The translations under genes were made by a program, and so were the position numbers. Source: an uncultured Bacteroidota bacterium (GTDB lineage Bacteria; Bacteroidota; Bacteroidia; Chitinophagales; Chitinophagaceae). Taken from it: a stretch of DNA of 64,000 bases. Of this stretch, positions 1 to 64,000 are shown piece after piece. The stretch spans positions 1 through 64,000 of the forward strand of contig CAJADG010000023.1 in the NCBI GenBank assembly GCA_903938445.1, read 5' to 3'. The notes below the pieces were generated by a model, which had not been told where the DNA came from, made no database searches, and saw only the letters and a list, made by a program, of their open reading frames with translations. The first letter of the stretch is position 1. Every line of letters begins with the position of its first letter.

Positions 1-592
1 CAATGCGGGTATTGGATATTTTGGAGCCATTGAAGAAAGTGAGGAGGCCGAAGTGCGCCGTATGTTTGAAATAAATGTTTTTGGATTAGCACATATGACA
101 CAAGCTGTTTTACCTATTATGCGTAAACAAAGAAGCGGTCATATTTTAAATATAGCATCCATTGGAGGATTGCGTTCTTTCCCAGGGGTAGGATTTTACA
201 ATGCCACAAAATATGCAGTAGATGGTTTAAGTGAATCATTAAATAAAGAGGTTGCACCACTTGGCATTAAAGTGACCATTGTTGCTCCGAGTGGATTTAG
301 AACCGATTGGGCAGGAAGATCTGCAAATGATAGCAAAATTGTCATTGATGATTATGCTGCTACTGCTGGAAAAAATAAAGGTGATATAAGAGGGTATAGT
401 GGCAATCAACCAGGTGATCCTGTGCGTGCAGCAAAGGCGATGATTCAAGTGGTAGAAACTGAAAATCCACCTTTACGCTTATTATTAGGTGCAGCTGCAT
501 TAAAAGGTGCAAGAATAAAATTAGAAGAACTTAAAAACGATTTTGATACTTGGGCTGCTGTAACTGAGGGTGCTGATTTTCCTAAGGAATAA
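1..592 (+). CDS. Short-chain dehydrogenase/reductase (SDR), 5' end outside window
   Basis: This is the C-terminal two thirds or more of a classical SDR oxidoreductase, which acts on an alcohol or carbonyl substrate with NAD(P)H. The reading frame is open from base 2, so the gene begins before the window. The first codons read NAGIGYFG, the NNAG motif that follows the lost glycine-rich nucleotide-binding site. The catalytic Ser lies in the IASIGG segment and the active-site Tyr-x-x-x-Lys in FYNATK. The substrate cannot be told from this. The last 11 bases overlap the convergent DUF2752 gene on the other strand. Family assignment is firm; specificity is unknown. Confidence 0.9.
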   Translation, partial: NAGIGYFGAIEESEEAEVRRMFEINVFGLAHMTQAVLPIMRKQRSGHILNIASIGGLRSFPGVGFYNATKYAVDGLSESLNKEVAPLGIKVTIVAPSGFRTDWAGRSANDSKIVIDDYAATAGKNKGDIRGYSGNQPGDPVRAAKAMIQVVETENPPLRLLLGAAALKGARIKLEELKNDFDTWAAVTEGADFPKE

Positions 593-890
593 TTGCTGAA
601 TTCTTTTGCTTGCTAAAAAGTCTATGCACTTCTTTTACATATAAAAAAGAGAATAAGGGAATAGTTATGAGATTGATTTTATTAAGCTCGTACATTCTTG
701 TAAAATCAAGGTGCAGCATAGCGGATAAGCCTCTTGTTAATCCACAGCCATAACACTTTATTCCAAAAATGTTCTTGAATAAACAAAAGGAAAAATCATT
801 ATCAATTGACTGGTAGTTGACCAGCCAAATAGCAATGGGAATTGCCAAGAATAAGATTTTATATAATCTAGTTTTTTCTATAAAGTTCAT
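582..890 (-). CDS. DUF2752 family small membrane protein
   Basis: A 102-residue protein with two likely membrane helices (about residues 11-25 and 72-87) and the DUF2752 signature: Cys36, then CYGCGLTRG with Cys46 and Cys49. The biochemical role of the family is not established. It is translationally coupled to the upstream TM2 gene: its ATG lies inside that gene, with a 23-base overlap in another frame. DUF2752 and TM2 proteins often neighbour each other in Bacteroidota, so I infer the pair is one unit. Its 3' end overlaps the convergent SDR gene by 11 bases. Confidence 0.8.
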   Translation of the reverse strand: MNFIEKTRLYKILFLAIPIAIWLVNYQSIDNDFSFCLFKNIFGIKCYGCGLTRGLSAMLHLDFTRMYELNKINLITIPLFSFLYVKEVHRLFSKQKNSAIIP

Positions 891-1197
891 TGCTATTTCC
901 GTCTCTGAAGCTACCTAAAACAATCATGATAAAGTCAATCAAAGTCCAAATACCGCAGCCACCTAAAGTCAATAATTGAGCTACTCCCGTACCTGTTTTT
1001 TTAGTGTAAAAACTGTGCACACCAAAATGTCCAAGGAAAAAGCAAAGTAATAAGGTGGTTAACCAATCAAATCTTCCAGGAGGGATTGGTTGGTTAGTTG
1101 TACCTGAAAAATTGGATCCTTGATTTGTTGGAACGCCACATTTTACACAGTAAACTGCACTATCATCAATTGGATTGCCACAATTTGAACAAAACAT
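868..1197 (-). CDS. Zinc-ribbon plus TM2 domain membrane protein
   Basis: I chose the ATG that places the zinc ribbon at the extreme N-terminus; 14 further upstream codons are open but look non-coding. The 109-residue product starts with a zinc ribbon (Cys3, Cys6, Cys17, Cys20) followed by a short Asn/Pro linker and a TM2 domain (about residues 43-100). That domain has two membrane helices and the family pattern GVHSFY...GGCGIWTLIDF. TM2 proteins are membrane proteins of unclear function, and the ribbon probably sits in the cytoplasm. It is the first gene of a two-gene unit with the DUF2752 gene, which it overlaps by 23 bases. Confidence 0.8.
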   Translation of the reverse strand: MFCSNCGNPIDDSAVYCVKCGVPTNQGSNFSGTTNQPIPPGRFDWLTTLLLCFFLGHFGVHSFYTKKTGTGVAQLLTLGGCGIWTLIDFIMIVLGSFRDGNSNELYRKN

Positions 1198-1327
1198 ATA
1201 GTCGGTTTTAGAATTTATAGTTGCATAAATATAGGGCAATAATTTTATTAAAGTTTACATTCGCAACAACAAGAAAGTTAATTTCACTTATGTATATTTT
1301 TAAACAGTCTTTATTAAATTAAAATTT

Positions 1328-1948
1328 ATGCAATTAACAAACTTACTAGGGGATGCGGATGCACTTTTTAATGCTACTGAACTTTCGGGAAGTTTGGGAT
1401 TAATTGCAACAGTAATTTTAACGATCAATATGGTGCTTGGGATGATGTTAAGTACCTCTTTCAATAAAACAAACTGGGGATTGAAATTGCCTGCAAAAAT
1501 TAAAGCAGTGGACATTAATAATTTGCATAATTACACTGCCTATATTGCTTTATTTTTTGTTTTTGCACATGTATTTTTGATTCCATTTGATGCAGCAAAT
1601 AAATTCACTTTTTCAGATATTTTATGGCCAGCCAATGCGCCTCATCAATCAAATATTGTGTTTTTAGGCACTTTTTCATTGTTGGCATTAATCGTTGTTA
1701 TCATTACTACCCAAAAAGGGATAAAAAGAAAGCTGGGGTATGGGTTATGGAAAAAAATTCATCTCATTTCTTATCTAACTTGTATATTATTTGTGGCACA
1801 TGGGCTCTTGATGGACCCTGAATTAAAAGACAGACCAACAGATTGGATGGATGCCGAAAAATTGTTGTCTGAAATCTGCGGATTTGTGCTATTGCTCGCT
1901 TTTATTCTTAGGTATAAGTATTATATTTATACTACTAGAAATAATTAA
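1328..1948 (+). CDS. Ferric-reductase-like haem-binding membrane protein
   Basis: A 206-residue polytopic membrane protein with about five helices. Two helices each carry a His pair spaced for haem coordination: His67/His81 and His145/His158. That is the arrangement of the ferric reductase-like transmembrane domain (NOX/FRE/MsrQ superfamily). It probably passes electrons across the inner membrane. There is no FAD/NAD-binding domain fused or in the adjoining genes, so the electron donor must come from elsewhere. It is followed about 70 bases later by the first propeller gene in the same direction, but I see no clear functional link. The assignment is by motif only. Confidence 0.65.
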   Translation: MQLTNLLGDADALFNATELSGSLGLIATVILTINMVLGMMLSTSFNKTNWGLKLPAKIKAVDINNLHNYTAYIALFFVFAHVFLIPFDAANKFTFSDILWPANAPHQSNIVFLGTFSLLALIVVIITTQKGIKRKLGYGLWKKIHLISYLTCILFVAHGLLMDPELKDRPTDWMDAEKLLSEICGFVLLLAFILRYKYYIYTTRNN

Positions 1949-2020
1949 ATCCGGCCTTGATAATTGGTGATTTGTCATTTATTATTTTCTAGTTATTAAT
2001 TGGAATATAAAAGCCTAATA

Positions 2021-4918
2021 ATGAAAAAACACTTAACGATTCTATTGGTCATTGCATCTAGCTTTATTCAAATTACAGGTATAGCCCAAATAAGTAAGGA
2101 TCATTTTAATGCTATTCAATGGAGAATGATTGGTCCGCATAGAGGCGGTAGAACCGTTGGTGCTGTTGGTGTTCCTCAGGAGCCTAATGTTTTTTATATT
2201 GGTGTAAATAATGGCGGTGTTTGGAAAACGACAGATTATGGTAGAACCTGGTTCCCCATTTTTGATGATCAACCCACAGGATCTGTTGGGGATGTTGCAG
2301 TGGCGCCTTCCAATCCAAATGTAGTATATGTAGGGAGTGGAGAAGGTATTCAAAGACCCGATTTGTCGGTAGGAAATGGAATGTATAAATCAACCGATGC
2401 TGGAAAAACTTGGGCGCATTTAGGCTTAGAAGATGCTCAACAAATTGGGGGGCTAGCGATAGATCCAAATGATGAAAACAGGGTTTTTGTGGCCGTCTTA
2501 GGTCATCCATATGGTCCAAATACTACAAGAGGGGTATATCGCTCCTTAAATGGTGGTAAAACATGGGAAAGAGTATTGTATAAAGACGAAAATACAGGAG
2601 CTGTTCAAGTTGCGATCGATCCAAAAAATCCAAATATCATTTATGCTGATATGTGGGCAGGTCGTCAAGGTCCATGGGAAAATGGAGCATGGAATGGACC
2701 TGAAAGTGGATTGTATAAATCAACGGATGGTGGAACAACATGGAAAAAATTAACTACAGGATTGCCAACTGTAAAACAAGGTTTAGGAAGAATTGGATTT
2801 TGTATTGCACCTTCTGATCCTAACCGATTATATGCAACCGTGGATGCAGGGGATGAAGGAGGAATGTATCGAAGTGATGATGGTGGTGAAACTTGGAAAA
2901 GTATAAGCAATGATGGAAGATATTGGGGAAGAGGAAGTGATTTTGCCGAAGTAAAAGTGGATCCCAAAAATAAAGACATTGTTTACACTGCCAATGTAGT
3001 GGTTTGGAAATCGGAGGATGGTGGAAATACTTGGAAAGATTTTAGAGGTGCTCCAGGAGGAGATGATTATCATCGTATTTGGATCAATCCAAACAATCCA
3101 AATATCATTTTAATTGCAGCTGACCAAGGAGCCATTATCACCGTAAATAATGGTGCTACTTTTTCATCTTGGTACAATCAACCCACTGCACAGTTTTATC
3201 ATGTAAGTACTGATAATGCATTCCCTTATAATGTTTATGGAGGTCAACAAGAAAGTGGTTCTGTTGGCATTGCATCAAGAGGGAATGATGGACAAATTAC
3301 GTATAGAGAATGGCATCCCGTTGGTGTGGAAGAGTATGGTTATGTTGCTGCCGATCCTTTAGATCCTAATATTATTTATGGTGGTAAAATAACGAAGTAC
3401 GATAAAAGAACTGGACAGGTACAAAATATTGCACCAGCATCTTTAAGAAAAGGAGAGTATAGATTTGTAAGAACAGCGCCCGTTTTATTTTCACCCATCG
3501 ATCCAAAGACCTTATACTTTGCAGGAAATGTTTTATTTAAAACAACCAATGGTGGACATTCATGGCAGGAAATAAGCCCAGACTTAACTAGACTCAATTG
3601 GGATATTCCTGCAAGTGTAGGTATTTACACCGAAGAAGCTTCCAAAACAAAACGTCAAAGAGGCGTTATATATACAGTAGCTCCTTCTCCAAAAGATATC
3701 AATACTATTTGGTGTGGAACGGATGATGGATACATTCAATTAACAAGTGATGGTGGAAAGCATTGGAAAAATGTTACTCCTGCTGCAATTACAGCATGGA
3801 GCAAAGTATCCATTATGGAAGCAAGTCATTTTGATACAAAAACGGCGTATGCTGCTGTAAATAGAATTCGTTGTGATGATATGAAGCCGCATATTTACAA
3901 AACAAATGATGCAGGTTTGAGTTGGAAAGAAATTGTAAATGGATTGCCAGAAGATCCAATCAATTCAGTGAAAGAAGATCCATTGACAAAAGGATTATTG
4001 TTTGCTGGATCGGAAAGAGCAGTGTATGTTTCATTTGATGATGGTGATCATTGGCAAACATTACAGTTGAATATGCCAGCAACTTCTATTCGTGATATAG
4101 TTATTAAAGACGACGATTTAGTAATAGGAACCCATGGACGTTCATTTTGGATTTTAGATAATATCACGCCATTGCGTCAATTGGCAATGTCAACTCAAAA
4201 AGCGGAAGTAATATTGTATAAGCCACAAACCGCAATGCGCATAAGATGGAATACTTATTCGGATTCCCCTGTGCCACAGGAAGAACCTGCAGGGCAAAAT
4301 CCGCCTGATGGTGCTATAATAGATTATTACTTAAATGCAAACGCAAATGAGGTAGTTACTTTACAAATTAAAGATGAAAAAAATAATATCATAAGAACAT
4401 TCCGTAGTGATGACCAACCTTATGAAATTCCTCCTGTAAATATTCCATTGTATTGGATTCGTCCACAACAAATTTTATCTGCAAGTGCAGGTTCGCATCG
4501 CTTTTTATGGGACTTACATTATACGCCAATAAAATCTGCACCTAATTATCCAATAGCGGCTGTATATGGTAATACGGCACCAGAGCCAACTTCTCCTTGG
4601 GTTATGCCAGGTAATTTTACTGCTGTATTAACGGTGAATGGAAAAACCTATACGCAATCATTAAAAGTAATAATGGATCCGCGTGTAAAAACGCCCGTAG
4701 TTGATCTGCAATTACAACACGATTATTCAATGACATGTTATAAGAATAGTATTAAAGCTGCAAGTTATAAGGATCCAAAATTTGCAGCAGTAGTTGCAGA
4801 TTATAATCGTTTGATGCAAATATTGCAGTCTAATGATATGACACCCACCGAGCAAGCAATTAATGCAATTAATACTACCAATGTCAATTTTGCAAATCTT
4901 GAAAAAACTAAAAAGTAA
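2021..4918 (+). CDS. Exported BNR/Asp-box (VPS10/sortilin-like) beta-propeller protein 1
   Basis: About 965 residues. I take the ATG at 2021, which gives a compact signal peptide (Lys-Lys, hydrophobic core, cleavage near GIAQ), over one seven codons upstream. The mature protein is dominated by Asp-box repeats (S/T-x-D/N-x-G-x-T-W), at least ten of them, such as KSTDAGKTW, RSDDGGETW and LTSDGGKHW. This predicts one or two beta-propellers. Near residue 710 is the family sequence GTHGRSFWILDN; a C-terminal Ig-like/FlgD-like segment follows. Such proteins are often annotated as glycosyl hydrolase or VPS10-domain proteins, but I see no demonstrable catalytic residues. It has no obvious type IX sorting tail. 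It is the first of three tandem paralogues. Confidence 0.8.
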   Translation: MKKHLTILLVIASSFIQITGIAQISKDHFNAIQWRMIGPHRGGRTVGAVGVPQEPNVFYIGVNNGGVWKTTDYGRTWFPIFDDQPTGSVGDVAVAPSNPNVVYVGSGEGIQRPDLSVGNGMYKSTDAGKTWAHLGLEDAQQIGGLAIDPNDENRVFVAVLGHPYGPNTTRGVYRSLNGGKTWERVLYKDENTGAVQVAIDPKNPNIIYADMWAGRQGPWENGAWNGPESGLYKSTDGGTTWKKLTTGLPTVKQGLGRIGFCIAPSDPNRLYATVDAGDEGGMYRSDDGGETWKSISNDGRYWGRGSDFAEVKVDPKNKDIVYTANVVVWKSEDGGNTWKDFRGAPGGDDYHRIWINPNNPNIILIAADQGAIITVNNGATFSSWYNQPTAQFYHVSTDNAFPYNVYGGQQESGSVGIASRGNDGQITYREWHPVGVEEYGYVAADPLDPNIIYGGKITKYDKRTGQVQNIAPASLRKGEYRFVRTAPVLFSPIDPKTLYFAGNVLFKTTNGGHSWQEISPDLTRLNWDIPASVGIYTEEASKTKRQRGVIYTVAPSPKDINTIWCGTDDGYIQLTSDGGKHWKNVTPAAITAWSKVSIMEASHFDTKTAYAAVNRIRCDDMKPHIYKTNDAGLSWKEIVNGLPEDPINSVKEDPLTKGLLFAGSERAVYVSFDDGDHWQTLQLNMPATSIRDIVIKDDDLVIGTHGRSFWILDNITPLRQLAMSTQKAEVILYKPQTAMRIRWNTYSDSPVPQEEPAGQNPPDGAIIDYYLNANANEVVTLQIKDEKNNIIRTFRSDDQPYEIPPVNIPLYWIRPQQILSASAGSHRFLWDLHYTPIKSAPNYPIAAVYGNTAPEPTSPWVMPGNFTAVLTVNGKTYTQSLKVIMDPRVKTPVVDLQLQHDYSMTCYKNSIKAASYKDPKFAAVVADYNRLMQILQSNDMTPTEQAINAINTTNVNFANLEKTKK

Positions 4919-4944
4919 AATTTAAATATTAATACAAATACAAA

Positions 4945-7900
4945 ATGATGAAACATAAAATCATGCTGGCGCCTTTGTTGTTGATAACAATGGTTTCATT
5001 TGCACAAAAAAAGAGTGGCAAGGTGAATCCAACGCCTGCTAATATCAATTACGATTCTATTCTTTTTTCAAAAGTAAGTTATCGTGAAGTAGGACCTTTC
5101 CGTGGAGGCCGAAGCTCGGCGGTTGCAGGTAGTTATAAAAATAAAAATGTATTTTATTTTGGTGCAGCCAATGGTGGTGTTTGGAAAACAATTGACGGAG
5201 GAAGTAACTGGAAAAATATTTCTGACAAATTTTTTGGAGGAAGTATTGGTGCAGTAACGGTAGCGCCAAGTGAAGAAAGTGTATTGTATGTGGGAGAGGG
5301 AGAGCAAACCATGAGAGGTAATGTTACCGAAGGTTTAGGAGGTATCTGGCGAAGTGATGATGCAGGAAGAACCTGGAAAAATATAGGCTTAAAAAATACA
5401 AGACATGTCGTTAAAATAATTGTGCATCCAAGCAATCCAAATATTGCATGGGTAGCTGCAATGGGTCATTTATTTGGACCCAATGAGGATAGAGGTATTT
5501 ATAAAACAATCGACGGAGGTAAAACCTGGAATAAAGTATTGTATGTAAATGAGCAAACTGGTTGTTCTGATATTGTGATGGAACCGAATAATCCCTCTAC
5601 ATTATATGCAGGTACATGGCATGTGATCAGAACGCCTTACAGCATGGAAAGCGGTGGTGTAGGAAGTGGCTTATGGAAAAGTACAGATGGTGGGGAGACT
5701 TGGACTAATATTTCAACTAAAAAAGGATTGCCAACAGGCATTTGGGGAATAGCAACGATTACGGTGGCACCAAGCAACACCGATAAATTGTATGCAATGG
5801 TGGAAAATGCAAAAGGTGGTTTATTTGTAAGTAATGATGCCGGAGAAACTTGGGAATTGCAATCCAATGATAATAATATTCGTCAAAGAGCATGGTATTA
5901 TTCACGCGTATTTGTAGATCCTAAAAATGAAAATATTGTTTACTGCCCTAACGTAAACTTTATGCGTAGTAAGGATGGTGGTAAAACATTCCAAGCAGTA
6001 AATACCACTCCGCATGGTGACCATCATGATGTATGGATTGACCCAGTTGACCCTAATAGAATGATTGTTGCAGATGATGGTGGAGCGCAAGTAAGTTTTG
6101 ATGGAGCTGCTAATTTTAGTAGTTATTTTAATCAACCTACAGCACAATTCTATCGTGTATCCACTGACAATTCTTTCCCTTATAGAATTTTAGGAGCACA
6201 ACAAGACAATTCTACAGTAAGAATTAAAAGTAGATCTTATGGAGCTGCAATTACACAGGATGATTGGCAACAAACAGCAGGTGCAGAGAGTGGTTATGTG
6301 GTAGCTAGCCCTGCAAATCCTGATATTGTTTATGGTGGAAATTACGGCGGCTTTTTATCAAGATTAGATCATAAGACAGGAGAGAACAGAGCTATCAATG
6401 TATGGCCTGATAATCCAATGGGAGCAGGTGCTGACGTACAAAAGTTTCGTTTTCAGTGGAACTTCCCCATCTTCGTTTCGCCACACAATCCCAATCGTTT
6501 ATACGCTGGCGGAAATCATTTATTCGTAACTGAAAATGATGGACAATCATGGGAAACCATTAGCCCTGATTTAACAACCAATGATAAATCAAAGCAAGCA
6601 TCAAGTGGAGGTCCCATTACAAAGGACAATACTTCGGTTGAATATTATTGTACCATATTTACTGCCACAGAATCAGATTTGGAAAAAGATTTATTGTGGA
6701 CAGGTAGTGATGATGGTTTAGTGCATGTAAGTAAGGATGCAGGTAAACATTGGGATAATGTAACACCAAAAGATGCACCCCAATGGATGATGTGGAATGC
6801 GATTGAAACTGATCCATTTGTAAAAGGCAAAGCGATAATTGTGGGTACAAGATATAAATTGGATGATTATACTCCTTATATCTATGTAACTGAAAATTAT
6901 GGTCAAAGTTGGAAATTAATTACCAATGGAATCCCTAATGGACATTTTGCGAGAGTGGTAAGAGCGGATAAAAAAAGAGCAGGTTTATTATATGCCGGTA
7001 CCGAATATGGCATGTATATTAGTTATGATGATGGCGCTAATTGGAGAAAATTCCAATTGAATTTACCTATTGTTCAAATTGCAGATTTAACTATTAAAGA
7101 AAACGATTTAATTGTTGCCACACATGGTAGAGCATTTTGGGTGATTGATGATTTAACACCAGTGCAAGCCTATGATAAAAATGTAGTGGACAAAAAATTA
7201 TTCGTTTACAATGTGAATGATAGCTATCGCATGGAAGGTGGCGGCGGAAGAAGAAGACGTAGCGCAAAGCCTGCAAATGCGGGTGCAAATCCTCCTAATG
7301 GTGTGGTAATTAATTACTGGTTAAAGGATGCAAATGATTCTTCGAAAGTGGCAATTAGCATTTATGACAAAAACAATGCATTGATCAAAACATTTACTAA
7401 AGTTGCAAAAGAGGAAGGAAATAAATTAGAGTATGCTGCTGGTATGAATCAATTTGTTTGGGATATGATGTATCCTCCTGCAGAAAAAATTGATGGTTTA
7501 ATTTTATGGAATGGCAATGTGGAAGGTCCAAAAGTAGCACCGGGTAAGTACACCGCTAAAATTAAATTTGATAAGGATTCAGTGAATTTCTCATTTGTAA
7601 TTAAAGGAGATCCAAATTACAAAATGACTGAAAAGGATTACGATGATCAAGTGGGCATGTTGTTAAAAATTAGAGATAAATTTAGTGATGTTCAAAAAGC
7701 AATCAAGCAAATCAGAGCCATCCGAACTCAAATCAATGATTTTACTTCAAGAGTGAATTTGAAAAATAACAAGGAAGTAAAACAAGCAGCGGATACCATC
7801 AATAAACAAATCACCACAATTGAGGAAGCATTATACCAAACTAAATCAAAGAGCGGCCAGGATGTCTTGAATTTCCCAATCCGTTTGAATGATAAAATTG

Positions 7901-8106
7901 CAGGTTTATACGATGTAGCTGCAAGTGGATACAATCCTCCTTCAAAGCAAGTGATTGAAACCTATGCCGATTTATCAGCACAGGCCGATGCACAAATAGC
8001 AAAACTTAAGAAAATTTTGAGCGATGATTTAGTGGCATTCAATAAGTTAATTCATGAAAAGCAATTGCCAATCATTGGGTTAGCGAATGAAAAAGCAGAT
8101 CAATAA
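4945..8106 (+). CDS. Exported BNR/Asp-box (VPS10/sortilin-like) beta-propeller protein 2
   Basis: A 1053-residue paralogue of the preceding gene, 26 bases downstream and probably co-transcribed. It has a signal peptide (ending VSFAQ), then the same entry motif (VGPFRGGRS...NGGVWKT), repeated Asp-boxes (for example KTIDGGKTW, KSTDGGETW, VSNDAGETW), and the ATHGRAFWVIDD segment near residue 730. A Gly/Arg-rich linker (GGGGRRRR) follows at about residues 765-775, then an Ig-like domain and a long helical, Lys/Gln-rich C-terminal region (about residues 895-1045) absent from protein 1. It is presumably periplasmic or surface-located. The ligand or substrate is unknown. Confidence 0.8.
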   Translation: MMKHKIMLAPLLLITMVSFAQKKSGKVNPTPANINYDSILFSKVSYREVGPFRGGRSSAVAGSYKNKNVFYFGAANGGVWKTIDGGSNWKNISDKFFGGSIGAVTVAPSEESVLYVGEGEQTMRGNVTEGLGGIWRSDDAGRTWKNIGLKNTRHVVKIIVHPSNPNIAWVAAMGHLFGPNEDRGIYKTIDGGKTWNKVLYVNEQTGCSDIVMEPNNPSTLYAGTWHVIRTPYSMESGGVGSGLWKSTDGGETWTNISTKKGLPTGIWGIATITVAPSNTDKLYAMVENAKGGLFVSNDAGETWELQSNDNNIRQRAWYYSRVFVDPKNENIVYCPNVNFMRSKDGGKTFQAVNTTPHGDHHDVWIDPVDPNRMIVADDGGAQVSFDGAANFSSYFNQPTAQFYRVSTDNSFPYRILGAQQDNSTVRIKSRSYGAAITQDDWQQTAGAESGYVVASPANPDIVYGGNYGGFLSRLDHKTGENRAINVWPDNPMGAGADVQKFRFQWNFPIFVSPHNPNRLYAGGNHLFVTENDGQSWETISPDLTTNDKSKQASSGGPITKDNTSVEYYCTIFTATESDLEKDLLWTGSDDGLVHVSKDAGKHWDNVTPKDAPQWMMWNAIETDPFVKGKAIIVGTRYKLDDYTPYIYVTENYGQSWKLITNGIPNGHFARVVRADKKRAGLLYAGTEYGMYISYDDGANWRKFQLNLPIVQIADLTIKENDLIVATHGRAFWVIDDLTPVQAYDKNVVDKKLFVYNVNDSYRMEGGGGRRRRSAKPANAGANPPNGVVINYWLKDANDSSKVAISIYDKNNALIKTFTKVAKEEGNKLEYAAGMNQFVWDMMYPPAEKIDGLILWNGNVEGPKVAPGKYTAKIKFDKDSVNFSFVIKGDPNYKMTEKDYDDQVGMLLKIRDKFSDVQKAIKQIRAIRTQINDFTSRVNLKNNKEVKQAADTINKQITTIEEALYQTKSKSGQDVLNFPIRLNDKIAGLYDVAASGYNPPSKQVIETYADLSAQADAQIAKLKKILSDDLVAFNKLIHEKQLPIIGLANEKADQ

Positions 8107-8194
8107 ACCATCGATCCATTTTTCGTATAAAAAATGAAAAAAAATGAATAGTTTAGAGCGCTATAAAAATATTAAAATAAGCAAATTTCCTACA

Positions 8195-11100
8195 ATGCGT
8201 AAAATCACCGTAAGCATGCTGTTATTGAGTTTAACAGTAGCTGTGTCTCCACTTTCTGCACAAAAAGCTAAAAAAGCAGCTGCAGTAGTGACTACCACAG
8301 AAAATAAAGTAGACATTAATAAAGTTTTTAAAAATTGGAAACCACGTAACGTTGGTCCAGCTTCAATGAGTGGTCGTATTACTACGATTGATGCGGAAGT
8401 AGCCAATCCAAATAATATCTGGATTGGTGCTGCATCGGGTGGTGTTTGGAAAACTAATAACAGTGGAGTGAGCTGGACGCCGGTGTTTGACGAGCAACCT
8501 ATTTTAAATATTGGTGCACTGGCAATACAACAATCCAATCCAAGCGTGGTTTGGGTAGGAACAGGAGAAGGTAATCCAAGAAACTCAGTTAGTATTGGAG
8601 AAGGTATTTATAAAACATTGGATGCTGGTAAAACATGGAAGCGCATGGGATTAGAGCAAACCAGAAATATTCATAGAGTCATCATTGATCCAACCAATCC
8701 AAATACAGTATATGCTGGTGCTATTGGCAACCCTTATGGTCAAAGCAAAAACAGAGGGGTGTACAAAACAACAGATGGTGGTGAAACTTGGAATCAAATT
8801 TTATACACCAATGACACTTCTGGTGTGGGTGATATGATTATGGATCCAAAAAATCCTAATAAATTATTTGTTGCAATGTGGCATCATTATCGTAATCCAT
8901 ACCATTTAGAAAGTGGTGGAAAGGGTAGTGGTATTTACATGACAATTGATGGAGGAAAAACATTTACCAAATTGGGTAAAGAAAATGGATTGCCTGATGG
9001 TAACTTAGGTCGTGTAGGTATAACGATTAGTAAGTCAAATCCAAACAGAGTATACGCTTTAGTGGAGTCTACAAAAAGTGGATTGTACAAGAGTGATGAT
9101 GGTGGATACAATTTTACTTTAGTGAATGCGCAAAAATCAATTGTTGACAATCGTCCATTTTATTTTCAAGATATCATTTGTGATCCTTTAAACGAAAACA
9201 CATTATGGTATATCAGTCAAACAGTGGTTAAGAGTATTGATGCTGGTAAAAGTTTTGAAACAGTAATTCCATACAGCGGTATTCACCCAGATCACCATGC
9301 ATTTTGGATTCATCCAACCGATAATAAATTTATGTTAGATGGTAATGATGGTGGTATTGGATTGACAAGAGATGGTGGAAAAACTTGGATGTTTGATGAA
9401 AAAATTCCAGTAGGTCAATTCTATCATGTAAATGTGGACAATGAAATTCCATATCATATAATGGGCGGAATGCAAGATAATGGATCATGGAGAGGACCAG
9501 CGTATACCTTTATTCAAGGAGGTATTAAGAACTTTTATTGGGACAATTTATGGGGTGGTGATGGTTTTGATGTAGTGCCTGATGCTGAGGATGCTAATTG
9601 GGTATATGCAATGAGTCAAGGAGGTTCAGTAGGACGTTATAATACTGCAACGGGCGAAAGTTCATTTATTCAACCACCAGCGCCGGATTCAAAAACATTG
9701 TTACGTTTTAACTGGAACGCTGCTATTGCGCAAGATCCTTTCGATAAAAAAACGGTTTATTTCGGTTCTCAGTTTTTACATAAAAGTGTAAACAAAGGCG
9801 CAGCTTGGAAAGTGATTTCTCCTGATTTAACTACTAATGATAGTGCTCAAATTGATCAAAAAAATAATGGTGGATTAAGTTTAGATATTACAGGTGCCGA
9901 AAATCACTGTACAATTATCACCATTGCTCCATCAAGTGTTCAAAAAGATTTAATTTATATAGGAACGGATGATGGTAATGTGCAAGTAACAACCAATGGT
10001 GGTGTTACTTGGAGTAATATTACAGCAAATATCACAGGCTTGCCTAAGGGTGCATGGATCCCACAAATCAGAACTTCTACGTACAATGCAAATGAAGTTT
10101 TTGTAGTTGCTAATAATTACAGACAAGGTGACTTTGCTCCTTATATTTTTAGAACAACTGATGGTGGAAAAACTTGGACGAATATTTTAAGTGCAGCAAA
10201 AGTGACTGGTTATGCATTATCCATTATTCAAGATCCTACTGAACCTAATTTATTTTTTGTAGGAACGGAGCAAGGCATGTATGTGAGTTTAGACAATGCA
10301 GATAGTTTCCAACAATGGAAAAACGGATATCCTTCTGTTTCAACTTATGATTTTGCAATTCAAGAAAGAGAAGCCGATTTAGCGATTGCTACTTTTGGTC
10401 GTGCATTATGGGTGTTAGATGATATTAAGCCATTGCGTAAGTTGGCGCATAATAAAGGAGCTGCTGCTTCATTTTTCGTTTCTGCTCCAAATTCAGTAAC
10501 CAATGCATCGTATAAAAATGCAACTTATGAGTGGAGTACTTGGGGTATGTATGATGGAACCAATCGTCCTGCAGGTTATCCTTTGACTGTTTATTTAGTG
10601 GACAGTCTTAAAAAAGTAAAAGTGCAAATTAAAGATGCACAAGATTCTATTATTAGAAATTTAACTTTCAAAGTGGATTCTGGTTTTAATAGACAATATT
10701 GGGGCTATGAACAAAAAGGAAGTCGTGGTGCGGGTATGCCAAAAACATCTGCTGGCGGAGGTCGTAGAAGAATGGCCGAAGGTGCAAGCAATGAAGCATC
10801 AGATGATGAAATGGAGTACAGAGGACGCAGCGTATTACCTGGAAAGTATAAGGTAGTAGTTACTGCAAATAAATTAAAAGACTCTGTTTGGATTGAAGTT
10901 AAAAATGACGAAAGAAATGGCGATAAAACAAGTATTGTTAAAAAACAAGACGAATTATTAGCTAAGCTTCAACCAAGTGTAGATAAGTTTAATAATGTTT
11001 TAGATCAATTAGATGAGGTTGATTCTGTGTTAGCAGAATTAAAGGCAGATTGGAGATCTAAAAAAGATAAAGGCATCGATACATTAAATAAAACACATAA

Positions 11101-11407
11101 AGCAATTGTAGCTAAATCAAAAGTTTTACGTGAATATTTAATTGGTAAGAAGCAAGAGAAACAAGGATATGGAACGGTGCCAGAAATTACGCCACTTTCT
11201 ATTATTCGTGATGCCAATATGTTAATTACAGGTAAGAATACATTACCTGGTGAACAAGAGGAAGCAAAAGTACAAGCTGCTATTACAGCGGTACAAGCAG
11301 CCCTTGTAAAAGGAAATGAATTCTTCCTAAAAGAATGGGCAGGCTTCAGAAAATTAGTAGAAACTACCCCGGTTGCGAAGTTCAAGGATTATGAGACGAT
11401 AAAGTAG
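8195..11407 (+). CDS. Exported BNR/Asp-box (VPS10/sortilin-like) beta-propeller protein 3
   Basis: Third member of the tandem family, about 1070 residues. The ATG at 8195 gives a clean signal peptide (cleavage near PLSAQ); an in-frame ATG at 8144 would add 17 unlikely residues. Asp-boxes such as KTLDAGKTW, KTTDGGETW and RTTDGGKTW recur through the first 740 residues. They end in ATFGRALWVLDD, the family motif with the usual His replaced by Phe. A Gly/Arg-rich loop (GGGRRR) and acidic stretch precede an Ig-like segment, and a helical tail closes the protein. A strong intrinsic terminator 18 bases after the stop ends the three-gene unit. Confidence 0.8.
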   Translation: MRKITVSMLLLSLTVAVSPLSAQKAKKAAAVVTTTENKVDINKVFKNWKPRNVGPASMSGRITTIDAEVANPNNIWIGAASGGVWKTNNSGVSWTPVFDEQPILNIGALAIQQSNPSVVWVGTGEGNPRNSVSIGEGIYKTLDAGKTWKRMGLEQTRNIHRVIIDPTNPNTVYAGAIGNPYGQSKNRGVYKTTDGGETWNQILYTNDTSGVGDMIMDPKNPNKLFVAMWHHYRNPYHLESGGKGSGIYMTIDGGKTFTKLGKENGLPDGNLGRVGITISKSNPNRVYALVESTKSGLYKSDDGGYNFTLVNAQKSIVDNRPFYFQDIICDPLNENTLWYISQTVVKSIDAGKSFETVIPYSGIHPDHHAFWIHPTDNKFMLDGNDGGIGLTRDGGKTWMFDEKIPVGQFYHVNVDNEIPYHIMGGMQDNGSWRGPAYTFIQGGIKNFYWDNLWGGDGFDVVPDAEDANWVYAMSQGGSVGRYNTATGESSFIQPPAPDSKTLLRFNWNAAIAQDPFDKKTVYFGSQFLHKSVNKGAAWKVISPDLTTNDSAQIDQKNNGGLSLDITGAENHCTIITIAPSSVQKDLIYIGTDDGNVQVTTNGGVTWSNITANITGLPKGAWIPQIRTSTYNANEVFVVANNYRQGDFAPYIFRTTDGGKTWTNILSAAKVTGYALSIIQDPTEPNLFFVGTEQGMYVSLDNADSFQQWKNGYPSVSTYDFAIQEREADLAIATFGRALWVLDDIKPLRKLAHNKGAAASFFVSAPNSVTNASYKNATYEWSTWGMYDGTNRPAGYPLTVYLVDSLKKVKVQIKDAQDSIIRNLTFKVDSGFNRQYWGYEQKGSRGAGMPKTSAGGGRRRMAEGASNEASDDEMEYRGRSVLPGKYKVVVTANKLKDSVWIEVKNDERNGDKTSIVKKQDELLAKLQPSVDKFNNVLDQLDEVDSVLAELKADWRSKKDKGIDTLNKTHKAIVAKSKVLREYLIGKKQEKQGYGTVPEITPLSIIRDANMLITGKNTLPGEQEEAKVQAAITAVQAALVKGNEFFLKEWAGFRKLVETTPVAKFKDYETIK

Positions 11408-11424
11408 TTAGTTCTTATAAACTT

Positions 11425-11470
11425 AAAGAGGTCACTTAAAACTTATATAGTTTAAAGTGACCTCTTTTTT
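11425..11470 (+). terminator. Intrinsic terminator after the propeller triplet
   Basis: The inverted repeat AAAGAGGTCACTT / AAGTGACCTCTTT is a 13-bp perfect stem with an AT-rich loop, followed by a T run. It lies 18 bases after the stop of the third propeller gene. Confidence 0.85.
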
Positions 11471-11492
11471 ATTTGGCATATCAATACTTATT

Positions 11493-11536
11493 AAAAACGA
11501 AAAAGCCCCTAACTTAATGAAAGTTAAGGGCTTTTG
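11493..11536 (-). terminator. Intrinsic terminator of tRNA-Asp
   Basis: On the minus strand, directly after the tRNA, a 15-bp stem (AAAAGCCCTTAACTT with AAGTTAGGGGCTTTT, one G-T wobble) and a 6-base loop are followed by TCGTTTTT. The stem begins immediately after the discriminator base. Confidence 0.85.
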
Positions 11537-11610
11537 CGGACCGGACGGGACTCGAACCCGCGACCTCCGCCGTGACAGGGCGGCATTCTAACCAACTGAA
11601 CTACCGATCC
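11537..11610 (-). tRNA. tRNA-Asp (anticodon GTC)
   Basis: A 74-nt cloverleaf read on the minus strand. It has a 7-bp acceptor stem (GGATCGG/CCGGTCC with one T-G pair), a D arm GTTC...GAAT, the anticodon loop CTGTCAC giving anticodon GTC, a 5-nt variable loop, and a T arm GCGGG-TTCGAGT-CCCGT. The discriminator is G. CCA is not encoded (the next bases are CAA), so the 3' end must be added enzymatically. A promoter lies about 35 bases upstream and a terminator abuts its 3' end. Confidence 0.97.
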
Positions 11611-11644
11611 AAGAACTTCCAGAGACGTTTCCGTTTCCGGGTTG

Positions 11645-11676
11645 CAAAGATAAGGGGAAAGAAGTTTTTTAAACAA
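11645..11676 (-). promoter_or_regulatory. Promoter of tRNA-Asp (Bacteroidota type)
   Basis: On the minus strand, TTG (11674-11676) is followed by a 21-bp spacer and then TATCTTTG (11645-11652). This matches the Bacteroidota -33 TTG / -7 TAnnTTTG consensus, and the tRNA begins 34 bases downstream. Confidence 0.75.
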
Positions 11677-11725
11677 ATCTTTTATTAAAAATTGTTGTAT
11701 TATTTTTACAGCCCAAACTAAGCAT

Positions 11726-12700
11726 ATGCCAGAATACCCTAATAGACAGTTTTTGGAATTTGAACAACCTATTAAAGAGTTGTACGAGCAAATTGATGCT
11801 ACCAAGAAATTAGCTGAAAAGAACCCTAAAATAGATCTTTCTGCAACTATAAAGCAGTTAGAAAATTCAATTGTTGATAAGCGTAAAGCCCTTACTGAGA
11901 CACTATCTCCGTGGCAAAGGGTGCAATTAAGTAGACATCCTGATCGTCCTTATACCTTAAAGTATATTGAGTTAATGTGTGATAAGTTTATAGAGCTTCA
12001 TGGCGACAGAAATGTGAAGGATGATAAGGCCATGGTGGGTGGATTTACCGAGTTAAATGGTCAAACGGTGATGATGATTGGACAGCAAAAGGGGAGTAAT
12101 ACAAAGGCACGTCAAATGAGAAATTTTGGAATGGCGAACCCAGAAGGTTACCGAAAAGCCCTTAGATTGATGAAATTGGCTGAAAAATTCAATAAACCTG
12201 TAGTTTGTTTGATTGATACTCCAGGCGCATTTCCGGGGCTAGAAGCGGAGGAAAGAGGCCAAGGAGAGGCTATTGCACGTAATATTTATGAAATGGTGCG
12301 TTTGCAAGTACCTATTATCATTTGTATCATTGGTGAGGGTGCAAGTGGGGGTGCTTTAGGTATTGGTATTGGTGACAAAACCCTGATGATGGAAAATACT
12401 TGGTATACCGTTATTTCTCCGGAAAGTTGTAGTTCTATTTTATGGAGAAGTTGGGATAAAAAAGAAGTTGCCGCGGAGCAATTGAAGTTAACTGCGAATG
12501 ATATGAAAGGATTTGGTTTGATTGATGAAATTGTTCCAGAACCATTTGGTGGTGCACATTGGAGTTATCCTGAGGCGGCAGCTATTTTAAAAGAAAAAAT
12601 TGTTGCAGCTTTAAATGAAGTTAAAGATATTGCACCTGCAAAAAGAGTAGAAAATCGCATTGAAAAATATAGTAAAATGGGCTTCTGGGAAGAAGCTTAA
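11726..12700 (+). CDS. accA: Acetyl-CoA carboxylase carboxyltransferase subunit alpha
   Basis: The 324-residue protein is the family's usual length. It is the alpha half of the carboxyltransferase that moves CO2 from carboxybiotin to acetyl-CoA, giving malonyl-CoA, the first committed step of fatty acid synthesis. It works in the cytoplasm with AccD, which is not in this window. The N-terminal helix ([15 protein letters not shown]) and the crotonase-fold core with [10 protein letters not shown] and [12 protein letters not shown] are characteristic. It lies 24 bases before dapA in the same direction, so the two may be co-transcribed. Confidence 0.97.
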
Positions 12701-12724
12701 TCCAAAAATATATTCTAACCCTAC

Positions 12725-13609
12725 ATGTTAAGACAAACCCTAAAAGGAACAGGCGTAGCTTTAGTTACTCCGTTTAAAAAAGACAAAAGCATTGACTTTG
12801 CAGCGCTTGAAAATTTAATTGATATTCAAATTGCTGGTGGCCTTGATTATATCGTAACCCTTGGTACCACAGGTGAATCAGTAGTATTATCTACTGAAGA
12901 AAAAGTAGAAGTATTTAATTGTACAGTTGCAAAAGTAAATGGCCGTGTACCAGTGGTAGTTGGAATTGGTGGTAACAATACAGCCGAAGTAATTAAATCA
13001 TTTAGCAAGTTTGATTTAACTAAAGTAGAAGCTATCTTAAGTGTTACTCCTTATTATAACAAACCTTCACAGGAAGGATTGTATCAACATTATGTTGCCT
13101 TAGCGGATGCAGCTCCGAAGCCAATATTATTATACAATGTGCCAGGAAGAACAGGACGTAATATGACAGCGGCAACTACTTTACGTTTAGCATCGCATCC
13201 AAATATTGGAGGCATTAAAGAAGCGGGTCCTGAAATGGCACAAACTATTGATATTTTAAAAGATCGTCCAAGCGACTTTTTAGTGGTGAGTGGTGATGAT
13301 GAAATTGTAATGGCACAAATAGCATGTGGTATGGATGGCGTAATTAGTGTTGCAGCCAACGCATTTCCAAAGCCATTTAGTGATATGATTCGTTATTGCA
13401 TGGCGGGTGATTTTAGCATGGCAAAGCGTTTGAATGATTTAATGGTAGAAGGGTATACTTATATGTATGAGGAAAATAATCCTTCAGGTATTAAAGCATT
13501 TTTAGCTGAGCAGGGCGTCATTGAAAATGAATTTAGATTACCATTGGTGCCAGTGAGTGCAGGATTGCAGAAGAAAATTCACGATTATTTGCAAAAGTAT
13601 TTTGCTTAA
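12725..13609 (+). CDS. dapA: 4-hydroxy-tetrahydrodipicolinate synthase
   Basis: A 294-residue class I aldolase-type lyase. It condenses pyruvate with aspartate semialdehyde in the lysine/diaminopimelate pathway, feeding both protein and peptidoglycan. The pyruvate-binding GTTGES motif is at residues 47-52, the catalytic Tyr is Tyr137 in LLYNVPGRTG, and the Schiff-base Lys is Lys165 in GGIKEA. Length and motifs are canonical. Its stop codon shares the sequence TTAA with the stop of convergent mutS, so there is no intergenic space or terminator between them. Confidence 0.97.
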   Translation: MLRQTLKGTGVALVTPFKKDKSIDFAALENLIDIQIAGGLDYIVTLGTTGESVVLSTEEKVEVFNCTVAKVNGRVPVVVGIGGNNTAEVIKSFSKFDLTKVEAILSVTPYYNKPSQEGLYQHYVALADAAPKPILLYNVPGRTGRNMTAATTLRLASHPNIGGIKEAGPEMAQTIDILKDRPSDFLVVSGDDEIVMAQIACGMDGVISVAANAFPKPFSDMIRYCMAGDFSMAKRLNDLMVEGYTYMYEENNPSGIKAFLAEQGVIENEFRLPLVPVSAGLQKKIHDYLQKYFA

Positions 13610-16200
13610 TTCAACTTTTGTTTAATCGCTTGAAGTTTCATTAAAGCTTCAACGGGTGTTAAATTATTGATGTCAATTTCTGATAATTCTTTTCGGATGG
13701 ACTCAAAAGTTTCAGTGTGTGCATCAAATATCGATAATTGAAATTGATCTGTTGAGGCAGCAGTACTAGGCGTGTTATTGGTGTTGCCTGCATTCTTTAA
13801 CTCCATCTCTTTTAAAATATCATTCGCTCTGTTCACTAGTATATTAGGCATACCTGCCATTTTAGCCACATGAATTCCAAAGCTATGGGTGTTTCCACCT
13901 TTGGTTAGTTTGCGCAAGAAGATTATTTTATTTCCAACCTCCTTATGACTCACATGATAGTTATGTACATTCGGCAATTGTGCTTCTAAATCGTTTAATT
14001 CATGATAGTGCGTAGCAAACAAAGTTTTGGGTTTAGCAGGGGATTGGTATAAATATTCAACAATACTCCATGCAATTGAAATACCATCATAGGTACTGGT
14101 ACCACGACCAATCTCATCTAACAAAATCAAACTACGCGGACTAATATTATTTAAGATACTTGCTGTTTCAATCATCTCCACCATAAAAGTAGATTCGCCA
14201 GCACTTAAATTATCATTCGCACCTACACGTGTAAATATTTTATCTGTCAAAGGAACCGAAGCTGCAGTGGCAGGAACATAGGAGCCCATATGTGCCATTA
14301 AAGTAATGAGTGCAGTTTGTCTTAACACGGCACTTTTACCACTCATGTTGGGTCCAGTTAATATAATAATTTGCTGTGTGCTAGGATCCAAATACACATC
14401 ATTTGGAATATAGCTTTGATCAATGGCTAGGTTTTGTTCAATAACTGGGTGACGTCCTGCTTCGATATTTAAAACCGTGTTTTCAGTGATGGTAGGCTTG
14501 CAATATTTTTGTGCCTTCGCAATGGATGCAAAACAAATTAAACAATCCAATACGCCAATCCACTGACCATTTTTTTGAAGCAGATTCATTTCCTTTAAAA
14601 CCTCATCAATCAAACCTTGGTACAATTGAGTTTCAAGCGTTAGTATTTTATCCTCTGCACCTAAAATCTTTTCTTCATATACTTTTAACTCAGGCGTAAT
14701 GTAACGCTCTGCAGTGGTCAATGTTTGTTTACGTATCCACTCGGCAGGTACTTTGTCCTTATGCGCATGGGTTACTTCTAAATAATAACCGTACACATTA
14801 TTGTATCCAATTTTTAAAGAAGAGATTCCTGTTATTTCTGCTTCCTTATTTTGCAGTTGTGTTAAATATTCTTTACCACCACTGGAGATATTTCGTAATT
14901 CATCTAATTCTGCATTCACACTTTCTTTAATAAATCCACCTTTCACAGCAGTAGCAGGGGGTTGTTCAATTAAAGTATCGAATATGGCTTTTTTGGAATG
15001 GGCACAAATGTCTAACTCACCACTAATATGTTGTAAATAATTATTTTCAATTCCCGAAAGTTCCAATTGAATAGCTTCAATTGCTTCTAATGATTTAGCC
15101 AATTGAATAAACTCACGAGGTTGTAATTTTCGCGTTGATAATTTACTGGCCAATCTCTCCAAGTCACCACAGGATTCAATCAATACACTAATGCTTTGTG
15201 CTTTATCATGATTTGCCAACAAGGTTTCAACAGCATCTAATCGGTTATTGATTTGCGTAACAGATTGTAATGGGAATATTAACCAACGCTTTAGCAAACG
15301 TGCGCCCATGGGGCTCTTGGTGTCATCCATTACTTCCAATAATCCTTTACGATCTGCACCATTTCCAATTAATTCTAAATTGCGAATCGTAAATTTATCC
15401 ATCCATAAAATTTCATCTCTATCAATACGGCCAATTTTATGAATATGCGAAAGGTGAGGATGTTCTGTTTCTTTTAAATAATGCAAAATAGCACCTGCAG
15501 CAATAATTCCTTTTGTCAGTCCTTCAATACCAAAACCTTTTAAAGAGGTAGTTTGAAATTGTTTAAATAATAAATCGGTGGCAAAAGGTTCATCAAAAAT
15601 CCAACTATCTAATCCGTAAGTATAAAAACTATTGCCAAAGGTTTCTTTAAAATTAGCTTGATAATTTTTCGGGTAAAGAATTTCAGCAGGTTGAAGACTT
15701 TGTAATAATTTATCTAAATATTCAGTGCTGCCTTCTGCCAATAAAAATTCTCCAGTTGTAATATCTAAAAACGCAACACCGCCGTGTTCTTTTTCAACAA
15801 AAACGGCCGCTAAGAAATTATTGTTTTTATGTTCTAATAATTTATCGTTGGTAGCAATGCCTGGAGTAAGCATATCGGTTACGCCACGCTTTACAATTCC
15901 TTTTACCGATTTTGGGTCTTCCAATTGATCGCAAATGGCTACACGATAGCCAGCTTTCACCAATTTGTGTAAATAAGTATCTAAAGAGTGGTGTGGGAAT
16001 CCTGCTAATTCGCTGGAGGATGCCGAACCATTATTTCGTTTTGTTAAGGTAATGCCTAATACTTTTGAAGCAATCACTGCATCTTCCCCAAATGTTTCGT
16101 AAAAATCACCCACTCTAAACAACAAAATAGCATCGGGATATTTTTGTTTAATAGCCCTATGTTGCTGCATTAGAGGAGTTTCTGCACTAGATTTTGCCAT
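13606..16200 (-). CDS. mutS: DNA mismatch repair protein MutS
   Basis: The 864-residue ATPase recognises mismatches and starts repair with MutL. The mismatch-reading Phe-x-Glu motif is Phe33-Tyr34-Glu35 (GDFYETF). The Walker A loop GPNMSGKS is at residues 616-623, where the common GPNMGGKS has Ser for Gly. The Walker B and signature region LLDEIGRGTSTYDG follows, and a helix-turn-helix C-terminus ends the protein. It is divergent from the RNA methyltransferase gene. A TAGGTTTG box ends only 5 bases before its ATG, so its mRNA may be leaderless. Its stop overlaps that of dapA. Confidence 0.97.
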   Translation of the reverse strand: MAKSSAETPLMQQHRAIKQKYPDAILLFRVGDFYETFGEDAVIASKVLGITLTKRNNGSASSSELAGFPHHSLDTYLHKLVKAGYRVAICDQLEDPKSVKGIVKRGVTDMLTPGIATNDKLLEHKNNNFLAAVFVEKEHGGVAFLDITTGEFLLAEGSTEYLDKLLQSLQPAEILYPKNYQANFKETFGNSFYTYGLDSWIFDEPFATDLLFKQFQTTSLKGFGIEGLTKGIIAAGAILHYLKETEHPHLSHIHKIGRIDRDEILWMDKFTIRNLELIGNGADRKGLLEVMDDTKSPMGARLLKRWLIFPLQSVTQINNRLDAVETLLANHDKAQSISVLIESCGDLERLASKLSTRKLQPREFIQLAKSLEAIEAIQLELSGIENNYLQHISGELDICAHSKKAIFDTLIEQPPATAVKGGFIKESVNAELDELRNISSGGKEYLTQLQNKEAEITGISSLKIGYNNVYGYYLEVTHAHKDKVPAEWIRKQTLTTAERYITPELKVYEEKILGAEDKILTLETQLYQGLIDEVLKEMNLLQKNGQWIGVLDCLICFASIAKAQKYCKPTITENTVLNIEAGRHPVIEQNLAIDQSYIPNDVYLDPSTQQIIILTGPNMSGKSAVLRQTALITLMAHMGSYVPATAASVPLTDKIFTRVGANDNLSAGESTFMVEMIETASILNNISPRSLILLDEIGRGTSTYDGISIAWSIVEYLYQSPAKPKTLFATHYHELNDLEAQLPNVHNYHVSHKEVGNKIIFLRKLTKGGNTHSFGIHVAKMAGMPNILVNRANDILKEMELKNAGNTNNTPSTAASTDQFQLSIFDAHTETFESIRKELSEIDINNLTPVEALMKLQAIKQKLN

Positions 16201-16205
16201 GGCAA

Positions 16206-16213
16206 CAAACCTA
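16206..16213 (-). promoter_or_regulatory. Putative -7 box for mutS
   Basis: The minus strand reads TAGGTTTG, a match to TAnnTTTG, five bases before the mutS ATG. A start point about 5-6 bases downstream would fall on the initiation codon. No clear TTG -33 element is seen, so confidence is moderate. Confidence 0.55.
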
Positions 16214-16240
16214 CATAATTTTTTTAATATTCGAAAAGCG

Positions 16241-16248
16241 TACTTTTG
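16241..16248 (+). promoter_or_regulatory. Putative -7 box for the RNA methyltransferase gene
   Basis: TACTTTTG matches TAnnTTTG and ends five bases before the ATG at 16254, again implying a leaderless or nearly leaderless message. It forms a divergent pair with the mutS box, about 27 AT-rich bases apart. Confidence 0.55.
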
Positions 16249-16253
16249 CAGAT

Positions 16254-16784
16254 ATGCGCAAACTTACCATGGACGAATTGGGGAGAAAGTCGGTAGCCGA
16301 CTTTAAAATGGCCAATAAAACGCCTATTGTGGTGGTGATGGACAATATCCGTAGTATGCACAATGTAGGAAGCGTGTTTAGAACCTCGGATGGCTTTTTA
16401 ATTGATGGAATTTGTTTGTGTGGTTTTACCCCGCAGCCTCCGCATAGAGATATTCATAAAACGGCATTGGGCTCCACTGAAACGGTGGATTGGCTACATT
16501 ATGAAAACACTATGGATGCAGTAAATGAATTAAAAGCCAAAGGGTATAAAGTATATGCCATTGAACAAACAGAAGGAAGCATTTCCTTGGAAAAATTCAA
16601 AGCTTTAAATCCAGAAGTGGCTAACTTTCCGATGGCCTTTGTTTTTGGAAATGAAGTGGATGGGGTGGACGAGCAAGTCATTGCTTTATGTGATGGAGTG
16701 ATTGAAATTCCGCAATGGGGGATGAAGCATTCTTTAAATATTTCAGTTGCAGCGGCCATTGTTTTATGGGAGTTTGTGAGATAG
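16254..16784 (+). CDS. SpoU/TrmH-family RNA 2'-O-methyltransferase
   Basis: The 176-residue SPOUT-fold enzyme transfers methyl from S-adenosylmethionine to a ribose 2'-OH in tRNA or rRNA. The motifs visible are NIRSMHNVGSVFRTSD (motif 1 with catalytic Arg), FVFGNEVDGV (motif 2) and IPQWGMKHSLNISVAAAIV (motif 3, the knot). I start at the ATG at 16254 because the -7 box would lie inside the longer frame. It lacks the N-terminal substrate-binding domain of RlmB-type enzymes, so it is closer to TrmL/TrmH-type tRNA enzymes; the target is not determinable. Confidence 0.88.
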   Translation: MRKLTMDELGRKSVADFKMANKTPIVVVMDNIRSMHNVGSVFRTSDGFLIDGICLCGFTPQPPHRDIHKTALGSTETVDWLHYENTMDAVNELKAKGYKVYAIEQTEGSISLEKFKALNPEVANFPMAFVFGNEVDGVDEQVIALCDGVIEIPQWGMKHSLNISVAAAIVLWEFVR

Positions 16785-16821
16785 AAGGTTTACTTTAAAT
16801 TATACATCAGAAAATAAAGAT

Positions 16822-17730
16822 ATGAGTGGAGTAAAAAATTATTTGAGTTTAGTGAAATTTTCACATACCATTTTTGCGATGCCATTTGCATTGATTGGTT
16901 TTGTGTTGGGTATAAAACATATGGACGATTTACATTCGCCGGAAGAACATGGAATTAAAAAGTTTTTGCTGGTTTTGTTATGTATGGTCACTGCAAGGTC
17001 CACTGCCATGGCATTTAACAGGTATTTAGATAGACATTTTGATAAATTGAATCCAAGAACTGCCATTAGAGAAATACCAGCAGGAATCATTAAGGCGGAG
17101 AAAGCATTGTTATTTATTATCATCAATGCAAGCATTTTTGTTGTGGCTACTTTCTTTATTAATCCAATTTGTTTTTATTTGTCACCCGTTGCATTATTTG
17201 TGATCTTGTTTTATAGTTACACCAAAAGGTTTACTTATTTATGTCATTTGGTTTTAGGGGTGGGCTTGTCTTTAGCACCCATTGGCGCTTATTTAGCTGT
17301 TACAGGAAGCTTTGCATTATTGCCCTTGTTGTTTTCATTTGCTGTCATTTTTTGGGTAAGTGGATTTGATGTTATTTATGCATTGCAGGATATTGATTTT
17401 GATCAATCCCAATCCTTGTATTCTATTCCAAGTTATTGGGGTTTGAATAAGGCATTAAATATTGCAAGGGTATTGCATGTTTTTTCGGCAGCATTTATCA
17501 TTGCAGCTTTTTTTGTAGGAGGGTTCCATTTTATTTATTTAGGAGGGATGGCAGTTTTTATAGGCATGTTATTATATCAACACAGTATTGTTAAGCCACA
17601 TGATTTAAGCAAAGTCAATATTGCATTTATGACCGCCAATGGAATTGCCAGCATTGTATTTAGTGTATTTGTAATTACAGCATTAGTGTTGCAAATAATG
17701 GGGAATATTCCAAGTGCAATCATCCATTAA
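16822..17730 (+). CDS. UbiA-family polyprenyltransferase (quinone biosynthesis)
   Basis: The 302-residue integral membrane enzyme has about eight or nine helices. It attaches a polyprenyl chain to an aromatic acceptor. The first Asp-rich motif is Asn66-x3-Asp70-x3-Asp74 in NRYLDRHFD, preceded by ARSTAMAFNR. The second is the DIDFDQ segment in the second half. It most resembles the 4-hydroxybenzoate prenyltransferase-like branch, which in menaquinone-using bacteria includes the futalosine-pathway enzyme MqnP. Which quinone it serves here is an inference. The RuvX-like gene follows directly. Confidence 0.88.
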   Translation: MSGVKNYLSLVKFSHTIFAMPFALIGFVLGIKHMDDLHSPEEHGIKKFLLVLLCMVTARSTAMAFNRYLDRHFDKLNPRTAIREIPAGIIKAEKALLFIIINASIFVVATFFINPICFYLSPVALFVILFYSYTKRFTYLCHLVLGVGLSLAPIGAYLAVTGSFALLPLLFSFAVIFWVSGFDVIYALQDIDFDQSQSLYSIPSYWGLNKALNIARVLHVFSAAFIIAAFFVGGFHFIYLGGMAVFIGMLLYQHSIVKPHDLSKVNIAFMTANGIASIVFSVFVITALVLQIMGNIPSAIIH

Positions 17731-17740
17731 ATTAACAACC

Positions 17741-18154
17741 TTGGCTAGAATTATTTGTATAGACTACGGCGGAAAAAGATGCGGATTGGCAGTAACCGAT
17801 CCATTGCAAATTATTGCTACTGCTTTAACCACAGTAGCCACCAAAGAATTATATACTTATTTGGCAGTTTATTTTGCAAAAGAGCCAGTGGAGTTAATTT
17901 TAATAGGAGAGCCTTTAAATTTAGATGATACGCCAACGCATGCTACACCATTGGTTAAAAAAGCCATTGTGGAGTTGGGAAAAAAATTTCCAACGATTCC
18001 TATACAAACGGTAGACGAGCGTTTTAGTTCTAAAAATGCAGTGAGGGCCATGGTAGAAATGGGCATGAAGAAAAAGGATCGTCAGGATAAGAAAAATGTA
18101 GATCAAATAGCTGCGACTATTCTATTACAGGAATATTTAACAAATCGTCCCTAA
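17741..18154 (+). CDS. ruvX: YqgF/RuvX-family putative Holliday junction resolvase / pre-16S rRNA nuclease
   Basis: I choose the TTG at 17741 because it puts the family's usual N-terminus (ARIICIDYGGKRCGLAVTD) at residue 2 and gives a typical 137 residues. A GTG at 17714 would instead overlap the UbiA gene by 17 bases. The RNase H-fold acidic residues are visible: Asp in IDYG, Glu in LIGEP, and Asp/Glu in VDERFSS and NVDQIAA. The family processes the 5' end of 16S rRNA and has been proposed to resolve Holliday junctions. It sits between the UbiA gene and def. Confidence 0.88.
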   Translation: MARIICIDYGGKRCGLAVTDPLQIIATALTTVATKELYTYLAVYFAKEPVELILIGEPLNLDDTPTHATPLVKKAIVELGKKFPTIPIQTVDERFSSKNAVRAMVEMGMKKKDRQDKKNVDQIAATILLQEYLTNRP

Positions 18155-18192
18155 TTCGACCCAATCTCAGGGCGTTATTCCTCTTTTATTTC

Positions 18193-18200
18193 TACCTTTG
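18193..18200 (+). promoter_or_regulatory. Putative -7 box for def
   Basis: TACCTTTG matches TAnnTTTG and lies 21 bases before the def ATG at 18222. It also rules out the TTG at 18198 as the def start. Confidence 0.6.
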
Positions 18201-18221
18201 CGTTTATTACAAAGACCTATT

Positions 18222-18797
18222 ATGATTTTACCTATTGTGGCATACGGTGCTTCCGTTTTAAGAAAAGTGTGTGATCCTATTGAATCCAATTACCCTAATA
18301 TCAAAGGATTAATTGAGGATATGTGGGAAACTATGTATGAAAGTAATGGAGTAGGTCTTGCTGCGCCACAAATCAATAAGCATATCAGATTATTTATTGT
18401 GGATAGTGCACAAATATTTGCCAATGCCGAGCCCGAAGATGAAACCTATGCAGATGCGCCTGGAATTAAAAGAGCTTTTATCAATGCACAAATTGTAGCG
18501 TTAAGTGGAAAGGAGTGGGTATACAATGAAGGTTGTTTAAGTATCCCAAAAATTAGAGAAGATGTATTGCGTCATGAAAATGTAACCCTATCTTATTTGG
18601 ACGAAAACTTTCAACCGCATACCGAAACTTTTACGGGTATGACTGCAAGAGTTATTTTACATGAGTACGACCATATTGAAGGCAAATTATTTATTGATTA
18701 TGTAAAGCCTTTAAAGCGCAAAATGTTGCAGGGTAAATTAAATGATATCAATAAAGGAAAGGTAAGAGTGGATTATAAAATGATTCAACTTAAATAA
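18222..18797 (+). CDS. def: Peptide deformylase
   Basis: The 191-residue metalloenzyme removes the formyl group from the N-terminal methionine of nascent proteins. All three family motifs are present: GVGLAAPQI, EGCLS (Cys metal ligand) and HEYDHIEG (the HExxH metal site). The start at 18222 is chosen because the promoter box overlaps the upstream alternative. Its TAA stop overlaps by one base the ATG of the next gene, suggesting translational coupling. Confidence 0.96.
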   Translation: MILPIVAYGASVLRKVCDPIESNYPNIKGLIEDMWETMYESNGVGLAAPQINKHIRLFIVDSAQIFANAEPEDETYADAPGIKRAFINAQIVALSGKEWVYNEGCLSIPKIREDVLRHENVTLSYLDENFQPHTETFTGMTARVILHEYDHIEGKLFIDYVKPLKRKMLQGKLNDINKGKVRVDYKMIQLK

Positions 18798-19747
18798 TGC
18801 AATCTTTCAAAAAAATAGCTTTTGTTTTATGGTTGTCAATAATGATCAGTCCAATGGTAGGACTATCTCAAGACACCACCTTAAAGGAGGAGGGTTTAAA
18901 TTTTACGTTGTCAGATGCCATTGTTCGAAATCACTTTGATTATAAAGCTATTTTACAAAGAATAAAAGAGGATACTAGTTTTTATAAAGCCTTCAAAACC
19001 CTTCGTACCATTGGGTATGCTTCCTATAATCATATCGAGATGAAAAATAAGGAAGGACGAATGGTTGCATCTCTTGATAGTAAAACGAGACAAAATCATA
19101 TAGGTGATTGTAGAACCATGGATGTTTTACAAGAAACTGTTACGGGTGATTTAAGAAAAGCAGATGGTTCTTATAATTATATGACCCCATCATTGTACGC
19201 AAGTTTATTTTTTACCAAAGGACAGGTTTGTGGAGAGACCAATGTAGTAGCAGGTAAAAAAAGAGTAGTAAGTGGAACGGGTATTGAAAAGGCGAAGGAG
19301 CAATTAAAAATGTTGTTTTTTAATCCTGGTAAAAAAATTCCAGGGATTCCATTTGTGGGTAATAAGTTGGATTTATATGATGAGTCTGCGCATGAATTAT
19401 ACGATTACAAATTAGACTATGTTGAATACCAAGGTCAGTTGGTGTATATGTTTGAAGTAAAGCCAAAAGCAGATCTTGGATTCTTTGCAAAGAACGATGT
19501 AGTAGTGGATCAAATTACTACATGGTTTAATCCAAAAACTTTAGAAGTATTGGGTCGTAATTATGCATTGTCCTATAAAGCAGGCGTATATGATTTTAAT
19601 GTAGCGATGGAAGTGGAGATGACTTATTTTAATGGTCAATTGGTTCCTAAAATTCTAAGATATAAAGGAAATTGGGATGTTGCTTTTAAAAAGAGAGAAA
19701 TAGGATTGTTTACTGCAACCTTATTTGATTTTAACAAAGGGAATTAA
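18797..19747 (+). CDS. Exported protein of unknown function
   Basis: A 316-residue protein that I do not recognise. It has an N-terminal signal peptide (Lys-rich start, hydrophobic core, cleavage near VGLSQ). The rest looks like a soluble alpha/beta protein rich in Lys and aromatic residues, with two cysteines (in GDCRT and GQVCGE) that could form a disulfide. The second half alternates short beta-like segments (for example LDYVEYQGQLVYMFEVKPK, ITTWFNPKTLEVLGRNYAL), resembling outer-membrane-lipoprotein-like sheets, but this is only an impression. It overlaps the def stop by one base and shares a TTAA stop sequence with the convergent YbdK-type gene. Confidence 0.8.
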   Translation: MQSFKKIAFVLWLSIMISPMVGLSQDTTLKEEGLNFTLSDAIVRNHFDYKAILQRIKEDTSFYKAFKTLRTIGYASYNHIEMKNKEGRMVASLDSKTRQNHIGDCRTMDVLQETVTGDLRKADGSYNYMTPSLYASLFFTKGQVCGETNVVAGKKRVVSGTGIEKAKEQLKMLFFNPGKKIPGIPFVGNKLDLYDESAHELYDYKLDYVEYQGQLVYMFEVKPKADLGFFAKNDVVVDQITTWFNPKTLEVLGRNYALSYKAGVYDFNVAMEVEMTYFNGQLVPKILRYKGNWDVAFKKREIGLFTATLFDFNKGN

Positions 19748-20847
19748 ACTTGTAAGAACGAAGCTTCAATCAACTTTACTACTTCCACTAAACTTCCCGT
19801 CTCCGCAAAGGTAGCTAGCTGTCTGTCCGCACCAGTTCCAGTTTTAAAGATGTCTTTTACTTTTTCAACATGGTGTCTACTTCCAAGTTCATCTACCACG
19901 CCATCTACAAATTCAAGTAATTCGTCAATTAATTCAATCACAGGTACTTCTTTTTCTTGGCCAAAGTCAATCAACAAACCATCAATTCCATAACGACTCG
20001 CGCGCCATTTATTTTCGTTAATTAAGGCACGTTGATAATTAATGAAATTAATATTTTGACGACGCAGTGCGTAAATTTTTGCGCAGATGGCTTGAAACAA
20101 TGCAGTAATGGTAATGGTTTCCTGCACTGTCATTGGAATATCACAAATTCTAAATTCAATAGTATTGTAAACAGGATTCACACGAAGGTCCCACCATATT
20201 TTTTTAGCATCATCAATACAATTGGTTTTAATAAGCAATTGCACGAAATTGTCATAAGCTTCAATGCTTTCAAAGTAATCAGGAATGCCTGTTCTTGGAA
20301 ACTTATCAAACACTTTTGATCGATAGGATTTGTATCCAGTGTTACGTGATTCCCAAAAAGGGGAGTTGGTACTTAATGCATAAATATGCGGCAAGAAATA
20401 CCTGGCAGTATTGGCAATATGAATGGCCATCTTACGGTCTTCCATACCTACATGCACGTGGAGTCCAAAAATCAAATTACTACGTGCAGCTTGTTGCAAT
20501 TCATTTAATAGGTCTTGATATCTTGAGCTATCTGAAATTAATTGTTTTTCCCATAAACTAAATGGGTGGGTGCCCGATGCTCCAATGCTATAGCCAAGGT
20601 CATTGGCAATTTTGGCAACACCGGTTCTTAAAGATAATATTTCTTTAAAAGCCTCATCGGCATTTTTGCAAATTGCACTTCCTACTTCCACCACTGCCTG
20701 GTGCATTTCTGCCTTTATTTTATCCTGAAATAGTTTTTGTCCTTCATTGACAATAGAACGCTGATGGCTTTTTAGTTCCTTGGTAGAAGGGTCTAAAATC
20801 ATGTATTCTTCTTCTACCCCTATGGTAAATTGTTGTAAGCTAGCCAT
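19744..20847 (-). CDS. YbdK/GCS2-family carboxylate-amine ligase
   Basis: A 367-residue member of the glutamate-cysteine ligase 2 family. I choose the start MASLQQF, which leads directly into the family signature TIGVEEEYMILD. The glutamine-synthetase-like fold is supported by GLHVHVGM (metal-binding His) and by RASRYGIDG near the C-terminus. The family ATP-dependently joins a carboxylate and an amine, with weak glutamate-cysteine ligase activity in the E. coli member. The true substrate is uncertain, and no glutathione synthetase is nearby. A terminator-like hairpin separates it from phoH upstream. Confidence 0.88.
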   Translation of the reverse strand: MASLQQFTIGVEEEYMILDPSTKELKSHQRSIVNEGQKLFQDKIKAEMHQAVVEVGSAICKNADEAFKEILSLRTGVAKIANDLGYSIGASGTHPFSLWEKQLISDSSRYQDLLNELQQAARSNLIFGLHVHVGMEDRKMAIHIANTARYFLPHIYALSTNSPFWESRNTGYKSYRSKVFDKFPRTGIPDYFESIEAYDNFVQLLIKTNCIDDAKKIWWDLRVNPVYNTIEFRICDIPMTVQETITITALFQAICAKIYALRRQNINFINYQRALINENKWRASRYGIDGLLIDFGQEKEVPVIELIDELLEFVDGVVDELGSRHHVEKVKDIFKTGTGADRQLATFAETGSLVEVVKLIEASFLQV

Positions 20848-20879
20848 CGCTATAAAAATAAGCAATTTTTACCATACAT

Positions 20880-20910
20880 AAAAATACCCCCAACACGGCG
20901 CCGGGGGTAT
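20880..20910 (-). terminator. Intrinsic terminator after phoH
   Basis: On the minus strand an 8-bp stem (ATACCCCC / GGGGGTAT) with a GC-rich loop is followed by TTTTT. It is placed between the phoH stop and the next gene on the same strand. Confidence 0.75.
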
Positions 20911-20954
20911 GGTACGAACTAACAATGATTTGATAGTAATTAGCTGAATCTTAT

Positions 20955-21935
20955 TTAACGATGATAAGAGTTCTCCGTTTCGTTTTCTCTTTCTTTATCG
21001 TAAGCCTTAATAATTGCTTTTACTAATTTATGCCTTACCACGTCTTCCTCATCCAATTCAATGTGCGCAATCCCTTCAATATTTTTTAAAATACGCACTG
21101 CTTTCTCTAAGCCACTTCGTTGGTTACGGGGTAAATCCACCTGTGTAGGGTCACCCGTGATAATAGCTTTGGCATTGGATCCAATACGTGTTAAGAACAT
21201 TTTAATTTGTAAGTCATTTGCGTTTTGAGATTCATCCAAAATAATAAACGCATTGTCTAAAGTACGACCACGCATGTAAGCCAATGGAGCAATCTCAATG
21301 GTGCGAGTGGACATATAATAACCTAATTTATCTGCTGGAATCATATCGTCTAATGCATCATATAAAGGGCGTAAGTAAGGATCAATTTTTTCTTTTAAAT
21401 CACCAGGTAAAAATCCTAAACTTTCACCAGCTTCTACCGCTGGGCGCGTTAAAATAATTTTCTTTACTACTTTATTTTTCAATGCCCTTACCGCTAAAGC
21501 AACGGCAGTGTAAGTTTTACCAGTACCTGCTGGTCCAATGGCAAAAACAATATCGTTTTTGTCTGCAGCCGTAACCATTTTTTTCTGATTGGCTGTACGC
21601 GCTCTAACTGTTTTACCATTAGGGCCAAACACCAATACTTCATTTGGATTTTTATCAACAAAATTGTCGATTACTTCGGCATCATCGCCGCCTAAGATTT
21701 GTTCAAAATAATTTTCAGATAAATGCCCATTGCGTTCCATATACTGGATAATGAGCGTAATTTTTTCTTTAGCCAATTCAATTTGTTCTGGTGCACCGCT
21801 TAGTTTAATTTGGGTGCCTCTTGATAAGATTTTTAAAAGTGGAAACTTCTTTTTTAAAATGTCAAACTTGGAGTTGTTGACACCGAAAAACTCAATTGGG
21901 TTAACGGTATCTAAATTGATGATGGTTTCAGTCAA
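20955..21935 (-). CDS. phoH: PhoH-like ATPase
   Basis: A 326-residue PhoH-family protein (PhoL/YbeZ type), a cytoplasmic P-loop ATPase linked to RNA metabolism and often found with the rRNA-maturation nuclease YbeY. An N-terminal KH-like segment (about residues 15-65) precedes the ATPase domain. Walker A is GPAGTGKT at residues 134-141 and Walker B is IILDESQNA. The start codon is TTG; no in-frame ATG occurs near it. YbeY is not adjacent in this window. A terminator follows at 20880-20910. Confidence 0.92.
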   Translation of the reverse strand: MTETIINLDTVNPIEFFGVNNSKFDILKKKFPLLKILSRGTQIKLSGAPEQIELAKEKITLIIQYMERNGHLSENYFEQILGGDDAEVIDNFVDKNPNEVLVFGPNGKTVRARTANQKKMVTAADKNDIVFAIGPAGTGKTYTAVALAVRALKNKVVKKIILTRPAVEAGESLGFLPGDLKEKIDPYLRPLYDALDDMIPADKLGYYMSTRTIEIAPLAYMRGRTLDNAFIILDESQNANDLQIKMFLTRIGSNAKAIITGDPTQVDLPRNQRSGLEKAVRILKNIEGIAHIELDEEDVVRHKLVKAIIKAYDKERENETENSYHR

Positions 21936-22097
21936 TGGATTAGATTTAATGGGTTAGGGTAGTAATTATATCAACTAACACAATTTAACTCATGAAGTTT
22001 AAAATTACAAGGCCTAAATACGCACAAATGTTAATTACTTAATTGATAACATTAAGTTCATAAAATAGTAAAGATGCGTTAAAACCAAAAGGGGTAA

Positions 22098-22745
22098 CTA
22101 GACGTTTTTTAAAGTAACAATCATAGCCTTTGGGTCGGCTGCTTTAAATACGGTGGTTCCTGCAACCAATACATCGGCACCTGCTTTCACCAACGCGCCA
22201 GCATTGTTTTCGGTAACACCACCATCTATTTCAATTAAAGTGGCTGCACCTGCGTTCACAATAATTTGTTTAAGGGCGCGCACTTTTTCGTAGGTATGTT
22301 CAATAAATTTTTGTCCACCAAATCCAGGGTTCACACTCATCACACAAACCACATCAATATCCTTAATCACATCTTTTAATAAATCAACAGAGGTATGTGG
22401 ATTGATAGCAACACCGGCTTTCATGACCTGTGCTTTTATTTGTTGTAATGTGCTATGTAAATGTGGACAAGCTTCATAATGCACCGTTAAAACATCGGCA
22501 CCTGCTTTCTTAAAATCAGCAATATATTTTTCGGGATGCACAATCATTAAATGCACATCCATCATTTTGGTAGTTGTTTTTTTGATTTGCTCTATTACAG
22601 GCAATCCATAACTAATATTTGGAACAAAACTTCCGTCCATCACGTCCAAATGAAACCATGCAGCTTCACTTTCATTTAGCATTTCACATGCTTTACCTAA
22701 ATTCAAAAAATCTGCAGCTAATAAGGAGGGAGCAATGATGGCCAT
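22098..22745 (-). CDS. rpe: Ribulose-phosphate 3-epimerase
   Basis: A 215-residue TIM-barrel metalloenzyme interconverting ribulose 5-phosphate and xylulose 5-phosphate in the pentose phosphate pathway. The N-terminus IAPSLLAADFLNLG, the metal-binding FHLDVMDGSFVPN and MDVHLMI, and the phosphate-binding SVNPGFGGQKF and EIDGGV segments are canonical. It is divergent from the TolB-like gene, and their predicted -7 boxes are almost back to back. Confidence 0.97.
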   Translation of the reverse strand: MAIIAPSLLAADFLNLGKACEMLNESEAAWFHLDVMDGSFVPNISYGLPVIEQIKKTTTKMMDVHLMIVHPEKYIADFKKAGADVLTVHYEACPHLHSTLQQIKAQVMKAGVAINPHTSVDLLKDVIKDIDVVCVMSVNPGFGGQKFIEHTYEKVRALKQIIVNAGAATLIEIDGGVTENNAGALVKAGADVLVAGTTVFKAADPKAMIVTLKNV

Positions 22746-22760
22746 AGGATGTATTTGTTA

Positions 22761-22768
22761 CAAAATTA
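22761..22768 (-). promoter_or_regulatory. Putative -7 box for rpe
   Basis: The minus strand reads TAATTTTG, matching TAnnTTTG, 15 bases before the rpe ATG. It is separated by only two bases from the divergent box at 22771. Confidence 0.5.
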
Positions 22769-22770
22769 AG

Positions 22771-22778
22771 TACTTTTG
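22771..22778 (+). promoter_or_regulatory. Putative -7 box for the TolB-like gene
   Basis: TACTTTTG matches TAnnTTTG, 19 bases before the ATG at 22798. Confidence 0.5.
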
Positions 22779-22797
22779 GGCTCAATTTTATAAGTAT

Positions 22798-23895
22798 ATG
22801 AAAAAGTTAATGCTTCTTGTTGTGGCTATACTCAGTATCGCTTCTGCGTTCAGTCAAAAAGATTCTGTGTTTGTTGGTTTCGCCAAAAAAGATTCTATCT
22901 TATTTGCTGGTGAAAAACATTTTAAAAATATCATTCAGTTAACTAATAGCGGGGATAATGCCGAAGCGTATTGGAGCTTTGATAGCAAGCGAATTACTTT
23001 TCAAAGAACCAATCCAAAAGAAGGTTTAATGTGTGATCAAATTTTCATGGGTGTAGTCCCTAGTAATAGTACCACCCCATTTACGTATAAATCAATTAGT
23101 GGTGGAAAGGGTCGTACAACTTGTTCTTATTTCACAAAAGATGGCGCACACATTATATACGCGTCGACAAATGAGGGTGGCAATGATTGTCCTCCAACAG
23201 TGGATCGTGCTAAATACGGAAATAAATACATTTGGCCTTTGTACAATACCTATGACATTTTTATGGCGGATACGAATGGTGTTGTTGTAAAACAATTAAC
23301 TAAGTCAAAAGGATATGATGCAGAAGGGACTTTATCTTATGATGGCAAAAAAATGATTTATTGTAGCGATAAGGACGGTGATTTGGATTTATATGTAATG
23401 GATTTAGAAACAGGTGCAGAAAAGAAAGTAACGAACACTTTAGGCTATGATGGGGGTGCTTGGTTTAGCCCAGATGGTACAAAAATTGTTTGGAGAGCAA
23501 GCCGTCCTAAAACAGAAGCTGAAATTGCAGATTATAAAGCATTATTAAAAGACGGATTAGTGGCACCAACCAGCATGGAGGTATTCATAGCCAATGCAGA
23601 TGGAACTAATGCTAAGCAAATTACACATTTAGGTCAAGCTAATTGGGCACCTAATTTTACACCAGATGGTAAACACATTATTTTTTGTAGCAACCATGAG
23701 TATAAATATGGTTTTCCTTTTAATATGTATCTAATGGATTTGGAAGGAAACAATATTGAAAAAATTAGCCGTGATAAAGGATTCGATGCTTTCCCCATGT
23801 TCAGTTATGATGGTAAAAAAATCATGTTCTCTTCTAACCGAAATAATGGGGGTACGCACGATACGAATCTATTTGTAGCAGATTGGGTAGATTAA
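22798..23895 (+). CDS. Exported TolB-like (PD40) beta-propeller protein
   Basis: A 365-residue protein with a signal peptide (Met-Lys-Lys, cleavage near SAFSQ); the ATG at 22798 is chosen because the promoter box lies inside the longer frame. The mature part carries repeated WD40-like/PD40 blades of the form SYDGKKMIYCSDKDGDLDLYVMD, GAWFSPDGTKIVW and NFTPDGKHIIFCS. It resembles TolB and the propeller half of prolyl oligopeptidases, but there is no peptidase domain. A periplasmic or surface binding role is likely; the ligand is unknown. No Pal or Tol genes are adjacent, so I do not call it TolB. Confidence 0.82.
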   Translation: MKKLMLLVVAILSIASAFSQKDSVFVGFAKKDSILFAGEKHFKNIIQLTNSGDNAEAYWSFDSKRITFQRTNPKEGLMCDQIFMGVVPSNSTTPFTYKSISGGKGRTTCSYFTKDGAHIIYASTNEGGNDCPPTVDRAKYGNKYIWPLYNTYDIFMADTNGVVVKQLTKSKGYDAEGTLSYDGKKMIYCSDKDGDLDLYVMDLETGAEKKVTNTLGYDGGAWFSPDGTKIVWRASRPKTEAEIADYKALLKDGLVAPTSMEVFIANADGTNAKQITHLGQANWAPNFTPDGKHIIFCSNHEYKYGFPFNMYLMDLEGNNIEKISRDKGFDAFPMFSYDGKKIMFSSNRNNGGTHDTNLFVADWVD

Positions 23896-23934
23896 TCGTA
23901 ATTTAGCTAACATTCTAATTAAAATATTAAAAAT

Positions 23935-24381
23935 ATGTATACAGGCTTAGTTCATTTACATAACTTATTAAGATGGGTCATTATAATTGCCTTAGTCTTA
24001 ACTATAGTAAACTTATTCCTTAAAAAGGATGCCCTTAAAACAAGCAAGGTTTTATTGATAAGTGCACACACCACCTTGTTATTGGGCTTATACCAATACT
24101 TTTTTGGATCAGTAGGTTTCCAATTAATAAAGTCGGCAGCTGGTGGCATGAAAGACGTGATGAAAGACGCGGCAAGTCGTTTTTGGGCAGTTGAACATGC
24201 TTTTTCTATGATTTTAGCCATTGTTTTTATTACCATTGGACACATTAAGTTAAAAAAGACAGGCAAAACCAATCCAAGCTTAGTATTTTTCATTTTAGCC
24301 TTCGTTTTAATTCTTTTAATGACGCCTTGGCCGTTTAAAGCTGGGGTTGGTCGCCCTTGGTATCCAGGAGCTGGCATATAA
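23935..24381 (+). CDS. Four-helix membrane protein, cytochrome-b-like
   Basis: A 148-residue integral membrane protein with four predicted helices. Histidines fall in or near the helices (His7, His9, His45, His88 in AVEHAF, His103), so haem binding is possible. Relatives in Bacteroidota are sometimes labelled cytochrome b, but I cannot verify that. It has no signal peptide beyond the first helix. A terminator follows at 24417 and separates it from the ribosomal gene cluster. Confidence 0.6.
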   Translation: MYTGLVHLHNLLRWVIIIALVLTIVNLFLKKDALKTSKVLLISAHTTLLLGLYQYFFGSVGFQLIKSAAGGMKDVMKDAASRFWAVEHAFSMILAIVFITIGHIKLKKTGKTNPSLVFFILAFVLILLMTPWPFKAGVGRPWYPGAGI

Positions 24382-24416
24382 CATTTTCTTAACTAACTGA
24401 TTATCAACGATTTTTT

Positions 24417-24446
24417 AAGGAGAAGCGTGGCTTCTCCTTTTATTTT
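24417..24446 (+). terminator. Intrinsic terminator upstream of the ribosomal cluster
   Basis: The stem GGAGAAGC / GCTTCTCC with a 3-base loop is followed by TTTTATTTT. It isolates infA and the genes after it from the preceding membrane-protein gene. Confidence 0.85.
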
Positions 24447-24498
24447 CTACTTTTTTCAATATTTCGCTGGTAATTTTTCTTAATTCCATTCATTTCCA

Positions 24499-24506
24499 TA
24501 TCTTTG
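24499..24506 (+). promoter_or_regulatory. Putative -7 box for infA and the ribosomal cluster
   Basis: TATCTTTG matches TAnnTTTG, 16 bases before the infA ATG and after a terminator. infA therefore appears to head its transcription unit here. Confidence 0.65.
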
Positions 24507-24522
24507 CAACCCCAAAATAAGT

Positions 24523-24741
24523 ATGTCAAAACAACCGCTGATTAAACAAGATGGAGTAATTATTGAAGCACTGAGCAATGCTATGTTCAGAGTTAAGCTT
24601 GAAAATGGTCACGAAATCTTAGCAACAATTTCTGGAAAGATGCGTATGCACTACATCAGAATTTTGCCTGGTGATAAAGTAGGTGTGGAGATGAGTCCAT
24701 ATGACTTAACAAGGGGCCGAATTATATTTAGACATAAGTAA
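24523..24741 (+). CDS. infA: Translation initiation factor IF-1
   Basis: A 72-residue single S1/OB-fold protein that binds the ribosomal A site during initiation. The sequence is canonical ([21 protein letters not shown] near the start, [12 protein letters not shown] at the end). It is the first gene of the cluster infA-rpmJ-rpsM-rpsK-rpsD-rpoA-rplQ. In many bacteria secY and map precede it; here a terminator and an unrelated membrane protein do. Confidence 0.98.
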
Positions 24742-24770
24742 CAGAAGAATAATTATTTAAAAACAAAAAG

Positions 24771-24887
24771 ATGAAAGTTAGAGCATCTATCAAAAAACGT
24801 AGTGCCGATTGCAAAATCGTGAAGCGTAAAGGCGTATTATTTGTGATCAACAAAAAGAACCCTCGCTTTAAGCAAAGACAAGGATAG
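24771..24887 (+). CDS. rpmJ: 50S ribosomal protein L36
   Basis: A 38-residue protein, [10 protein letters not shown] at the start and NPRFKQRQG at the end, 29 bases after infA. The zinc-ribbon cysteines of the C+ form are mostly missing: only one Cys remains (in SADCKI), so this is the zinc-independent type. Small, basic, and in the expected operon position. Confidence 0.97.
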
Positions 24888-24892
24888 TAAGG

Positions 24893-24913
24893 CTTTTAGC
24901 GGAGACGCTAGAG
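24893..24913 (+). other. GNRA-capped hairpin in the rpmJ-rpsM spacer
   Basis: TAGCG-GAGA-CGCTA (24897-24910) forms a 5-bp stem with a GAGA tetraloop, extendable by CT/AG at the base. No T run follows, so it is not a terminator. It may be a small RNA-structural or processing element; its function is unknown. Confidence 0.4.
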
Positions 24914-24955
24914 TTTTAAAAAACAAAAATTAAAATAAAAAACAAGTTTTAGCAT

Positions 24956-25336
24956 ATGGCTCGTATTGCCGGTATAGACTTACCAAAAAACAAAAGAGGA
25001 GAAATTGGACTACAGTACATTTTCGGTATTGGACATTCAACTGCTCAGTACATCTTAGACAAAGCAAACATCAGTTACGATAAAAAAGTAAATGAGTGGA
25101 ATGACGAAGAGCAAACAGCAATTCGTAATATCATTAACGCTGAATTTAAAGTAGAAGGTGCTTTACGTAGTGAAGTTTCTATGAGCATTAAGCGTTTATT
25201 AGATATCGCTTGTTACCGTGGTTTACGTCATAGAAAAGGGTTACCTGTTCGTGGCCAAAGAACTAAAACTAACTCACGTACTCGTAAGGGTAAGCGTAAG
25301 ACAGTTGCTGGTAAGAAGAAGGTAGCTAAGAAATAA
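24956..25336 (+). CDS. rpsM: 30S ribosomal protein S13
   Basis: A 126-residue head protein of the small subunit. The N-terminus [18 protein letters not shown], the helix-hairpin region with [11 protein letters not shown], and the basic tail ([19 protein letters not shown]) are canonical. It is followed by an unusually long 185-bp spacer that holds a terminator-like hairpin and a structured element before rpsK. Confidence 0.98.
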
Positions 25337-25344
25337 TAAATCAT

Positions 25345-25379
25345 AAAGTAGTCGTCGAAAATTTCGGTGACTACTTTTT
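25345..25379 (+). terminator. Terminator-like hairpin between rpsM and rpsK
   Basis: AAAGTAGTCGTCGA pairs with TCGGTGACTACTTT (14 bp including two G-T wobbles) around a 5-base loop, followed by a run of five T (25375-25379). By sequence it is a good intrinsic terminator in the middle of a ribosomal operon. I see no perfect -7 box between it and rpsK, so read-through or attenuation control is suggested. Confidence 0.7.
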
Positions 25380-25392
25380 GCTATAAAATCCG

Positions 25393-25468
25393 TTTGAAAT
25401 TGGATCCTGATTCGCAAGAACCAGGGGAGATTTAACCGGTTTCCGCTTCGGCGGAATTTCAATTTAAA
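25393..25468 (+). promoter_or_regulatory. Candidate ribosomal-protein leader RNA: three-way junction upstream of rpsK
   Basis: The predicted closing stem is AAATTG (25397-25402) with CAATTT (25460-25465), extendable by TTT/AAA past a bulged G. Inside are two hairpins. CCTGATTC-GCAA-GAACCAGG (25406-25425) has eight positions, one A-C mismatch and a GNRA loop. TTCCGC-TTCG-GCGGAA (25441-25456) has six perfect pairs and a UUCG loop. Two stable tetraloop hairpins in one closed unit, just upstream of rpsK-rpsD-rpoA-rplQ, suggest an autoregulatory leader. The fold was found by eye without energy calculation or alignment. Confidence 0.5.
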
Positions 25469-25521
25469 TAACCCGCTCTTTTACAAGTGAAAAACAAGTA
25501 AAAAAGCACACCTCAAACACA

Positions 25522-25932
25522 ATGGCTAAACCACAAAAAGCACAGAACAGTGCAAAAGCAGCTGCAAAAAAGAGAGTCGTAAAAATCGACGCAGCAGGTG
25601 AAGTTCGCATCAGCGCAACTTTCAACAATTTAATCATCGCCTTTACTAACAAAGCAGGTCAAGTAATTAGCTGGAGCAGTGCTGGTAAAATGGGCTTTAG
25701 AGGTTCTAAAAAGAACACTCCATATGCCGCTCAAATGGCAGCAGCTGATGCAGCGAAAGTAGCATTAGACGCTGGTGTTAAAAGAGTGGATGTATTTGTA
25801 AAAGGACCAGGTTCTGGTCGTGAAGGAGCTATCCGTTCTATTTCACAATCAGGTATCGAAGTAACTTCAATCCGCGACGTGACTCCAATGCCACATAACG
25901 GTTGTCGTCCTCCAAAACAAAGAAGAGTATAA
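25522..25932 (+). CDS. rpsK: 30S ribosomal protein S11
   Basis: A 136-residue protein of the 30S platform. An Ala/Lys-rich N-terminal extension (about 20 residues) precedes the conserved core: [38 protein letters not shown], and the C-terminus [16 protein letters not shown]. It is preceded by a 185-bp structured spacer and followed by an 88-bp spacer before rpsD. Confidence 0.98.
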
Positions 25933-25953
25933 CACTAACAATATTTCAAAAAG

Positions 25954-26006
25954 GGTATTGCATTCATTTTAGATTTTTACTGATGCTTTACCGTCACCAA
26001 AAAATC
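25954..26006 (+). promoter_or_regulatory. Candidate pseudoknot upstream of rpsD
   Basis: Stem 1: GGTATTGCAT (25954-25963) pairs with ATGCTTTACC (25983-25992), eight pairs around a 2x2 T-T internal loop. Stem 2: GATTTTT (25972-25978), inside the stem 1 loop, pairs with AAAAATC (26000-26006) downstream, making an H-type pseudoknot that ends 14 bases before the rpsD ATG. Stem 2 is nearly all A-U, so it could be chance in this AT-rich genome. Confidence 0.35.
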
Positions 26007-26020
26007 AAAAAAAATAAATT

Positions 26021-26626
26021 ATGGCACGTTACACAGGTCCAAAAACCAAAATTTCCCGCATTTTCGGCGAACCTATTTTAGGAAACGCAAAATGGTTGGG
26101 TAAAAACAGCAACCCTCCAGGTCAACACGGTGCACAACGCAAGCGTAAGCAATTAGGAGAGTATGCATTACAGTTAAGAGAAAAGCAAAAAGCAAAATAC
26201 ACTTATGGTGTGTTAGAGCGTCAATTCCGTAAAACATTTGAAGAAGCATCTCGTATTAAAGGTGTAACTGGTGAAAACTTAATCAAATTATTGGAGTCTC
26301 GCTTAGATAACACAATTTTCAGAATGGGATTGGCTGCTAGCCGTCCAGAAGCTCGTCAGTTAGTAGCTCACAAGCATATTTCTGTAAATGGTGACGTAAC
26401 TAATGTTCCTTCTTACACATGTAAGCCAGGTGATGTTATTACTTACCGTCCAAAGAGTGCACACAATTCAGCTATCGTTAGCAAGCAACGTCCAAGAAAC
26501 ACTAAGTTTAGCTGGGTGGATTGGAACGAAACAACTAACACTGGTACATTCATTGCAATGCCAGAAAGAGAAGCTGTTCCTGAAAACATTAAGGAGCAAT
26601 TGATCGTAGAATTGTATTCTAAATAG
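26021..26626 (+). CDS. rpsD: 30S ribosomal protein S4
   Basis: A 201-residue primary 16S rRNA-binding protein that nucleates 30S assembly. The N-terminal domain (ARYTGPKTKISRIFGEPI) lacks the zinc cysteines of some S4 proteins. The S4 RNA-binding domain (LESRLDNTIFRMGLAASRPEARQLV, spanning about residues 92-150) is canonical. In E. coli S4 represses this operon by binding an mRNA pseudoknot, which makes the potential pseudoknot just upstream of this gene notable. Confidence 0.98.
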   Translation: MARYTGPKTKISRIFGEPILGNAKWLGKNSNPPGQHGAQRKRKQLGEYALQLREKQKAKYTYGVLERQFRKTFEEASRIKGVTGENLIKLLESRLDNTIFRMGLAASRPEARQLVAHKHISVNGDVTNVPSYTCKPGDVITYRPKSAHNSAIVSKQRPRNTKFSWVDWNETTNTGTFIAMPEREAVPENIKEQLIVELYSK

Positions 26627-26681
26627 TAGCACTTAACAACATTTCTTCTTTAGGGAAGATTCAAACAAAAAAAAGTATAAC

Positions 26682-27686
26682 ATGGCTATATTAAGTTTTC
26701 AAAAACCTGACAAAATTGTTTTACAAAAAGCAAATGACTTTGAAGGACAATTCGAATTCCGTCCATTAGAGCCAGGATTTGGTTTAACATTAGGTAATGC
26801 TTTAAGAAGAGTATTATTAAGCTCTCTAGAAGGTTTTGCAATTGTGGGAATCAAGATTGAAGGTGTAGATCATGAGTTTGCAACAATCAAAGGAATTACA
26901 GAAGATGTAACTGAGATGATCTTAAACTTAAAGCAAGTTCGTTTTAAGCGTAAGGCAGATCAAGACGTTAGCTCTGAAAAAATCACTTTATCTATCAAAG
27001 GTAGCAGTGAATTTAACGCAGGTCATTTAGGTGAAGCTTCTCAACAATTTCAAGTAATGAACCCTGAGTTAGTTATTTGTACAATGGATCCTTCTGCAAA
27101 ATTAGACATTGAATTAACTATTAGCAAAGGCCGTGGTTATATCCCAGCGGAAGAGAATAAGTTAAAAGAAATGCCAATCGGATATATCGCGATTGATTCT
27201 ATTCATACTCCAATTAAAAATGTTAAGTATGTAATGGAAAACTATCGTGTAGAGCAAAGAACTGACTACGAAAAATTAATTTTAGATGTAGCTACTGATG
27301 GAACTATTCACCCTGAAGATGCTGTGAAGCAAGCTTCTAGAATTTTGATCCAACACTTAATGATCATCACAGACGAGAATATCACTTTTGATAATAAAGA
27401 AGATAAGAAAGAGGATGTGGTGGATGAGCAAGTATTACAATTAAGAAAAGTATTAAAGACTCCATTAGAGGATTTAGATCTTTCTGTTCGTGCGTTCAAT
27501 TGCTTGAAAGCTGCTAAAATTAACAGCTTGAGCGAATTGGTACAATACGAGCAAGAGGACTTAATGAAGTTCAGAAACTTTGGTCAAAAATCTTTATCTG
27601 AAATCGAACAAGTATTAATCGAAAGAGGATTAAGCTTTGGAATGGATTTAGGTAAATTAGGATTAGACAAATTAGATTTACAATAG
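26682..27686 (+). CDS. rpoA: DNA-directed RNA polymerase subunit alpha
   Basis: A 334-residue protein with both domains. The N-terminal assembly domain (about residues 1-235) includes EPGFGLTLGNALRRVLLSSLEG. The C-terminal DNA- and activator-contacting domain (about residues 260-325) includes LDLSVRAFNCLKAAKINSL and a helix-hairpin-helix segment (FRNFGQKSLSEIEQVL). A charged linker (NKEDKKEDVVDEQ) joins them. It is placed as usual between rpsD and rplQ. Confidence 0.98.
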   Translation: MAILSFQKPDKIVLQKANDFEGQFEFRPLEPGFGLTLGNALRRVLLSSLEGFAIVGIKIEGVDHEFATIKGITEDVTEMILNLKQVRFKRKADQDVSSEKITLSIKGSSEFNAGHLGEASQQFQVMNPELVICTMDPSAKLDIELTISKGRGYIPAEENKLKEMPIGYIAIDSIHTPIKNVKYVMENYRVEQRTDYEKLILDVATDGTIHPEDAVKQASRILIQHLMIITDENITFDNKEDKKEDVVDEQVLQLRKVLKTPLEDLDLSVRAFNCLKAAKINSLSELVQYEQEDLMKFRNFGQKSLSEIEQVLIERGLSFGMDLGKLGLDKLDLQ

Positions 27687-27721
27687 TCGCTTTATAATTA
27701 AGTAGATTATTATTTATAACC

Positions 27722-27765
27722 GAGCTTTCGGGCTCACACCTTACAATTCCTGACACGGTGTAAGG
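27722..27765 (+). other. Two hairpins in the rpoA-rplQ spacer
   Basis: GAGC-TTTCGG-GCTC (27722-27735) and CCTTACA...TGTAAGG (27739-27765, 7 bp, 13-base loop) occupy the 95-bp spacer. Neither has a following T run. They may influence rplQ translation or RNA processing; function unknown. Confidence 0.4.
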
Positions 27766-27781
27766 ACAAAAATTAAACGTC

Positions 27782-28312
27782 ATGCGTCACGGAGACAAAC
27801 AAAACAACTTAGGTCGTAAAAAGGCACACAGAGAAGCCTTGTTAAGTAACTTAGCTATCCAGTTAATTACCCACAAGCGTATCGTAACTACATTAGCTAA
27901 AGCAAAAGCTTTAAGAACTTATGTAGAGCCATTGGTTACTAAAACTAAAAAAACGGCTACTAAAGAAGAAATCAGCCATAACCACAGAGTGGTGTTCAGC
28001 TATTTAAATGACAAAGCAGCTGTGAAAGAATTATTCACTGTTGTAGCGCCTAAAATTGCTGCTCGTCCAGGTGGATATACGCGTATCATTAAATTAGGTA
28101 TTCGTCCAGGTGACAACGCCGAAAAAGCGATGATCGAATTAGTAGACTTCAACGAAATTTACGGTAACTCCATTGCAACTGCAGCTGAGCCAGCTAAAAA
28201 GACACGTAGAAGTAAAGCAACTGCAGCTCCTAAGAAAGCAGCTGAAGCAACAGAAGCTCCAGCAGTTACTGATGAAGCAACAGATGCTACACCAGAAGCA
28301 GCAGCTGAATAA
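27782..28312 (+). CDS. rplQ: 50S ribosomal protein L17, with C-terminal extension
   Basis: A 176-residue protein. The first ~120 residues are canonical L17 ([68 protein letters not shown]). A tail of about 45 residues rich in Ala, Glu, Thr and Lys follows and is likely disordered. Extended L17 is common in Bacteroidota. A strong terminator follows 23 bases later and ends the ribosomal cluster. Confidence 0.97.
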
Positions 28313-28335
28313 TGGTTAATCTTATTGAACATATA

Positions 28336-28365
28336 AAGGCAAGACTTTGGTCTTGCCTTTTTTTT
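28336..28365 (+). terminator. Intrinsic terminator of the ribosomal cluster
   Basis: The stem AAGGCAAGAC / GTCTTGCCTT with loop TTTG is followed by a T run. The TTG in its loop doubles as the likely -33 element of carA. Confidence 0.92.
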
Positions 28366-28376
28366 GCCTAAATTTG
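28347..28376 (+). promoter_or_regulatory. Promoter of carA
   Basis: TTG (28347-28349), a 19-bp spacer, then TAAATTTG (28369-28376), matching the Bacteroidota consensus. The ATG lies 48 bases downstream. The -33 element is in the loop of the rplQ terminator, so terminator and promoter overlap. Confidence 0.7.
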
Positions 28377-28424
28377 CAGCATATAATAATCAACCACATA
28401 CCCAACTCATAATAGCATAATCCA

Positions 28425-29519
28425 ATGACCGCACAACCCGCAATCTTAGTTTTAGCCGATGGCAATGTATTTCACGGACAAGCATTTGGTAAAATAGGTA
28501 CCACCACTGGTGAAATTTGTTTTAATACGGGCATGACAGGTTACCAAGAGGTTTTCACAGATCCAAGTTACACGGGCCAGGTAATCATCATGAATAATGT
28601 ACATATTGGTAACTATGGAGTAAAGGATACTGATGTAGAAAGTAAGTCAGTAAAAATTCACGGATTAATTGGAAGAAATTTAGAAGAGAAATATTCACGT
28701 GCATTGGCGGATGGAAATTTGAATGAATATTTAATCGCTAATAATATTGTTTCCATTGAAGGGTTAGATACAAGAGCATTGGTGGCACATGTAAGAACAA
28801 GTGGTGCAATGAACTGTATTATATCTTCAGACAATTTAGATGTTGAATCATTGAAAAAGCAATTGGCACAAGTGCCAAGTATGGATGGATTAGAATTAGC
28901 GAGTACAGTCAGTACAACAGAAATTTATGAATTAGGTGATGTCAATTCTCCTCTAAAGGTTTCTGTACTTGACTTTGGCGTGAAGCATAATATTTTACAA
29001 TGTTTAGTAGATAGAGGAGTGCATGTAAGAGTGCATCCAGCAAAAACAGATTACGCAACCTTAAAAGCATTTAATCCAACTGGATATTTTTTATCGAATG
29101 GTCCTGGTGATCCAGCTCCAATGGATTATGCAGTAGCAACCATCAAACAAATTTTAGCAGATAAAAAACCTTTATTCGGAATTTGTTTAGGTCATCAATT
29201 ATTAGCGCGTGCAAATGATATCCCTACATTTAAAATGCACCATGGTCATAGAGGATTAAATCATCCAGTAAAAAATGTTATCACTGGACGTTCAGAAATC
29301 ACAACTCAAAATCATGGATTTGGAGTAGATCCTGAAGCGGTAAGAAAACATGACAATGTGATTGTATCACATGTAAATTTGAATGATGACTCTATTGAAG
29401 GAATCAAGTTGAAAGATCGTCCTGCTTTTAGTGTACAATACCACCCAGAGGCAACTCCAGGTCCGCATGATAGCAGATATTTATTTGATGATTTCGTATC
29501 TTTAATGAAAGCTAATTAA
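28425..29519 (+). CDS. carA: Carbamoyl-phosphate synthase small (glutaminase) subunit
   Basis: The 364-residue subunit hydrolyses glutamine and passes ammonia to CarB for carbamoyl phosphate, the entry to pyrimidine and arginine synthesis. The N-terminal CarA domain (ILVLADGNVFHGQAFG) is followed by a class I glutamine amidotransferase domain. Its triad is visible: Cys254 in FGICLGHQ, and His340 and Glu342 in QYHPEA. carB is not adjacent in this window; aroQ follows 20 bases later. Confidence 0.96.
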   Translation: MTAQPAILVLADGNVFHGQAFGKIGTTTGEICFNTGMTGYQEVFTDPSYTGQVIIMNNVHIGNYGVKDTDVESKSVKIHGLIGRNLEEKYSRALADGNLNEYLIANNIVSIEGLDTRALVAHVRTSGAMNCIISSDNLDVESLKKQLAQVPSMDGLELASTVSTTEIYELGDVNSPLKVSVLDFGVKHNILQCLVDRGVHVRVHPAKTDYATLKAFNPTGYFLSNGPGDPAPMDYAVATIKQILADKKPLFGICLGHQLLARANDIPTFKMHHGHRGLNHPVKNVITGRSEITTQNHGFGVDPEAVRKHDNVIVSHVNLNDDSIEGIKLKDRPAFSVQYHPEATPGPHDSRYLFDDFVSLMKAN

Positions 29520-29539
29520 TAAGATTTCAAAACCAACTT

Positions 29540-29968
29540 ATGCTTAATATTACTATCATAAACGGGCCTAATTTAAATTTGTTAGGAAAGCGTGAGCCAG
29601 GTGTATATGGTAGTGAAAGCTTTGATGATTTCTTAGTGCAATTAAAGCAACAATTTCCTCAAGTTAACTTTACTTATTATCAATCCAATATTGAAGGAGA
29701 ATTGGTTGATGCTATTCAACAAAATGGTTTTAACCAAGATGGCATCATTATTAATCCTGCTGCATATACACATACCTCAGTGGCCATTGGCGATGCCATT
29801 GCTGCTATTAAAGTGCCGGTGATTGAAGTACATATTAGCAATGTTCATGCAAGAGAAGATTTCAGAAAAATTTCCCATGTTTCTGCAAAAGCAGTGGGAA
29901 GCATTGTAGGCCTTGGTTTAAAAGGGTATGCATTGGCAACTGAATGGTTGATTCAAAATACAAAATAA
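29540..29968 (+). CDS. aroQ: 3-dehydroquinate dehydratase, type II
   Basis: The 142-residue dodecameric type II enzyme converts 3-dehydroquinate to 3-dehydroshikimate in aromatic amino acid synthesis. The active-site Tyr loop NGPNLNLLGKREPGVYG, the NPAAYTHTSVAI segment and HISNVHAREDFR (catalytic His and substrate-binding Arg) are all present. The other shikimate gene in the window, aroK, is over 32 kb away. Confidence 0.96.
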   Translation: MLNITIINGPNLNLLGKREPGVYGSESFDDFLVQLKQQFPQVNFTYYQSNIEGELVDAIQQNGFNQDGIIINPAAYTHTSVAIGDAIAAIKVPVIEVHISNVHAREDFRKISHVSAKAVGSIVGLGLKGYALATEWLIQNTK

Positions 29969-30012
29969 TACAAGATCGTATTTTACTGCGCGCGTTTATT
30001 TAATATTTACCT

Positions 30013-31632
30013 ATGTCAACACCTGCTACATCTTATCAAAAAAAAATATGGTGGTTGATTGGTGTTACAATTATTGCTAAAATAGTTTTATCATATTTTT
30101 TAGAGTTGGGTAATGACGAAGTGTACTATTATACGTATGCAGTACAACCTGACTGGAATCATTTTGATCATCCGGGAATGGTAGGGTGGATGATGCGTTT
30201 AACAAGTTTAAATTTACATTGGGTAAGTACTTTGTCCATGCGTTTAGGCAGTATCATATGCGCAGGGCTAGCTAGCTTGGTGATTTTTAAAACAGGTACC
30301 ATCATTAAAGATGAAAAAGCAGGATACATTGCAGCGTGGATGTATACGCTTTCAATCTATACTTCCCTTATTGCAGGCTTATTTGTTTTGCCGGATAGTC
30401 CACAGCTTTTGTTTTTTACATTGAGTATTTATTGGATGACTAAATGGGTAATACAGCCCTCGTCATTTACAACAAAGCATTGGTTGCTATTGGGTGTATA
30501 CATTGGCCTAGCCACTTTAAGTAAAGTACATGGTTTGTATTTATGGGTAGGCTTTGGTGCCTTTATTTTGTTTCATCAAATTAAGACACTTCAAAATACG
30601 CGTGTTTATCTATCCATTTTGATAACCTTGCTTTGTATAGTACCCATTGTATATTGGAATTTTCAAAATGATTTTATTACGTATCGATATCACTCACAAA
30701 GGGTAATGCATACAGGTTTGTTATTGGATAGTTTCTTACAACAAATTGTAGGAGAGATTATTTATCAAAATCCATTGGTATACTTGGCAGCGATCATTGC
30801 ATTGTTGAATGTTAAAAAAATCAAAGTACTATTATCAGCGCATAACCAAATAATTACACAAAGTGATTCTAAGGAGGCAACATCACGCGCTCAAACTATT
30901 AATTTATTAATGTGGCTGAGCTTACCCTTAATTTTTACTTTTTGGACAATTTCCTTATTTAATCCAACCCTGCCTCATTGGACGGGTCCAGGATTCATTG
31001 GATTATTTATCATAGCAGGGGTTTATTGGAGTCAGCGTCTAGAAAATAATCAAGATTCTAGTATAAGGTCTATGCCATTGATCTTAAAAGGGGCATTAGG
31101 CCTATTAGGAGCCTCCATTTTGGGCTTTTTATTGCTTGTTTATACTTTCCCTAGGCAATTAGGGTCGACCAAAATGGAGAACCTAGGCGAGTATAATCCC
31201 ATCAATGATGTAACTGGGTGGGAATCCTTTACCGAATCCTTCACCAAAATAGTAGCTCAGGATAAAAAAATAGGATTAATGCAGGAAACAGATCCTATTA
31301 TTACCCATAAATGGTTTCCTGCTGGACACTTATTATTTTACACAGCAAAGCCATTGAATAAGCGCGTAATTGCTATCGGCAGTTTGGATGACATTCACAA
31401 ATTTGCATGGTTAAATAAAACACAGGATCCTTTAATAATAGGAGAGAATGCTTATTGCATAGTGCCTTCGAATTTACCTGTTGATCCCAATAAATTATAT
31501 GGCAATTACTTTGAAACAATCAGCAAGCCCGATACTATTCCAATGATTTCAAGAGGGGTGTTGCTGCGTAATTTTTATGTGTATCGCTTAATGCACTGTA
31601 AGCAAGTACCTGTTGAGATAATTAAGAAGTAA
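30013..31632 (+). CDS. GT39/ArnT-like membrane glycosyltransferase
   Basis: A 539-residue integral membrane protein with about 10-12 helices in its first 390 residues and a soluble C-terminal part of about 145 residues. The acidic motif in GNDEVYYY, in the first periplasmic loop, is typical of dolichyl-phosphate-mannose mannosyltransferase and ArnT-type GT-C enzymes, which move a sugar from a polyprenyl phosphate donor to protein or lipid at the outer face of the inner membrane. Substrate unknown. It converges on tamB with a 6-base gap. Confidence 0.8.
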   Translation: MSTPATSYQKKIWWLIGVTIIAKIVLSYFLELGNDEVYYYTYAVQPDWNHFDHPGMVGWMMRLTSLNLHWVSTLSMRLGSIICAGLASLVIFKTGTIIKDEKAGYIAAWMYTLSIYTSLIAGLFVLPDSPQLLFFTLSIYWMTKWVIQPSSFTTKHWLLLGVYIGLATLSKVHGLYLWVGFGAFILFHQIKTLQNTRVYLSILITLLCIVPIVYWNFQNDFITYRYHSQRVMHTGLLLDSFLQQIVGEIIYQNPLVYLAAIIALLNVKKIKVLLSAHNQIITQSDSKEATSRAQTINLLMWLSLPLIFTFWTISLFNPTLPHWTGPGFIGLFIIAGVYWSQRLENNQDSSIRSMPLILKGALGLLGASILGFLLLVYTFPRQLGSTKMENLGEYNPINDVTGWESFTESFTKIVAQDKKIGLMQETDPIITHKWFPAGHLLFYTAKPLNKRVIAIGSLDDIHKFAWLNKTQDPLIIGENAYCIVPSNLPVDPNKLYGNYFETISKPDTIPMISRGVLLRNFYVYRLMHCKQVPVEIIKK

Positions 31633-31638
31633 TCGCTG

Positions 31639-34600
31639 TTAGTCAAAATCTTTACGATAGGAGATACTAACACCTTGTCTGTTTCTTTTACCGAGAGCGC
31701 TACCATTAATATCTAAACTATTTCGATTAAATAAAATAGCGCGAAGTTTTTTATCTTTTGAAAGTATAAATTCAACGTTCACGTCTGGCAACCATTGCAA
31801 GTCACTGTTTTGAATGGTGCTAGTGTTTCTTACATTAAAGTCCAAGTCACCACCCACATTCACCACAATTTTATCATTAAAGAAGCTACGACCCAATTTT
31901 AAATTGACCCTGGTTCTATCCACTTTGTTGGCATTAATTGCAATACCTGCACCTGTAGGGTCTAACAAATTACCACTGTTGTATACTGAAGATCCAATAT
32001 CAAATCTTAAGCTTTTATCACCAGTCACTTTATTTAATAGATTGCCAATGGATTTATTAATTTCCTTGGTAAGCAATTGTGAAATAGTATTGATACCGAT
32101 GGTGGTTACCGAATAAGCACTGTTATTATTACTATTACTAAAGCTAACAGGTGCGAATGAATTAAATACAATCAAGAAAGAAACCTGTTTTAATATTTCG
32201 TTGTCATCACGCTCAAGTCTTGTAATGAATTGTGAAAATTCATTATCCGAACTAATAGGATTGCCTTGAGGAAAGGCCAGGGAGAATTTAATTTCAGGTT
32301 GCGCTAATTTATTTCTCAAAGCTGCAATTACATATACACTTCCACGATATCCTTTTACTGCATTACTAAAATTGGCAGAACCTACTAAGTCATTTAAGCT
32401 CACACGCTCTGCGGTATATTTTGCGTCAATGTGAATATCAGCTTCATTAGGATTACCAGTCCATTCGATATAATTACCTGCTTCAGGAATCAATTCAAAT
32501 GGTTTTTTTATGAAGGATTGAAAGTTAAAATCGTATTTACCCGATTCAATATTATACTTTCCTCTAATTGTTAATGGTTCAATGTTACCCGCTCTAATTT
32601 TAATTCTACCCTCACCAACTCCTTTAATCACATCACCCGTAAGCTCATCTAAAATCACATCAATCTGTGTTTTATTATTGGCAGTCACTTCTAAATCCAC
32701 TACCAAATTATAAGCGGGAACATCGGCGCTTTTAGTTGCGGACTTTCCATATTTTTTAAATACTATAAATTCAGATTTGCCACTTTCCTTGCTGGTCGTG
32801 TTCGGCAAGTAAATATGTGAACTATCATTTACATCGGCGTTAATAGACATTTTAATATTTTCTTCAGGGCCTTTTATCGTCATGGTTGCTTTACCAACTG
32901 CCTTGCCATAAAAATTAGGATTATCAAGCACATCTGTTCTTAATAGTTCAATTTTAGGGCTACTCATTTCCATATCATAATCAAGATGCTTAAAGCCTTG
33001 ATTCAAAATCTTTCCTTTAAAAATGGCTTTTCTATTGAGTTCGTCAGACACACTCATGTTGCCGAAATCAATTCCTTCATTGGTAAATTGTATTAAAGCA
33101 CCACTATCTATTTTGTATTTCACTTTGGTATAATCTACTACAAAAGAGGCATTTTCTAAACTAGCAGATCCTAGTAAATATGGATTTTCAATTCTGCCTC
33201 CAAAATGCAAAGCACCATTGGCCTTACCATCAATATTGGTAATGACGTTCCCAATAAATTGTTGAATTAAACTAAACTTAGAATGCTTTAAATATAAATT
33301 TGCATCTAGAGGATTAGTACTGTCCTTTAAATTATAAGATCCTTGTGCAGATAAATTATATTCAGTATTAGGACTAGTGAAATCAAATGGAACCAATCCT
33401 TTTGATTGTTGGTAAGATAAATTGACAGTTGTGAATCCAATAGAGTCATTGTTAAATGAAAACTTGTCTAAATTTAAATTTGCACTTATTTCAAAGTCCT
33501 TTAAAATATTTTTAAATTGAACTTTACCATTAGTTGCTGCTTCTAATTTAGGGTAAGAAAAAAATACTTTCGTCATATCCCCAAGAATTACATTTTTAAG
33601 TTCTAATTGAAGCGCATTTTTATCAATATTGGAATTGGATACAATAAGTTCTTGAAGTCCTTGAGAGAGTCTTAAATTACTAGCACTTGTATTACTTTCC
33701 CTGATATTTAAAATGCCTTTATTATCAATATCCCATTTTTTATGGTTTAATAAAAAGTAGGAGGGCAGCCAATTAATGGATAAGCCATCATTATAAGTAT
33801 GTACATAGCCGTTTAACGCCAATTGCTCCAGCGCAGATTCACTATTCGCATTGATGTTTACTAATGAATTGTCTTTGCTGGTATTAATTTGGATAAAGGG
33901 CTTCGTGAAACTAAAACTATCCGTTAAATTAAATTGATTTGCAGACAGTGTTAAATGCAATGAGTCAATATTTCCTTTACCTGTAATTTGACCATCTTTA
34001 ATAGCGTAGTCGGCCCAATTGTATTTGAAGCTTGCAAAAGGAATTTTCGCATTCAAGCCAATGCTTTGTTTGTCAGTATTAATTGTACCTGTGATATTAA
34101 CGTTGTTAAAACCGGTTATGTCGCTGTTAAAAAGTCGAATATAAGGTTCAAAATAATTGGTCTTAATGTCAATGCTAAATACTTGATTGGCAGTGGTATT
34201 TTTAGGTGCAGGAATATAAGTTGGTAAATAGCGCTGCATAAAATATTGCACACTAGCAGGAAGGTGTAGGATATTAAATTTGCCTACAATGCTTGCTTGA
34301 ATATCATTACTTGAAAGTTTGATATTTTTTATGCCGTTGATCGTAGTAGAATTTAAAGTCAGGGAATCAAAATTAACAGCCGCTTCGGTTCCCTTTAATT
34401 TGCCATTAAAGAATTTAGCATACCCAGTAAAGTTGTCAATATTATTACCTTCAAAATTGATGTCTAATAAACCAGTAAGCTCAATTTTATTATTTGAAAT
34501 ATTCAATGCTTTTAAATTTGCACTTAATAAGTCACCCACTGCATTGAATTTTGGCATTTTATTTCTAAAATCTAATTCAAGGTTACTATTGAAATTAATA

Positions 34601-36342
34601 TTTGGATCTTTGACTCTGAACTTGCCATTAAAAGCTCCTTTTTGTAAAGTTCCGTTGATATTAATATTGGTATAGGTATATTTATTAAACTCAATTGAAT
34701 CAATATTACCCTCGATATTTGTTTTTGATTGCTCTAATTTAAAAGAGCTACCAGCAATTTTTCCTTTAAAGTTTAAATAGCCAAGCGATTCAATATTAAA
34801 TAATTTACCCGCATTAAAATGATAGGTATTTAAAAGACCATCGTATGTTGGCTCACCCGTTTCTGGGAATTTCAACCTGATTTGAGTTTCGGCTAATCCC
34901 ATTTTAGTAGAGATGGTTCCTTTTGTGATAAAGTCATATAAAGTTCCATTAAAATCTCCTTTAAAATACAAATCACCTAAAGCTTCAAATGGAAAATCTT
35001 TTACTTCGTCCAAGCTTTTAATCCAACTTCTTAAATCGCCATAATTCGTTTTCGCATTGACGTCTTTAAATTCAATTTTAGTATTGCGCATATCAGGAAT
35101 GCCCTTCATTGAAAAAGTTCCGCCGATAAATGAATTATTGTACTTGCCCGTTAAATCACTCGCATTAAAATTGCCCACTGTTCCTAAAAAGTGACAACTG
35201 ATGTTTACTTTTTGATTTAAGTCCTTTAGCTCTGGAGCGAAGTAGGCAATATCATCTGTTGCTACACTTGCATTAACAAGATGCGACTTCATAACCACAT
35301 TGTTGATGTAATTGCCGAAATCTTTTCCAAAATGATTGTATTGCATTGCGTAGTAGGAGCCAATAATGCTATTATTTGTTTTTAAAAGTAAAGTATCAAA
35401 CTCCATTATTTTTGGAGTCAATTTAAAAGAAGTGGTTAGTTTTTTTATTTCAAAACCAGATCGCTCTTTTACTTGTAATGAATTTACTTTTGCTGTGATG
35501 GTATCTCCTTTGAAAACAACATTTCTAATATTTGCATTAATATCATGCATTCTTATATGTTCGCCATCAAAATAATTTACAGGACGTTTGTAACCATATT
35601 CAATCCACATTTTACCATTGGAAACAAGCAATTCATTTACTTGAATATTTAAATGGTTAGGGTTTAGTGCAAGATCTCCATTTTCTAATGTATCATCTGA
35701 ACTCTTGTTTTTTAAATCATTCAAAGGCTTTAATCCTTTAAATGATTGAATTAAATAATAAGGCTTATTGATGACAACCTGATCTACATGAATATTCTTT
35801 CCTTGAACCGATTTAATATTGGCAACAATATTGTCTGCATTCAATTCGGTTAAACCACCCAACCATTTGTCATTTTCTACAAAATGTAAATTGGTAATAT
35901 CCAATTTCTTGATGTCAATATTGCTAGATTTTTTCTTACTGGTATCGCTTGATAAGTAATCTGCTAAAAATTGATAGTTCCATTTTTCTGAACTTCTGTT
36001 TAAATATATTTTAGCACCATCCAATCCGACATATTTTATGATTGGTTCAGTGGAAGAAAAAACAAGATCACTGATTCTTAACTTAAAACTATTTGCATAT
36101 AAAAGGGTATCCTTTTTTTGATCACGAATAAGGATATGTTGCATATCCAATTTATCAAATAAAGAAAATCCAACACGGTCAATTTTCACTTCAGTTCCAA
36201 GTTGCTTTGAAATGCGCGCAGTCATGATCCCAGCCAACTTATTTTGAATGGCAGGGACAAATAATAATAGATAGCAAAAAAGGAAAAGTCCTAGTAGGCT
36301 AGCTAAAATTACACGCAGTAAATGAAGCTTCTTTTTTAACAA
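31639..36342 (-). CDS. tamB: TamB-like translocation and assembly module protein (DUF490/AsmA-like)
   Basis: A 1567-residue inner-membrane-anchored periplasmic protein. One N-terminal helix (about residues 8-30) is followed by a very long series of beta-strand segments and the C-terminal TamB/DUF490 domain (about residues 1130-1560), for example IRGKYNIESGKYDFNFQSF and GNPNEADIHIDAKYTAER. TamB-type proteins bridge the envelope and are implicated in outer membrane protein assembly and lipid transport. The start codon is TTG at 36342, with no suitable ATG. It lies 25 bases downstream of ggt on the same strand, so the two are probably co-transcribed. Confidence 0.9.
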   Translation of the reverse strand: MLKKKLHLLRVILASLLGLFLFCYLLLFVPAIQNKLAGIMTARISKQLGTEVKIDRVGFSLFDKLDMQHILIRDQKKDTLLYANSFKLRISDLVFSSTEPIIKYVGLDGAKIYLNRSSEKWNYQFLADYLSSDTSKKKSSNIDIKKLDITNLHFVENDKWLGGLTELNADNIVANIKSVQGKNIHVDQVVINKPYYLIQSFKGLKPLNDLKNKSSDDTLENGDLALNPNHLNIQVNELLVSNGKMWIEYGYKRPVNYFDGEHIRMHDINANIRNVVFKGDTITAKVNSLQVKERSGFEIKKLTTSFKLTPKIMEFDTLLLKTNNSIIGSYYAMQYNHFGKDFGNYINNVVMKSHLVNASVATDDIAYFAPELKDLNQKVNISCHFLGTVGNFNASDLTGKYNNSFIGGTFSMKGIPDMRNTKIEFKDVNAKTNYGDLRSWIKSLDEVKDFPFEALGDLYFKGDFNGTLYDFITKGTISTKMGLAETQIRLKFPETGEPTYDGLLNTYHFNAGKLFNIESLGYLNFKGKIAGSSFKLEQSKTNIEGNIDSIEFNKYTYTNININGTLQKGAFNGKFRVKDPNINFNSNLELDFRNKMPKFNAVGDLLSANLKALNISNNKIELTGLLDINFEGNNIDNFTGYAKFFNGKLKGTEAAVNFDSLTLNSTTINGIKNIKLSSNDIQASIVGKFNILHLPASVQYFMQRYLPTYIPAPKNTTANQVFSIDIKTNYFEPYIRLFNSDITGFNNVNITGTINTDKQSIGLNAKIPFASFKYNWADYAIKDGQITGKGNIDSLHLTLSANQFNLTDSFSFTKPFIQINTSKDNSLVNINANSESALEQLALNGYVHTYNDGLSINWLPSYFLLNHKKWDIDNKGILNIRESNTSASNLRLSQGLQELIVSNSNIDKNALQLELKNVILGDMTKVFFSYPKLEAATNGKVQFKNILKDFEISANLNLDKFSFNNDSIGFTTVNLSYQQSKGLVPFDFTSPNTEYNLSAQGSYNLKDSTNPLDANLYLKHSKFSLIQQFIGNVITNIDGKANGALHFGGRIENPYLLGSASLENASFVVDYTKVKYKIDSGALIQFTNEGIDFGNMSVSDELNRKAIFKGKILNQGFKHLDYDMEMSSPKIELLRTDVLDNPNFYGKAVGKATMTIKGPEENIKMSINADVNDSSHIYLPNTTSKESGKSEFIVFKKYGKSATKSADVPAYNLVVDLEVTANNKTQIDVILDELTGDVIKGVGEGRIKIRAGNIEPLTIRGKYNIESGKYDFNFQSFIKKPFELIPEAGNYIEWTGNPNEADIHIDAKYTAERVSLNDLVGSANFSNAVKGYRGSVYVIAALRNKLAQPEIKFSLAFPQGNPISSDNEFSQFITRLERDDNEILKQVSFLIVFNSFAPVSFSNSNNNSAYSVTTIGINTISQLLTKEINKSIGNLLNKVTGDKSLRFDIGSSVYNSGNLLDPTGAGIAINANKVDRTRVNLKLGRSFFNDKIVVNVGGDLDFNVRNTSTIQNSDLQWLPDVNVEFILSKDKKLRAILFNRNSLDINGSALGKRNRQGVSISYRKDFD

Positions 36343-36367
36343 GAATTAGATTTTTGTAAAAATACAA

Positions 36368-38104
36368 TTAATATCCCGCAACGCTATCATCGCCACGCTT
36401 ATCTCCAGCAGCGTTACGTTGACCCTCTTTGGTTATTAATACGCCATCCATTCTTCCAAAACGACCTCTTTTTGTAACTGTATATCCTTTGGCTTTTAAG
36501 GCATTAAAAGTAGTTTCAGGGAAATCAGACTCTACTGCAACCATATCAGGAATCCATTGGTGATGGAATCTTGGAGCGTCAATAGCTTCTTTAATGGTCA
36601 TTTTGTGGTCAATGATATTTACTAAACCCTCGTATACTTGGTTAGGAATGGTTGTGCCACCTGGAGTTCCAATACTTATATATGGCTTATTGTTTACTGT
36701 CACTAAAGTTGGGGTCATTGAACTTAACATTCTTTTTCCTGGAGCAATCGCATTGGCTTCGCCACCAATAGCACCATACATATTAGGTACCCCTGGTTTT
36801 ACGCTAAAGTCATCCATTTCATTATTCAATAAAAATCCAGCACCCGCTACAATGGTTTTATTTCCGTAGGTATCATTTAAGGTGGTGGTGATAGAAACCA
36901 TATTTCCCTCGGCATCAATTACGCTAAAGTGCGTTGTTTGCTCGCTCTCATGTACTTGCCCAGCTTGAGTCACTTTGGAACTTCCTGCAACACCCGGTAC
37001 ATAATCCTTCATTCTATCCTGCGCATATTCATTACTTGTTAAAGTTTTTGTAGGCACTTTCCAGTAATCAGGATCGCCCATATGTTCTGCTCTGTCGGCA
37101 TAAGCACGTCTTTGTGCTTCTACCATTAAACTTACGGAAGCCTCGGTATTTGCGCCCATTGCACCCACATTAAAAGGAGCAATCATTTGCAACATTTGAG
37201 CAATAATAATACCGCCACTTGAAGGAGGTGCAAAAGAAATCACATGATTGCCTCTGTATTCAAATTCAATTGGTTTTCTAAATTTAGGGTGATAGTTTTT
37301 AAGGTCTTCTTTAGTAATGATACCTGCAGTATGTTCCATTTCTTTTACAATATAATCTGCAGTTTCGCCTTCATAAAAACCCGCCAAACCCTTTTGCTGT
37401 ATACGTTTTAAAGTAGCAGCCAGTTCAGGTTGGTATAAAGTATCACCAGCTTTCCATTCTTTTTTCGTGAATGCACTAGGCGCTGAACTATTCTTTAAAA
37501 AATTAGCTCTTTGTCCGTTTAATCCAGCTGCTTCTCTTTCTGTAATCACATATCCAAACTCGGCATATTCAATAGCAGGCTCAATTAAAACGGCTAATGG
37601 TAATTTAGCATAAGCGTGTGTGCTTATCATTCCAGCCACGCTACCCGGAATTCCTGAAGCCAATGCACCATCTCTTGATTTGCTAGGAATGGCATTTCCT
37701 TTTTCATCCAAATACATATCGGCTGTTGCTTTTTTAGGAGCAGCCTCGCGATAATCAATGCCAATTAATTCACCATTGGCCTTGCGTGCCAACATAAATC
37801 CTCCACCACCAATATTACCAGCGCCAGGGAATACCACCGCTAATGCAAATTGGGTAGCAATGGCTGCATCAAAAGCGTTACCACCATCTTTCATCATTGC
37901 AGCACCCGCCATACTCGCTAAAGGATGTGCCGAAGTAACTGCCGCATGCGCGAAGGTTTTTTCCTTTACCACTTCATATTGGTAGGGGTTAATTTCGGTA
38001 TGTTTTTTTAAAAAGGTTTGGGCATTACTGTTCACTGATAAAGCAACACTGCTTAGTGCCAAAACACTTATTTTAAGGGTAGAAGAAAGGGTATTCAACT
38101 TCAT
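36368..38104 (-). CDS. ggt: Gamma-glutamyltransferase, periplasmic
   Basis: A 578-residue Ntn-hydrolase precursor with a signal peptide (cleavage near NSNAQ). It cleaves glutathione and other gamma-glutamyl compounds. The autoprocessing and nucleophile Thr is in EQTTHFSVID (about residue 388), separating large and small subunits. Substrate-binding motifs include the early GNAFDAAIAT and the later TTLNDTYG, MSSMTPT-like LSSMTPTLV and GTPGGTTI. Periplasmic glutathione or peptide salvage is likely. It is followed by tamB. Confidence 0.93.
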   Translation of the reverse strand: MKLNTLSSTLKISVLALSSVALSVNSNAQTFLKKHTEINPYQYEVVKEKTFAHAAVTSAHPLASMAGAAMMKDGGNAFDAAIATQFALAVVFPGAGNIGGGGFMLARKANGELIGIDYREAAPKKATADMYLDEKGNAIPSKSRDGALASGIPGSVAGMISTHAYAKLPLAVLIEPAIEYAEFGYVITEREAAGLNGQRANFLKNSSAPSAFTKKEWKAGDTLYQPELAATLKRIQQKGLAGFYEGETADYIVKEMEHTAGIITKEDLKNYHPKFRKPIEFEYRGNHVISFAPPSSGGIIIAQMLQMIAPFNVGAMGANTEASVSLMVEAQRRAYADRAEHMGDPDYWKVPTKTLTSNEYAQDRMKDYVPGVAGSSKVTQAGQVHESEQTTHFSVIDAEGNMVSITTTLNDTYGNKTIVAGAGFLLNNEMDDFSVKPGVPNMYGAIGGEANAIAPGKRMLSSMTPTLVTVNNKPYISIGTPGGTTIPNQVYEGLVNIIDHKMTIKEAIDAPRFHHQWIPDMVAVESDFPETTFNALKAKGYTVTKRGRFGRMDGVLITKEGQRNAAGDKRGDDSVAGY

Positions 38105-38262
38105 AACTTTTAATTGAAACAGTAAATTAGTTAATTATTTAGTATTCAACAAAATAGGGGGTGCCGTTTGTGTAAAACTATACGGAGCAATCCTAATTTT
38201 AAGCCTAAATATGTGTATTTTTAAGCCCATTATAATATTCTACCTATTCAAAAAAATCCTAT

Positions 38263-40758
38263 ATGAATAATCGTACCATGAAGCAGTTGAATGTCCTTAT
38301 TGCATTTGTGTTGTTGTCTTTTGTAGCGAACGCGCAAAACGTTCCAAGTCCAGCTAGCTATTTAGGCTATACCGTGGGCACTCGTTTTACTAGACACCAT
38401 CAAATTGTATCTTACTTTAATACCGTGGCGCAAGCAAAACCGGATATGGTTAAAATTATGCCTTATGGTAAAACCAATGAGGGTCGTGATTTATTAGTGG
38501 CAGCAATTGGGCTTCCTGAAAATATTTCAAGATTAGAAGAAATTAGAAAACACAATAATGGATTGGTAGATGGTTCGATTGCTGATTTAAATCAACCTAC
38601 TATTGTTTGGTTAAGTTATAATGTGCATGGTAATGAGCCAGCATCTTCAGAGGCAGCTATGTTAACTTTATTTGCATTGGTGGATCCTGCAAATGCAAAA
38701 ACAAAAGAGTGGTTAAAAAATACCATCGTGATGATTGATCCATGTATTAATCCGGATGGTCGTGATAGATATGTGAACTGGTATAATAATGCAGTGGGTA
38801 CTAATTATAATGCAGATCCTTATGCTAGAGAGCATATGGAGCCATGGCCTGCAGGACGTAGCAATCACTACAATTTTGATTTAAATAGAGATTGGGCTTG
38901 GCAAACACAGGTGGAGAGCAAGCAAAGAGTTGCTTTATACCAAAAGTGGTATCCTCAAGTGCATGTTGACTTTCATGAGCAAGGATATAATCAACCTTAT
39001 TTCTTTACTCCCACATCAGAGCCTATTCATGATGCGATCACAAGTTGGCAAAAAGATTTTCAAGTTCAGTTAGGGAAGAACCATGCAAAATATTTTGATC
39101 AAAATAATTGGTTGTTTTTTACCAAAGAAAGATTTGATATGTTGTATCCATCCTATGGCGATAGCTATCCAATGTACAATGGTGCCATTGGTATGACATA
39201 TGAGCAAGGGGGGATTCAAGCAGGTTTAGGTGTTCAAAATAAAGACGAGGATACTTTAACATTAGTAGCAAGAGCAACACATCATTTTACTACAGGATTA
39301 TCAACAGTAGAAATTAGTTCACAAAACAAAGAGAATTTATTAAAAGAATTTAAAAAGTATTACGATAATAGCCGTGCGGGTTCACATTCTGCATACAAAA
39401 CATTTGTGATGACAGCAAAAACCCCCAATGCTTTAAATGCATTGGCTGACTTGTTGAAGAAAAATAATATTCAAGTAGGATCGATTAATGGATCATTTAA
39501 AGCATACGATTATACTGCTAAAAAAGAAGGAACTTTTGTAAATGAAGGGTACACTTTAGCGGTGAGTGCAGCACAAGCGCATGGAGTTTTAGCACGTGTT
39601 TTATTAGAGCCTATTACCCAAGTGAATGATTCAAATACGTATGACATTACCGCTTGGTCATTGCCTTATGTATACAATGTTCATGGCTATGCATCCAAGG
39701 AAGCATTGTCTATTACACCAGGATTTGAATTGAAAAAAGTGGAGGCAGCGGCAACCACTTATGGATATTTAATTCCGTATAATTCATTTGCATCTTCTAA
39801 AGTTTTGGCTGCTATTTTAAACAAGAATATTAAAGTTAGATATGCAGAGAAACCATTTAGCGCAAGTGGTAGACAATTTGATGCGGGCACTTTAATTGTT
39901 TTAAAAACGAGCAATAATGAAAATTGGGCTGCTGATACTAAAGCAATTTGTGATGCAGCAAATATGGAAGCTATCCCTGTAAATTCAGGATGGGCTGAAA
40001 AAGGAGCTGACTTTGGTTCACCAGAAATTAAAACTATTAGTCATGCACCAAAAGTGGCATTGTTAACGGGAGATAATGTTTCTGCATTAGCTGCAGGTGA
40101 GGTGTGGAATTTATTTGATCAACAATTAAATTATCCAATCACACAATTAAACTACACCAATTTTAATAGAATTGATATTAACAAATACGATGTAATTATT
40201 GCACCAGAAGGAGGCTATAAAGATTTAACAAGCAAATCTGTGACTGATAAATTGCAAGCATTCGTGAAAAAAGGTGGTGTGTTAATTGCATTTGAAACAG
40301 CCGCTGCTCAATTGGCATCTAATGCTGATTGGGGTGTAAAACAAAAAGAATTACCAAAGGCTGATAAAGCAGATGTAAATAAAACTGCTAAATATGGAGA
40401 TGCAGTATCCGATTATTTACAAAGTTCTATTCCAGGTGCAATCTATAAAGTGTACATGGACGATACACATCCAATTGGATACGGAACAGGTGGGGTTTAT
40501 TATGATTTAAAGCAAGATATTGTTACTTACGAAGCATCACATGATTATTGGAATGCTGGCGTCATTAAGAAAGATAGTTATGTAGCAGGTTTTGCTGGCG
40601 TTAAAGCAAAAGCAGCATTACAAGAGGGCGTAGTGATTGGTGTGAAAGAGATGGGTGCTGGTAAATTTGTATTTATGGCGGATGATCCTATTTTTAGAAA
40701 CTTCTGGGAAAATGGAAAGTTAGTATTAGCAAACGCCATTTTCTTTAACGGTAAATAA
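38263..40758 (+). CDS. Exported M14-family zinc carboxypeptidase with C-terminal GATase1-like domain
   Basis: An 831-residue protein with a signal peptide; an alternative ATG at 38278 gives a slightly shorter one. The peptidase domain (about residues 30-350) shows zinc ligands in NVHGNEPASSE, substrate Arg/Asn in DPCINPDGRDRY and FDLNRDWAW, and the third His in HVDFHEQG. After a linker, residues about 590-700 (VALLTGDNVSALAAGEVW, DVIIAPEGGY, VKKGGVLIAFET) look like a class I glutamine amidotransferase-type fold. Probably degrades peptides in the periplasm or outside the cell. It is followed 43 bases later by the PIG-L gene. Confidence 0.88.
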   Translation: MNNRTMKQLNVLIAFVLLSFVANAQNVPSPASYLGYTVGTRFTRHHQIVSYFNTVAQAKPDMVKIMPYGKTNEGRDLLVAAIGLPENISRLEEIRKHNNGLVDGSIADLNQPTIVWLSYNVHGNEPASSEAAMLTLFALVDPANAKTKEWLKNTIVMIDPCINPDGRDRYVNWYNNAVGTNYNADPYAREHMEPWPAGRSNHYNFDLNRDWAWQTQVESKQRVALYQKWYPQVHVDFHEQGYNQPYFFTPTSEPIHDAITSWQKDFQVQLGKNHAKYFDQNNWLFFTKERFDMLYPSYGDSYPMYNGAIGMTYEQGGIQAGLGVQNKDEDTLTLVARATHHFTTGLSTVEISSQNKENLLKEFKKYYDNSRAGSHSAYKTFVMTAKTPNALNALADLLKKNNIQVGSINGSFKAYDYTAKKEGTFVNEGYTLAVSAAQAHGVLARVLLEPITQVNDSNTYDITAWSLPYVYNVHGYASKEALSITPGFELKKVEAAATTYGYLIPYNSFASSKVLAAILNKNIKVRYAEKPFSASGRQFDAGTLIVLKTSNNENWAADTKAICDAANMEAIPVNSGWAEKGADFGSPEIKTISHAPKVALLTGDNVSALAAGEVWNLFDQQLNYPITQLNYTNFNRIDINKYDVIIAPEGGYKDLTSKSVTDKLQAFVKKGGVLIAFETAAAQLASNADWGVKQKELPKADKADVNKTAKYGDAVSDYLQSSIPGAIYKVYMDDTHPIGYGTGGVYYDLKQDIVTYEASHDYWNAGVIKKDSYVAGFAGVKAKAALQEGVVIGVKEMGAGKFVFMADDPIFRNFWENGKLVLANAIFFNGK

Positions 40759-40801
40759 TTTAATGATTGTCGTTTAGATTTTTATTATTGAATAGATAAG
40801 T

Positions 40802-43141
40802 ATGAGAAAAATAAATGTTTTAGTTGTTGGGTTGATATTGATTGCTTCCGGATTGAAAGCACAAAGAAATAGTGCTGAAATTGCCGCTCAAATCAAAGGA
40901 TTAAAAACGGTAGGAAGTGTTTTATACTTTGCTGCACACCCCGATGATGAGAACAATGCTTTTTTACCATACTTAACTAAAGAAAGAAATTATAGAACGG
41001 CTTATTTAAGTTTAACAAGAGGAGACGGAGGACAAAATTTAATTGGGAAGGAACAAGGGATTGAGTTAGGTATGATAAGAACTCAAGAACTATTGGCAGC
41101 GCGCAAAATTGATGGAGCAGAGCAATATTTTTCAACTGCCTATGAGTTTGGTTTTAGTAAATCATCTGATGAAGCTTTACAAATTTGGGATCATGAAAGA
41201 GTATTGAGTGATGCTGTTTATATTATCAGAACTTTTCAGCCGGATATTATTATTACACGATTCCCGCGCGACGCGCGCGCTGGGCATGGACACCATTCCG
41301 CTTCGGCCATTATTGCCAATGAAGCTTTTATTGCAGCAGCAGATCCAAAAAGATTCCCTGAGCAATTTAAAAATGGTATCGGTCCATGGCAAGCTAAAAG
41401 AATTTTATGGAACACTTTTAATTTTGGAAACGTAAATACCACTAATGAGAATCAATTAAAATTAGAAGTAGGTGGATACAATCCAATTCTTGGAAAAAGC
41501 TATGGTGAAATTGGAGCCGAAGCGCGTACCATGCATAAGAGTCAGGGCGAAGGAAGACCAAGACGTCGTGGTGCGAGTTACGAGTATTTTGAATTAACAG
41601 GAGGGGAGCCTGCTCAAAAAGATATCATGGATGGAGTGAATACTTCCTGGTCACGTTTACAAGCAACTTCGGTGGAAACAAGCATTGATAAAATTGTAAG
41701 TACATTTAATATCAATAATCCAGCAAGTGCTGTACCTGGTTTGGTTAAATTATACCAACAAATAAATGCCTTGCCTGTTTCCAATTGGAGAAATTATAAA
41801 TTGGAGCAAGTGCAGGATATCATAAAATCATGCGCGGGTATTTTTATAGAAGCAACTAGTCAGCAACAACAAGTAATACCTGGTGAAGTTATCCCCGTTC
41901 AATTTCTGTTTAATCAAAGAAGCAATGCCAATTCAGTTTTACAATTGGTGCAATTACCTTCCAAGGATTCGCTAATGAATAAGCCATTGGTGAACAATCA
42001 AAATATTGAATTTACGTATGCGCTAAAAGTGCCTGAGGATATGGAGTTGTCACAACCTTATTGGTTGAAAAATCCCAAAAAAGAGGGCATGTTTGTAGTA
42101 AAGGATCAATTGTTAATTGGGAAGTCCGAAAACGATCCTGCATTTGAAGGAACGGTGAAAGTAGCAATTGAAAAGCAAGAATTTATATTTAAAATTCCGG
42201 TTCAATATAAATACACCGATCCTACTAAAGGGGATGTATATCAACCCATTGCCGTAGTTCCTGATATTGAAATGAAGTATAATAAGGAAGTGTATTTGGT
42301 TTCACCAGGAGACTCTGTAACCTTAACTTATCAAACTAAGGATCACAAAGGGAAAAATGATTATACCAATGTAACATACAGTTCGGATCATTTCCCTGAA
42401 GCATTTTTTTCTATATCTGCAAAATCCATTGCCTACGATCATATTCCAACCATAACTTATATCCCCAACACATCTATTAAGATTGTTCCGGTAAATGTTA
42501 AAAATACATCCAAACATATTGGATACATAGACGGGGCTGGAGATAAATTACCAGAAGCCTTAATTGAATTAGGCGCTAGTGTAACTCATTTAACAGAGAC
42601 AGATATTAGCTTGGAAAATTTAAAGCAATTCGACGCTATTGTAGTGGGCATTCGCGCTTATAATATGTATGCATATTTAACGGAGAAGAATGATGTTTTA
42701 AATAATTATATACAACAAGGTGGAAATTTAATAGTACAATATTTAAAGAGCAATCAAGTGGGTATCAAGCCCGTAAAAGTAGGGCCGTATAAATTTTCAG
42801 TAAACTCAGGGAAGCGAGTGACACAGGAGGAAGTACCAGTTACTTTTTCATTACCCAATCATGCAGTGCTAAATACTCCAAATGCAATTTCTGCAAAAGA
42901 TTTTGAAAATTGGACACAGGAGCGCAGCACTTATCAATCTGATAATTTTGATGCCCATTTTGAAGCACCATTAACTATGAATGATAAAGGCGAAGCACCA
43001 AGCAATGGAAGTTTATTGATTGCTCCTTATGGCAAAGGCAATATGGTGTATGTAAGTTTAGTTTTATTTAGACAATTACCAGCAGGTAATCCAGGCGCAT
43101 ATAAATTATTAGCGAATATTATTTCATTGGCTAAGCACTAG
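40802..43141 (+). CDS. Exported PIG-L/LmbE-family deacetylase with C-terminal GATase1-like domain
   Basis: A 779-residue protein with a signal peptide (cleavage near GLKAQ). The PIG-L domain (about residues 35-250) has the zinc motif AAHPDDE (His46, Asp48, Asp49) and the later AGHGHHSASA. The family removes N-acetyl groups from GlcNAc-type sugars. A beta-rich middle region follows, then residues about 570-655 (IDGAGDKLPEALIELG, DAIVVGIRAYN, YIQQGGNLIVQY) form a GATase1/ThuA-like module. A natural substrate is not evident. It has the same end-domain logic as its upstream neighbour and is likely in the same operon. Confidence 0.86.
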   Translation: MRKINVLVVGLILIASGLKAQRNSAEIAAQIKGLKTVGSVLYFAAHPDDENNAFLPYLTKERNYRTAYLSLTRGDGGQNLIGKEQGIELGMIRTQELLAARKIDGAEQYFSTAYEFGFSKSSDEALQIWDHERVLSDAVYIIRTFQPDIIITRFPRDARAGHGHHSASAIIANEAFIAAADPKRFPEQFKNGIGPWQAKRILWNTFNFGNVNTTNENQLKLEVGGYNPILGKSYGEIGAEARTMHKSQGEGRPRRRGASYEYFELTGGEPAQKDIMDGVNTSWSRLQATSVETSIDKIVSTFNINNPASAVPGLVKLYQQINALPVSNWRNYKLEQVQDIIKSCAGIFIEATSQQQQVIPGEVIPVQFLFNQRSNANSVLQLVQLPSKDSLMNKPLVNNQNIEFTYALKVPEDMELSQPYWLKNPKKEGMFVVKDQLLIGKSENDPAFEGTVKVAIEKQEFIFKIPVQYKYTDPTKGDVYQPIAVVPDIEMKYNKEVYLVSPGDSVTLTYQTKDHKGKNDYTNVTYSSDHFPEAFFSISAKSIAYDHIPTITYIPNTSIKIVPVNVKNTSKHIGYIDGAGDKLPEALIELGASVTHLTETDISLENLKQFDAIVVGIRAYNMYAYLTEKNDVLNNYIQQGGNLIVQYLKSNQVGIKPVKVGPYKFSVNSGKRVTQEEVPVTFSLPNHAVLNTPNAISAKDFENWTQERSTYQSDNFDAHFEAPLTMNDKGEAPSNGSLLIAPYGKGNMVYVSLVLFRQLPAGNPGAYKLLANIISLAKH

Positions 43142-43163
43142 TAACTATTAATATCAACAACAA

Positions 43164-43304
43164 ATGCGCAGAGGAATTAGTATCATCACATTAGCAGTCA
43201 TTGGACTATCATTAGGGTTTATATTAAAAAATATAAAGGCCGGAATGATTTTAGGCTTAATAATTGGGCTGCTAATTAGTGTAGTGGGAACGAGGAGTAA
43301 ATAG
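43164..43304 (+). CDS. Small hydrophobic membrane protein, 46 residues
   Basis: An ATG-started 46-residue frame 22 bases after the PIG-L gene in the same direction. It starts MRRGISIITL, then has two hydrophobic stretches (about residues 5-20 and 27-42) split by LKNIKAG, and ends in TRSK. This is a plausible two-helix membrane miniprotein with a basic start. Its stop ends one base before the convergent permease stop. Real translation is not proven; the composition and tight fit support it. Confidence 0.6.
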   Translation: MRRGISIITLAVIGLSLGFILKNIKAGMILGLIIGLLISVVGTRSK

Positions 43305-44687
43305 TTAAGCCTCTTTAGTTTCGTCGCCGCTTTCAGCTCCAATCCATTTCATTTTACTTGAAATAAAGAATGCAATTAAGCCAAGGCTAATAACAATCAA
43401 TCCGCTAAGCATCATCTTAATGCCTGTTGAAAAAAAGATAGCGCCCCAAATAAGGATTGCGATAAATAATGGCAAAGGATATAGTGGCATTTTCCAAGGA
43501 AAAAAGTCTTTACCTTTTCTTTTAAATAATAAAAGCAATCCAATGGCCTGTCCAATAAATTGAATTAAAATACGCATGGCTAAAATGCCATCAATCACTT
43601 CTTTCAATTTAAATAATAAACTAAATACAAAAGCGATACCTCCTAAAACCAATAAAGAACGATGAGGAAATTTAAGGGTAGGATGCACTTTCGCAAAAAA
43701 AGGAAAGAAGCTTTTGTTTTGAGCTGCTGCAAATGGGATACGGCTATAACCCAACGTAGCAGAGAATAAGGAGGCAAAAGCCACCATTAAAATCAAGACC
43801 GTTGCAATGCTTCCAGCAGTAGGCCCAAATAAAGTTTTAATATAATCACTCACCACAAACTTGCTATTTACTATGGTTTGAAAAGGTAAAACGCTTGCCA
43901 CACTTACATTCATGGCTAAATACAAAATAGCAATTCCTGTAATGGAAATAAACATACTACGCGGGATATTCTTACTAGGATTTTTAATCTCTCCACCTAA
44001 ATGACAAACATTATAATAACCTAAATAACTATAAACCGTTTTAACACTTGCAAAACCCAATGCTGCAATAAATCCATGTTGTAAAGTAAAACCATCATTG
44101 CCTTTTACCAATAAGCCATCATTCATATGTCTAATAGGTTCTAAGAAGTTTCCGTGTAAAATACCTCCTCCAATAATCCAAGCCATGGTTCCTAAAACGC
44201 CCACCCATAAAAACACGGATATCTTACCTATAGATTCAATTTTACGATATAGTAAAGCAATCACTAAAATAACCACCGCACCGCTCACTGCTTTTTCCTG
44301 CCAAAAATTTAAGTGAAAAAAGTAATTCGCATATTGGGAAAATCCAATGGCTGCAGAAGCAATTACCAATGGTGCTTGAATCATAGTTTGCCAAACAAAA
44401 AGGAAGCTCATTAATTTGCCCCATTTTTCTCCATAGCCTTCCTTTAAAAAATGGAAGCTTCCACCTGCTCTTGGCAGTGCTGCCCCAAGTTGACTCCAAA
44501 CCATCGCATCCACATAGGATAGGATTGCACCAGCGATCCAAGCGTATAGGAAATAGGGGCCTGCCATGATTTGCGCTACCACACTTAAAACCACAAATGG
44601 TCCAATTCCCACCATATCAATCATGTTGATGGCGGTTGCGTGTAAAAGGCTTAATTTGCGATCTAAATGGGGTGCTGTTGTACTCAT
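43305..44687 (-). CDS. APC-family amino acid permease
   Basis: A 460-residue membrane transporter with about 12 helices. The start MSTTAP is preferred to an ATG two codons upstream. The first helix carries the APC substrate-binding loop (MVGIGPFVVLS), and GEIKNPSKNIPRSM is the conserved loop after helix 6 in the amino acid/polyamine/organocation superfamily. It resembles the L-type/cationic amino acid branch. Substrate not determinable. It is divergent from the GH13 gene, with 46 bases between the two start codons. Confidence 0.88.
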   Translation of the reverse strand: MSTTAPHLDRKLSLLHATAINMIDMVGIGPFVVLSVVAQIMAGPYFLYAWIAGAILSYVDAMVWSQLGAALPRAGGSFHFLKEGYGEKWGKLMSFLFVWQTMIQAPLVIASAAIGFSQYANYFFHLNFWQEKAVSGAVVILVIALLYRKIESIGKISVFLWVGVLGTMAWIIGGGILHGNFLEPIRHMNDGLLVKGNDGFTLQHGFIAALGFASVKTVYSYLGYYNVCHLGGEIKNPSKNIPRSMFISITGIAILYLAMNVSVASVLPFQTIVNSKFVVSDYIKTLFGPTAGSIATVLILMVAFASLFSATLGYSRIPFAAAQNKSFFPFFAKVHPTLKFPHRSLLVLGGIAFVFSLLFKLKEVIDGILAMRILIQFIGQAIGLLLLFKRKGKDFFPWKMPLYPLPLFIAILIWGAIFFSTGIKMMLSGLIVISLGLIAFFISSKMKWIGAESGDETKEA

Positions 44688-44733
44688 ACACAAGCAAGAT
44701 AATAAATAAAGGATAATAAATTACGATATTAAG

Positions 44734-45996
44734 ATGGACACAAATTTCTCGACTATTCATTGGGCAAAAGACGCCACTATTTATGAGGTGAATATCAGAC
44801 AATACACGCCCGAAGGAACTTTTGCGGCATTCCAAAAGCATTTACCAAGATTAGCGGATATGGGCGTTACTGTTTTATGGTTTATGCCCATTACATCCAT
44901 TAGTCAGGAAGTAAAAAAAGGGAGTTTAGGAAGTTATTATGCATGTAGTAGCTACACAAAAATAAATTCGGAGTTTGGGAATGAAAATGATTTTTTAAAT
45001 CTCGTCAATGCAGCGCATGAGTTAGGAATGAAAGTTATAATTGACTGGGTAGCGAATCATACGGGTCGTAAACATGAATGGATGGATTTGCATCCTGAAT
45101 GGTTTTCACATAATGAAGCAGGGGCTTTTACGGAGCGTAATGGATGGGATGATGTAGTGGATTTGAATTATTCCAATAATGAAATGCGTAATGCTTTAAT
45201 GGGGGCAATGCAATATTGGGTGAGAGATTTTAAGATAGATGGATTTAGATGTGATATGGCGCATTTAGTACCTTTGGATTTTTGGGTGGATGCACGCAAA
45301 GCCGTTGAAATCATTAGACCATTGTATTGGTTGGCAGAATGTGAGGACGTAAATTATCATCGCGTATTTGATACTACTTATGCATGGGCTTTAATGCACG
45401 CTTCAGAAAAATTAGCAAAGGGGGAAGCAGGGGTTCATGATATATATAATGTATTGCATGATTATGCGCAGTATCCTGTTGGTGCAAGCAAATTATTATT
45501 TACATCCAATCATGATGAGAATAGTTGGAATGGAACAGAATATGAGAAGTTTGGAGCTGCAGCAAAAGCATGGGCTGTTTTTACACAAACCTGGAAAGGT
45601 ATACCCCTCATTTATAGTGGACAGGAATTGCCTAATAAAAAACGCTTGGCTTTTTTTGATAAGGATCAAATTGATTGGTCTGCATCACAACCAGCGCTCC
45701 ATGATTTTTATAAAACATTAAGCACATTACGTAAATCCAATAAAGCCATTGTAAGTGGCGATACATTTAATTTGCCCACCGAAGCTAATGGGATAATGGC
45801 CTATATAAGACATGATGAGGCTTCAACTGTACTAGTGGTATTAAATTTATCCAGTGCTCATCATAAATTCAATTTATCCCATGAAAAGCTAACCGGAACA
45901 TTCCGTAATTTATTTTCAGGCTTCACTTACCAATTTAATAATGCGGCCTCTTTTGAACTGATGGCTGGAGATTATTTAGTGTATATGAAGGAATAA
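44734..45996 (+). CDS. GH13 alpha-amylase-family enzyme, cytosolic paralogue
   Basis: A 420-residue (beta/alpha)8-barrel glycosidase without a signal peptide. The catalytic residues are present: nucleophile Asp174 (DGFRCD), acid/base Glu202 (WLAECED) and Asp261 (SNHDENS). DWVANHTG is conserved region I. It is short for GH13, with a small domain B and a brief C-terminal beta domain. Probable substrates are alpha-glucans or maltodextrins in the cytoplasm. A secreted paralogue lies at 57504. The specificity and subfamily are not assigned. Confidence 0.9.
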   Translation: MDTNFSTIHWAKDATIYEVNIRQYTPEGTFAAFQKHLPRLADMGVTVLWFMPITSISQEVKKGSLGSYYACSSYTKINSEFGNENDFLNLVNAAHELGMKVIIDWVANHTGRKHEWMDLHPEWFSHNEAGAFTERNGWDDVVDLNYSNNEMRNALMGAMQYWVRDFKIDGFRCDMAHLVPLDFWVDARKAVEIIRPLYWLAECEDVNYHRVFDTTYAWALMHASEKLAKGEAGVHDIYNVLHDYAQYPVGASKLLFTSNHDENSWNGTEYEKFGAAAKAWAVFTQTWKGIPLIYSGQELPNKKRLAFFDKDQIDWSASQPALHDFYKTLSTLRKSNKAIVSGDTFNLPTEANGIMAYIRHDEASTVLVVLNLSSAHHKFNLSHEKLTGTFRNLFSGFTYQFNNAASFELMAGDYLVYMKE

Positions 45997-46042
45997 TGAA
46001 AAATGATTTTTATTTTTATAGCTATTTTAATAATACAATTTT

Positions 46043-47260
46043 ATGAACGAAATAATTTGTCCGCATTGTAAAAAAGCATTTAAAGTTGATGAAGCAGGCT
46101 ATGCTGATATTTTAAAGCAAGTAAGAGATCAAAAATTTGAGGAAGAAATTCATGCTCGTTTACAATTAGCAGAACAATCAAAATTGGATGCTATAAAACT
46201 TACAGAAGCTAATGTTAAAAATACCATTCAGCAAACTATTTCTGAAAAAGACAAACAATTAGCCGATTTAAAAGCGGAGCTTGAAAAGGCCGAAATGCAA
46301 AAAAGAATTGATATAACAGAAGCGGTCAAAAGAATTGAAAAGGAAAGAGATGATCTAGCTAATAAAATTCAAAATAAAGAATTGGAGAAACAAGTTCTTG
46401 AAAAAAACTTAATTGAAAAATTTAATGCTGAAATAAAAGCAAAAGATGAAATCATCAAAATAAAGGATCAAGAAATAGATTTCAGAAAGGATTTGAAACA
46501 AAAACTCTCTACAAAAATGTTGGGAGAAACCCTTGAACAACATTGTGAAATTGAATTTAATAAGTTAAGGGCAACTGCTTTTCCAAAAGCCTATTTTGAA
46601 AAAGACAATGATTCAAAAACCGGAAGTAAAGGAGATTATATATACAAGGAAAATGATGAATTAGGGAATGAAATTATCTCAATCATGTTTGAGATGAAAA
46701 ATGAAGGGGATGAAACGGCTACAAAAAAGAAAAATGAGGATTTTTTTAAAGAATTAGATAAGGATCGTACAGAAAAAAAATGTGAGTATGCAGTGTTAGT
46801 TAGCTTACTTGAGGCTGACAGTGAGTTATATAATGCTGGTATCATTGATGTATCTCATAAATATCCAAAAATGTATGTTGTTAGGCCTCAATTTTTTATC
46901 CCAATCATTACCCTTTTACGTAATGCAGCAATGAATTCAATGCAGTATAAAGCTGAGTTGGCTCAGATGCGAAATGAGAATATTGACATTACTAATTTTG
47001 AGGAAAGTATCAATGTATTCAAGGAAAGCTTTGCTAAAAATTATGAAATGGCTGCTCGAAAATTCAAAACAGCCATTGAAGAAATTGATAAAACAATTGA
47101 CCATCTTCAAAAAACTAAAGAGGCTTTATTGTCTTCCGTAAATAATTTAAGACTTGCTAATAATAAGGCAGATGATTTAACCATAAAAAAATTAACCAAA
47201 GGCAATCCAACTATGATTGCTAAGTTTAATGAGCTCAATAGTAATAAAAATGATTTGTAA
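46043..47260 (+). CDS. DUF2130 protein: zinc knuckle, coiled coil, nuclease-like core
   Basis: A 405-residue protein. The N-terminus has CPHC at residues 6-9, followed by a long coiled coil (about residues 25-155) rich in Glu/Lys/Gln. The DUF2130 core follows: [10 protein letters not shown] (Glu162, Glu165), GDY (Asp198) and FEMKN (Glu217-x-Lys219). That spacing resembles PD-(D/E)XK nucleases. A second helical region (about residues 325-385) ends the protein. The function of the family is not established; I infer a possible nucleic-acid role. It stands alone, with a convergent PolX-like gene 9 bases downstream. Confidence 0.78.
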
Positions 47261-47269
47261 TCATTCGTA

Positions 47270-48940
47270 TTACCCTCTCTTCGCCTGCTGATACTCAATA
47301 AACTCCATCATTTCTGCAAGGCTAAAACTGCTTAAATTATTGGCTGCAGTAAGTCCTGCTTTTTGTGCTACCAATACGCCGTACTTACAGTCCTTGTATC
47401 CCTCAATGGCATGTGCATCGGGATCAATGGAAATAAGTACATCGCTTTCAATTGCTTTTTGAATAAATCTCCAATCCATATCTAATCGGCGTGGATGGGC
47501 ATTTAATTCAATCACCACATTATGCTCTGCGCAGGCTTCAATGATTTCATCGTGATTGACCGGGTATCCTTTACGGCTTAATAATAATCTGCCAGTAGGG
47601 TGTCCTAAAATGCTGGTATATGGATTGCAAATGGCGCGGATCAAACGCATCATTGCTTTTTCTTCCGTCATTTTTAAATTAGAATGCACCGATGCTATTA
47701 CAATATCAAAACTTGCAAGTACTTCATCGGGATAATCTAAGCTTCCATCATTTAAAATATCCGACTCAATACTTTTAAATATCACAAAAGGCGCTAGTTT
47801 TTTATTGAGTGCATCAATTTCTTTATGTTGTGCAATAATACGATCGGCTTGTAAGCCATTGGCGTAAAATGCCGACTTACTATGGTCGCTAATAATTAAA
47901 TACTCATAGCCCTGTTCTTTCGCAGCAATCGCCATTTGCTCAATGGTATGTATGCCGTCACTCCAAGTACTATGGGAATGGATGATACCTTTAATATCTG
48001 ATGGTTGAATAGTCTTTGATAATGGCTTAGTTGCCGCTTTACCAATTATTTCAGGGAGCTCCCGTTGTGAAGCCGGGATATAATGGACATTTACCTGTTC
48101 AAATATGGCATCTTCACTTTTAAAGGCTTCCATTTTAAAATGAGGAAGCTTTTCCCAGGCGTTTAAAAAAGCAGGGTCACAGGATAGGGTAAAATCTTTC
48201 CAAAAAAAGTTTTCAGTAGGGGTTAAATGCCACCTAATTTCAAAATTATCTTCCCCTTTGCAGGTAAAATAATTTTCATTTTTCTCAATTTTGAACAATT
48301 TTGCCGACAACCAGCTCACTAAATTGTCTTCGGAAAGGGTAGTCACTATATCCAAAAATCCTAACCATTCCATTTGTCTTTTGAATGCACCACTAATAAT
48401 ATGTGTATCATTTGGAAATGCATCTTGTAAATTTTGCTGCAAGTTGTTTGCTAAATTTTCAACTTGTTCGTACAAATAATTTCCTTGATGATGTAAATAA
48501 AATTCTAAAGCTTCTTGAATATTTTTCTGTGTCTTTTCACCAAAGCCTTTATACTTTACTAATCTATTTTCTTCGCAAGCATATAATAACTCACCAATAC
48601 TTTCTATTTCTAATTCCTTCCAGATGGTTACAATTTTTTTAGGACCAAGTCCTTTAATTTTTAACATCTCTAAAATACCTGGAGGTGTTTTTTGTATATA
48701 CTCATCTAAGATGGATAATCGTTTTGTTTCAATAATCTCTTGTATCTTTTTTCCTATAGCTTCCCCAATGCCTCTAATAGCAAACAGTTGGCTAGGACTC
48801 ATATCTACAACGGGTTCCGTTAGTTTGTCTAAGGTATATGCAGCATTACTATAGGACTTGATTTTAAATTCATTTTCACCATGAATGTCCATGAGCTTAG
48901 CCAGTAATGAAAAGTATTCTTCTATTTCGTAATTGTGCAT
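47270..48940 (-). CDS. PolX-like protein: HhH, degenerate polymerase region, PHP phosphoesterase
   Basis: A 556-residue protein starting MHNYEIEE (an 11-codon upstream extension is rejected). It has a PolX N-terminal 8-kDa-like domain, helix-hairpin-helix segments near residues 50-65 and 90-105, a nucleotidyltransferase-like region, and a C-terminal PHP domain (about residues 318-550; HSHSTWSDG, HSN, ELNAHPRR, DPDAHAI). In the polymerase motif GAFKRQMEWLGFLD the first expected Asp is Phe195, with Asp197 kept, and the third Asp position appears to be Glu234. DNA synthesis may be lost, leaving the PHP 3'-5' exonuclease or phosphatase activity. Confidence 0.85.
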   Translation of the reverse strand: MHNYEIEEYFSLLAKLMDIHGENEFKIKSYSNAAYTLDKLTEPVVDMSPSQLFAIRGIGEAIGKKIQEIIETKRLSILDEYIQKTPPGILEMLKIKGLGPKKIVTIWKELEIESIGELLYACEENRLVKYKGFGEKTQKNIQEALEFYLHHQGNYLYEQVENLANNLQQNLQDAFPNDTHIISGAFKRQMEWLGFLDIVTTLSEDNLVSWLSAKLFKIEKNENYFTCKGEDNFEIRWHLTPTENFFWKDFTLSCDPAFLNAWEKLPHFKMEAFKSEDAIFEQVNVHYIPASQRELPEIIGKAATKPLSKTIQPSDIKGIIHSHSTWSDGIHTIEQMAIAAKEQGYEYLIISDHSKSAFYANGLQADRIIAQHKEIDALNKKLAPFVIFKSIESDILNDGSLDYPDEVLASFDIVIASVHSNLKMTEEKAMMRLIRAICNPYTSILGHPTGRLLLSRKGYPVNHDEIIEACAEHNVVIELNAHPRRLDMDWRFIQKAIESDVLISIDPDAHAIEGYKDCKYGVLVAQKAGLTAANNLSSFSLAEMMEFIEYQQAKRG

Positions 48941-48985
48941 GCGTAAAGATAACGAGTGGATCGAGTAGGGCAAAATAGTAGGGGC

Positions 48986-49010
48986 AAAAAAAAGTCCCGT
49001 CAGGGACTTT
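48986..49010 (-). terminator. Terminator-type hairpin A upstream of the PolX-like gene
   Basis: On the minus strand AAAGTCCC-TGAC-GGGACTTT is followed by a T run. It lies between the repeat protein gene and the PolX-like gene, where it would stop transcription coming from upstream. Confidence 0.75.
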
Positions 49011-49025
49011 AAAAATCATAAAAGA

Positions 49026-49067
49026 TTTTTTAGGGTACTTTAAATTTTTATAAAGTACCCTAAAAAA
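49026..49067. repeat. 17-bp perfect inverted repeat
   Basis: TTTTTTAGGGTACTTTA (49026-49042) pairs with TAAAGTACCCTAAAAAA (49051-49067) around an 8-base AT loop. It is symmetric and lacks an unpaired T run on either side, so it is not a clean terminator. It is flanked by two ordinary terminator hairpins. Confidence 0.7.
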
Positions 49068-49091
49068 AAAGTCCCCGATAAATCGAGGACT
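49062..49091 (-). terminator. Terminator of the lysine/alanine repeat protein gene
   Basis: On the minus strand AGTCCTCGAT/ATCGGGGACT (one T-G wobble) is followed by TTTTTTTTT, 22 bases after the stop codon of the repeat protein gene. Confidence 0.8.
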
Positions 49092-49113
49092 CTCTTTCAT
49101 TATCCGAGGATAA

Positions 49114-49347
49114 TTATTTCTTTTTAGCGACTTTCTTAGCAGCTTTTTTAGCAGCCTTCTTAGGAGCAGCTTTTTTAGCAGCTTTCTTAGGAGCAGCTTT
49201 TTTAGCAGCCTTCTTAGGAGCAGCTTTTTTAGCAGCCTTCTTAGGAGCAGCTTTTTTAGCAGCTTTCTTAGGAGCAGCTTTCTTTACGACTTTCTTTGCA
49301 GCTTTTTTAGGAGCAGCTTTTTTAGCCGCTTTTTTTGCAGTTGCCAT
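49114..49347 (-). CDS. Histone H1-like lysine/alanine/proline repeat protein
   Basis: A 77-residue protein made almost only of Lys, Ala and Pro. It has six copies of the nonapeptide AAPKKAAKK (one, then VVKK, then five in tandem), with short Ala/Lys ends. This is the composition of eukaryotic histone H1 tails and of bacterial Hc1/AlgP-like proteins, which bind DNA non-specifically and condense it; a nucleoid role is inferred. The ATG context and its own terminator support a real gene. It sits downstream of rpmA. The DNA encodes a 27-bp tandem repeat, so copy number may vary between strains. Confidence 0.75.
   Translation of the reverse strand: MATAKKAAKKAAPKKAAKKVVKKAAPKKAAKKAAPKKAAKKAAPKKAAKKAAPKKAAKKAAPKKAAKKAAKKVAKKK
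49140..49330. repeat. 27-bp tandem repeat inside the lysine/alanine repeat gene
   Basis: Near-identical 27-base units (for example TTTTTTAGCAGCCTTCTTAG at the start of a copy) occur in tandem and encode AAPKKAAKK. Variation is largely synonymous (ttc/ttt, gcc/gct). In-frame unit gain or loss by slippage would be tolerated. Confidence 0.85.
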
Positions 49348-49379
49348 GTTTTTTAGATTTAATGGTTAGTAAATATGCC

Positions 49380-49409
49380 TAAAAGTAAAAACTTTTTTCA
49401 TATTTACAA
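49380..49409 (-). promoter_or_regulatory. Possible promoter of the repeat protein gene
   Basis: On the minus strand, TTG (49407-49409), a 19-bp spacer, then TACTTTTA (49380-49387). The last base of the box deviates from TAnnTTTG, so this is weak support; read-through from rpmA is an alternative. Confidence 0.4.
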
Positions 49410-49418
49410 AACTTTTTT

Positions 49419-49685
49419 TTAAGCTACCACTTCAACCGGCAAAACAGAAACCGTAGTTTTGTTGTTTTTGCCTTTTTTAAATTCAACTACACCGTTAGAT
49501 AAAGCAAATAAAGTGAAGTCAGAACCAACACCTACATTCTTACCAGGGTGGTATTGAGTACCTCTTTGACGAATTAAGATATTGCCAGATAATGCTGGTT
49601 GACCACCATATATCTTAACACCTAAACGCTTGCTTTGTGAATCACGGCCGTTTTTTACGGATCCTTCACCTTTCTTGTGTGCCAT
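49419..49685 (-). CDS. rpmA: 50S ribosomal protein L27
   Basis: An 88-residue large-subunit protein near the peptidyl transferase centre. The N-terminus [20 protein letters not shown] places the Gly/Lys tail directly after the start, so there is no cleavable Firmicutes-type extension. The core [17 protein letters not shown] is canonical. It follows rplU by 64 bases in the same direction, and the histone-like gene follows. Confidence 0.97.
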
Positions 49686-49749
49686 AGTCTTTTATATTTT
49701 ACTATATACTGTTATTAACTAATCTACCTGAAACAAACTTAATTTGTAA

Positions 49750-50049
49750 TTAAGCGATGTTGTCAATTTTGATTTGAGTGTAATGTGTTCTGTGACCGTG
49801 CTTCTTGCGGAAGCCCTTTCTGCGCTTCATTTTAAAAGCGATCACTTTATCACCTTGCACTAAGTCATTAACAATCTCAGCCTTCACAACTACTTTCGTA
49901 GTAAATGAAATACTTCCATTGTTATCAACGAATAATACATCGCTGAATTCAACTTTGTCTCCGGTTTTACCTTGCAGGTGAGGTACATACAAGCTATCTC
50001 CTGCTTGTACTTTGAATTGCTGTCCTGCGATTTTTACTACTGCTAACAT
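49750..50049 (-). CDS. rplU: 50S ribosomal protein L21
   Basis: A 99-residue protein that binds 23S rRNA domain II together with L20. The sequence AVVKIAGQQFKVQAGDSLYVPHL at the start and KRRKGFRKKHGHRTHYTQIKI near the end is canonical. It is the first gene of rplU-rpmA and has a good Bacteroidota-type promoter 21 bases upstream of the ATG. Confidence 0.97.
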   Translation of the reverse strand: MLAVVKIAGQQFKVQAGDSLYVPHLQGKTGDKVEFSDVLFVDNNGSISFTTKVVVKAEIVNDLVQGDKVIAFKMKRRKGFRKKHGHRTHYTQIKIDNIA

Positions 50050-50070
50050 AAATGTCCAAAATTAGGACGG

Positions 50071-50101
50071 CAAAAGTAGCAATTATTCTCCCAATTTGCA
50101 A
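50071..50101 (-). promoter_or_regulatory. Promoter of rplU-rpmA
   Basis: On the minus strand TTG, a 20-bp spacer, then TACTTTTG (50071-50078). The ATG lies 21 bases downstream. This is one of the best consensus matches in the window. Confidence 0.75.
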
Positions 50102-50159
50102 GTAATTCTCAAAAAATATAATAATAGTCTAAAATTAACCTTTTTAAGGCCAAAGTGAT

Positions 50160-50190
50160 TTGAATTTCAATACAATACTACCTAAATTTG
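50160..50190 (+). promoter_or_regulatory. Promoter of the GH3-family gene
   Basis: TTG (50160-50162), a 20-bp spacer, then TAAATTTG (50183-50190). The ATG at 50219 is 28 bases downstream. It is divergent from the rplU promoter. Confidence 0.75.
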
Positions 50191-50218
50191 TCCTCATTCC
50201 TATCCCAACCATTTGCCC

Positions 50219-51718
50219 ATGTTTAATTTTAAGTCTTTACTAGCCAAGCCATTTGCTAAAATGGTCTATTATAGACTTCAAAAAGAGGCAAAAACTGCGG
50301 TAAAAGACCAGCAAAGTATTCTAAATCAACTAGTTAAGACCGGTTCGGGTACCATTTTTGGGAAAGATCATGGTTTTAATAATATATCCGACTACGAAAG
50401 TTTTAAGCAAGCCGTTCCCATTAGAGACTATGAAGGCTTAAAATCTTATATCGAACTGGTTAAAAAAGGAACCCCAAATGTGCTATGGAAAGGACTACCT
50501 ATCTATTTTGCTAAAACCAGTGGAACCACCAGTGGGGTTAAATATATTCCAATCACTAAGGATTCAATCAGTAATCATATTAATGGTGCGCGTAATGCCA
50601 TACTTACTTATATGGCTACAACAGGCAACACTGCTTTCGCAGGAGGAAGAATGATTTTTTTAAGTGGCTCTCCCGAATTGGAAAGAGTGGGTGGTATTGC
50701 CACTGGAAGATTAAGTGGTATTGTAAATCACCATATTCCTGCCTATTTAAGACGAAATCAATTGCCAAGTTTTGAGACCAATTGTATTGAAGAATGGGAA
50801 GAGAAATTAGAAAAAATTGTGGAAGAAACATTGGGCAAGGATATGAGTTTGATTGGTGGTATTCCACCTTGGATGCAAATGTATTTTGATAGTTTGGTCG
50901 CAAAAACAGGCAAACCTGTTAAAGACTTATTTCCCAATTTACAAGTGCTAGTGCAGGGTGGCGTTAATTTTGAGCCTTATAAAACAAAATTGTTTGAAAC
51001 CATTGGTAAAGAAATTGATACCATTGAATTATTCCCTGCGAGTGAAGGATTTTTTGCTTTTCAGGACCAGCGCGGAGATTCAGGGTTGTTATTAAATACC
51101 AATAGCGGTATTTTTTATGAGTTTATTCCATTGGCCGAAGTGCATAACGAAAATCCAACCCGTTTAAGTTTGGGTGATGTTAAATTAGGTGAAAATTATG
51201 CACTCATTATTAATAGTAATGCCGGATTATGGGGATATAGTATTGGAGACACCGTTAAGTTTGTAAGCATAGAACCTTATAGAGTGATTGTTTCAGGAAG
51301 AGTGAAGCATTTTATTTCGGCTTTTGGAGAGCATGTCATTGGAGAGGAAGTAGAACAAGCTTTATTAAAAGCTGCAAGTGAATTAAATACTTCAGTAGTT
51401 GAATTTACCGTGGCTCCATTTATACAACAGGGTGCTGGAAAAAGTTACCATGAATGGTTTATAGAATTTGAAAGAGCCCCTGATGACTTGGACGCATTTA
51501 GTAAAAAGCTAAATGAATATATGTGCGAGAAAAATGTATACTATCAGGATTTAATTGTTGGTAATATTCTAGAGCCCTTACGTATTACTCCTCTTGAAAA
51601 AAATGCCTTTATCGATTTTATGAGAGCAAAGGGTAAATTAGGGGGACAGAATAAAGTGCCAAGATTAAGCAATGATCGAAACATTGCAAATGACTTATCG
51701 GATTATATTAAGAAATAA
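50219..51718 (+). CDS. GH3-family acyl-acid-amido synthetase-like protein
   Basis: A 499-residue member of the GH3 (auxin-responsive) adenylate-forming superfamily; the ATG at 50219 is preferred to a TTG two codons earlier. Adenylation motifs are visible: FAKTSGTTSGVKYIP (P-loop-like), LVQGGVNFEPYK, ELFPASEGFFAFQDQ, and YRVIVSGRVKHFISAFGEH near the hinge. Plant GH3 enzymes conjugate amino acids to acyl acids; bacterial substrates are unknown. It is upstream of dxr in the same direction, with about 60 bases between. Confidence 0.88.
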   Translation: MFNFKSLLAKPFAKMVYYRLQKEAKTAVKDQQSILNQLVKTGSGTIFGKDHGFNNISDYESFKQAVPIRDYEGLKSYIELVKKGTPNVLWKGLPIYFAKTSGTTSGVKYIPITKDSISNHINGARNAILTYMATTGNTAFAGGRMIFLSGSPELERVGGIATGRLSGIVNHHIPAYLRRNQLPSFETNCIEEWEEKLEKIVEETLGKDMSLIGGIPPWMQMYFDSLVAKTGKPVKDLFPNLQVLVQGGVNFEPYKTKLFETIGKEIDTIELFPASEGFFAFQDQRGDSGLLLNTNSGIFYEFIPLAEVHNENPTRLSLGDVKLGENYALIINSNAGLWGYSIGDTVKFVSIEPYRVIVSGRVKHFISAFGEHVIGEEVEQALLKAASELNTSVVEFTVAPFIQQGAGKSYHEWFIEFERAPDDLDAFSKKLNEYMCEKNVYYQDLIVGNILEPLRITPLEKNAFIDFMRAKGKLGGQNKVPRLSNDRNIANDLSDYIKK

Positions 51719-51778
51719 TAATGTAATTTTAGCCACTATTAAAAGTAGCCAATAATAAAGCAAATAATAAAAGAGGGG

Positions 51779-52936
51779 ATGCAACAAAAAAGAATAGCCA
51801 TTTTTGGTTCAACTGGTTCCATCGGGAAACAAACCCTTGAAGTAATTGCAGCGCATCCTGAACTTTTTGTTGCTGAAATTTTAACGGCCCACTCCAACGA
51901 GTCTTTATTAATTGAACAAGCTTTACAATTTGTTCCCAATATTGTAGTGATTGGTGAAATAGGAAAATATGCGATTGTCAAAAAAGCATTGGAAGGGAAA
52001 CCCATTAAAGTTTTTGCTGGAGAGGAAGCATTAGAGCAAGTGGCTGCCATGGATTGTTATGATTTCATGATGGCTGGTATTGTTGGATTTGCAGGACTAA
52101 CGCCAACACTTACAGCAGTTGAAAAAGGAAAAGCAGTTGGGCTTGCCAATAAAGAAACATTGGTAGTTGCAGGTGAAATTGTAATGCGAACAGCCAAAGA
52201 AAAAGGGGCTGCTATTATCCCAGTGGACAGCGAGCATTCTGCCATATTTCAATGTTTGGTGGGAGAAAATAATAACCCTATTGAAAAAATAATTTTAACA
52301 GCAAGTGGTGGCCCTTTTTTAGGGAAGAAATCTAATTTTTTAGCAAATGTAAAACGTGATCACGCATTGCAACATCCTAACTGGGCAATGGGTGCTAAAA
52401 TATCCATCGACTCTGCAACCCTTATGAATAAAGGGTTAGAGATGATTGAGGCAAAATGGTTATTTGATTTAACGCCGGAACAAATAAAAGTGGTGGTGCA
52501 TCCTCAAAGTATTATTCATAGCATGGTGCAGTTTCAAGACGGAAGTATTAAAGCACAAATGGGACTTCCAGATATGAAGTTGCCTATTCAATATGCAATG
52601 GCATTTCCGCAGCGTTTACAAAATGAATTTCCTAGATATCATTTTGATAAACCCAATACACTCACCTTTGACGAGCCGGATACAAGAACCTTTAGAAATT
52701 TACAATTAGCAATAGATTCAATGCAAAAAGGAGGTAACGCTCCCTGTATATTAAATGCTGCTAATGAAATTGCAGTGTATGCATTTTTGAAAAACAGAAT
52801 CGGATTTTTAGACATGACCGATATGATTGAGCGAACTTTAGAAAAAATAGAGTTCATTGCCAATCCAACTTTAAATGATTATTTTGAAACAGACGGAGAA
52901 GCTCGCAGCTTTGCAGCTTCTTTAATACAATTATAA
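51779..52936 (+). CDS. dxr: 1-deoxy-D-xylulose 5-phosphate reductoisomerase
   Basis: A 385-residue NADPH-dependent enzyme of the MEP isoprenoid pathway, making methylerythritol phosphate. The nucleotide-binding GSTGSIG is at residues 10-16. NKETLVVAGE, DSEHSAIFQCL (metal ligands), ASGGPF and NKGLEMIEAKWLF are the conserved catalytic-domain motifs. A GGGGAT spacer-like SD precedes the start. rseP follows 3 bases after the stop, a common dxr-rseP arrangement. Confidence 0.97.
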   Translation: MQQKRIAIFGSTGSIGKQTLEVIAAHPELFVAEILTAHSNESLLIEQALQFVPNIVVIGEIGKYAIVKKALEGKPIKVFAGEEALEQVAAMDCYDFMMAGIVGFAGLTPTLTAVEKGKAVGLANKETLVVAGEIVMRTAKEKGAAIIPVDSEHSAIFQCLVGENNNPIEKIILTASGGPFLGKKSNFLANVKRDHALQHPNWAMGAKISIDSATLMNKGLEMIEAKWLFDLTPEQIKVVVHPQSIIHSMVQFQDGSIKAQMGLPDMKLPIQYAMAFPQRLQNEFPRYHFDKPNTLTFDEPDTRTFRNLQLAIDSMQKGGNAPCILNAANEIAVYAFLKNRIGFLDMTDMIERTLEKIEFIANPTLNDYFETDGEARSFAASLIQL

Positions 52937-52939
52937 TTT

Positions 52940-54292
52940 ATGTATACTTTAGCAATTGACTTTGCAGCGGTGGGTGTAAAGACAGGACAATTTATTTTAT
53001 CCTTTTCTATATTAGTAGTGTTGCACGAATTAGGACACTTTATTCCTGCACGACTTTTTAAAACAAGAGTAGAAAAATTTTACTTATTCTTTAATCCAGG
53101 ATTTAGTCTTTGGAAAAAGAAAATTGGGGAAACTGAATATGGAATTGGCTGGATACCATTTGGCGGATATGTAAAAATATCAGGCATGGTGGATGAGTCC
53201 ATGGATACGGAGCAATTAAATAAAGCACCTGAGTCTTGGGAATTAAGATCCAAGCCTGCCTACCAAAGATTAATTGTTATGCTTGGGGGTGTTTTCGTAA
53301 ATATTATTTTAGCCATTGTTATTTTTATTGGAATCACTTGGCATTGGGGGGAAGAATATTTGCCTGCAAAAAATGTAGTGTATGGTGTGCATGCAAGTGA
53401 GTTGGCAAAATCAGTTGGCGTTCAAGAAGGAGATATTATTATTTCCTTAGACAATAAAACGCTTGTCAATTTTGAGCAATTAGAATCTAAATTAGTTTTA
53501 GAAAATCCTAAAACAATGCAGGTACAAAGAGGGGATAGCGTGGTTAGTTTAAATGTACCCAACACTTTATCTTCTTCTTTAGCAAAAATTAAAAAATCTA
53601 TTCCATTTGTTACACCCCGTTTCCCTGTAATTGTGGATTCTGTTTCTAAGTCGGCTGTAACGATGAGTGGTACTGAGTTTTACAAAGGCGATACATTATT
53701 AATGATTAATGATCAATCCGTTCAATATCGTTATGAGTTTGAAGCATTGAAAAAACAATTTGCAGATTCAACTGTAATTGTAACAGCAAAAAGAGGAGAG
53801 GATACTGTTAAAGTAAAAGCATTAGTGAGCGCTTCAGGTCAATTAGGTGTATTTTTAAAATTACCTTATTCTATTTTTAAAACAGTACACACTGATTATA
53901 CTTTTGCAGAATCTATTCCAGAAGGTACTTCTAGATGCTTTACTACATTGGATAATTACATTCAAGGTATTAAACAAATATTTACTGGTAAAGTAAAAGC
54001 AAATGAATCTTTAGGTAGTTTAATTAGTATCGGAAATACTTTCCCTGCTGAGTGGGATTGGTATAAATTCTGGACTTTAACAGCAGTATTTTCTATCATA
54101 CTTGCCTTTATGAATGTCTTACCCATTCCTGCATTGGATGGCGGTCATGCTTTATTTATTTTATTTGAAATGATCACTGGACGTAAGCCAAGCGATAAGT
54201 TTATGGAGTACGCTCAAATTGTGGGTATGGTAATTATGTTTGGCTTAATGTTTTACGCATTAGGATTAGATGTATGGCGTTTGTTCAAATAG
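52940..54292 (+). CDS. rseP: RIP metalloprotease RseP (site-2 protease)
   Basis: A 450-residue intramembrane zinc protease. The active site HELGH is at residues 29-33 in the first helix, and the second motif NVLPIPALDGGHALF holds the third metal ligand. Between them lies at least one PDZ domain (about residues 145-230; the second is less clear) in the periplasm. The family cleaves membrane-spanning anti-sigma factors and remnant signal peptides. It is tightly linked to dxr, with a 3-base gap. Confidence 0.95.
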   Translation: MYTLAIDFAAVGVKTGQFILSFSILVVLHELGHFIPARLFKTRVEKFYLFFNPGFSLWKKKIGETEYGIGWIPFGGYVKISGMVDESMDTEQLNKAPESWELRSKPAYQRLIVMLGGVFVNIILAIVIFIGITWHWGEEYLPAKNVVYGVHASELAKSVGVQEGDIIISLDNKTLVNFEQLESKLVLENPKTMQVQRGDSVVSLNVPNTLSSSLAKIKKSIPFVTPRFPVIVDSVSKSAVTMSGTEFYKGDTLLMINDQSVQYRYEFEALKKQFADSTVIVTAKRGEDTVKVKALVSASGQLGVFLKLPYSIFKTVHTDYTFAESIPEGTSRCFTTLDNYIQGIKQIFTGKVKANESLGSLISIGNTFPAEWDWYKFWTLTAVFSIILAFMNVLPIPALDGGHALFILFEMITGRKPSDKFMEYAQIVGMVIMFGLMFYALGLDVWRLFK

Positions 54293-54297
54293 ATGTT

Positions 54298-54328
54298 TTG
54301 GGGATTGGGCAAATAAATCGTAATTTTA
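54298..54328 (+). promoter_or_regulatory. Possible promoter of ssrA
   Basis: TTG (54298-54300), a 20-bp spacer, then TAATTTTA (54321-54328). The last base deviates from TAnnTTTG. The mature tmRNA starts 38 bases downstream, which would need 5' processing by RNase P. Confidence 0.45.
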
Positions 54329-54365
54329 CAGGTTCTTAATAAGTTTTACCCGACTTATAAGCTTT

Positions 54366-54735
54366 GGGGTCGTATGGTTTTGACAGCAAGCGTAGCGGTT
54401 GGGGTAAGCATGCAGTGCGTTGGATAATTAGCACTTAAATCTGAATATCAAACAATCAAACGGCGAAACAAACTACGCCATGGCTGCTTAATTCAGTGAA
54501 TTAACTTCCATTATGGCCGAGCAAGCAGGTAGGCCCTTTACCCGCAGCTTAGCTTAATCAAAACAAAAAGGGATGCGATAGGAGTAGGCTGTGCCTCCTA
54601 TTTAAGTACCATCCAGCTAAGTAGTAGATTGGTTTGTGTTTTTCCTGTCTACCGCCGACAAGTAATAAAACAATAAGCATGTAGAAGACCAATGGTAACA
54701 TTGTTTGGACAGGGGTTCGACTCCCCTCGACTCCA
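54366..54735 (+). ncRNA. ssrA: Transfer-messenger RNA (tmRNA)
   Basis: The 5' end GGGGTCGTATGGTTTTGACAG and 3' end GGGGTTCGACTCCCCTCGACTCCA form the tRNA-like domain: the 7-bp acceptor GGGGTCG/CGACTCC and the T arm with TTCGACT. It is 370 nt. The reading frame at 54462-54491 encodes the tag GETNYAMAA followed by TAA, a typical Bacteroidota-type tag ending in Ala-Ala. The CCA end is not encoded (ACGG follows). tmRNA and SmpB rescue stalled ribosomes and mark the product for proteolysis. A strong terminator follows. Confidence 0.97.
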
Positions 54736-54754
54736 CGGTTCCTTTTTGGAAAAT

Positions 54755-54782
54755 AAAGTCCCGCTCTTTGCGGGACTTTTTT
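54755..54782 (+). terminator. Intrinsic terminator of ssrA
   Basis: The stem AAAGTCCCGC / GCGGGACTTT with a 5-base loop, followed by further T residues, lies 19 bases after the tmRNA 3' end. Confidence 0.92.
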
Positions 54783-54852
54783 GTTACACATTTTTCTTTT
54801 TCGAGTGTATTTTATTCGTAAATTAGTTATTCATTAAACGATTGCTTGCTAT

Positions 54853-55797
54853 ATGAAAAATTATTTCAAATTATTATTATTGGCCTTATTGGTTTTGCCT
54901 ACTAGCTTATTAAAAGCAAATGGTGGTGGCGAAAAAGATCCTATTGAGGGTCGTTGGGATTTAACTGTAAACATTGATGGTCGCATGGCGCCATCCTGGT
55001 TGGAAGTGAGACACACTGGTATCAATGGTTATTTTGGTCGATTTGTTTGGGAAGGCGGAAGCGCTAGACCCATTTCAAAAGTAGATTTCAAAGACGGTAA
55101 AGTTTCTTTTCATATTCCTGCTCAATGGGAAAGGACAGATAAAGAATTAGTACTGGAAGGTACTTTAGCGGATAGTAAATTGTCTGGAAGTATTGTAAAC
55201 ACAAATGGTAAGACCTATACATTTGTTGGAGAGCGTGCTCCAAAATTATGGAGAGATAAAGCACCTGTTTGGGGAGCTCCCATTAAACTTTTTAATGGCA
55301 AAGATTTAACAGGCTGGGAAGCGCTTGGAAAAACAAACCAATGGATTGTTGAAAATGGTGTTTTGAAAAGTCCAAAGTCTGGAGCAAATATTAGAACGGT
55401 AAAAACTTTCGATGATTTTAAATTACATATTGAATTTAGATATCCAAAAGGAAGTAATAGTGGAGTGTATTTAAGAGGTCGCTATGAAATTCAAATTGAG
55501 GATAACAAAGGCATGGAGCCAATGAGTTTATACCTTGGTGGTATTTACGGATTTATCGATCCTTGGTTAAATATGGCTAAAGAACCAGGCGAATGGCAAT
55601 CATATGACGTTGAATTAGTTGGTCGCATGGTTACTGTTAAAGCAAATGGTACTACTATTATTTATAAGCAAGAGATTCCTGGCGTAACAGGAGGTGCTTT
55701 AGATAGTAAGGAAGGAGAGCCAGGTCCATTAATGATGCAAGGTGATCATGGCCCAATTGAATTCAGAAATATTGTTTTGACACCAGCTATTAAATAA
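54853..55797 (+). CDS. Exported DUF1080 (3-keto-disaccharide hydrolase-like) protein
   Basis: A 314-residue protein with a signal peptide (cleavage near LLKAN). A first beta-rich part (about residues 28-130, starting EGRWDLTVNIDG) precedes the DUF1080/3-keto-disaccharide hydrolase domain (about residues 140-312; LFNGKDLTGWEALGK, LHIEFRYPKGSNSGVYLRG, GPIEFRNI). The concanavalin-like fold is shared with sugar-binding or hydrolysing enzymes. Periplasmic location is likely; the substrate is unknown. A bidirectional terminator follows. Confidence 0.87.
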   Translation: MKNYFKLLLLALLVLPTSLLKANGGGEKDPIEGRWDLTVNIDGRMAPSWLEVRHTGINGYFGRFVWEGGSARPISKVDFKDGKVSFHIPAQWERTDKELVLEGTLADSKLSGSIVNTNGKTYTFVGERAPKLWRDKAPVWGAPIKLFNGKDLTGWEALGKTNQWIVENGVLKSPKSGANIRTVKTFDDFKLHIEFRYPKGSNSGVYLRGRYEIQIEDNKGMEPMSLYLGGIYGFIDPWLNMAKEPGEWQSYDVELVGRMVTVKANGTTIIYKQEIPGVTGGALDSKEGEPGPLMMQGDHGPIEFRNIVLTPAIK

Positions 55798-55827
55798 AGC
55801 GCACATTTTAAGTAAACTGTTTCTATA

Positions 55828-55865
55828 AAAAAGTAAAGCCTAGAATTTCTAGGCTTTACTTTTTT
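55828..55865. terminator. Bidirectional terminator between DUF1080 and nitroreductase genes
   Basis: GTAAAGCCTAGAA / TTCTAGGCTTTAC is a 13-bp stem flanked by an A run on the left and a T run on the right, so it works for both converging genes. Confidence 0.85.
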
Positions 55866-55876
55866 AACATTTAATC

Positions 55877-55948
55877 ACTTCAGTGTTCTATTTCTTCTTT
55901 ACATCAGTGTTCTACTTCTTCCTCACATCAGTCGCTTCGCGACTTCTT
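55877..55948. repeat. Three 24-bp tandem repeat units
   Basis: Copies at 55877-55900, 55901-55924 and 55925-55948. Copies 1 and 2 (both start ACxTCAGTGTTCTA) agree at 20 of 24 positions. Copy 3 keeps ACATCAGT and TTCTT but its middle is replaced by the hairpin GTCGC-TTC-GCGAC. The array runs into the stop codon of the nitroreductase gene. Confidence 0.75.
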
Positions 55949-56669
55949 ATTTTACAAACACTACCTCGTTGTAAGGCACTCTATTTCTTGGTCCCCAAAT
56001 GCCTTCCTGCGTTCCTTTTCCTACTGAAATGATCATATTGATTTCTGCACCTGCTGGTAAGTTTAATATTTTCTTTACACGCTTGGAATCAAATCCTTCC
56101 ATTGGGCAAGATTCAAATCCTTCTGCAGCAATGGAAAGCATAAAAGTTTGTGCAGCTAAGGCACATGATTTATGCACAGTAATTCTTTGGTCAGCCTTTC
56201 CTCCTAAACGAAAAAAAGGTTTGTTGAAGCCCATGAAAAAACTAATGGTTCTTCTCACAAATGTAAAAAAGCCAAACATATCTGAACAATAGGCAAGTGG
56301 CATTAATTTAGAATAATAATCCAACCCTCTTTTTTGCATTTTATCTGGCTCCCCTTGAATCGTTTCTTTAACAAGCGCTAAGTTCCAATTGGCACGTTTT
56401 TTCCATAAGTCACCCCTGGTTACAAATACCACCAATTGCTTAGCTGTTCTTGCCGCATTTTGTCCTAAACATAGTTCGGTAAATTGCTCTTTTAAGGACG
56501 GCGTTTGTATCCAATAAAATTCCCACAATTGCATATTGCTACTATTGGGTGATAGAATAGCACGTTCTAAACTTCTTTGAATCACTTCATTAGGAACTTC
56601 TACATTTGGATCAAACTTTCTGTTGGATCTTCTTTTTTCAATAATCTCGTCAAAGTAAGTGTTAGACAT
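55947..56669 (-). CDS. Nitroreductase-family FMN protein
   Basis: A 240-residue member of the nitroreductase superfamily, which are FMN-dependent NAD(P)H oxidoreductases. The N-terminal EKRRSNRKFD binds the FMN phosphate, SPNSSNMQLWEFYWI follows, and AAEGFESCPMEGFD plus IISVGKGTQEG near the end are typical. It is somewhat longer than most family members. Substrate unknown. The gene ends inside a 24-bp repeat array. Confidence 0.88.
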   Translation of the reverse strand: MSNTYFDEIIEKRRSNRKFDPNVEVPNEVIQRSLERAILSPNSSNMQLWEFYWIQTPSLKEQFTELCLGQNAARTAKQLVVFVTRGDLWKKRANWNLALVKETIQGEPDKMQKRGLDYYSKLMPLAYCSDMFGFFTFVRRTISFFMGFNKPFFRLGGKADQRITVHKSCALAAQTFMLSIAAEGFESCPMEGFDSKRVKKILNLPAGAEINMIISVGKGTQEGIWGPRNRVPYNEVVFVK

Positions 56670-56742
56670 GGTATATATTTTATTGATTTATATTATTTGA
56701 TAACAATTAAATAGTTATTCGGTTTGAGTGGGCTAAAAATTT

Positions 56743-56778
56743 AAAAGCCTTACAACGAAACTTCGAAGTAAGGCTTTT
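56743..56778 (-). terminator. Intrinsic terminator after the 50-residue membrane protein gene
   Basis: An 11-bp stem (AAAAGCCTTAC / GTAAGGCTTTT) with a 14-base loop. On the minus strand it lies 19 bases after the small gene and is followed by an AT-rich tract. Confidence 0.75.
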
Positions 56779-56797
56779 AGTTATAGTGAGGTTACTA

Positions 56798-56950
56798 CTA
56801 AAATATATCCATTGCTTTTGCAAAATAAGTCACAGTACCTGGTAATGCTAACCAGAAAAATTCTCTGTAAACAAACATCAAAGTTACCATGATGGCTAAC
56901 CAAGTGAAACAGTAGATCCAGTACTTTTTAGTGTTTTTTTGTGCTTCCAT
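56798..56950 (-). CDS. Small membrane protein, 50 residues
   Basis: An ATG-started 50-residue frame reading MEAQKNTKKYWIYC at the start, one or two membrane helices (about residues 11-29 and 32-46), and ending AKAMDIF. The basic N-terminus and a dedicated terminator 19 bases downstream support a real gene. No family is recognised. A lipoprotein gene lies upstream on the same strand, 63 bases away. Confidence 0.65.
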   Translation of the reverse strand: MEAQKNTKKYWIYCFTWLAIMVTLMFVYREFFWLALPGTVTYFAKAMDIF

Positions 56951-57013
56951 TTTGCGTTATTGTTTTATCGTTGTTTTTAGACAGGGCAAATATACAAATT
57001 TTATCTTTTTGAC

Positions 57014-57421
57014 CTATAATTTAGGTCCATAACTGTATTTTAAATCTACTTTCCAGCCTTTTGGAGTAGATACCACTTTAACCCATCTTTGAATTTTATC
57101 ATTTGAATTGGCATAAATAATGGCAGAAGCTTGTTCGTTTAAAGTTTTTACCTCATTTATTTCAATGGATGATTGTCTTAATTGAGTACGACTTTCTTTG
57201 TCTAAAGAGAAATAATCCTTAGTCATTTGATCAAAATAAGCCTGGTTTTTTGCATCCACCAATAGGTATTCTTGTGCTTTTTTCATGTCACCTTGCATAT
57301 AGTTTTCAATAAAATACCTGCCCCCATCCAAAGGATTATCGGCTTGCTCGGCCACACTTGTATTGTTACAAGCACTACTTACAATAAGCAGGCTTGTGTA
57401 TAAGATTAGTTTTTTAAGCAT
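57014..57421 (-). CDS. Lipoprotein with NTF2-like (DUF4878-type) domain
   Basis: A 135-residue protein with a lipoprotein signal peptide: hydrophobic core then VSSAC, lipid-attachment Cys18. The mature part (about residues 32-135) reads like a small cone-shaped alpha+beta fold of the DUF4878/NTF2-like type, ending STPKGWKVDLKY. The role is unknown, probably in the periplasmic face of an envelope membrane. A TAACTTTG box ends only 4 bases before its ATG, suggesting a leaderless mRNA. It is divergent from the exported GH13 gene. Confidence 0.75.
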   Translation of the reverse strand: MLKKLILYTSLLIVSSACNNTSVAEQADNPLDGGRYFIENYMQGDMKKAQEYLLVDAKNQAYFDQMTKDYFSLDKESRTQLRQSSIEINEVKTLNEQASAIIYANSNDKIQRWVKVVSTPKGWKVDLKYSYGPKL

Positions 57422-57425
57422 AGGT

Positions 57426-57433
57426 CAAAGTTA
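57426..57433 (-). promoter_or_regulatory. Putative -7 box for the lipoprotein gene
   Basis: The minus strand reads TAACTTTG, matching TAnnTTTG, four bases before the ATG. This again implies little or no leader. Confidence 0.5.
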
Positions 57434-57449
57434 AGCCAAATAATAATGT

Positions 57450-57457
57450 TAAATTTG
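57450..57457 (+). promoter_or_regulatory. Putative -7 box for the exported GH13 gene
   Basis: TAAATTTG matches the consensus 46 bases before the ATG at 57504; it is divergent from the lipoprotein box. Confidence 0.5.
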
Positions 57458-57503
57458 TGCAATTAGTGCTGGCACTTTTAAACTATTATTTAGCCCTTTT
57501 CAT

Positions 57504-58856
57504 ATGAAAAAATTAATTGCCATTTTTTGTTTCTTGATCTTATTATTTGTCAATATTCTTTCAGCAAATGCTCAAAGTAAAAAAGCTGTTCAACAGCATC
57601 CTGCTTTTATGGAACGGGGCAATATTTACGAGGTGAATATCCGTCAATATACTAAAGAAGGCACTTTAAATGCTTTTGCAAAACACTTAACGCGTTTGCA
57701 AAAAATGGGTGTAAAAACTTTGTGGTTTATGCCATTACAGCCCATTTCAAAGGAAGGTCGAAAAGGAACTTTAGGCTCTTATTATTCTGTGGCTAGTTAT
57801 ACGGATGTAAACCCAGAGTTTGGAACCCTTAATGATTTTAATAAAATTGTTACAAAGGCTCATGCATTGGGAATGAAAGTGTTAATTGATTGGGTGCCTA
57901 ATCACAGCGGGCCTGATCATCCTTGGTTAAAAACACATCCTGATTTTTATGAGCGTGATAGCACAGGTAAAGCAATTTATACGGCAGATTGGTCAGATAC
58001 TAGAGAATTAAATTATGCAAATCATGTAATGGAAGACAGCATGATCAATGCTATGAAATATTGGGTTAAGAATACCGCGATTGACGGATTTAGAGTGGAC
58101 GTAGCTTGGGGTGTTCCTTATAGCTTTTGGAAAAAATGTATTCCTGCATTAAAAAAAGAACGCAATTTATTTTTCTTGGCTGAGGCAGATGATCCTAAAT
58201 TACATGAAACGGGTTTTGATGCAACCTATCCTTGGACTGAGTTTCATATGATGAATGATATTGCAGCAGGAAAGAAAAATGTACTTTCATTAGACACAGT
58301 TTTACATACAATTGATACTGCCTATATGAAAGGTGCTTGGAGATTATATTTCACAAGCAATCATGACGAAAATTCATGGAACAAAGCAGATTATGCAACC
58401 ATGCCTGGAAAAATTCATGCGCCCTTTGCTGTATTTACACAAACATATAACAGAGCCATGCCACTTATTTATAGTGGACAAGAAGAGCCAGTGTTAAGAC
58501 CTGTTTCATTCTTTGAAAAAGATGCTATGGGCTTTAATAAATATGAGCGAGCTGGTTTTTATAAAACGCTTTTAAATTTAAGAAGCACGAATGCGGCATT
58601 TAAAGAAGACGCAGTGTTTGAACGCATTGCAGTGAATCACCCAGCCCAAGTAATGGCTTACTCAAGAAAAAATGGTAATAGTTTAGTGGTGGTGGTATTG
58701 AATTTATCTAATGAACCACAATCAGTTTCATTGGATGCAAAATTGCCAACAGGGAATACTTACTATGAAATTTTTACGCATCAAGAAAACAAGAACATTC
58801 ATAATGTTCAATTAGAGGCTTGGGGGTATAAAGTATTTGTTTACGGAACAAAATAA
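57504..58856 (+). CDS. GH13 alpha-amylase-family enzyme, exported paralogue
   Basis: A 450-residue enzyme with a signal peptide (cleavage near LSANAQ), so it is periplasmic or secreted. The catalytic residues are nucleophile Asp199 (DGFRVD), acid/base Glu227 (FLAEADD) and Asp288 (SNHDENS). It is clearly paralogous to the cytosolic enzyme at 44734: both share YEVNIRQYT near the start, LWFMP, GSYY and TSNHDENSW. It differs by the signal peptide and by divergent active-site loops. Likely acts on alpha-glucans outside the cytoplasm. pyrF follows 6 bases later. Confidence 0.92.
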   Translation: MKKLIAIFCFLILLFVNILSANAQSKKAVQQHPAFMERGNIYEVNIRQYTKEGTLNAFAKHLTRLQKMGVKTLWFMPLQPISKEGRKGTLGSYYSVASYTDVNPEFGTLNDFNKIVTKAHALGMKVLIDWVPNHSGPDHPWLKTHPDFYERDSTGKAIYTADWSDTRELNYANHVMEDSMINAMKYWVKNTAIDGFRVDVAWGVPYSFWKKCIPALKKERNLFFLAEADDPKLHETGFDATYPWTEFHMMNDIAAGKKNVLSLDTVLHTIDTAYMKGAWRLYFTSNHDENSWNKADYATMPGKIHAPFAVFTQTYNRAMPLIYSGQEEPVLRPVSFFEKDAMGFNKYERAGFYKTLLNLRSTNAAFKEDAVFERIAVNHPAQVMAYSRKNGNSLVVVVLNLSNEPQSVSLDAKLPTGNTYYEIFTHQENKNIHNVQLEAWGYKVFVYGTK

Positions 58857-58862
58857 TTAATT

Positions 58863-59672
58863 ATGACAAAGAATAAATTGGTGGAACAAATAAATGCAAA
58901 GCATTCTTATTTATGTGTTGGATTAGATACAGATATTGAAAAATTACCTGCGCATTTACCTAAAACTAAGGAAGGGGTTATTGCATTTAATAAAGCCATC
59001 ATTGATGCGACTGCTCCTTATTGCGTGAGCTATAAAATTAATACTGCTTTTTATGAATCTCAAGGTGTAAGAGGATGGGAGGCAATGGAAGAAACCTTGG
59101 CGCATATACCTTCAACGCATTTTACCATTGCTGATGCTAAGCGTGGCGATATTGGAAACACTTCGGCGCAGTATGCAAAAACATTTTTTGAGGTGTTGCC
59201 TTTTGATGCCATTACAGTAGCGCCATACATGGGCAAGGATAGCATTGATCCTTTTTTAGCTTACACTAATAAATGGACCATTGTTTTAGGATTAACCTCC
59301 AACGAAGGAAGTAAAAACTTTGAACAACAAAAATTACAAAGCGGACAATTTTTATATGAATCTGTTTTAGAACAAGTAGCTAGCTGGGGCACACACGAAC
59401 AATTAATGTTTGTAGTAGGAGCTACCAAAGCAGAAGATTTTACAGGCATCAGAAAAATGATACCTCATCATTTTTTATTAGTACCTGGCGTGGGTGCGCA
59501 AGGAGGAAGTTTATCTGAGGTAACTAAATATGGCAAGAACGATTCAGTTGGTTTATTAGTAAACGCAAGTAGAGCCGTTATTTTTGCAAGTAGTGGAACC
59601 GACTTTGCAGAGAAAGCTGCGATTGCAGCAAGTGAATATGCTAATGAAATGAAAGGCTTACTTACTTTGTAA
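58863..59672 (+). CDS. pyrF: Orotidine 5'-phosphate decarboxylase (type 2)
   Basis: A 269-residue TIM-barrel enzyme making UMP in the last step of pyrimidine synthesis. The catalytic motif is DAKRGDIGNTS with the Asp-Lys pair. The length and the LCVGLDTDIEKLP start fit the longer type 2 (PyrF-like) subfamily. It begins 6 bases after the GH13 gene, probably in one unit with it, although no functional link is obvious. It converges with the symporter gene. Confidence 0.95.
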   Translation: MTKNKLVEQINAKHSYLCVGLDTDIEKLPAHLPKTKEGVIAFNKAIIDATAPYCVSYKINTAFYESQGVRGWEAMEETLAHIPSTHFTIADAKRGDIGNTSAQYAKTFFEVLPFDAITVAPYMGKDSIDPFLAYTNKWTIVLGLTSNEGSKNFEQQKLQSGQFLYESVLEQVASWGTHEQLMFVVGATKAEDFTGIRKMIPHHFLLVPGVGAQGGSLSEVTKYGKNDSVGLLVNASRAVIFASSGTDFAEKAAIAASEYANEMKGLLTL

Positions 59673-59678
59673 TCGCGT

Positions 59679-60860
59679 TTAAGCCTCAATATGGTGAATG
59701 CTTTCACCTTCCATTTTTGCAATCACAACAGTCGCAACACTATTCCCAATAATGTTGGTAATGGCACGTGCTTCACTCATGAATTTATCTACGCCTAATA
59801 AAAAAGCCAATCCTTCGATAGGTATTTTTTGAAGTGAAGCAAGGGTAGAAGCGAGTACAATAAATCCACTTCCTGTTACGCCTGCAGCTCCTTTTGAAGT
59901 AAGCATTAATATTAAAATAGTAGTCACAATTTCAGCGGCACTTAATTGTACATTATACAACTGTGCAATGAATATAACCGCCATAGATAAGTAAATAGAA
60001 GTGCCATCTAAATTAAATGAGTAGCCGGTGGGGACTACCAATCCAACTACTGATTTAGAACAGCCCATTTTTTCTAGTTTATTCATTAGCGATGGCATAG
60101 CAGGTTCAGAGGAGGAAGTACCAAATACTATTAACAATTCTTCTTTGATATTCGCCAACAATTTAAAGATGGATAGTTTATAATATTTTAAAATCAATCC
60201 TAGCACGATAAAAATAAATAAGATCATCGTTAAATACATGGTCCCCATTAGTTTTCCTAAGGGGATTAAAGTTTTTAAACCATATTTCCCAATCGCGAAG
60301 GACATGCCCCCAAAAGCTGCAATGGGTGCTAAGTACATCACATATTTTAATCCAGTAAAAACATAATGCGTAAGTCTGCCTAGGTTGTGAATATACTTTT
60401 CTCTTTTAGGAAAATAATTTAATGCAAATCCTAATACAATGGCAGCTAGTAAAACTTGCAGGTTAGTGTTTTGTGCAATAATGCTTAATAAATCAAAATG
60501 GGTTGACTTAGTGTATTTGGATGGATCCTGCATTTGCAATCCTTCTTTATTTATTTTACCTGGTTCAAGCCACAATGCAACAATCACACCAATAGCCAAG
60601 GAAAGAGTACTGACTACTTCAAAATATAAAAGGGATCTAAATCCAATTCTTCCCACTTTTTTCAAATCGCCCATGCTTGCTATTCCTAAACAAACAGTCA
60701 AAAATATGATTGGGTAAGTAAAGCCCTTTATGATATTGATAAACCATTTTGCAATGGGTTCCAATTTTATCGCCATTGCTGGTTGATAAATCCCTAACAA
60801 TACGCCAGCAATAATGGCGATTAAAACATAAAAACTTAAATGGGTAATTACTTTTCTCAT
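59679..60860 (-). CDS. Dicarboxylate/amino acid:cation symporter (SDF family)
   Basis: A 393-residue member of the DAACS/SDF family (GltP/DctA-type), with about eight membrane helices and two hairpin loops. The serine-rich hairpin motif GTSSSEPAMP and the VPTGYSFNLDGTSIY signature are canonical. Likely takes up glutamate, aspartate or C4-dicarboxylates with protons or sodium. It is divergent from the acyl-CoA dehydrogenase gene. Confidence 0.92.
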   Translation of the reverse strand: MRKVITHLSFYVLIAIIAGVLLGIYQPAMAIKLEPIAKWFINIIKGFTYPIIFLTVCLGIASMGDLKKVGRIGFRSLLYFEVVSTLSLAIGVIVALWLEPGKINKEGLQMQDPSKYTKSTHFDLLSIIAQNTNLQVLLAAIVLGFALNYFPKREKYIHNLGRLTHYVFTGLKYVMYLAPIAAFGGMSFAIGKYGLKTLIPLGKLMGTMYLTMILFIFIVLGLILKYYKLSIFKLLANIKEELLIVFGTSSSEPAMPSLMNKLEKMGCSKSVVGLVVPTGYSFNLDGTSIYLSMAVIFIAQLYNVQLSAAEIVTTILILMLTSKGAAGVTGSGFIVLASTLASLQKIPIEGLAFLLGVDKFMSEARAITNIIGNSVATVVIAKMEGESIHHIEA

Positions 60861-60906
60861 ATAGCGGATTGTACTTGTAAATATAGTTTTTTTAGGTAGT
60901 TTCAGT

Positions 60907-60914
60907 TACCTTTG
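60907..60914 (+). promoter_or_regulatory. Putative -7 box for the acyl-CoA dehydrogenase gene
   Basis: TACCTTTG matches TAnnTTTG, 29 bases before the ATG at 60944. Confidence 0.55.
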
Positions 60915-60943
60915 AGGAAGATTGTTTACCTAAAAATGAAGTT

Positions 60944-62128
60944 ATGGCAGTAAGAATGGATTTGTTTGAATCACCTGATTATTATCAATTAGATGAGTTG
61001 TTGAGTGAAGAGCATTTAATGGTAAGATCGGCTGTCCGCGATTATGTAAAAACTTCCATTTCTCCCATCATCGAAGACTATGCACAACGTGCTGAGTTTC
61101 CGCAACAAATTGTAAAGCAATTAGGTGACCTTGGTTGTTTTGGTCCAACCGTTCCTCTAGAATATGGTGGTGGAGGCCTTGATTATATCAGTTATGGTAT
61201 TATGATGCAAGAATTAGAGCGTGGCGATAGTGGTGTGCGTAGCACGGCGAGCGTTCAAGGTTCATTAGTAATGCATCCTATTTTTGCATACGGAAGTGAG
61301 GAGCAAAAAAAGAAATATTTACCTAAGTTGGCATCTGGCGAATGGTTAGGATGTTTTGGATTAACTGAACCCAATCATGGATCAGATCCAGGGGGAATGC
61401 TTACCAATATTAAAGATGCTGGTGACCATGTTATTTTGAATGGGGCTAAAATGTGGATCAGCAATGCACCTTTTGCACAAATTGCGGTGGTTTGGGCTAA
61501 AAATGAGGAAGGTAAAATTGTGGGATTGATTGTGGAAAGAGGAATGGAGGGTTTTAGTACGCCAACAACACATAATAAATGGAGTTTAAGAGCTAGTGCA
61601 ACAGGTGAACTTGTTTTTGATAATGTGAAAGTGCCAAAGGAAAATATTTTACCAAATGTAATTGGTTTAAAAGGTCCATTAGGTTGTTTAAGTAAGGCAA
61701 GATATGGTATTGCTTGGGGTACATTGGGGGCAGCAATGGATTGTTATGATACTGCTTTAAGATATAGTAAAGAGCGTATTCAATTTGGAAAACCAATTGG
61801 AGGATTTCAGTTGCAACAAAAAAAGTTAGCCGAAATGATTACTGAAATTACGAAAGGTCAGCTTTTAGTTTGGCGTTTAGGTGTTTTAATGAATCAAGGC
61901 AAAGCGACCCCCGCTCAAATTAGTATGGCTAAACGAAATAGCTGTGAAATTGCTACTCAAATTGCAAGAGACGCGCGCCAAATGCTAGGTGGTATGGGCA
62001 TTACAGGCGAATACTCGGTGATGCGTCATATGATGAATTTAGAAAGTGTTATTACTTATGAAGGAACGCACGATGTACACTTGTTAATTACAGGCATGGA
62101 TATTACAGGCTTAAATGCATTTAAATAA
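60944..62128 (+). CDS. Acyl-CoA dehydrogenase, glutaryl-CoA dehydrogenase type
   Basis: A 394-residue FAD enzyme. Signatures of the family are FGLTEPNHGSDPGGM, KMWISNAPFAQIAVVW, LGGMGITGEYSVMRHMMNLE and the catalytic Glu373 in ITYEGTHDVH. The C-terminus ITGMDITGLNAF and overall sequence resemble glutaryl-CoA dehydrogenases, which convert glutaryl-CoA to crotonyl-CoA in lysine and tryptophan breakdown. The substrate is inferred only. The electron-transfer flavoprotein partner is not in this window. Confidence 0.88.
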   Translation: MAVRMDLFESPDYYQLDELLSEEHLMVRSAVRDYVKTSISPIIEDYAQRAEFPQQIVKQLGDLGCFGPTVPLEYGGGGLDYISYGIMMQELERGDSGVRSTASVQGSLVMHPIFAYGSEEQKKKYLPKLASGEWLGCFGLTEPNHGSDPGGMLTNIKDAGDHVILNGAKMWISNAPFAQIAVVWAKNEEGKIVGLIVERGMEGFSTPTTHNKWSLRASATGELVFDNVKVPKENILPNVIGLKGPLGCLSKARYGIAWGTLGAAMDCYDTALRYSKERIQFGKPIGGFQLQQKKLAEMITEITKGQLLVWRLGVLMNQGKATPAQISMAKRNSCEIATQIARDARQMLGGMGITGEYSVMRHMMNLESVITYEGTHDVHLLITGMDITGLNAFK

Positions 62129-62158
62129 AATTCGAATTATTAAATAGTAGTAGCGGTT

Positions 62159-62677
62159 ATGGCAGCAGAGAAAGTATTTTTAATTGGAATGATGGGTTCT
62201 GGAAAATCATATTGGTCAACAAAAATTGCTAAATGGATCAAGGCCGGTGGCTATGATTTAGATGCTTTAATTGAGATGATGGAAGAACGAACCATTAGTG
62301 AAATATTTGAAGAAGATGGAGAGGATCAATTTAGAAAAATTGAAACCAAAATGCTAAAATGGTTTTCGGAAAAAAAGAAATTCGTTTTGGCTACTGGTGG
62401 TGGTACTCCGTGTATTCAGGCCAATATGGATTGGATGAAAAAAGAAGGCATCGTTATTTGGTTAGATGAATCCATTGAGGTTTTAGTGGAAAGATTATCC
62501 AATCAAAAAGACCACCGTCCTTTAATTGCCAATTTAAGCAATGAAGAACTTGAGAATTTTTTGCAAAATAAAATTTTAGAGCGTACTCCTTTTTATCAAC
62601 AAGCCAATTATAGATTGTCAGGGGATCAAATTACAGAAGCGGCACTTAAAAAAATCGTACAAAAACATGGGGCGTAA
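62159..62677 (+). CDS. aroK: Shikimate kinase
   Basis: A 172-residue NMP-kinase-fold enzyme phosphorylating shikimate at the 3-position. Walker A is GMMGSGKS at residues 10-17. Asp33 and Asp35 (YDLDAL) bind shikimate and metal; ATGGGTPC is the substrate-binding glycine loop, and RTPFYQQANY holds the lid-side Arg. The last 11 bases overlap the start of the DUF423 gene, suggesting coupled translation. Confidence 0.92.
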   Translation: MAAEKVFLIGMMGSGKSYWSTKIAKWIKAGGYDLDALIEMMEERTISEIFEEDGEDQFRKIETKMLKWFSEKKKFVLATGGGTPCIQANMDWMKKEGIVIWLDESIEVLVERLSNQKDHRPLIANLSNEELENFLQNKILERTPFYQQANYRLSGDQITEAALKKIVQKHGA

Positions 62678-63080
62678 AATTTTACTTTGGGGATTAGTCT
62701 TAGCATTGCTATCTGTAGTGTTAGGTGCTTTTGGAGCGCATGCTTTAAAGAATATGGTGCCCGCTGATAAAGTAGCCATTTTTGAAACAGGAGTGAGGTA
62801 TCAATTCTTGCACGCGATCGCTCTAATTTTATTGTCAACCTATTTACAACAGCATCTTTCTATTTTAGGAAACCACAAAGGACTTGGCTGGTCTAGCAAT
62901 TATTTTTTATTAGGAATTTTATGTTTTAGTGGTTCCTTATACTTGTTGACTTTTCAAACCCTTTGCAGTTTTAATTACAGCAAAATCATGGGTCCTATAA
63001 CTCCACTAGGAGGACTGTTTTTTATCCTAGGATGGGTAAATTGGATAAGGGTTGTTTGGATGTACAAAGTGGATAAGTAG
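62667..63080 (+). CDS. DUF423 family membrane protein
   Basis: A 137-residue membrane protein with four likely helices. The family signature is GAFGAHALKN near the N-terminus, with FETGVRYQFLHAIALIL after it and GPITPLGGLFFILGWVNW at the end. The function of DUF423 is unknown. It overlaps aroK by 11 bases. A promoter and ftsK follow. Confidence 0.88.
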   Translation: MGRKILLWGLVLALLSVVLGAFGAHALKNMVPADKVAIFETGVRYQFLHAIALILLSTYLQQHLSILGNHKGLGWSSNYFLLGILCFSGSLYLLTFQTLCSFNYSKIMGPITPLGGLFFILGWVNWIRVVWMYKVDK

Positions 63081-63142
63081 GGCTGCCTAGTTTCAATTTT
63101 ACACATTAGCTAAAAAACCTTTTTCTTCCTATTGGGATGACT

Positions 63143-63150
63143 TATATTTG
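63143..63150 (+). promoter_or_regulatory. Putative -7 box for ftsK
   Basis: TATATTTG matches TAnnTTTG, 5 bases before the ATG at 63156. Confidence 0.5.
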
Positions 63151-63155
63151 TTACT

Positions 63156-64000
63156 ATGGCAAATACGCTCAAAAGTAAAAAGGCTCCCAAGGTAAGTGAG
63201 GAGGCATTAAATCCGGATAAGGAAACTACTGTAAATGTTACTGAAGTGGTAAAGGATGAACGCACTTCAAAAATAATGGGTTTATTTTTTATATTATTAA
63301 CCCTGTTCCTATTTGTTGCATTTACTTCTTATTTATTTACATGGCAGGAAGACCAAGATAAGGTTCAGTTATGGAGAACACATTTGTTTTCAACGAATGA
63401 TGTTAAAGTAAATAATATACTTGGATTCATTGGCGCATTTGTTGCCTACCAAATTATTTTCAATGGTTTTGGTTTAGCATCTTATTTATTTTGTACCACT
63501 ACGTTTGTTTTAGGAGTGAATTTGTTTTTTACTAAACTCCTTTTTAGCAGATGGAGAAACATTAGATATGTATTAGTAGGCTTACTACTTTTAAGTACTT
63601 GTTTTGCTTTTGTAACAAGAGGTGCTGCCTTTTCTTGGGGCGGTGCAGTTGGAGAATATGCAAGTAATTGGATGATTAAATGGGTGGGTAGCTTTGGAAC
63701 TGGAGCACTTTTATTAATGGCTGGATTTAGTTATTTTATTTGGAGATTCAATCCAACATTCAATACGCCTAATTTCGACTTCTTAATTCCTAAAAAGAAA
63801 GCTGCAGAAACAGACGAAGCATTGCTCGGTGGATTTGTACCTGATGCACCAGCTGTGAAAAAAGAATGGGATTTAAATAATCCTGAGCCAGTGCAAAACG
63901 AGGAGGTTGAAGTTCCTAATGAAGAAGTTCCAACAGGCAATAGATTAATCAATGAAAATAAAGGAGAAGGTATTGCGGTTATTATGCCTGAGATGGATGA
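63156..64000 (+). CDS. ftsK: DNA translocase FtsK, 5' part only
   Basis: The frame begins with MANTLKSKKAPKVSEE and remains open to the window edge, about 281 residues seen. A charged N-terminus is followed by four hydrophobic helices (about residues 43-60, 88-123, 130-148, 170-192), matching the FtsK membrane domain, then an acidic Pro/Glu-rich linker. The motor ATPase and gamma domains lie beyond the window, so the call rests on the N-terminal pattern and on Bacteroidota relatives. FtsK couples chromosome dimer resolution to division. Confidence 0.75.
   Translation, partial: MANTLKSKKAPKVSEEALNPDKETTVNVTEVVKDERTSKIMGLFFILLTLFLFVAFTSYLFTWQEDQDKVQLWRTHLFSTNDVKVNNILGFIGAFVAYQIIFNGFGLASYLFCTTTFVLGVNLFFTKLLFSRWRNIRYVLVGLLLLSTCFAFVTRGAAFSWGGAVGEYASNWMIKWVGSFGTGALLLMAGFSYFIWRFNPTFNTPNFDFLIPKKKAAETDEALLGGFVPDAPAVKKEWDLNNPEPVQNEEVEVPNEEVPTGNRLINENKGEGIAVIMPEMD

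Follow-up and report, generated by a model that had tools for sequence, protein, structure and literature searches.

The window analysed here, a 64,000-nucleotide stretch of DNA, carries on its + strand a ribosomal protein operon with the gene order infA, rpmJ, rpsM, rpsK, rpsD, rpoA, rplQ (infA and rpmJ were read from the sequence). Between rpsM (uS13, 24956–25336, + strand, an open reading frame that served as tblastn anchor) and rpsK (uS11, 25522–25932, + strand, called as an open reading frame) lies a spacer of 185 nt, 25337–25521. The original prediction described this spacer as unusually long, which holds against 60 loci of other families, where it measures 2–116 nt as called, but not within Chitinophagaceae, the family to which named relatives assign the window, where it ranges from 21 to 244 nt with a median of 142 (110 loci). 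Its predicted fold (−50.1 kcal/mol) is much more stable than those of shuffled sequences (−32.1 ± 3.8; z = −4.73; 0 of 200 shuffles as low). The + strand was scanned for TANNTTTG, which I take to be the consensus of the −7 box: none occurs between 24507 and 28368, so that the predicted lack of such a box between the first hairpin and rpsK was borne out, and the interval 25380–25521 displayed neither a −7 box nor a sigma-70-like site. The nearest box upstream of the spacer, TATCTTTG at 24499–24506, lies about 16 nt 5′ of the infA ATG and could plausibly serve the entire operon as promoter. Since this sole nearby box precedes infA and the next is met only at 28369, transcription through the spacer probably begins further upstream. 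The element described below is on the same strand as rpsK, which is the first gene 3′ of it and its probable regulatory target, and no −7 box separates the two as judged from sequence only. Elsewhere in the window, a tmRNA gene occupies 54366–54738 (Rfam RF00023, 117.5 bits).

The features of the spacer are all on the + strand. After rpsM, a hairpin scan and folding both recovered the predicted 14-bp terminator-like hairpin with a short T-run after it (T1, 25346–25376), which is probably accessory; a stock terminator scan of the spacer did not list T1 and returned the UUCG hairpin alone. Further 3′ lies helix P1, whose 5′ strand (25390–25400, comprising CCG at 25390–25392 and AAAU at 25397–25400) pairs with 25430–25439, as indicated by covariation among 82 members and by folding. 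Enclosed by P1 are the two sides of an internal loop, UGGAU (25401–25405) and GGAG (25426–25429), and between them the covarying hairpin P2 with its GCAA loop (25406–25425). P3, a UUCG hairpin followed by a U-rich stretch (25441–25456), is a terminator-like site, variable and accessory: by eye, a hairpin stands at its place in many, not all, relatives. Both the GCAA and the UUCG hairpin had been predicted, and both were found again by folding. P4, a hairpin formed by GCUCUUUUAC and GUAAAAAAGC (25475–25507) and proposed from the fold, sits directly 5′ of the octamer and exists in some relatives only; P4-like hairpins were seen by eye in L002, L005, L024 and L067 (loci are numbered, the window being L001). 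The octamer itself, GCACACCU at 25506–25513, was identified by a pattern scan of the family spacers and is the window variant of GANUACCU. The span to which attention had been drawn, 25345–25468, holds the hairpins but stops short of this conserved octamer.

A three-way junction within that span had been put forward as the functional structure. The window does contain its closing helix, 8 bp between 25394–25401 and 25455–25462. However, when the folds were forced, the junction came to −27.8 kcal/mol versus −31.1 for the fold conserved in the family and −33.5 for the unconstrained minimum, which differs from both, and in the minimum-energy folds of L002, L005, L051 and L067 P1 is present while the closing helix has no counterpart (by eye). 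Being 3.3 kcal/mol worse than the family-conserved fold and lacking its closing helix in four relatives, the junction is, by these folding models, probably not the functional fold.

The family-conserved fold was defined in Chitinophagaceae. rpsK was matched in 186 of 195 genomes of the family and the rpsM–rpsK spacers of 110 were examined; for 15 loci the start codon had to be guessed from the open frame, the call for L080 was wrong and the start of L038 is doubtful. The conserved set consists of helix P1, an internal loop with (C/U)GGAU opposite GGAG(G), hairpin P2, and the octamer before the rpsK AUG. A stem search recovered the core in 87 of the 110 spacers; seven doubtful cases, the window and L002 among them, were set aside by hand and L108, which contains N, was skipped, which left 79 cores, 42 of them in alignment A1. 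Covariance model R1 was built from these 42 relatives, the window copy being excluded. The R1 scan and alignment A2, which was fitted to the model, cover L001–L100; L101–L110 were outside the scan, though four of them are in A1. At E ≤ 1, R1 detects the core in 82 of the 100 family loci scanned (69 at E ≤ 0.01, 13 above). All 82 are immediately upstream of rpsK: 80 fall within the called spacer and two are placed by coordinates. Of the 18 loci that R1 misses, some, such as L002, L005, L030 and L060, do display the core by eye.

In A2, 73.3% of the cells assigned to pairs are paired, compared to 46.9 ± 1.3% after shuffling, and the covariation score is 0.590 versus 0.207 ± 0.014, neither value being equalled in 500 shuffles. 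Sliding the partners by 1–3 columns, a control that keeps relatedness, gave covariation scores of at most 0.20. The 44 rows of A2 that were outside the model alignment behaved similarly (72.0% paired versus 47.0 ± 1.7 shuffled, maximum 52.4%). Changes on both sides are found in 11 of the 12 pairs, an observation of little weight because shuffles reach the same count. Columns 10 and 59, which the model does not pair with each other, read C-G in 58 and U-A in 11 of the 82 members, a pair noticed post hoc as one of seven column pairs inspected. In the loop, G13 and A14 (the second G and the A of the 5′ side) and A57 and G58 (the A and last G of the 3′ side) are invariant, U15 and G55 (the U and the first G) are kept in 81 of 82, and the second G of the 3′ side in 77 of 82. 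The covariation expected in related genomes is therefore present in P1 and P2 but not in the closing stem that had been named. Two features by which ribosomal protein leaders are generally recognized are found here: a conserved RNA structure backed by covariation, and a constant place upstream of a ribosomal protein gene (82 of 82 in L001–L100; 15 of 16 in the named loci described below). That a genuine, structured RNA element, seemingly absent from the catalogues, precedes rpsK is very probable.

The window copy is a divergent member of this family. Under R1 it scores 15.1 bits (E 0.11), the top match of the 64 kb with filters off, and its match covers 25391–25440; two whole-genome R1 searches with stricter filters did not report it in its own genome. 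Because of this score and of these misses, its assignment rests on place and relatives as much as on the score. R1 also misses two congeners of the window genome, L002 and L005. The whole-genome search of 60 genomes matched 33, the window genome not among them; 34 whole-genome matches comprise 25 that lie before rpsK by coordinates, three that do not (E 0.017 or worse) and six that could not be placed relative to rpsK. Across 247 genomes of the phylum, ten were matched, three of them in Chitinophagaceae (two at rpsK, one not); the seven outside the family were rejected as homologues, as tblastn detected no rpsM, rpsK, rpsD, rpoA or rplQ in the locus. For comparison, 60 of 127 matched genomes from other families of the order and class were taken: the core is absent from the rpsM–rpsK region of these 60 loci, the best R1 match (13.6 bits, E 0.15) being outside the spacer. 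Among 80 named loci, R1 gave 16 matches, 15 of them inside rpsM–rpsK spacers (six repeat spacers of the first locus set) and one, in L249 (E 0.3), outside. The 15 fall in Flavihumibacter, Flavipsychrobacter, Deminuibacter, Puia, Pseudoflavitalea and Parafilimonas, and further ones in Chitinophagaceae, Sphingobacteriia or Bacteroidetes records; loci named Flavobacterium, Pedobacter, Pontibacter or Bacteroidales within these 80 gave none. Among the genomes examined, the element is restricted to Chitinophagaceae. It is lacking in L188 (Chitinophagaceae) and in L214 (labelled Chitinophaga pinensis isolate 3); R1 and the pattern scan found neither core nor octamer in L062, L063, L069, L085 and L099, and neither was seen in L105 by pattern scan and by eye.

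The octamer pattern NNNNACCT ends 6–17 nt (median 12) 5′ of the rpsK ATG in 102 of 110 family spacers, where shuffling predicts 5.6, and 97 of these 102 spacers carry GANTACCT. The first G is kept in 101 of the 102, the A at the second position in 100 and ACCU in all, while the fourth letter is T in 97 and C in five. The octamer is found in one of 60 other-family spacers: L166, of the same class, has a GATTACCT octamer near the rpsK ATG after a small hairpin and no core match, and is either a reduced relative of the element or a chance occurrence. Within the family, L088 also has the octamer and no core match. Sequestration of the octamer by an upstream AGGTA was rejected, as this complement is depleted (5 of 102 spacers versus 15.1 expected); since it is not enriched upstream, a single-stranded octamer is in keeping with the data. 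In the minimum-energy fold of L067, by eye, an outer helix peculiar to that locus takes up the octamer, an upstream AGGUAA pairing with its UUACCU in what might be a switch; such a switch would not be general, because few family spacers have AGGTA upstream (5 of 102). Pairing between GGAGG of the core and ACCU was likewise rejected, as it amounts to 3–4 bp only and compensating changes were not apparent by eye.

The position of the octamer, 6–17 nt 5′ of the AUG, suits a constitutive translation-initiation element in which structure and octamer would together place the 30S subunit at the rpsK start, with no feedback, in bacteria with ribosomes that take little notice of Shine-Dalgarno sequences. 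Such an arrangement is conceivable given that Bacteroidia ribosomes hide the anti-SD in a pocket of the platform, as passages of PMC9976891 and PMC8710568 have it. Across 20 genomes, the pattern GATTACCT...ATG is in most cases commoner than its reversed control, an excess that I would put down to in-frame GAT-TAC-CTN codons. However, at 20 other, hand-picked GATTACCT...ATG sites, the pattern stood 5′ of no open reading frame longer than 85 aa, which speaks against the octamer as a general start signal, and a simple initiation signal would not need a folded core upstream. A purely constitutive role for the element is hence distinctly unlikely.

Transcription attenuation is another possibility. 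T1 and/or P3 would then be intrinsic terminators and the core would decide on read-through into rpsK-rpsD-rpoA-rplQ. In the absence of a −7 box in the spacer, the downstream genes would indeed need read-through; P3 is terminator-like in the window, and a hairpin followed by a T-run is found within 110 nt of the rpsM stop in 66 of 110 spacers, versus 11 expected. Conversely, L041, L066, L095 and L106 have no room for T1, compact members lack P3 (by eye), and T1 is 5′ of the core and therefore transcribed before it. T1 is treated as accessory because it is enriched yet not universal, and because of this position. I regard attenuation as very unlikely. In its general form, the original proposal of an intra-operon leader that controls rpsK and possibly further genes is upheld by the covariation and the constant place, but control of read-through at T1, a hairpin found in 66 of 110 spacers, is not.

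Some members may possess an additional pairing. In roughly one in four family loci (27 of 110, selected by eye), the loop of a short P2 is able to pair 5′ of P1, with a strand whose place hardly varies and through alleles such as GCACC/GGUGC, GACUU/AAGUC and GGCUU/AAGCC. Nine of 20 loci chosen because P1 is long and the local stem weak reached p ≤ 0.05, and three more had too little upstream sequence. When each locus was set against the upstream strands of other loci, 8 of 66 fell in the top 5% (3.3 expected), a hardly separated result from a test that is weak because shared alleles blunt the control. A count over 31 loci (94.8% paired versus 68.0 ± 5.1; 0/2000) is descriptive rather than proof, because these loci were picked by eye for pairing and the register was set per allele; L044 was dropped from the corresponding alignment, A3. 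A pseudoknot subtype is nevertheless likely, on these alleles, in some species. The window copy has no clear place in it.

Known RNA families do not account for the element. No Rfam model reaches its cut-off there, in the window or in the Chitinophagaceae loci scanned. The candidates rejected were BTnc005, which reached 18.4 bits on T1 of the window for a cut-off of 174.8, Trp_leader, which in L007 gave the element 26.6 bits for a cut-off of 41, miRNA models on other hairpins of L002 and L024, read as chance, and Alpha_RBS (RF00140), whose window match at 24906–24988 scores 19.2 bits for a cut-off of 38 and whose matches in other loci are also below cut-off, none overlapping the element. The S4 leader models RF03141 and RF03139 had no match in the window, nor in the two sets of Chitinophagaceae loci scanned, of 20 and 6; positive controls matched in five other loci. 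S4 leaders of Rfam were found before rpsD in Flavobacterium, Myroides, Dysgonomonas and a Porphyromonadaceae record.

The operon contains a second conserved structure, a hairpin at 25953–26006, just 5′ of rpsD, whose loop GAUUUUU can pair with a downstream AAAAAUC. In alignment A4 (26 of 42 rpsD stretches, including L003, L009, L029, L188, L191 and L213; pairs read by eye), the two partners change together, as in AAGCUUUUU/AAAAAAGCUU in L029 and GGCCUUU/AAAGGCC in L191. These alleles suggest that the hairpin is likely to form a pseudoknot. It has no Rfam match in the loci scanned, it differs from RF03141 and RF03139, and it is probably an S4 leader of Chitinophagaceae. In Pedobacter and Mucilaginibacter (L244, L247, L248, L254, L257) another conserved stretch, TTTAAAGCTAAGANTC...GATACTTTAAAA, precedes rpsD, with no Rfam match in L244, L247 and L248.

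This second structure bears on the identity of the ligand. Besides the rpsD-proximal structure, or in concert with it, S4 might also bind the rpsK-proximal element and repress rpsK-rpsD-rpoA-rplQ as in the E. coli alpha operon. S4 is the established regulator of that operon in E. coli and acts through a pseudoknot (as set out in a portion of PMC10931766), and a pseudoknot is probable in some members of the rpsK element. Moreover, according to a passage of PMC7247131, the ligand of a ribosomal protein leader is poorly predicted by the gene next to it and better guessed from the ligand known in other lineages, a rule that would choose S4. On the other hand, rpsD of Chitinophagaceae has its own, differently built conserved structure, in the very place where the Rfam S4 leaders sit in Flavobacterium and Dysgonomonas. 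An S4-responsive rpsK element consequently appears unlikely, if less so than the constitutive and attenuation readings.

The reading that I favour is that the element is an unrecorded leader in the rpsM–rpsK spacer of Chitinophagaceae that would respond to uS11 and act on translation; on comparative grounds I hold this to be an even call. That the element answers to a ribosomal protein is quite probable, and that the protein is uS11 could equally be true or false. Both uS11 and S4 had been named as candidates in the original prediction. My preference for uS11 comes from the apparent presence of a distinct leader for rpsD in Chitinophagaceae: the element adjoins rpsK, and the separate conserved structure stands directly 5′ of rpsD. 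I infer regulation, uS11 as ligand, and control of translation rather than of transcription. The core (P1, the YGGAU/GGAG loop and P2, probably with a pseudoknot in some species) would present a protein-binding site, and GANUACCU, 6–17 nt 5′ of the AUG, would be either the second half of that site or the means of blocking initiation. Once uS11 outnumbers free 16S rRNA, it would bind the leader, initiation on rpsK would decrease, and perhaps also the output of the coupled rpsD-rpoA-rplQ genes. What counts against a uS11-responsive leader is the weakness of the window copy (15.1 bits, E 0.11), with its variant octamer, and the failure of R1 to detect the congeners L002 and L005; no convincing mimicry of a uS11 site was found in the element.

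A further hypothesis is that the rpsK mRNA is a decoy of the 3′ end of 16S rRNA. The octamer resembles GAUCACCU, and the core loop GCYGGAU presumably resembles the 16S sequence just before that end; uS11 or Era would read late 30S assembly at this decoy and thereby set uS11 synthesis. Feedback would then come from an assembly step and not merely from free protein, Era having been proposed to help install uS11 on the platform. This decoy is a long shot. Since the match involves six fixed letters and one with two alternatives, chance would produce it about 0.2 times in a 16S rRNA (my own estimate), so that the likeness of the octamer alone proves nothing, and no 16S rRNA was found in the genomes searched for this comparison.

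If uS11 is the ligand of the rpsK leader, a platform protein joins the known leader ligands, one Chitinophagaceae operon contains two separate leaders, each before its own gene, and uS11 is tied to the platform region in which Bacteroidota ribosomes hide the anti-SD. Comparable leaders are well documented for other ribosomal genes, and the one before rpsK matches no catalogued RNA family. No report of a uS11-responsive leader was found in the open papers searched, supplements, where an unnamed motif may figure, being outside this scope; the word rpsK is absent from the main text of a 2024 review on extraribosomal roles. Model R1 makes the leader idea directly testable at the bench.

How does the element compare with known systems? 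Like S4-Flavobacteria (RF03141) and S4-Bacteroidia (RF03139), it is a structured RNA of the same operon and phylum located 5′ of a ribosomal protein gene. Unlike these hairpins, which precede rpsD, it precedes rpsK, its loop is different, and it comes with a distal octamer and, in some species, a probable pseudoknot. With the S4-repressed alpha-operon leader of E. coli (RF00140) it shares the operon, a pseudoknot (probable here in some members) and presumed translational control, but RF00140 sits at the start of rpsM. The 3′ end of 16S rRNA that the Era GTPase reads is GAUCACCUCC, according to passages of PMC9159920 and PMC10582724. Of the letters of GAUCACCU, the octamer GANUACCU retains the G, the two A and the CCU; in contrast to GAUCACCU, the third position is free, the fourth is mostly U instead of C, and no h45-like hairpin is common to all members; the resemblance to the Era-read end is suggestive only. 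Finally, autoregulation of bS21 (rpsU) in Bacteroidota, which relies on an extended Shine-Dalgarno sequence, also concerns the gene of a platform protein in the same phylum, and it involves the anti-SD tail, which the octamer resembles. The two cases differ in their geometry: the GGAG of the window is not a normal Shine-Dalgarno sequence, because it lies 92 nt 5′ of the AUG and is part of a folded loop, whereas the motif near the rpsK start, the octamer, is anti-SD-like.
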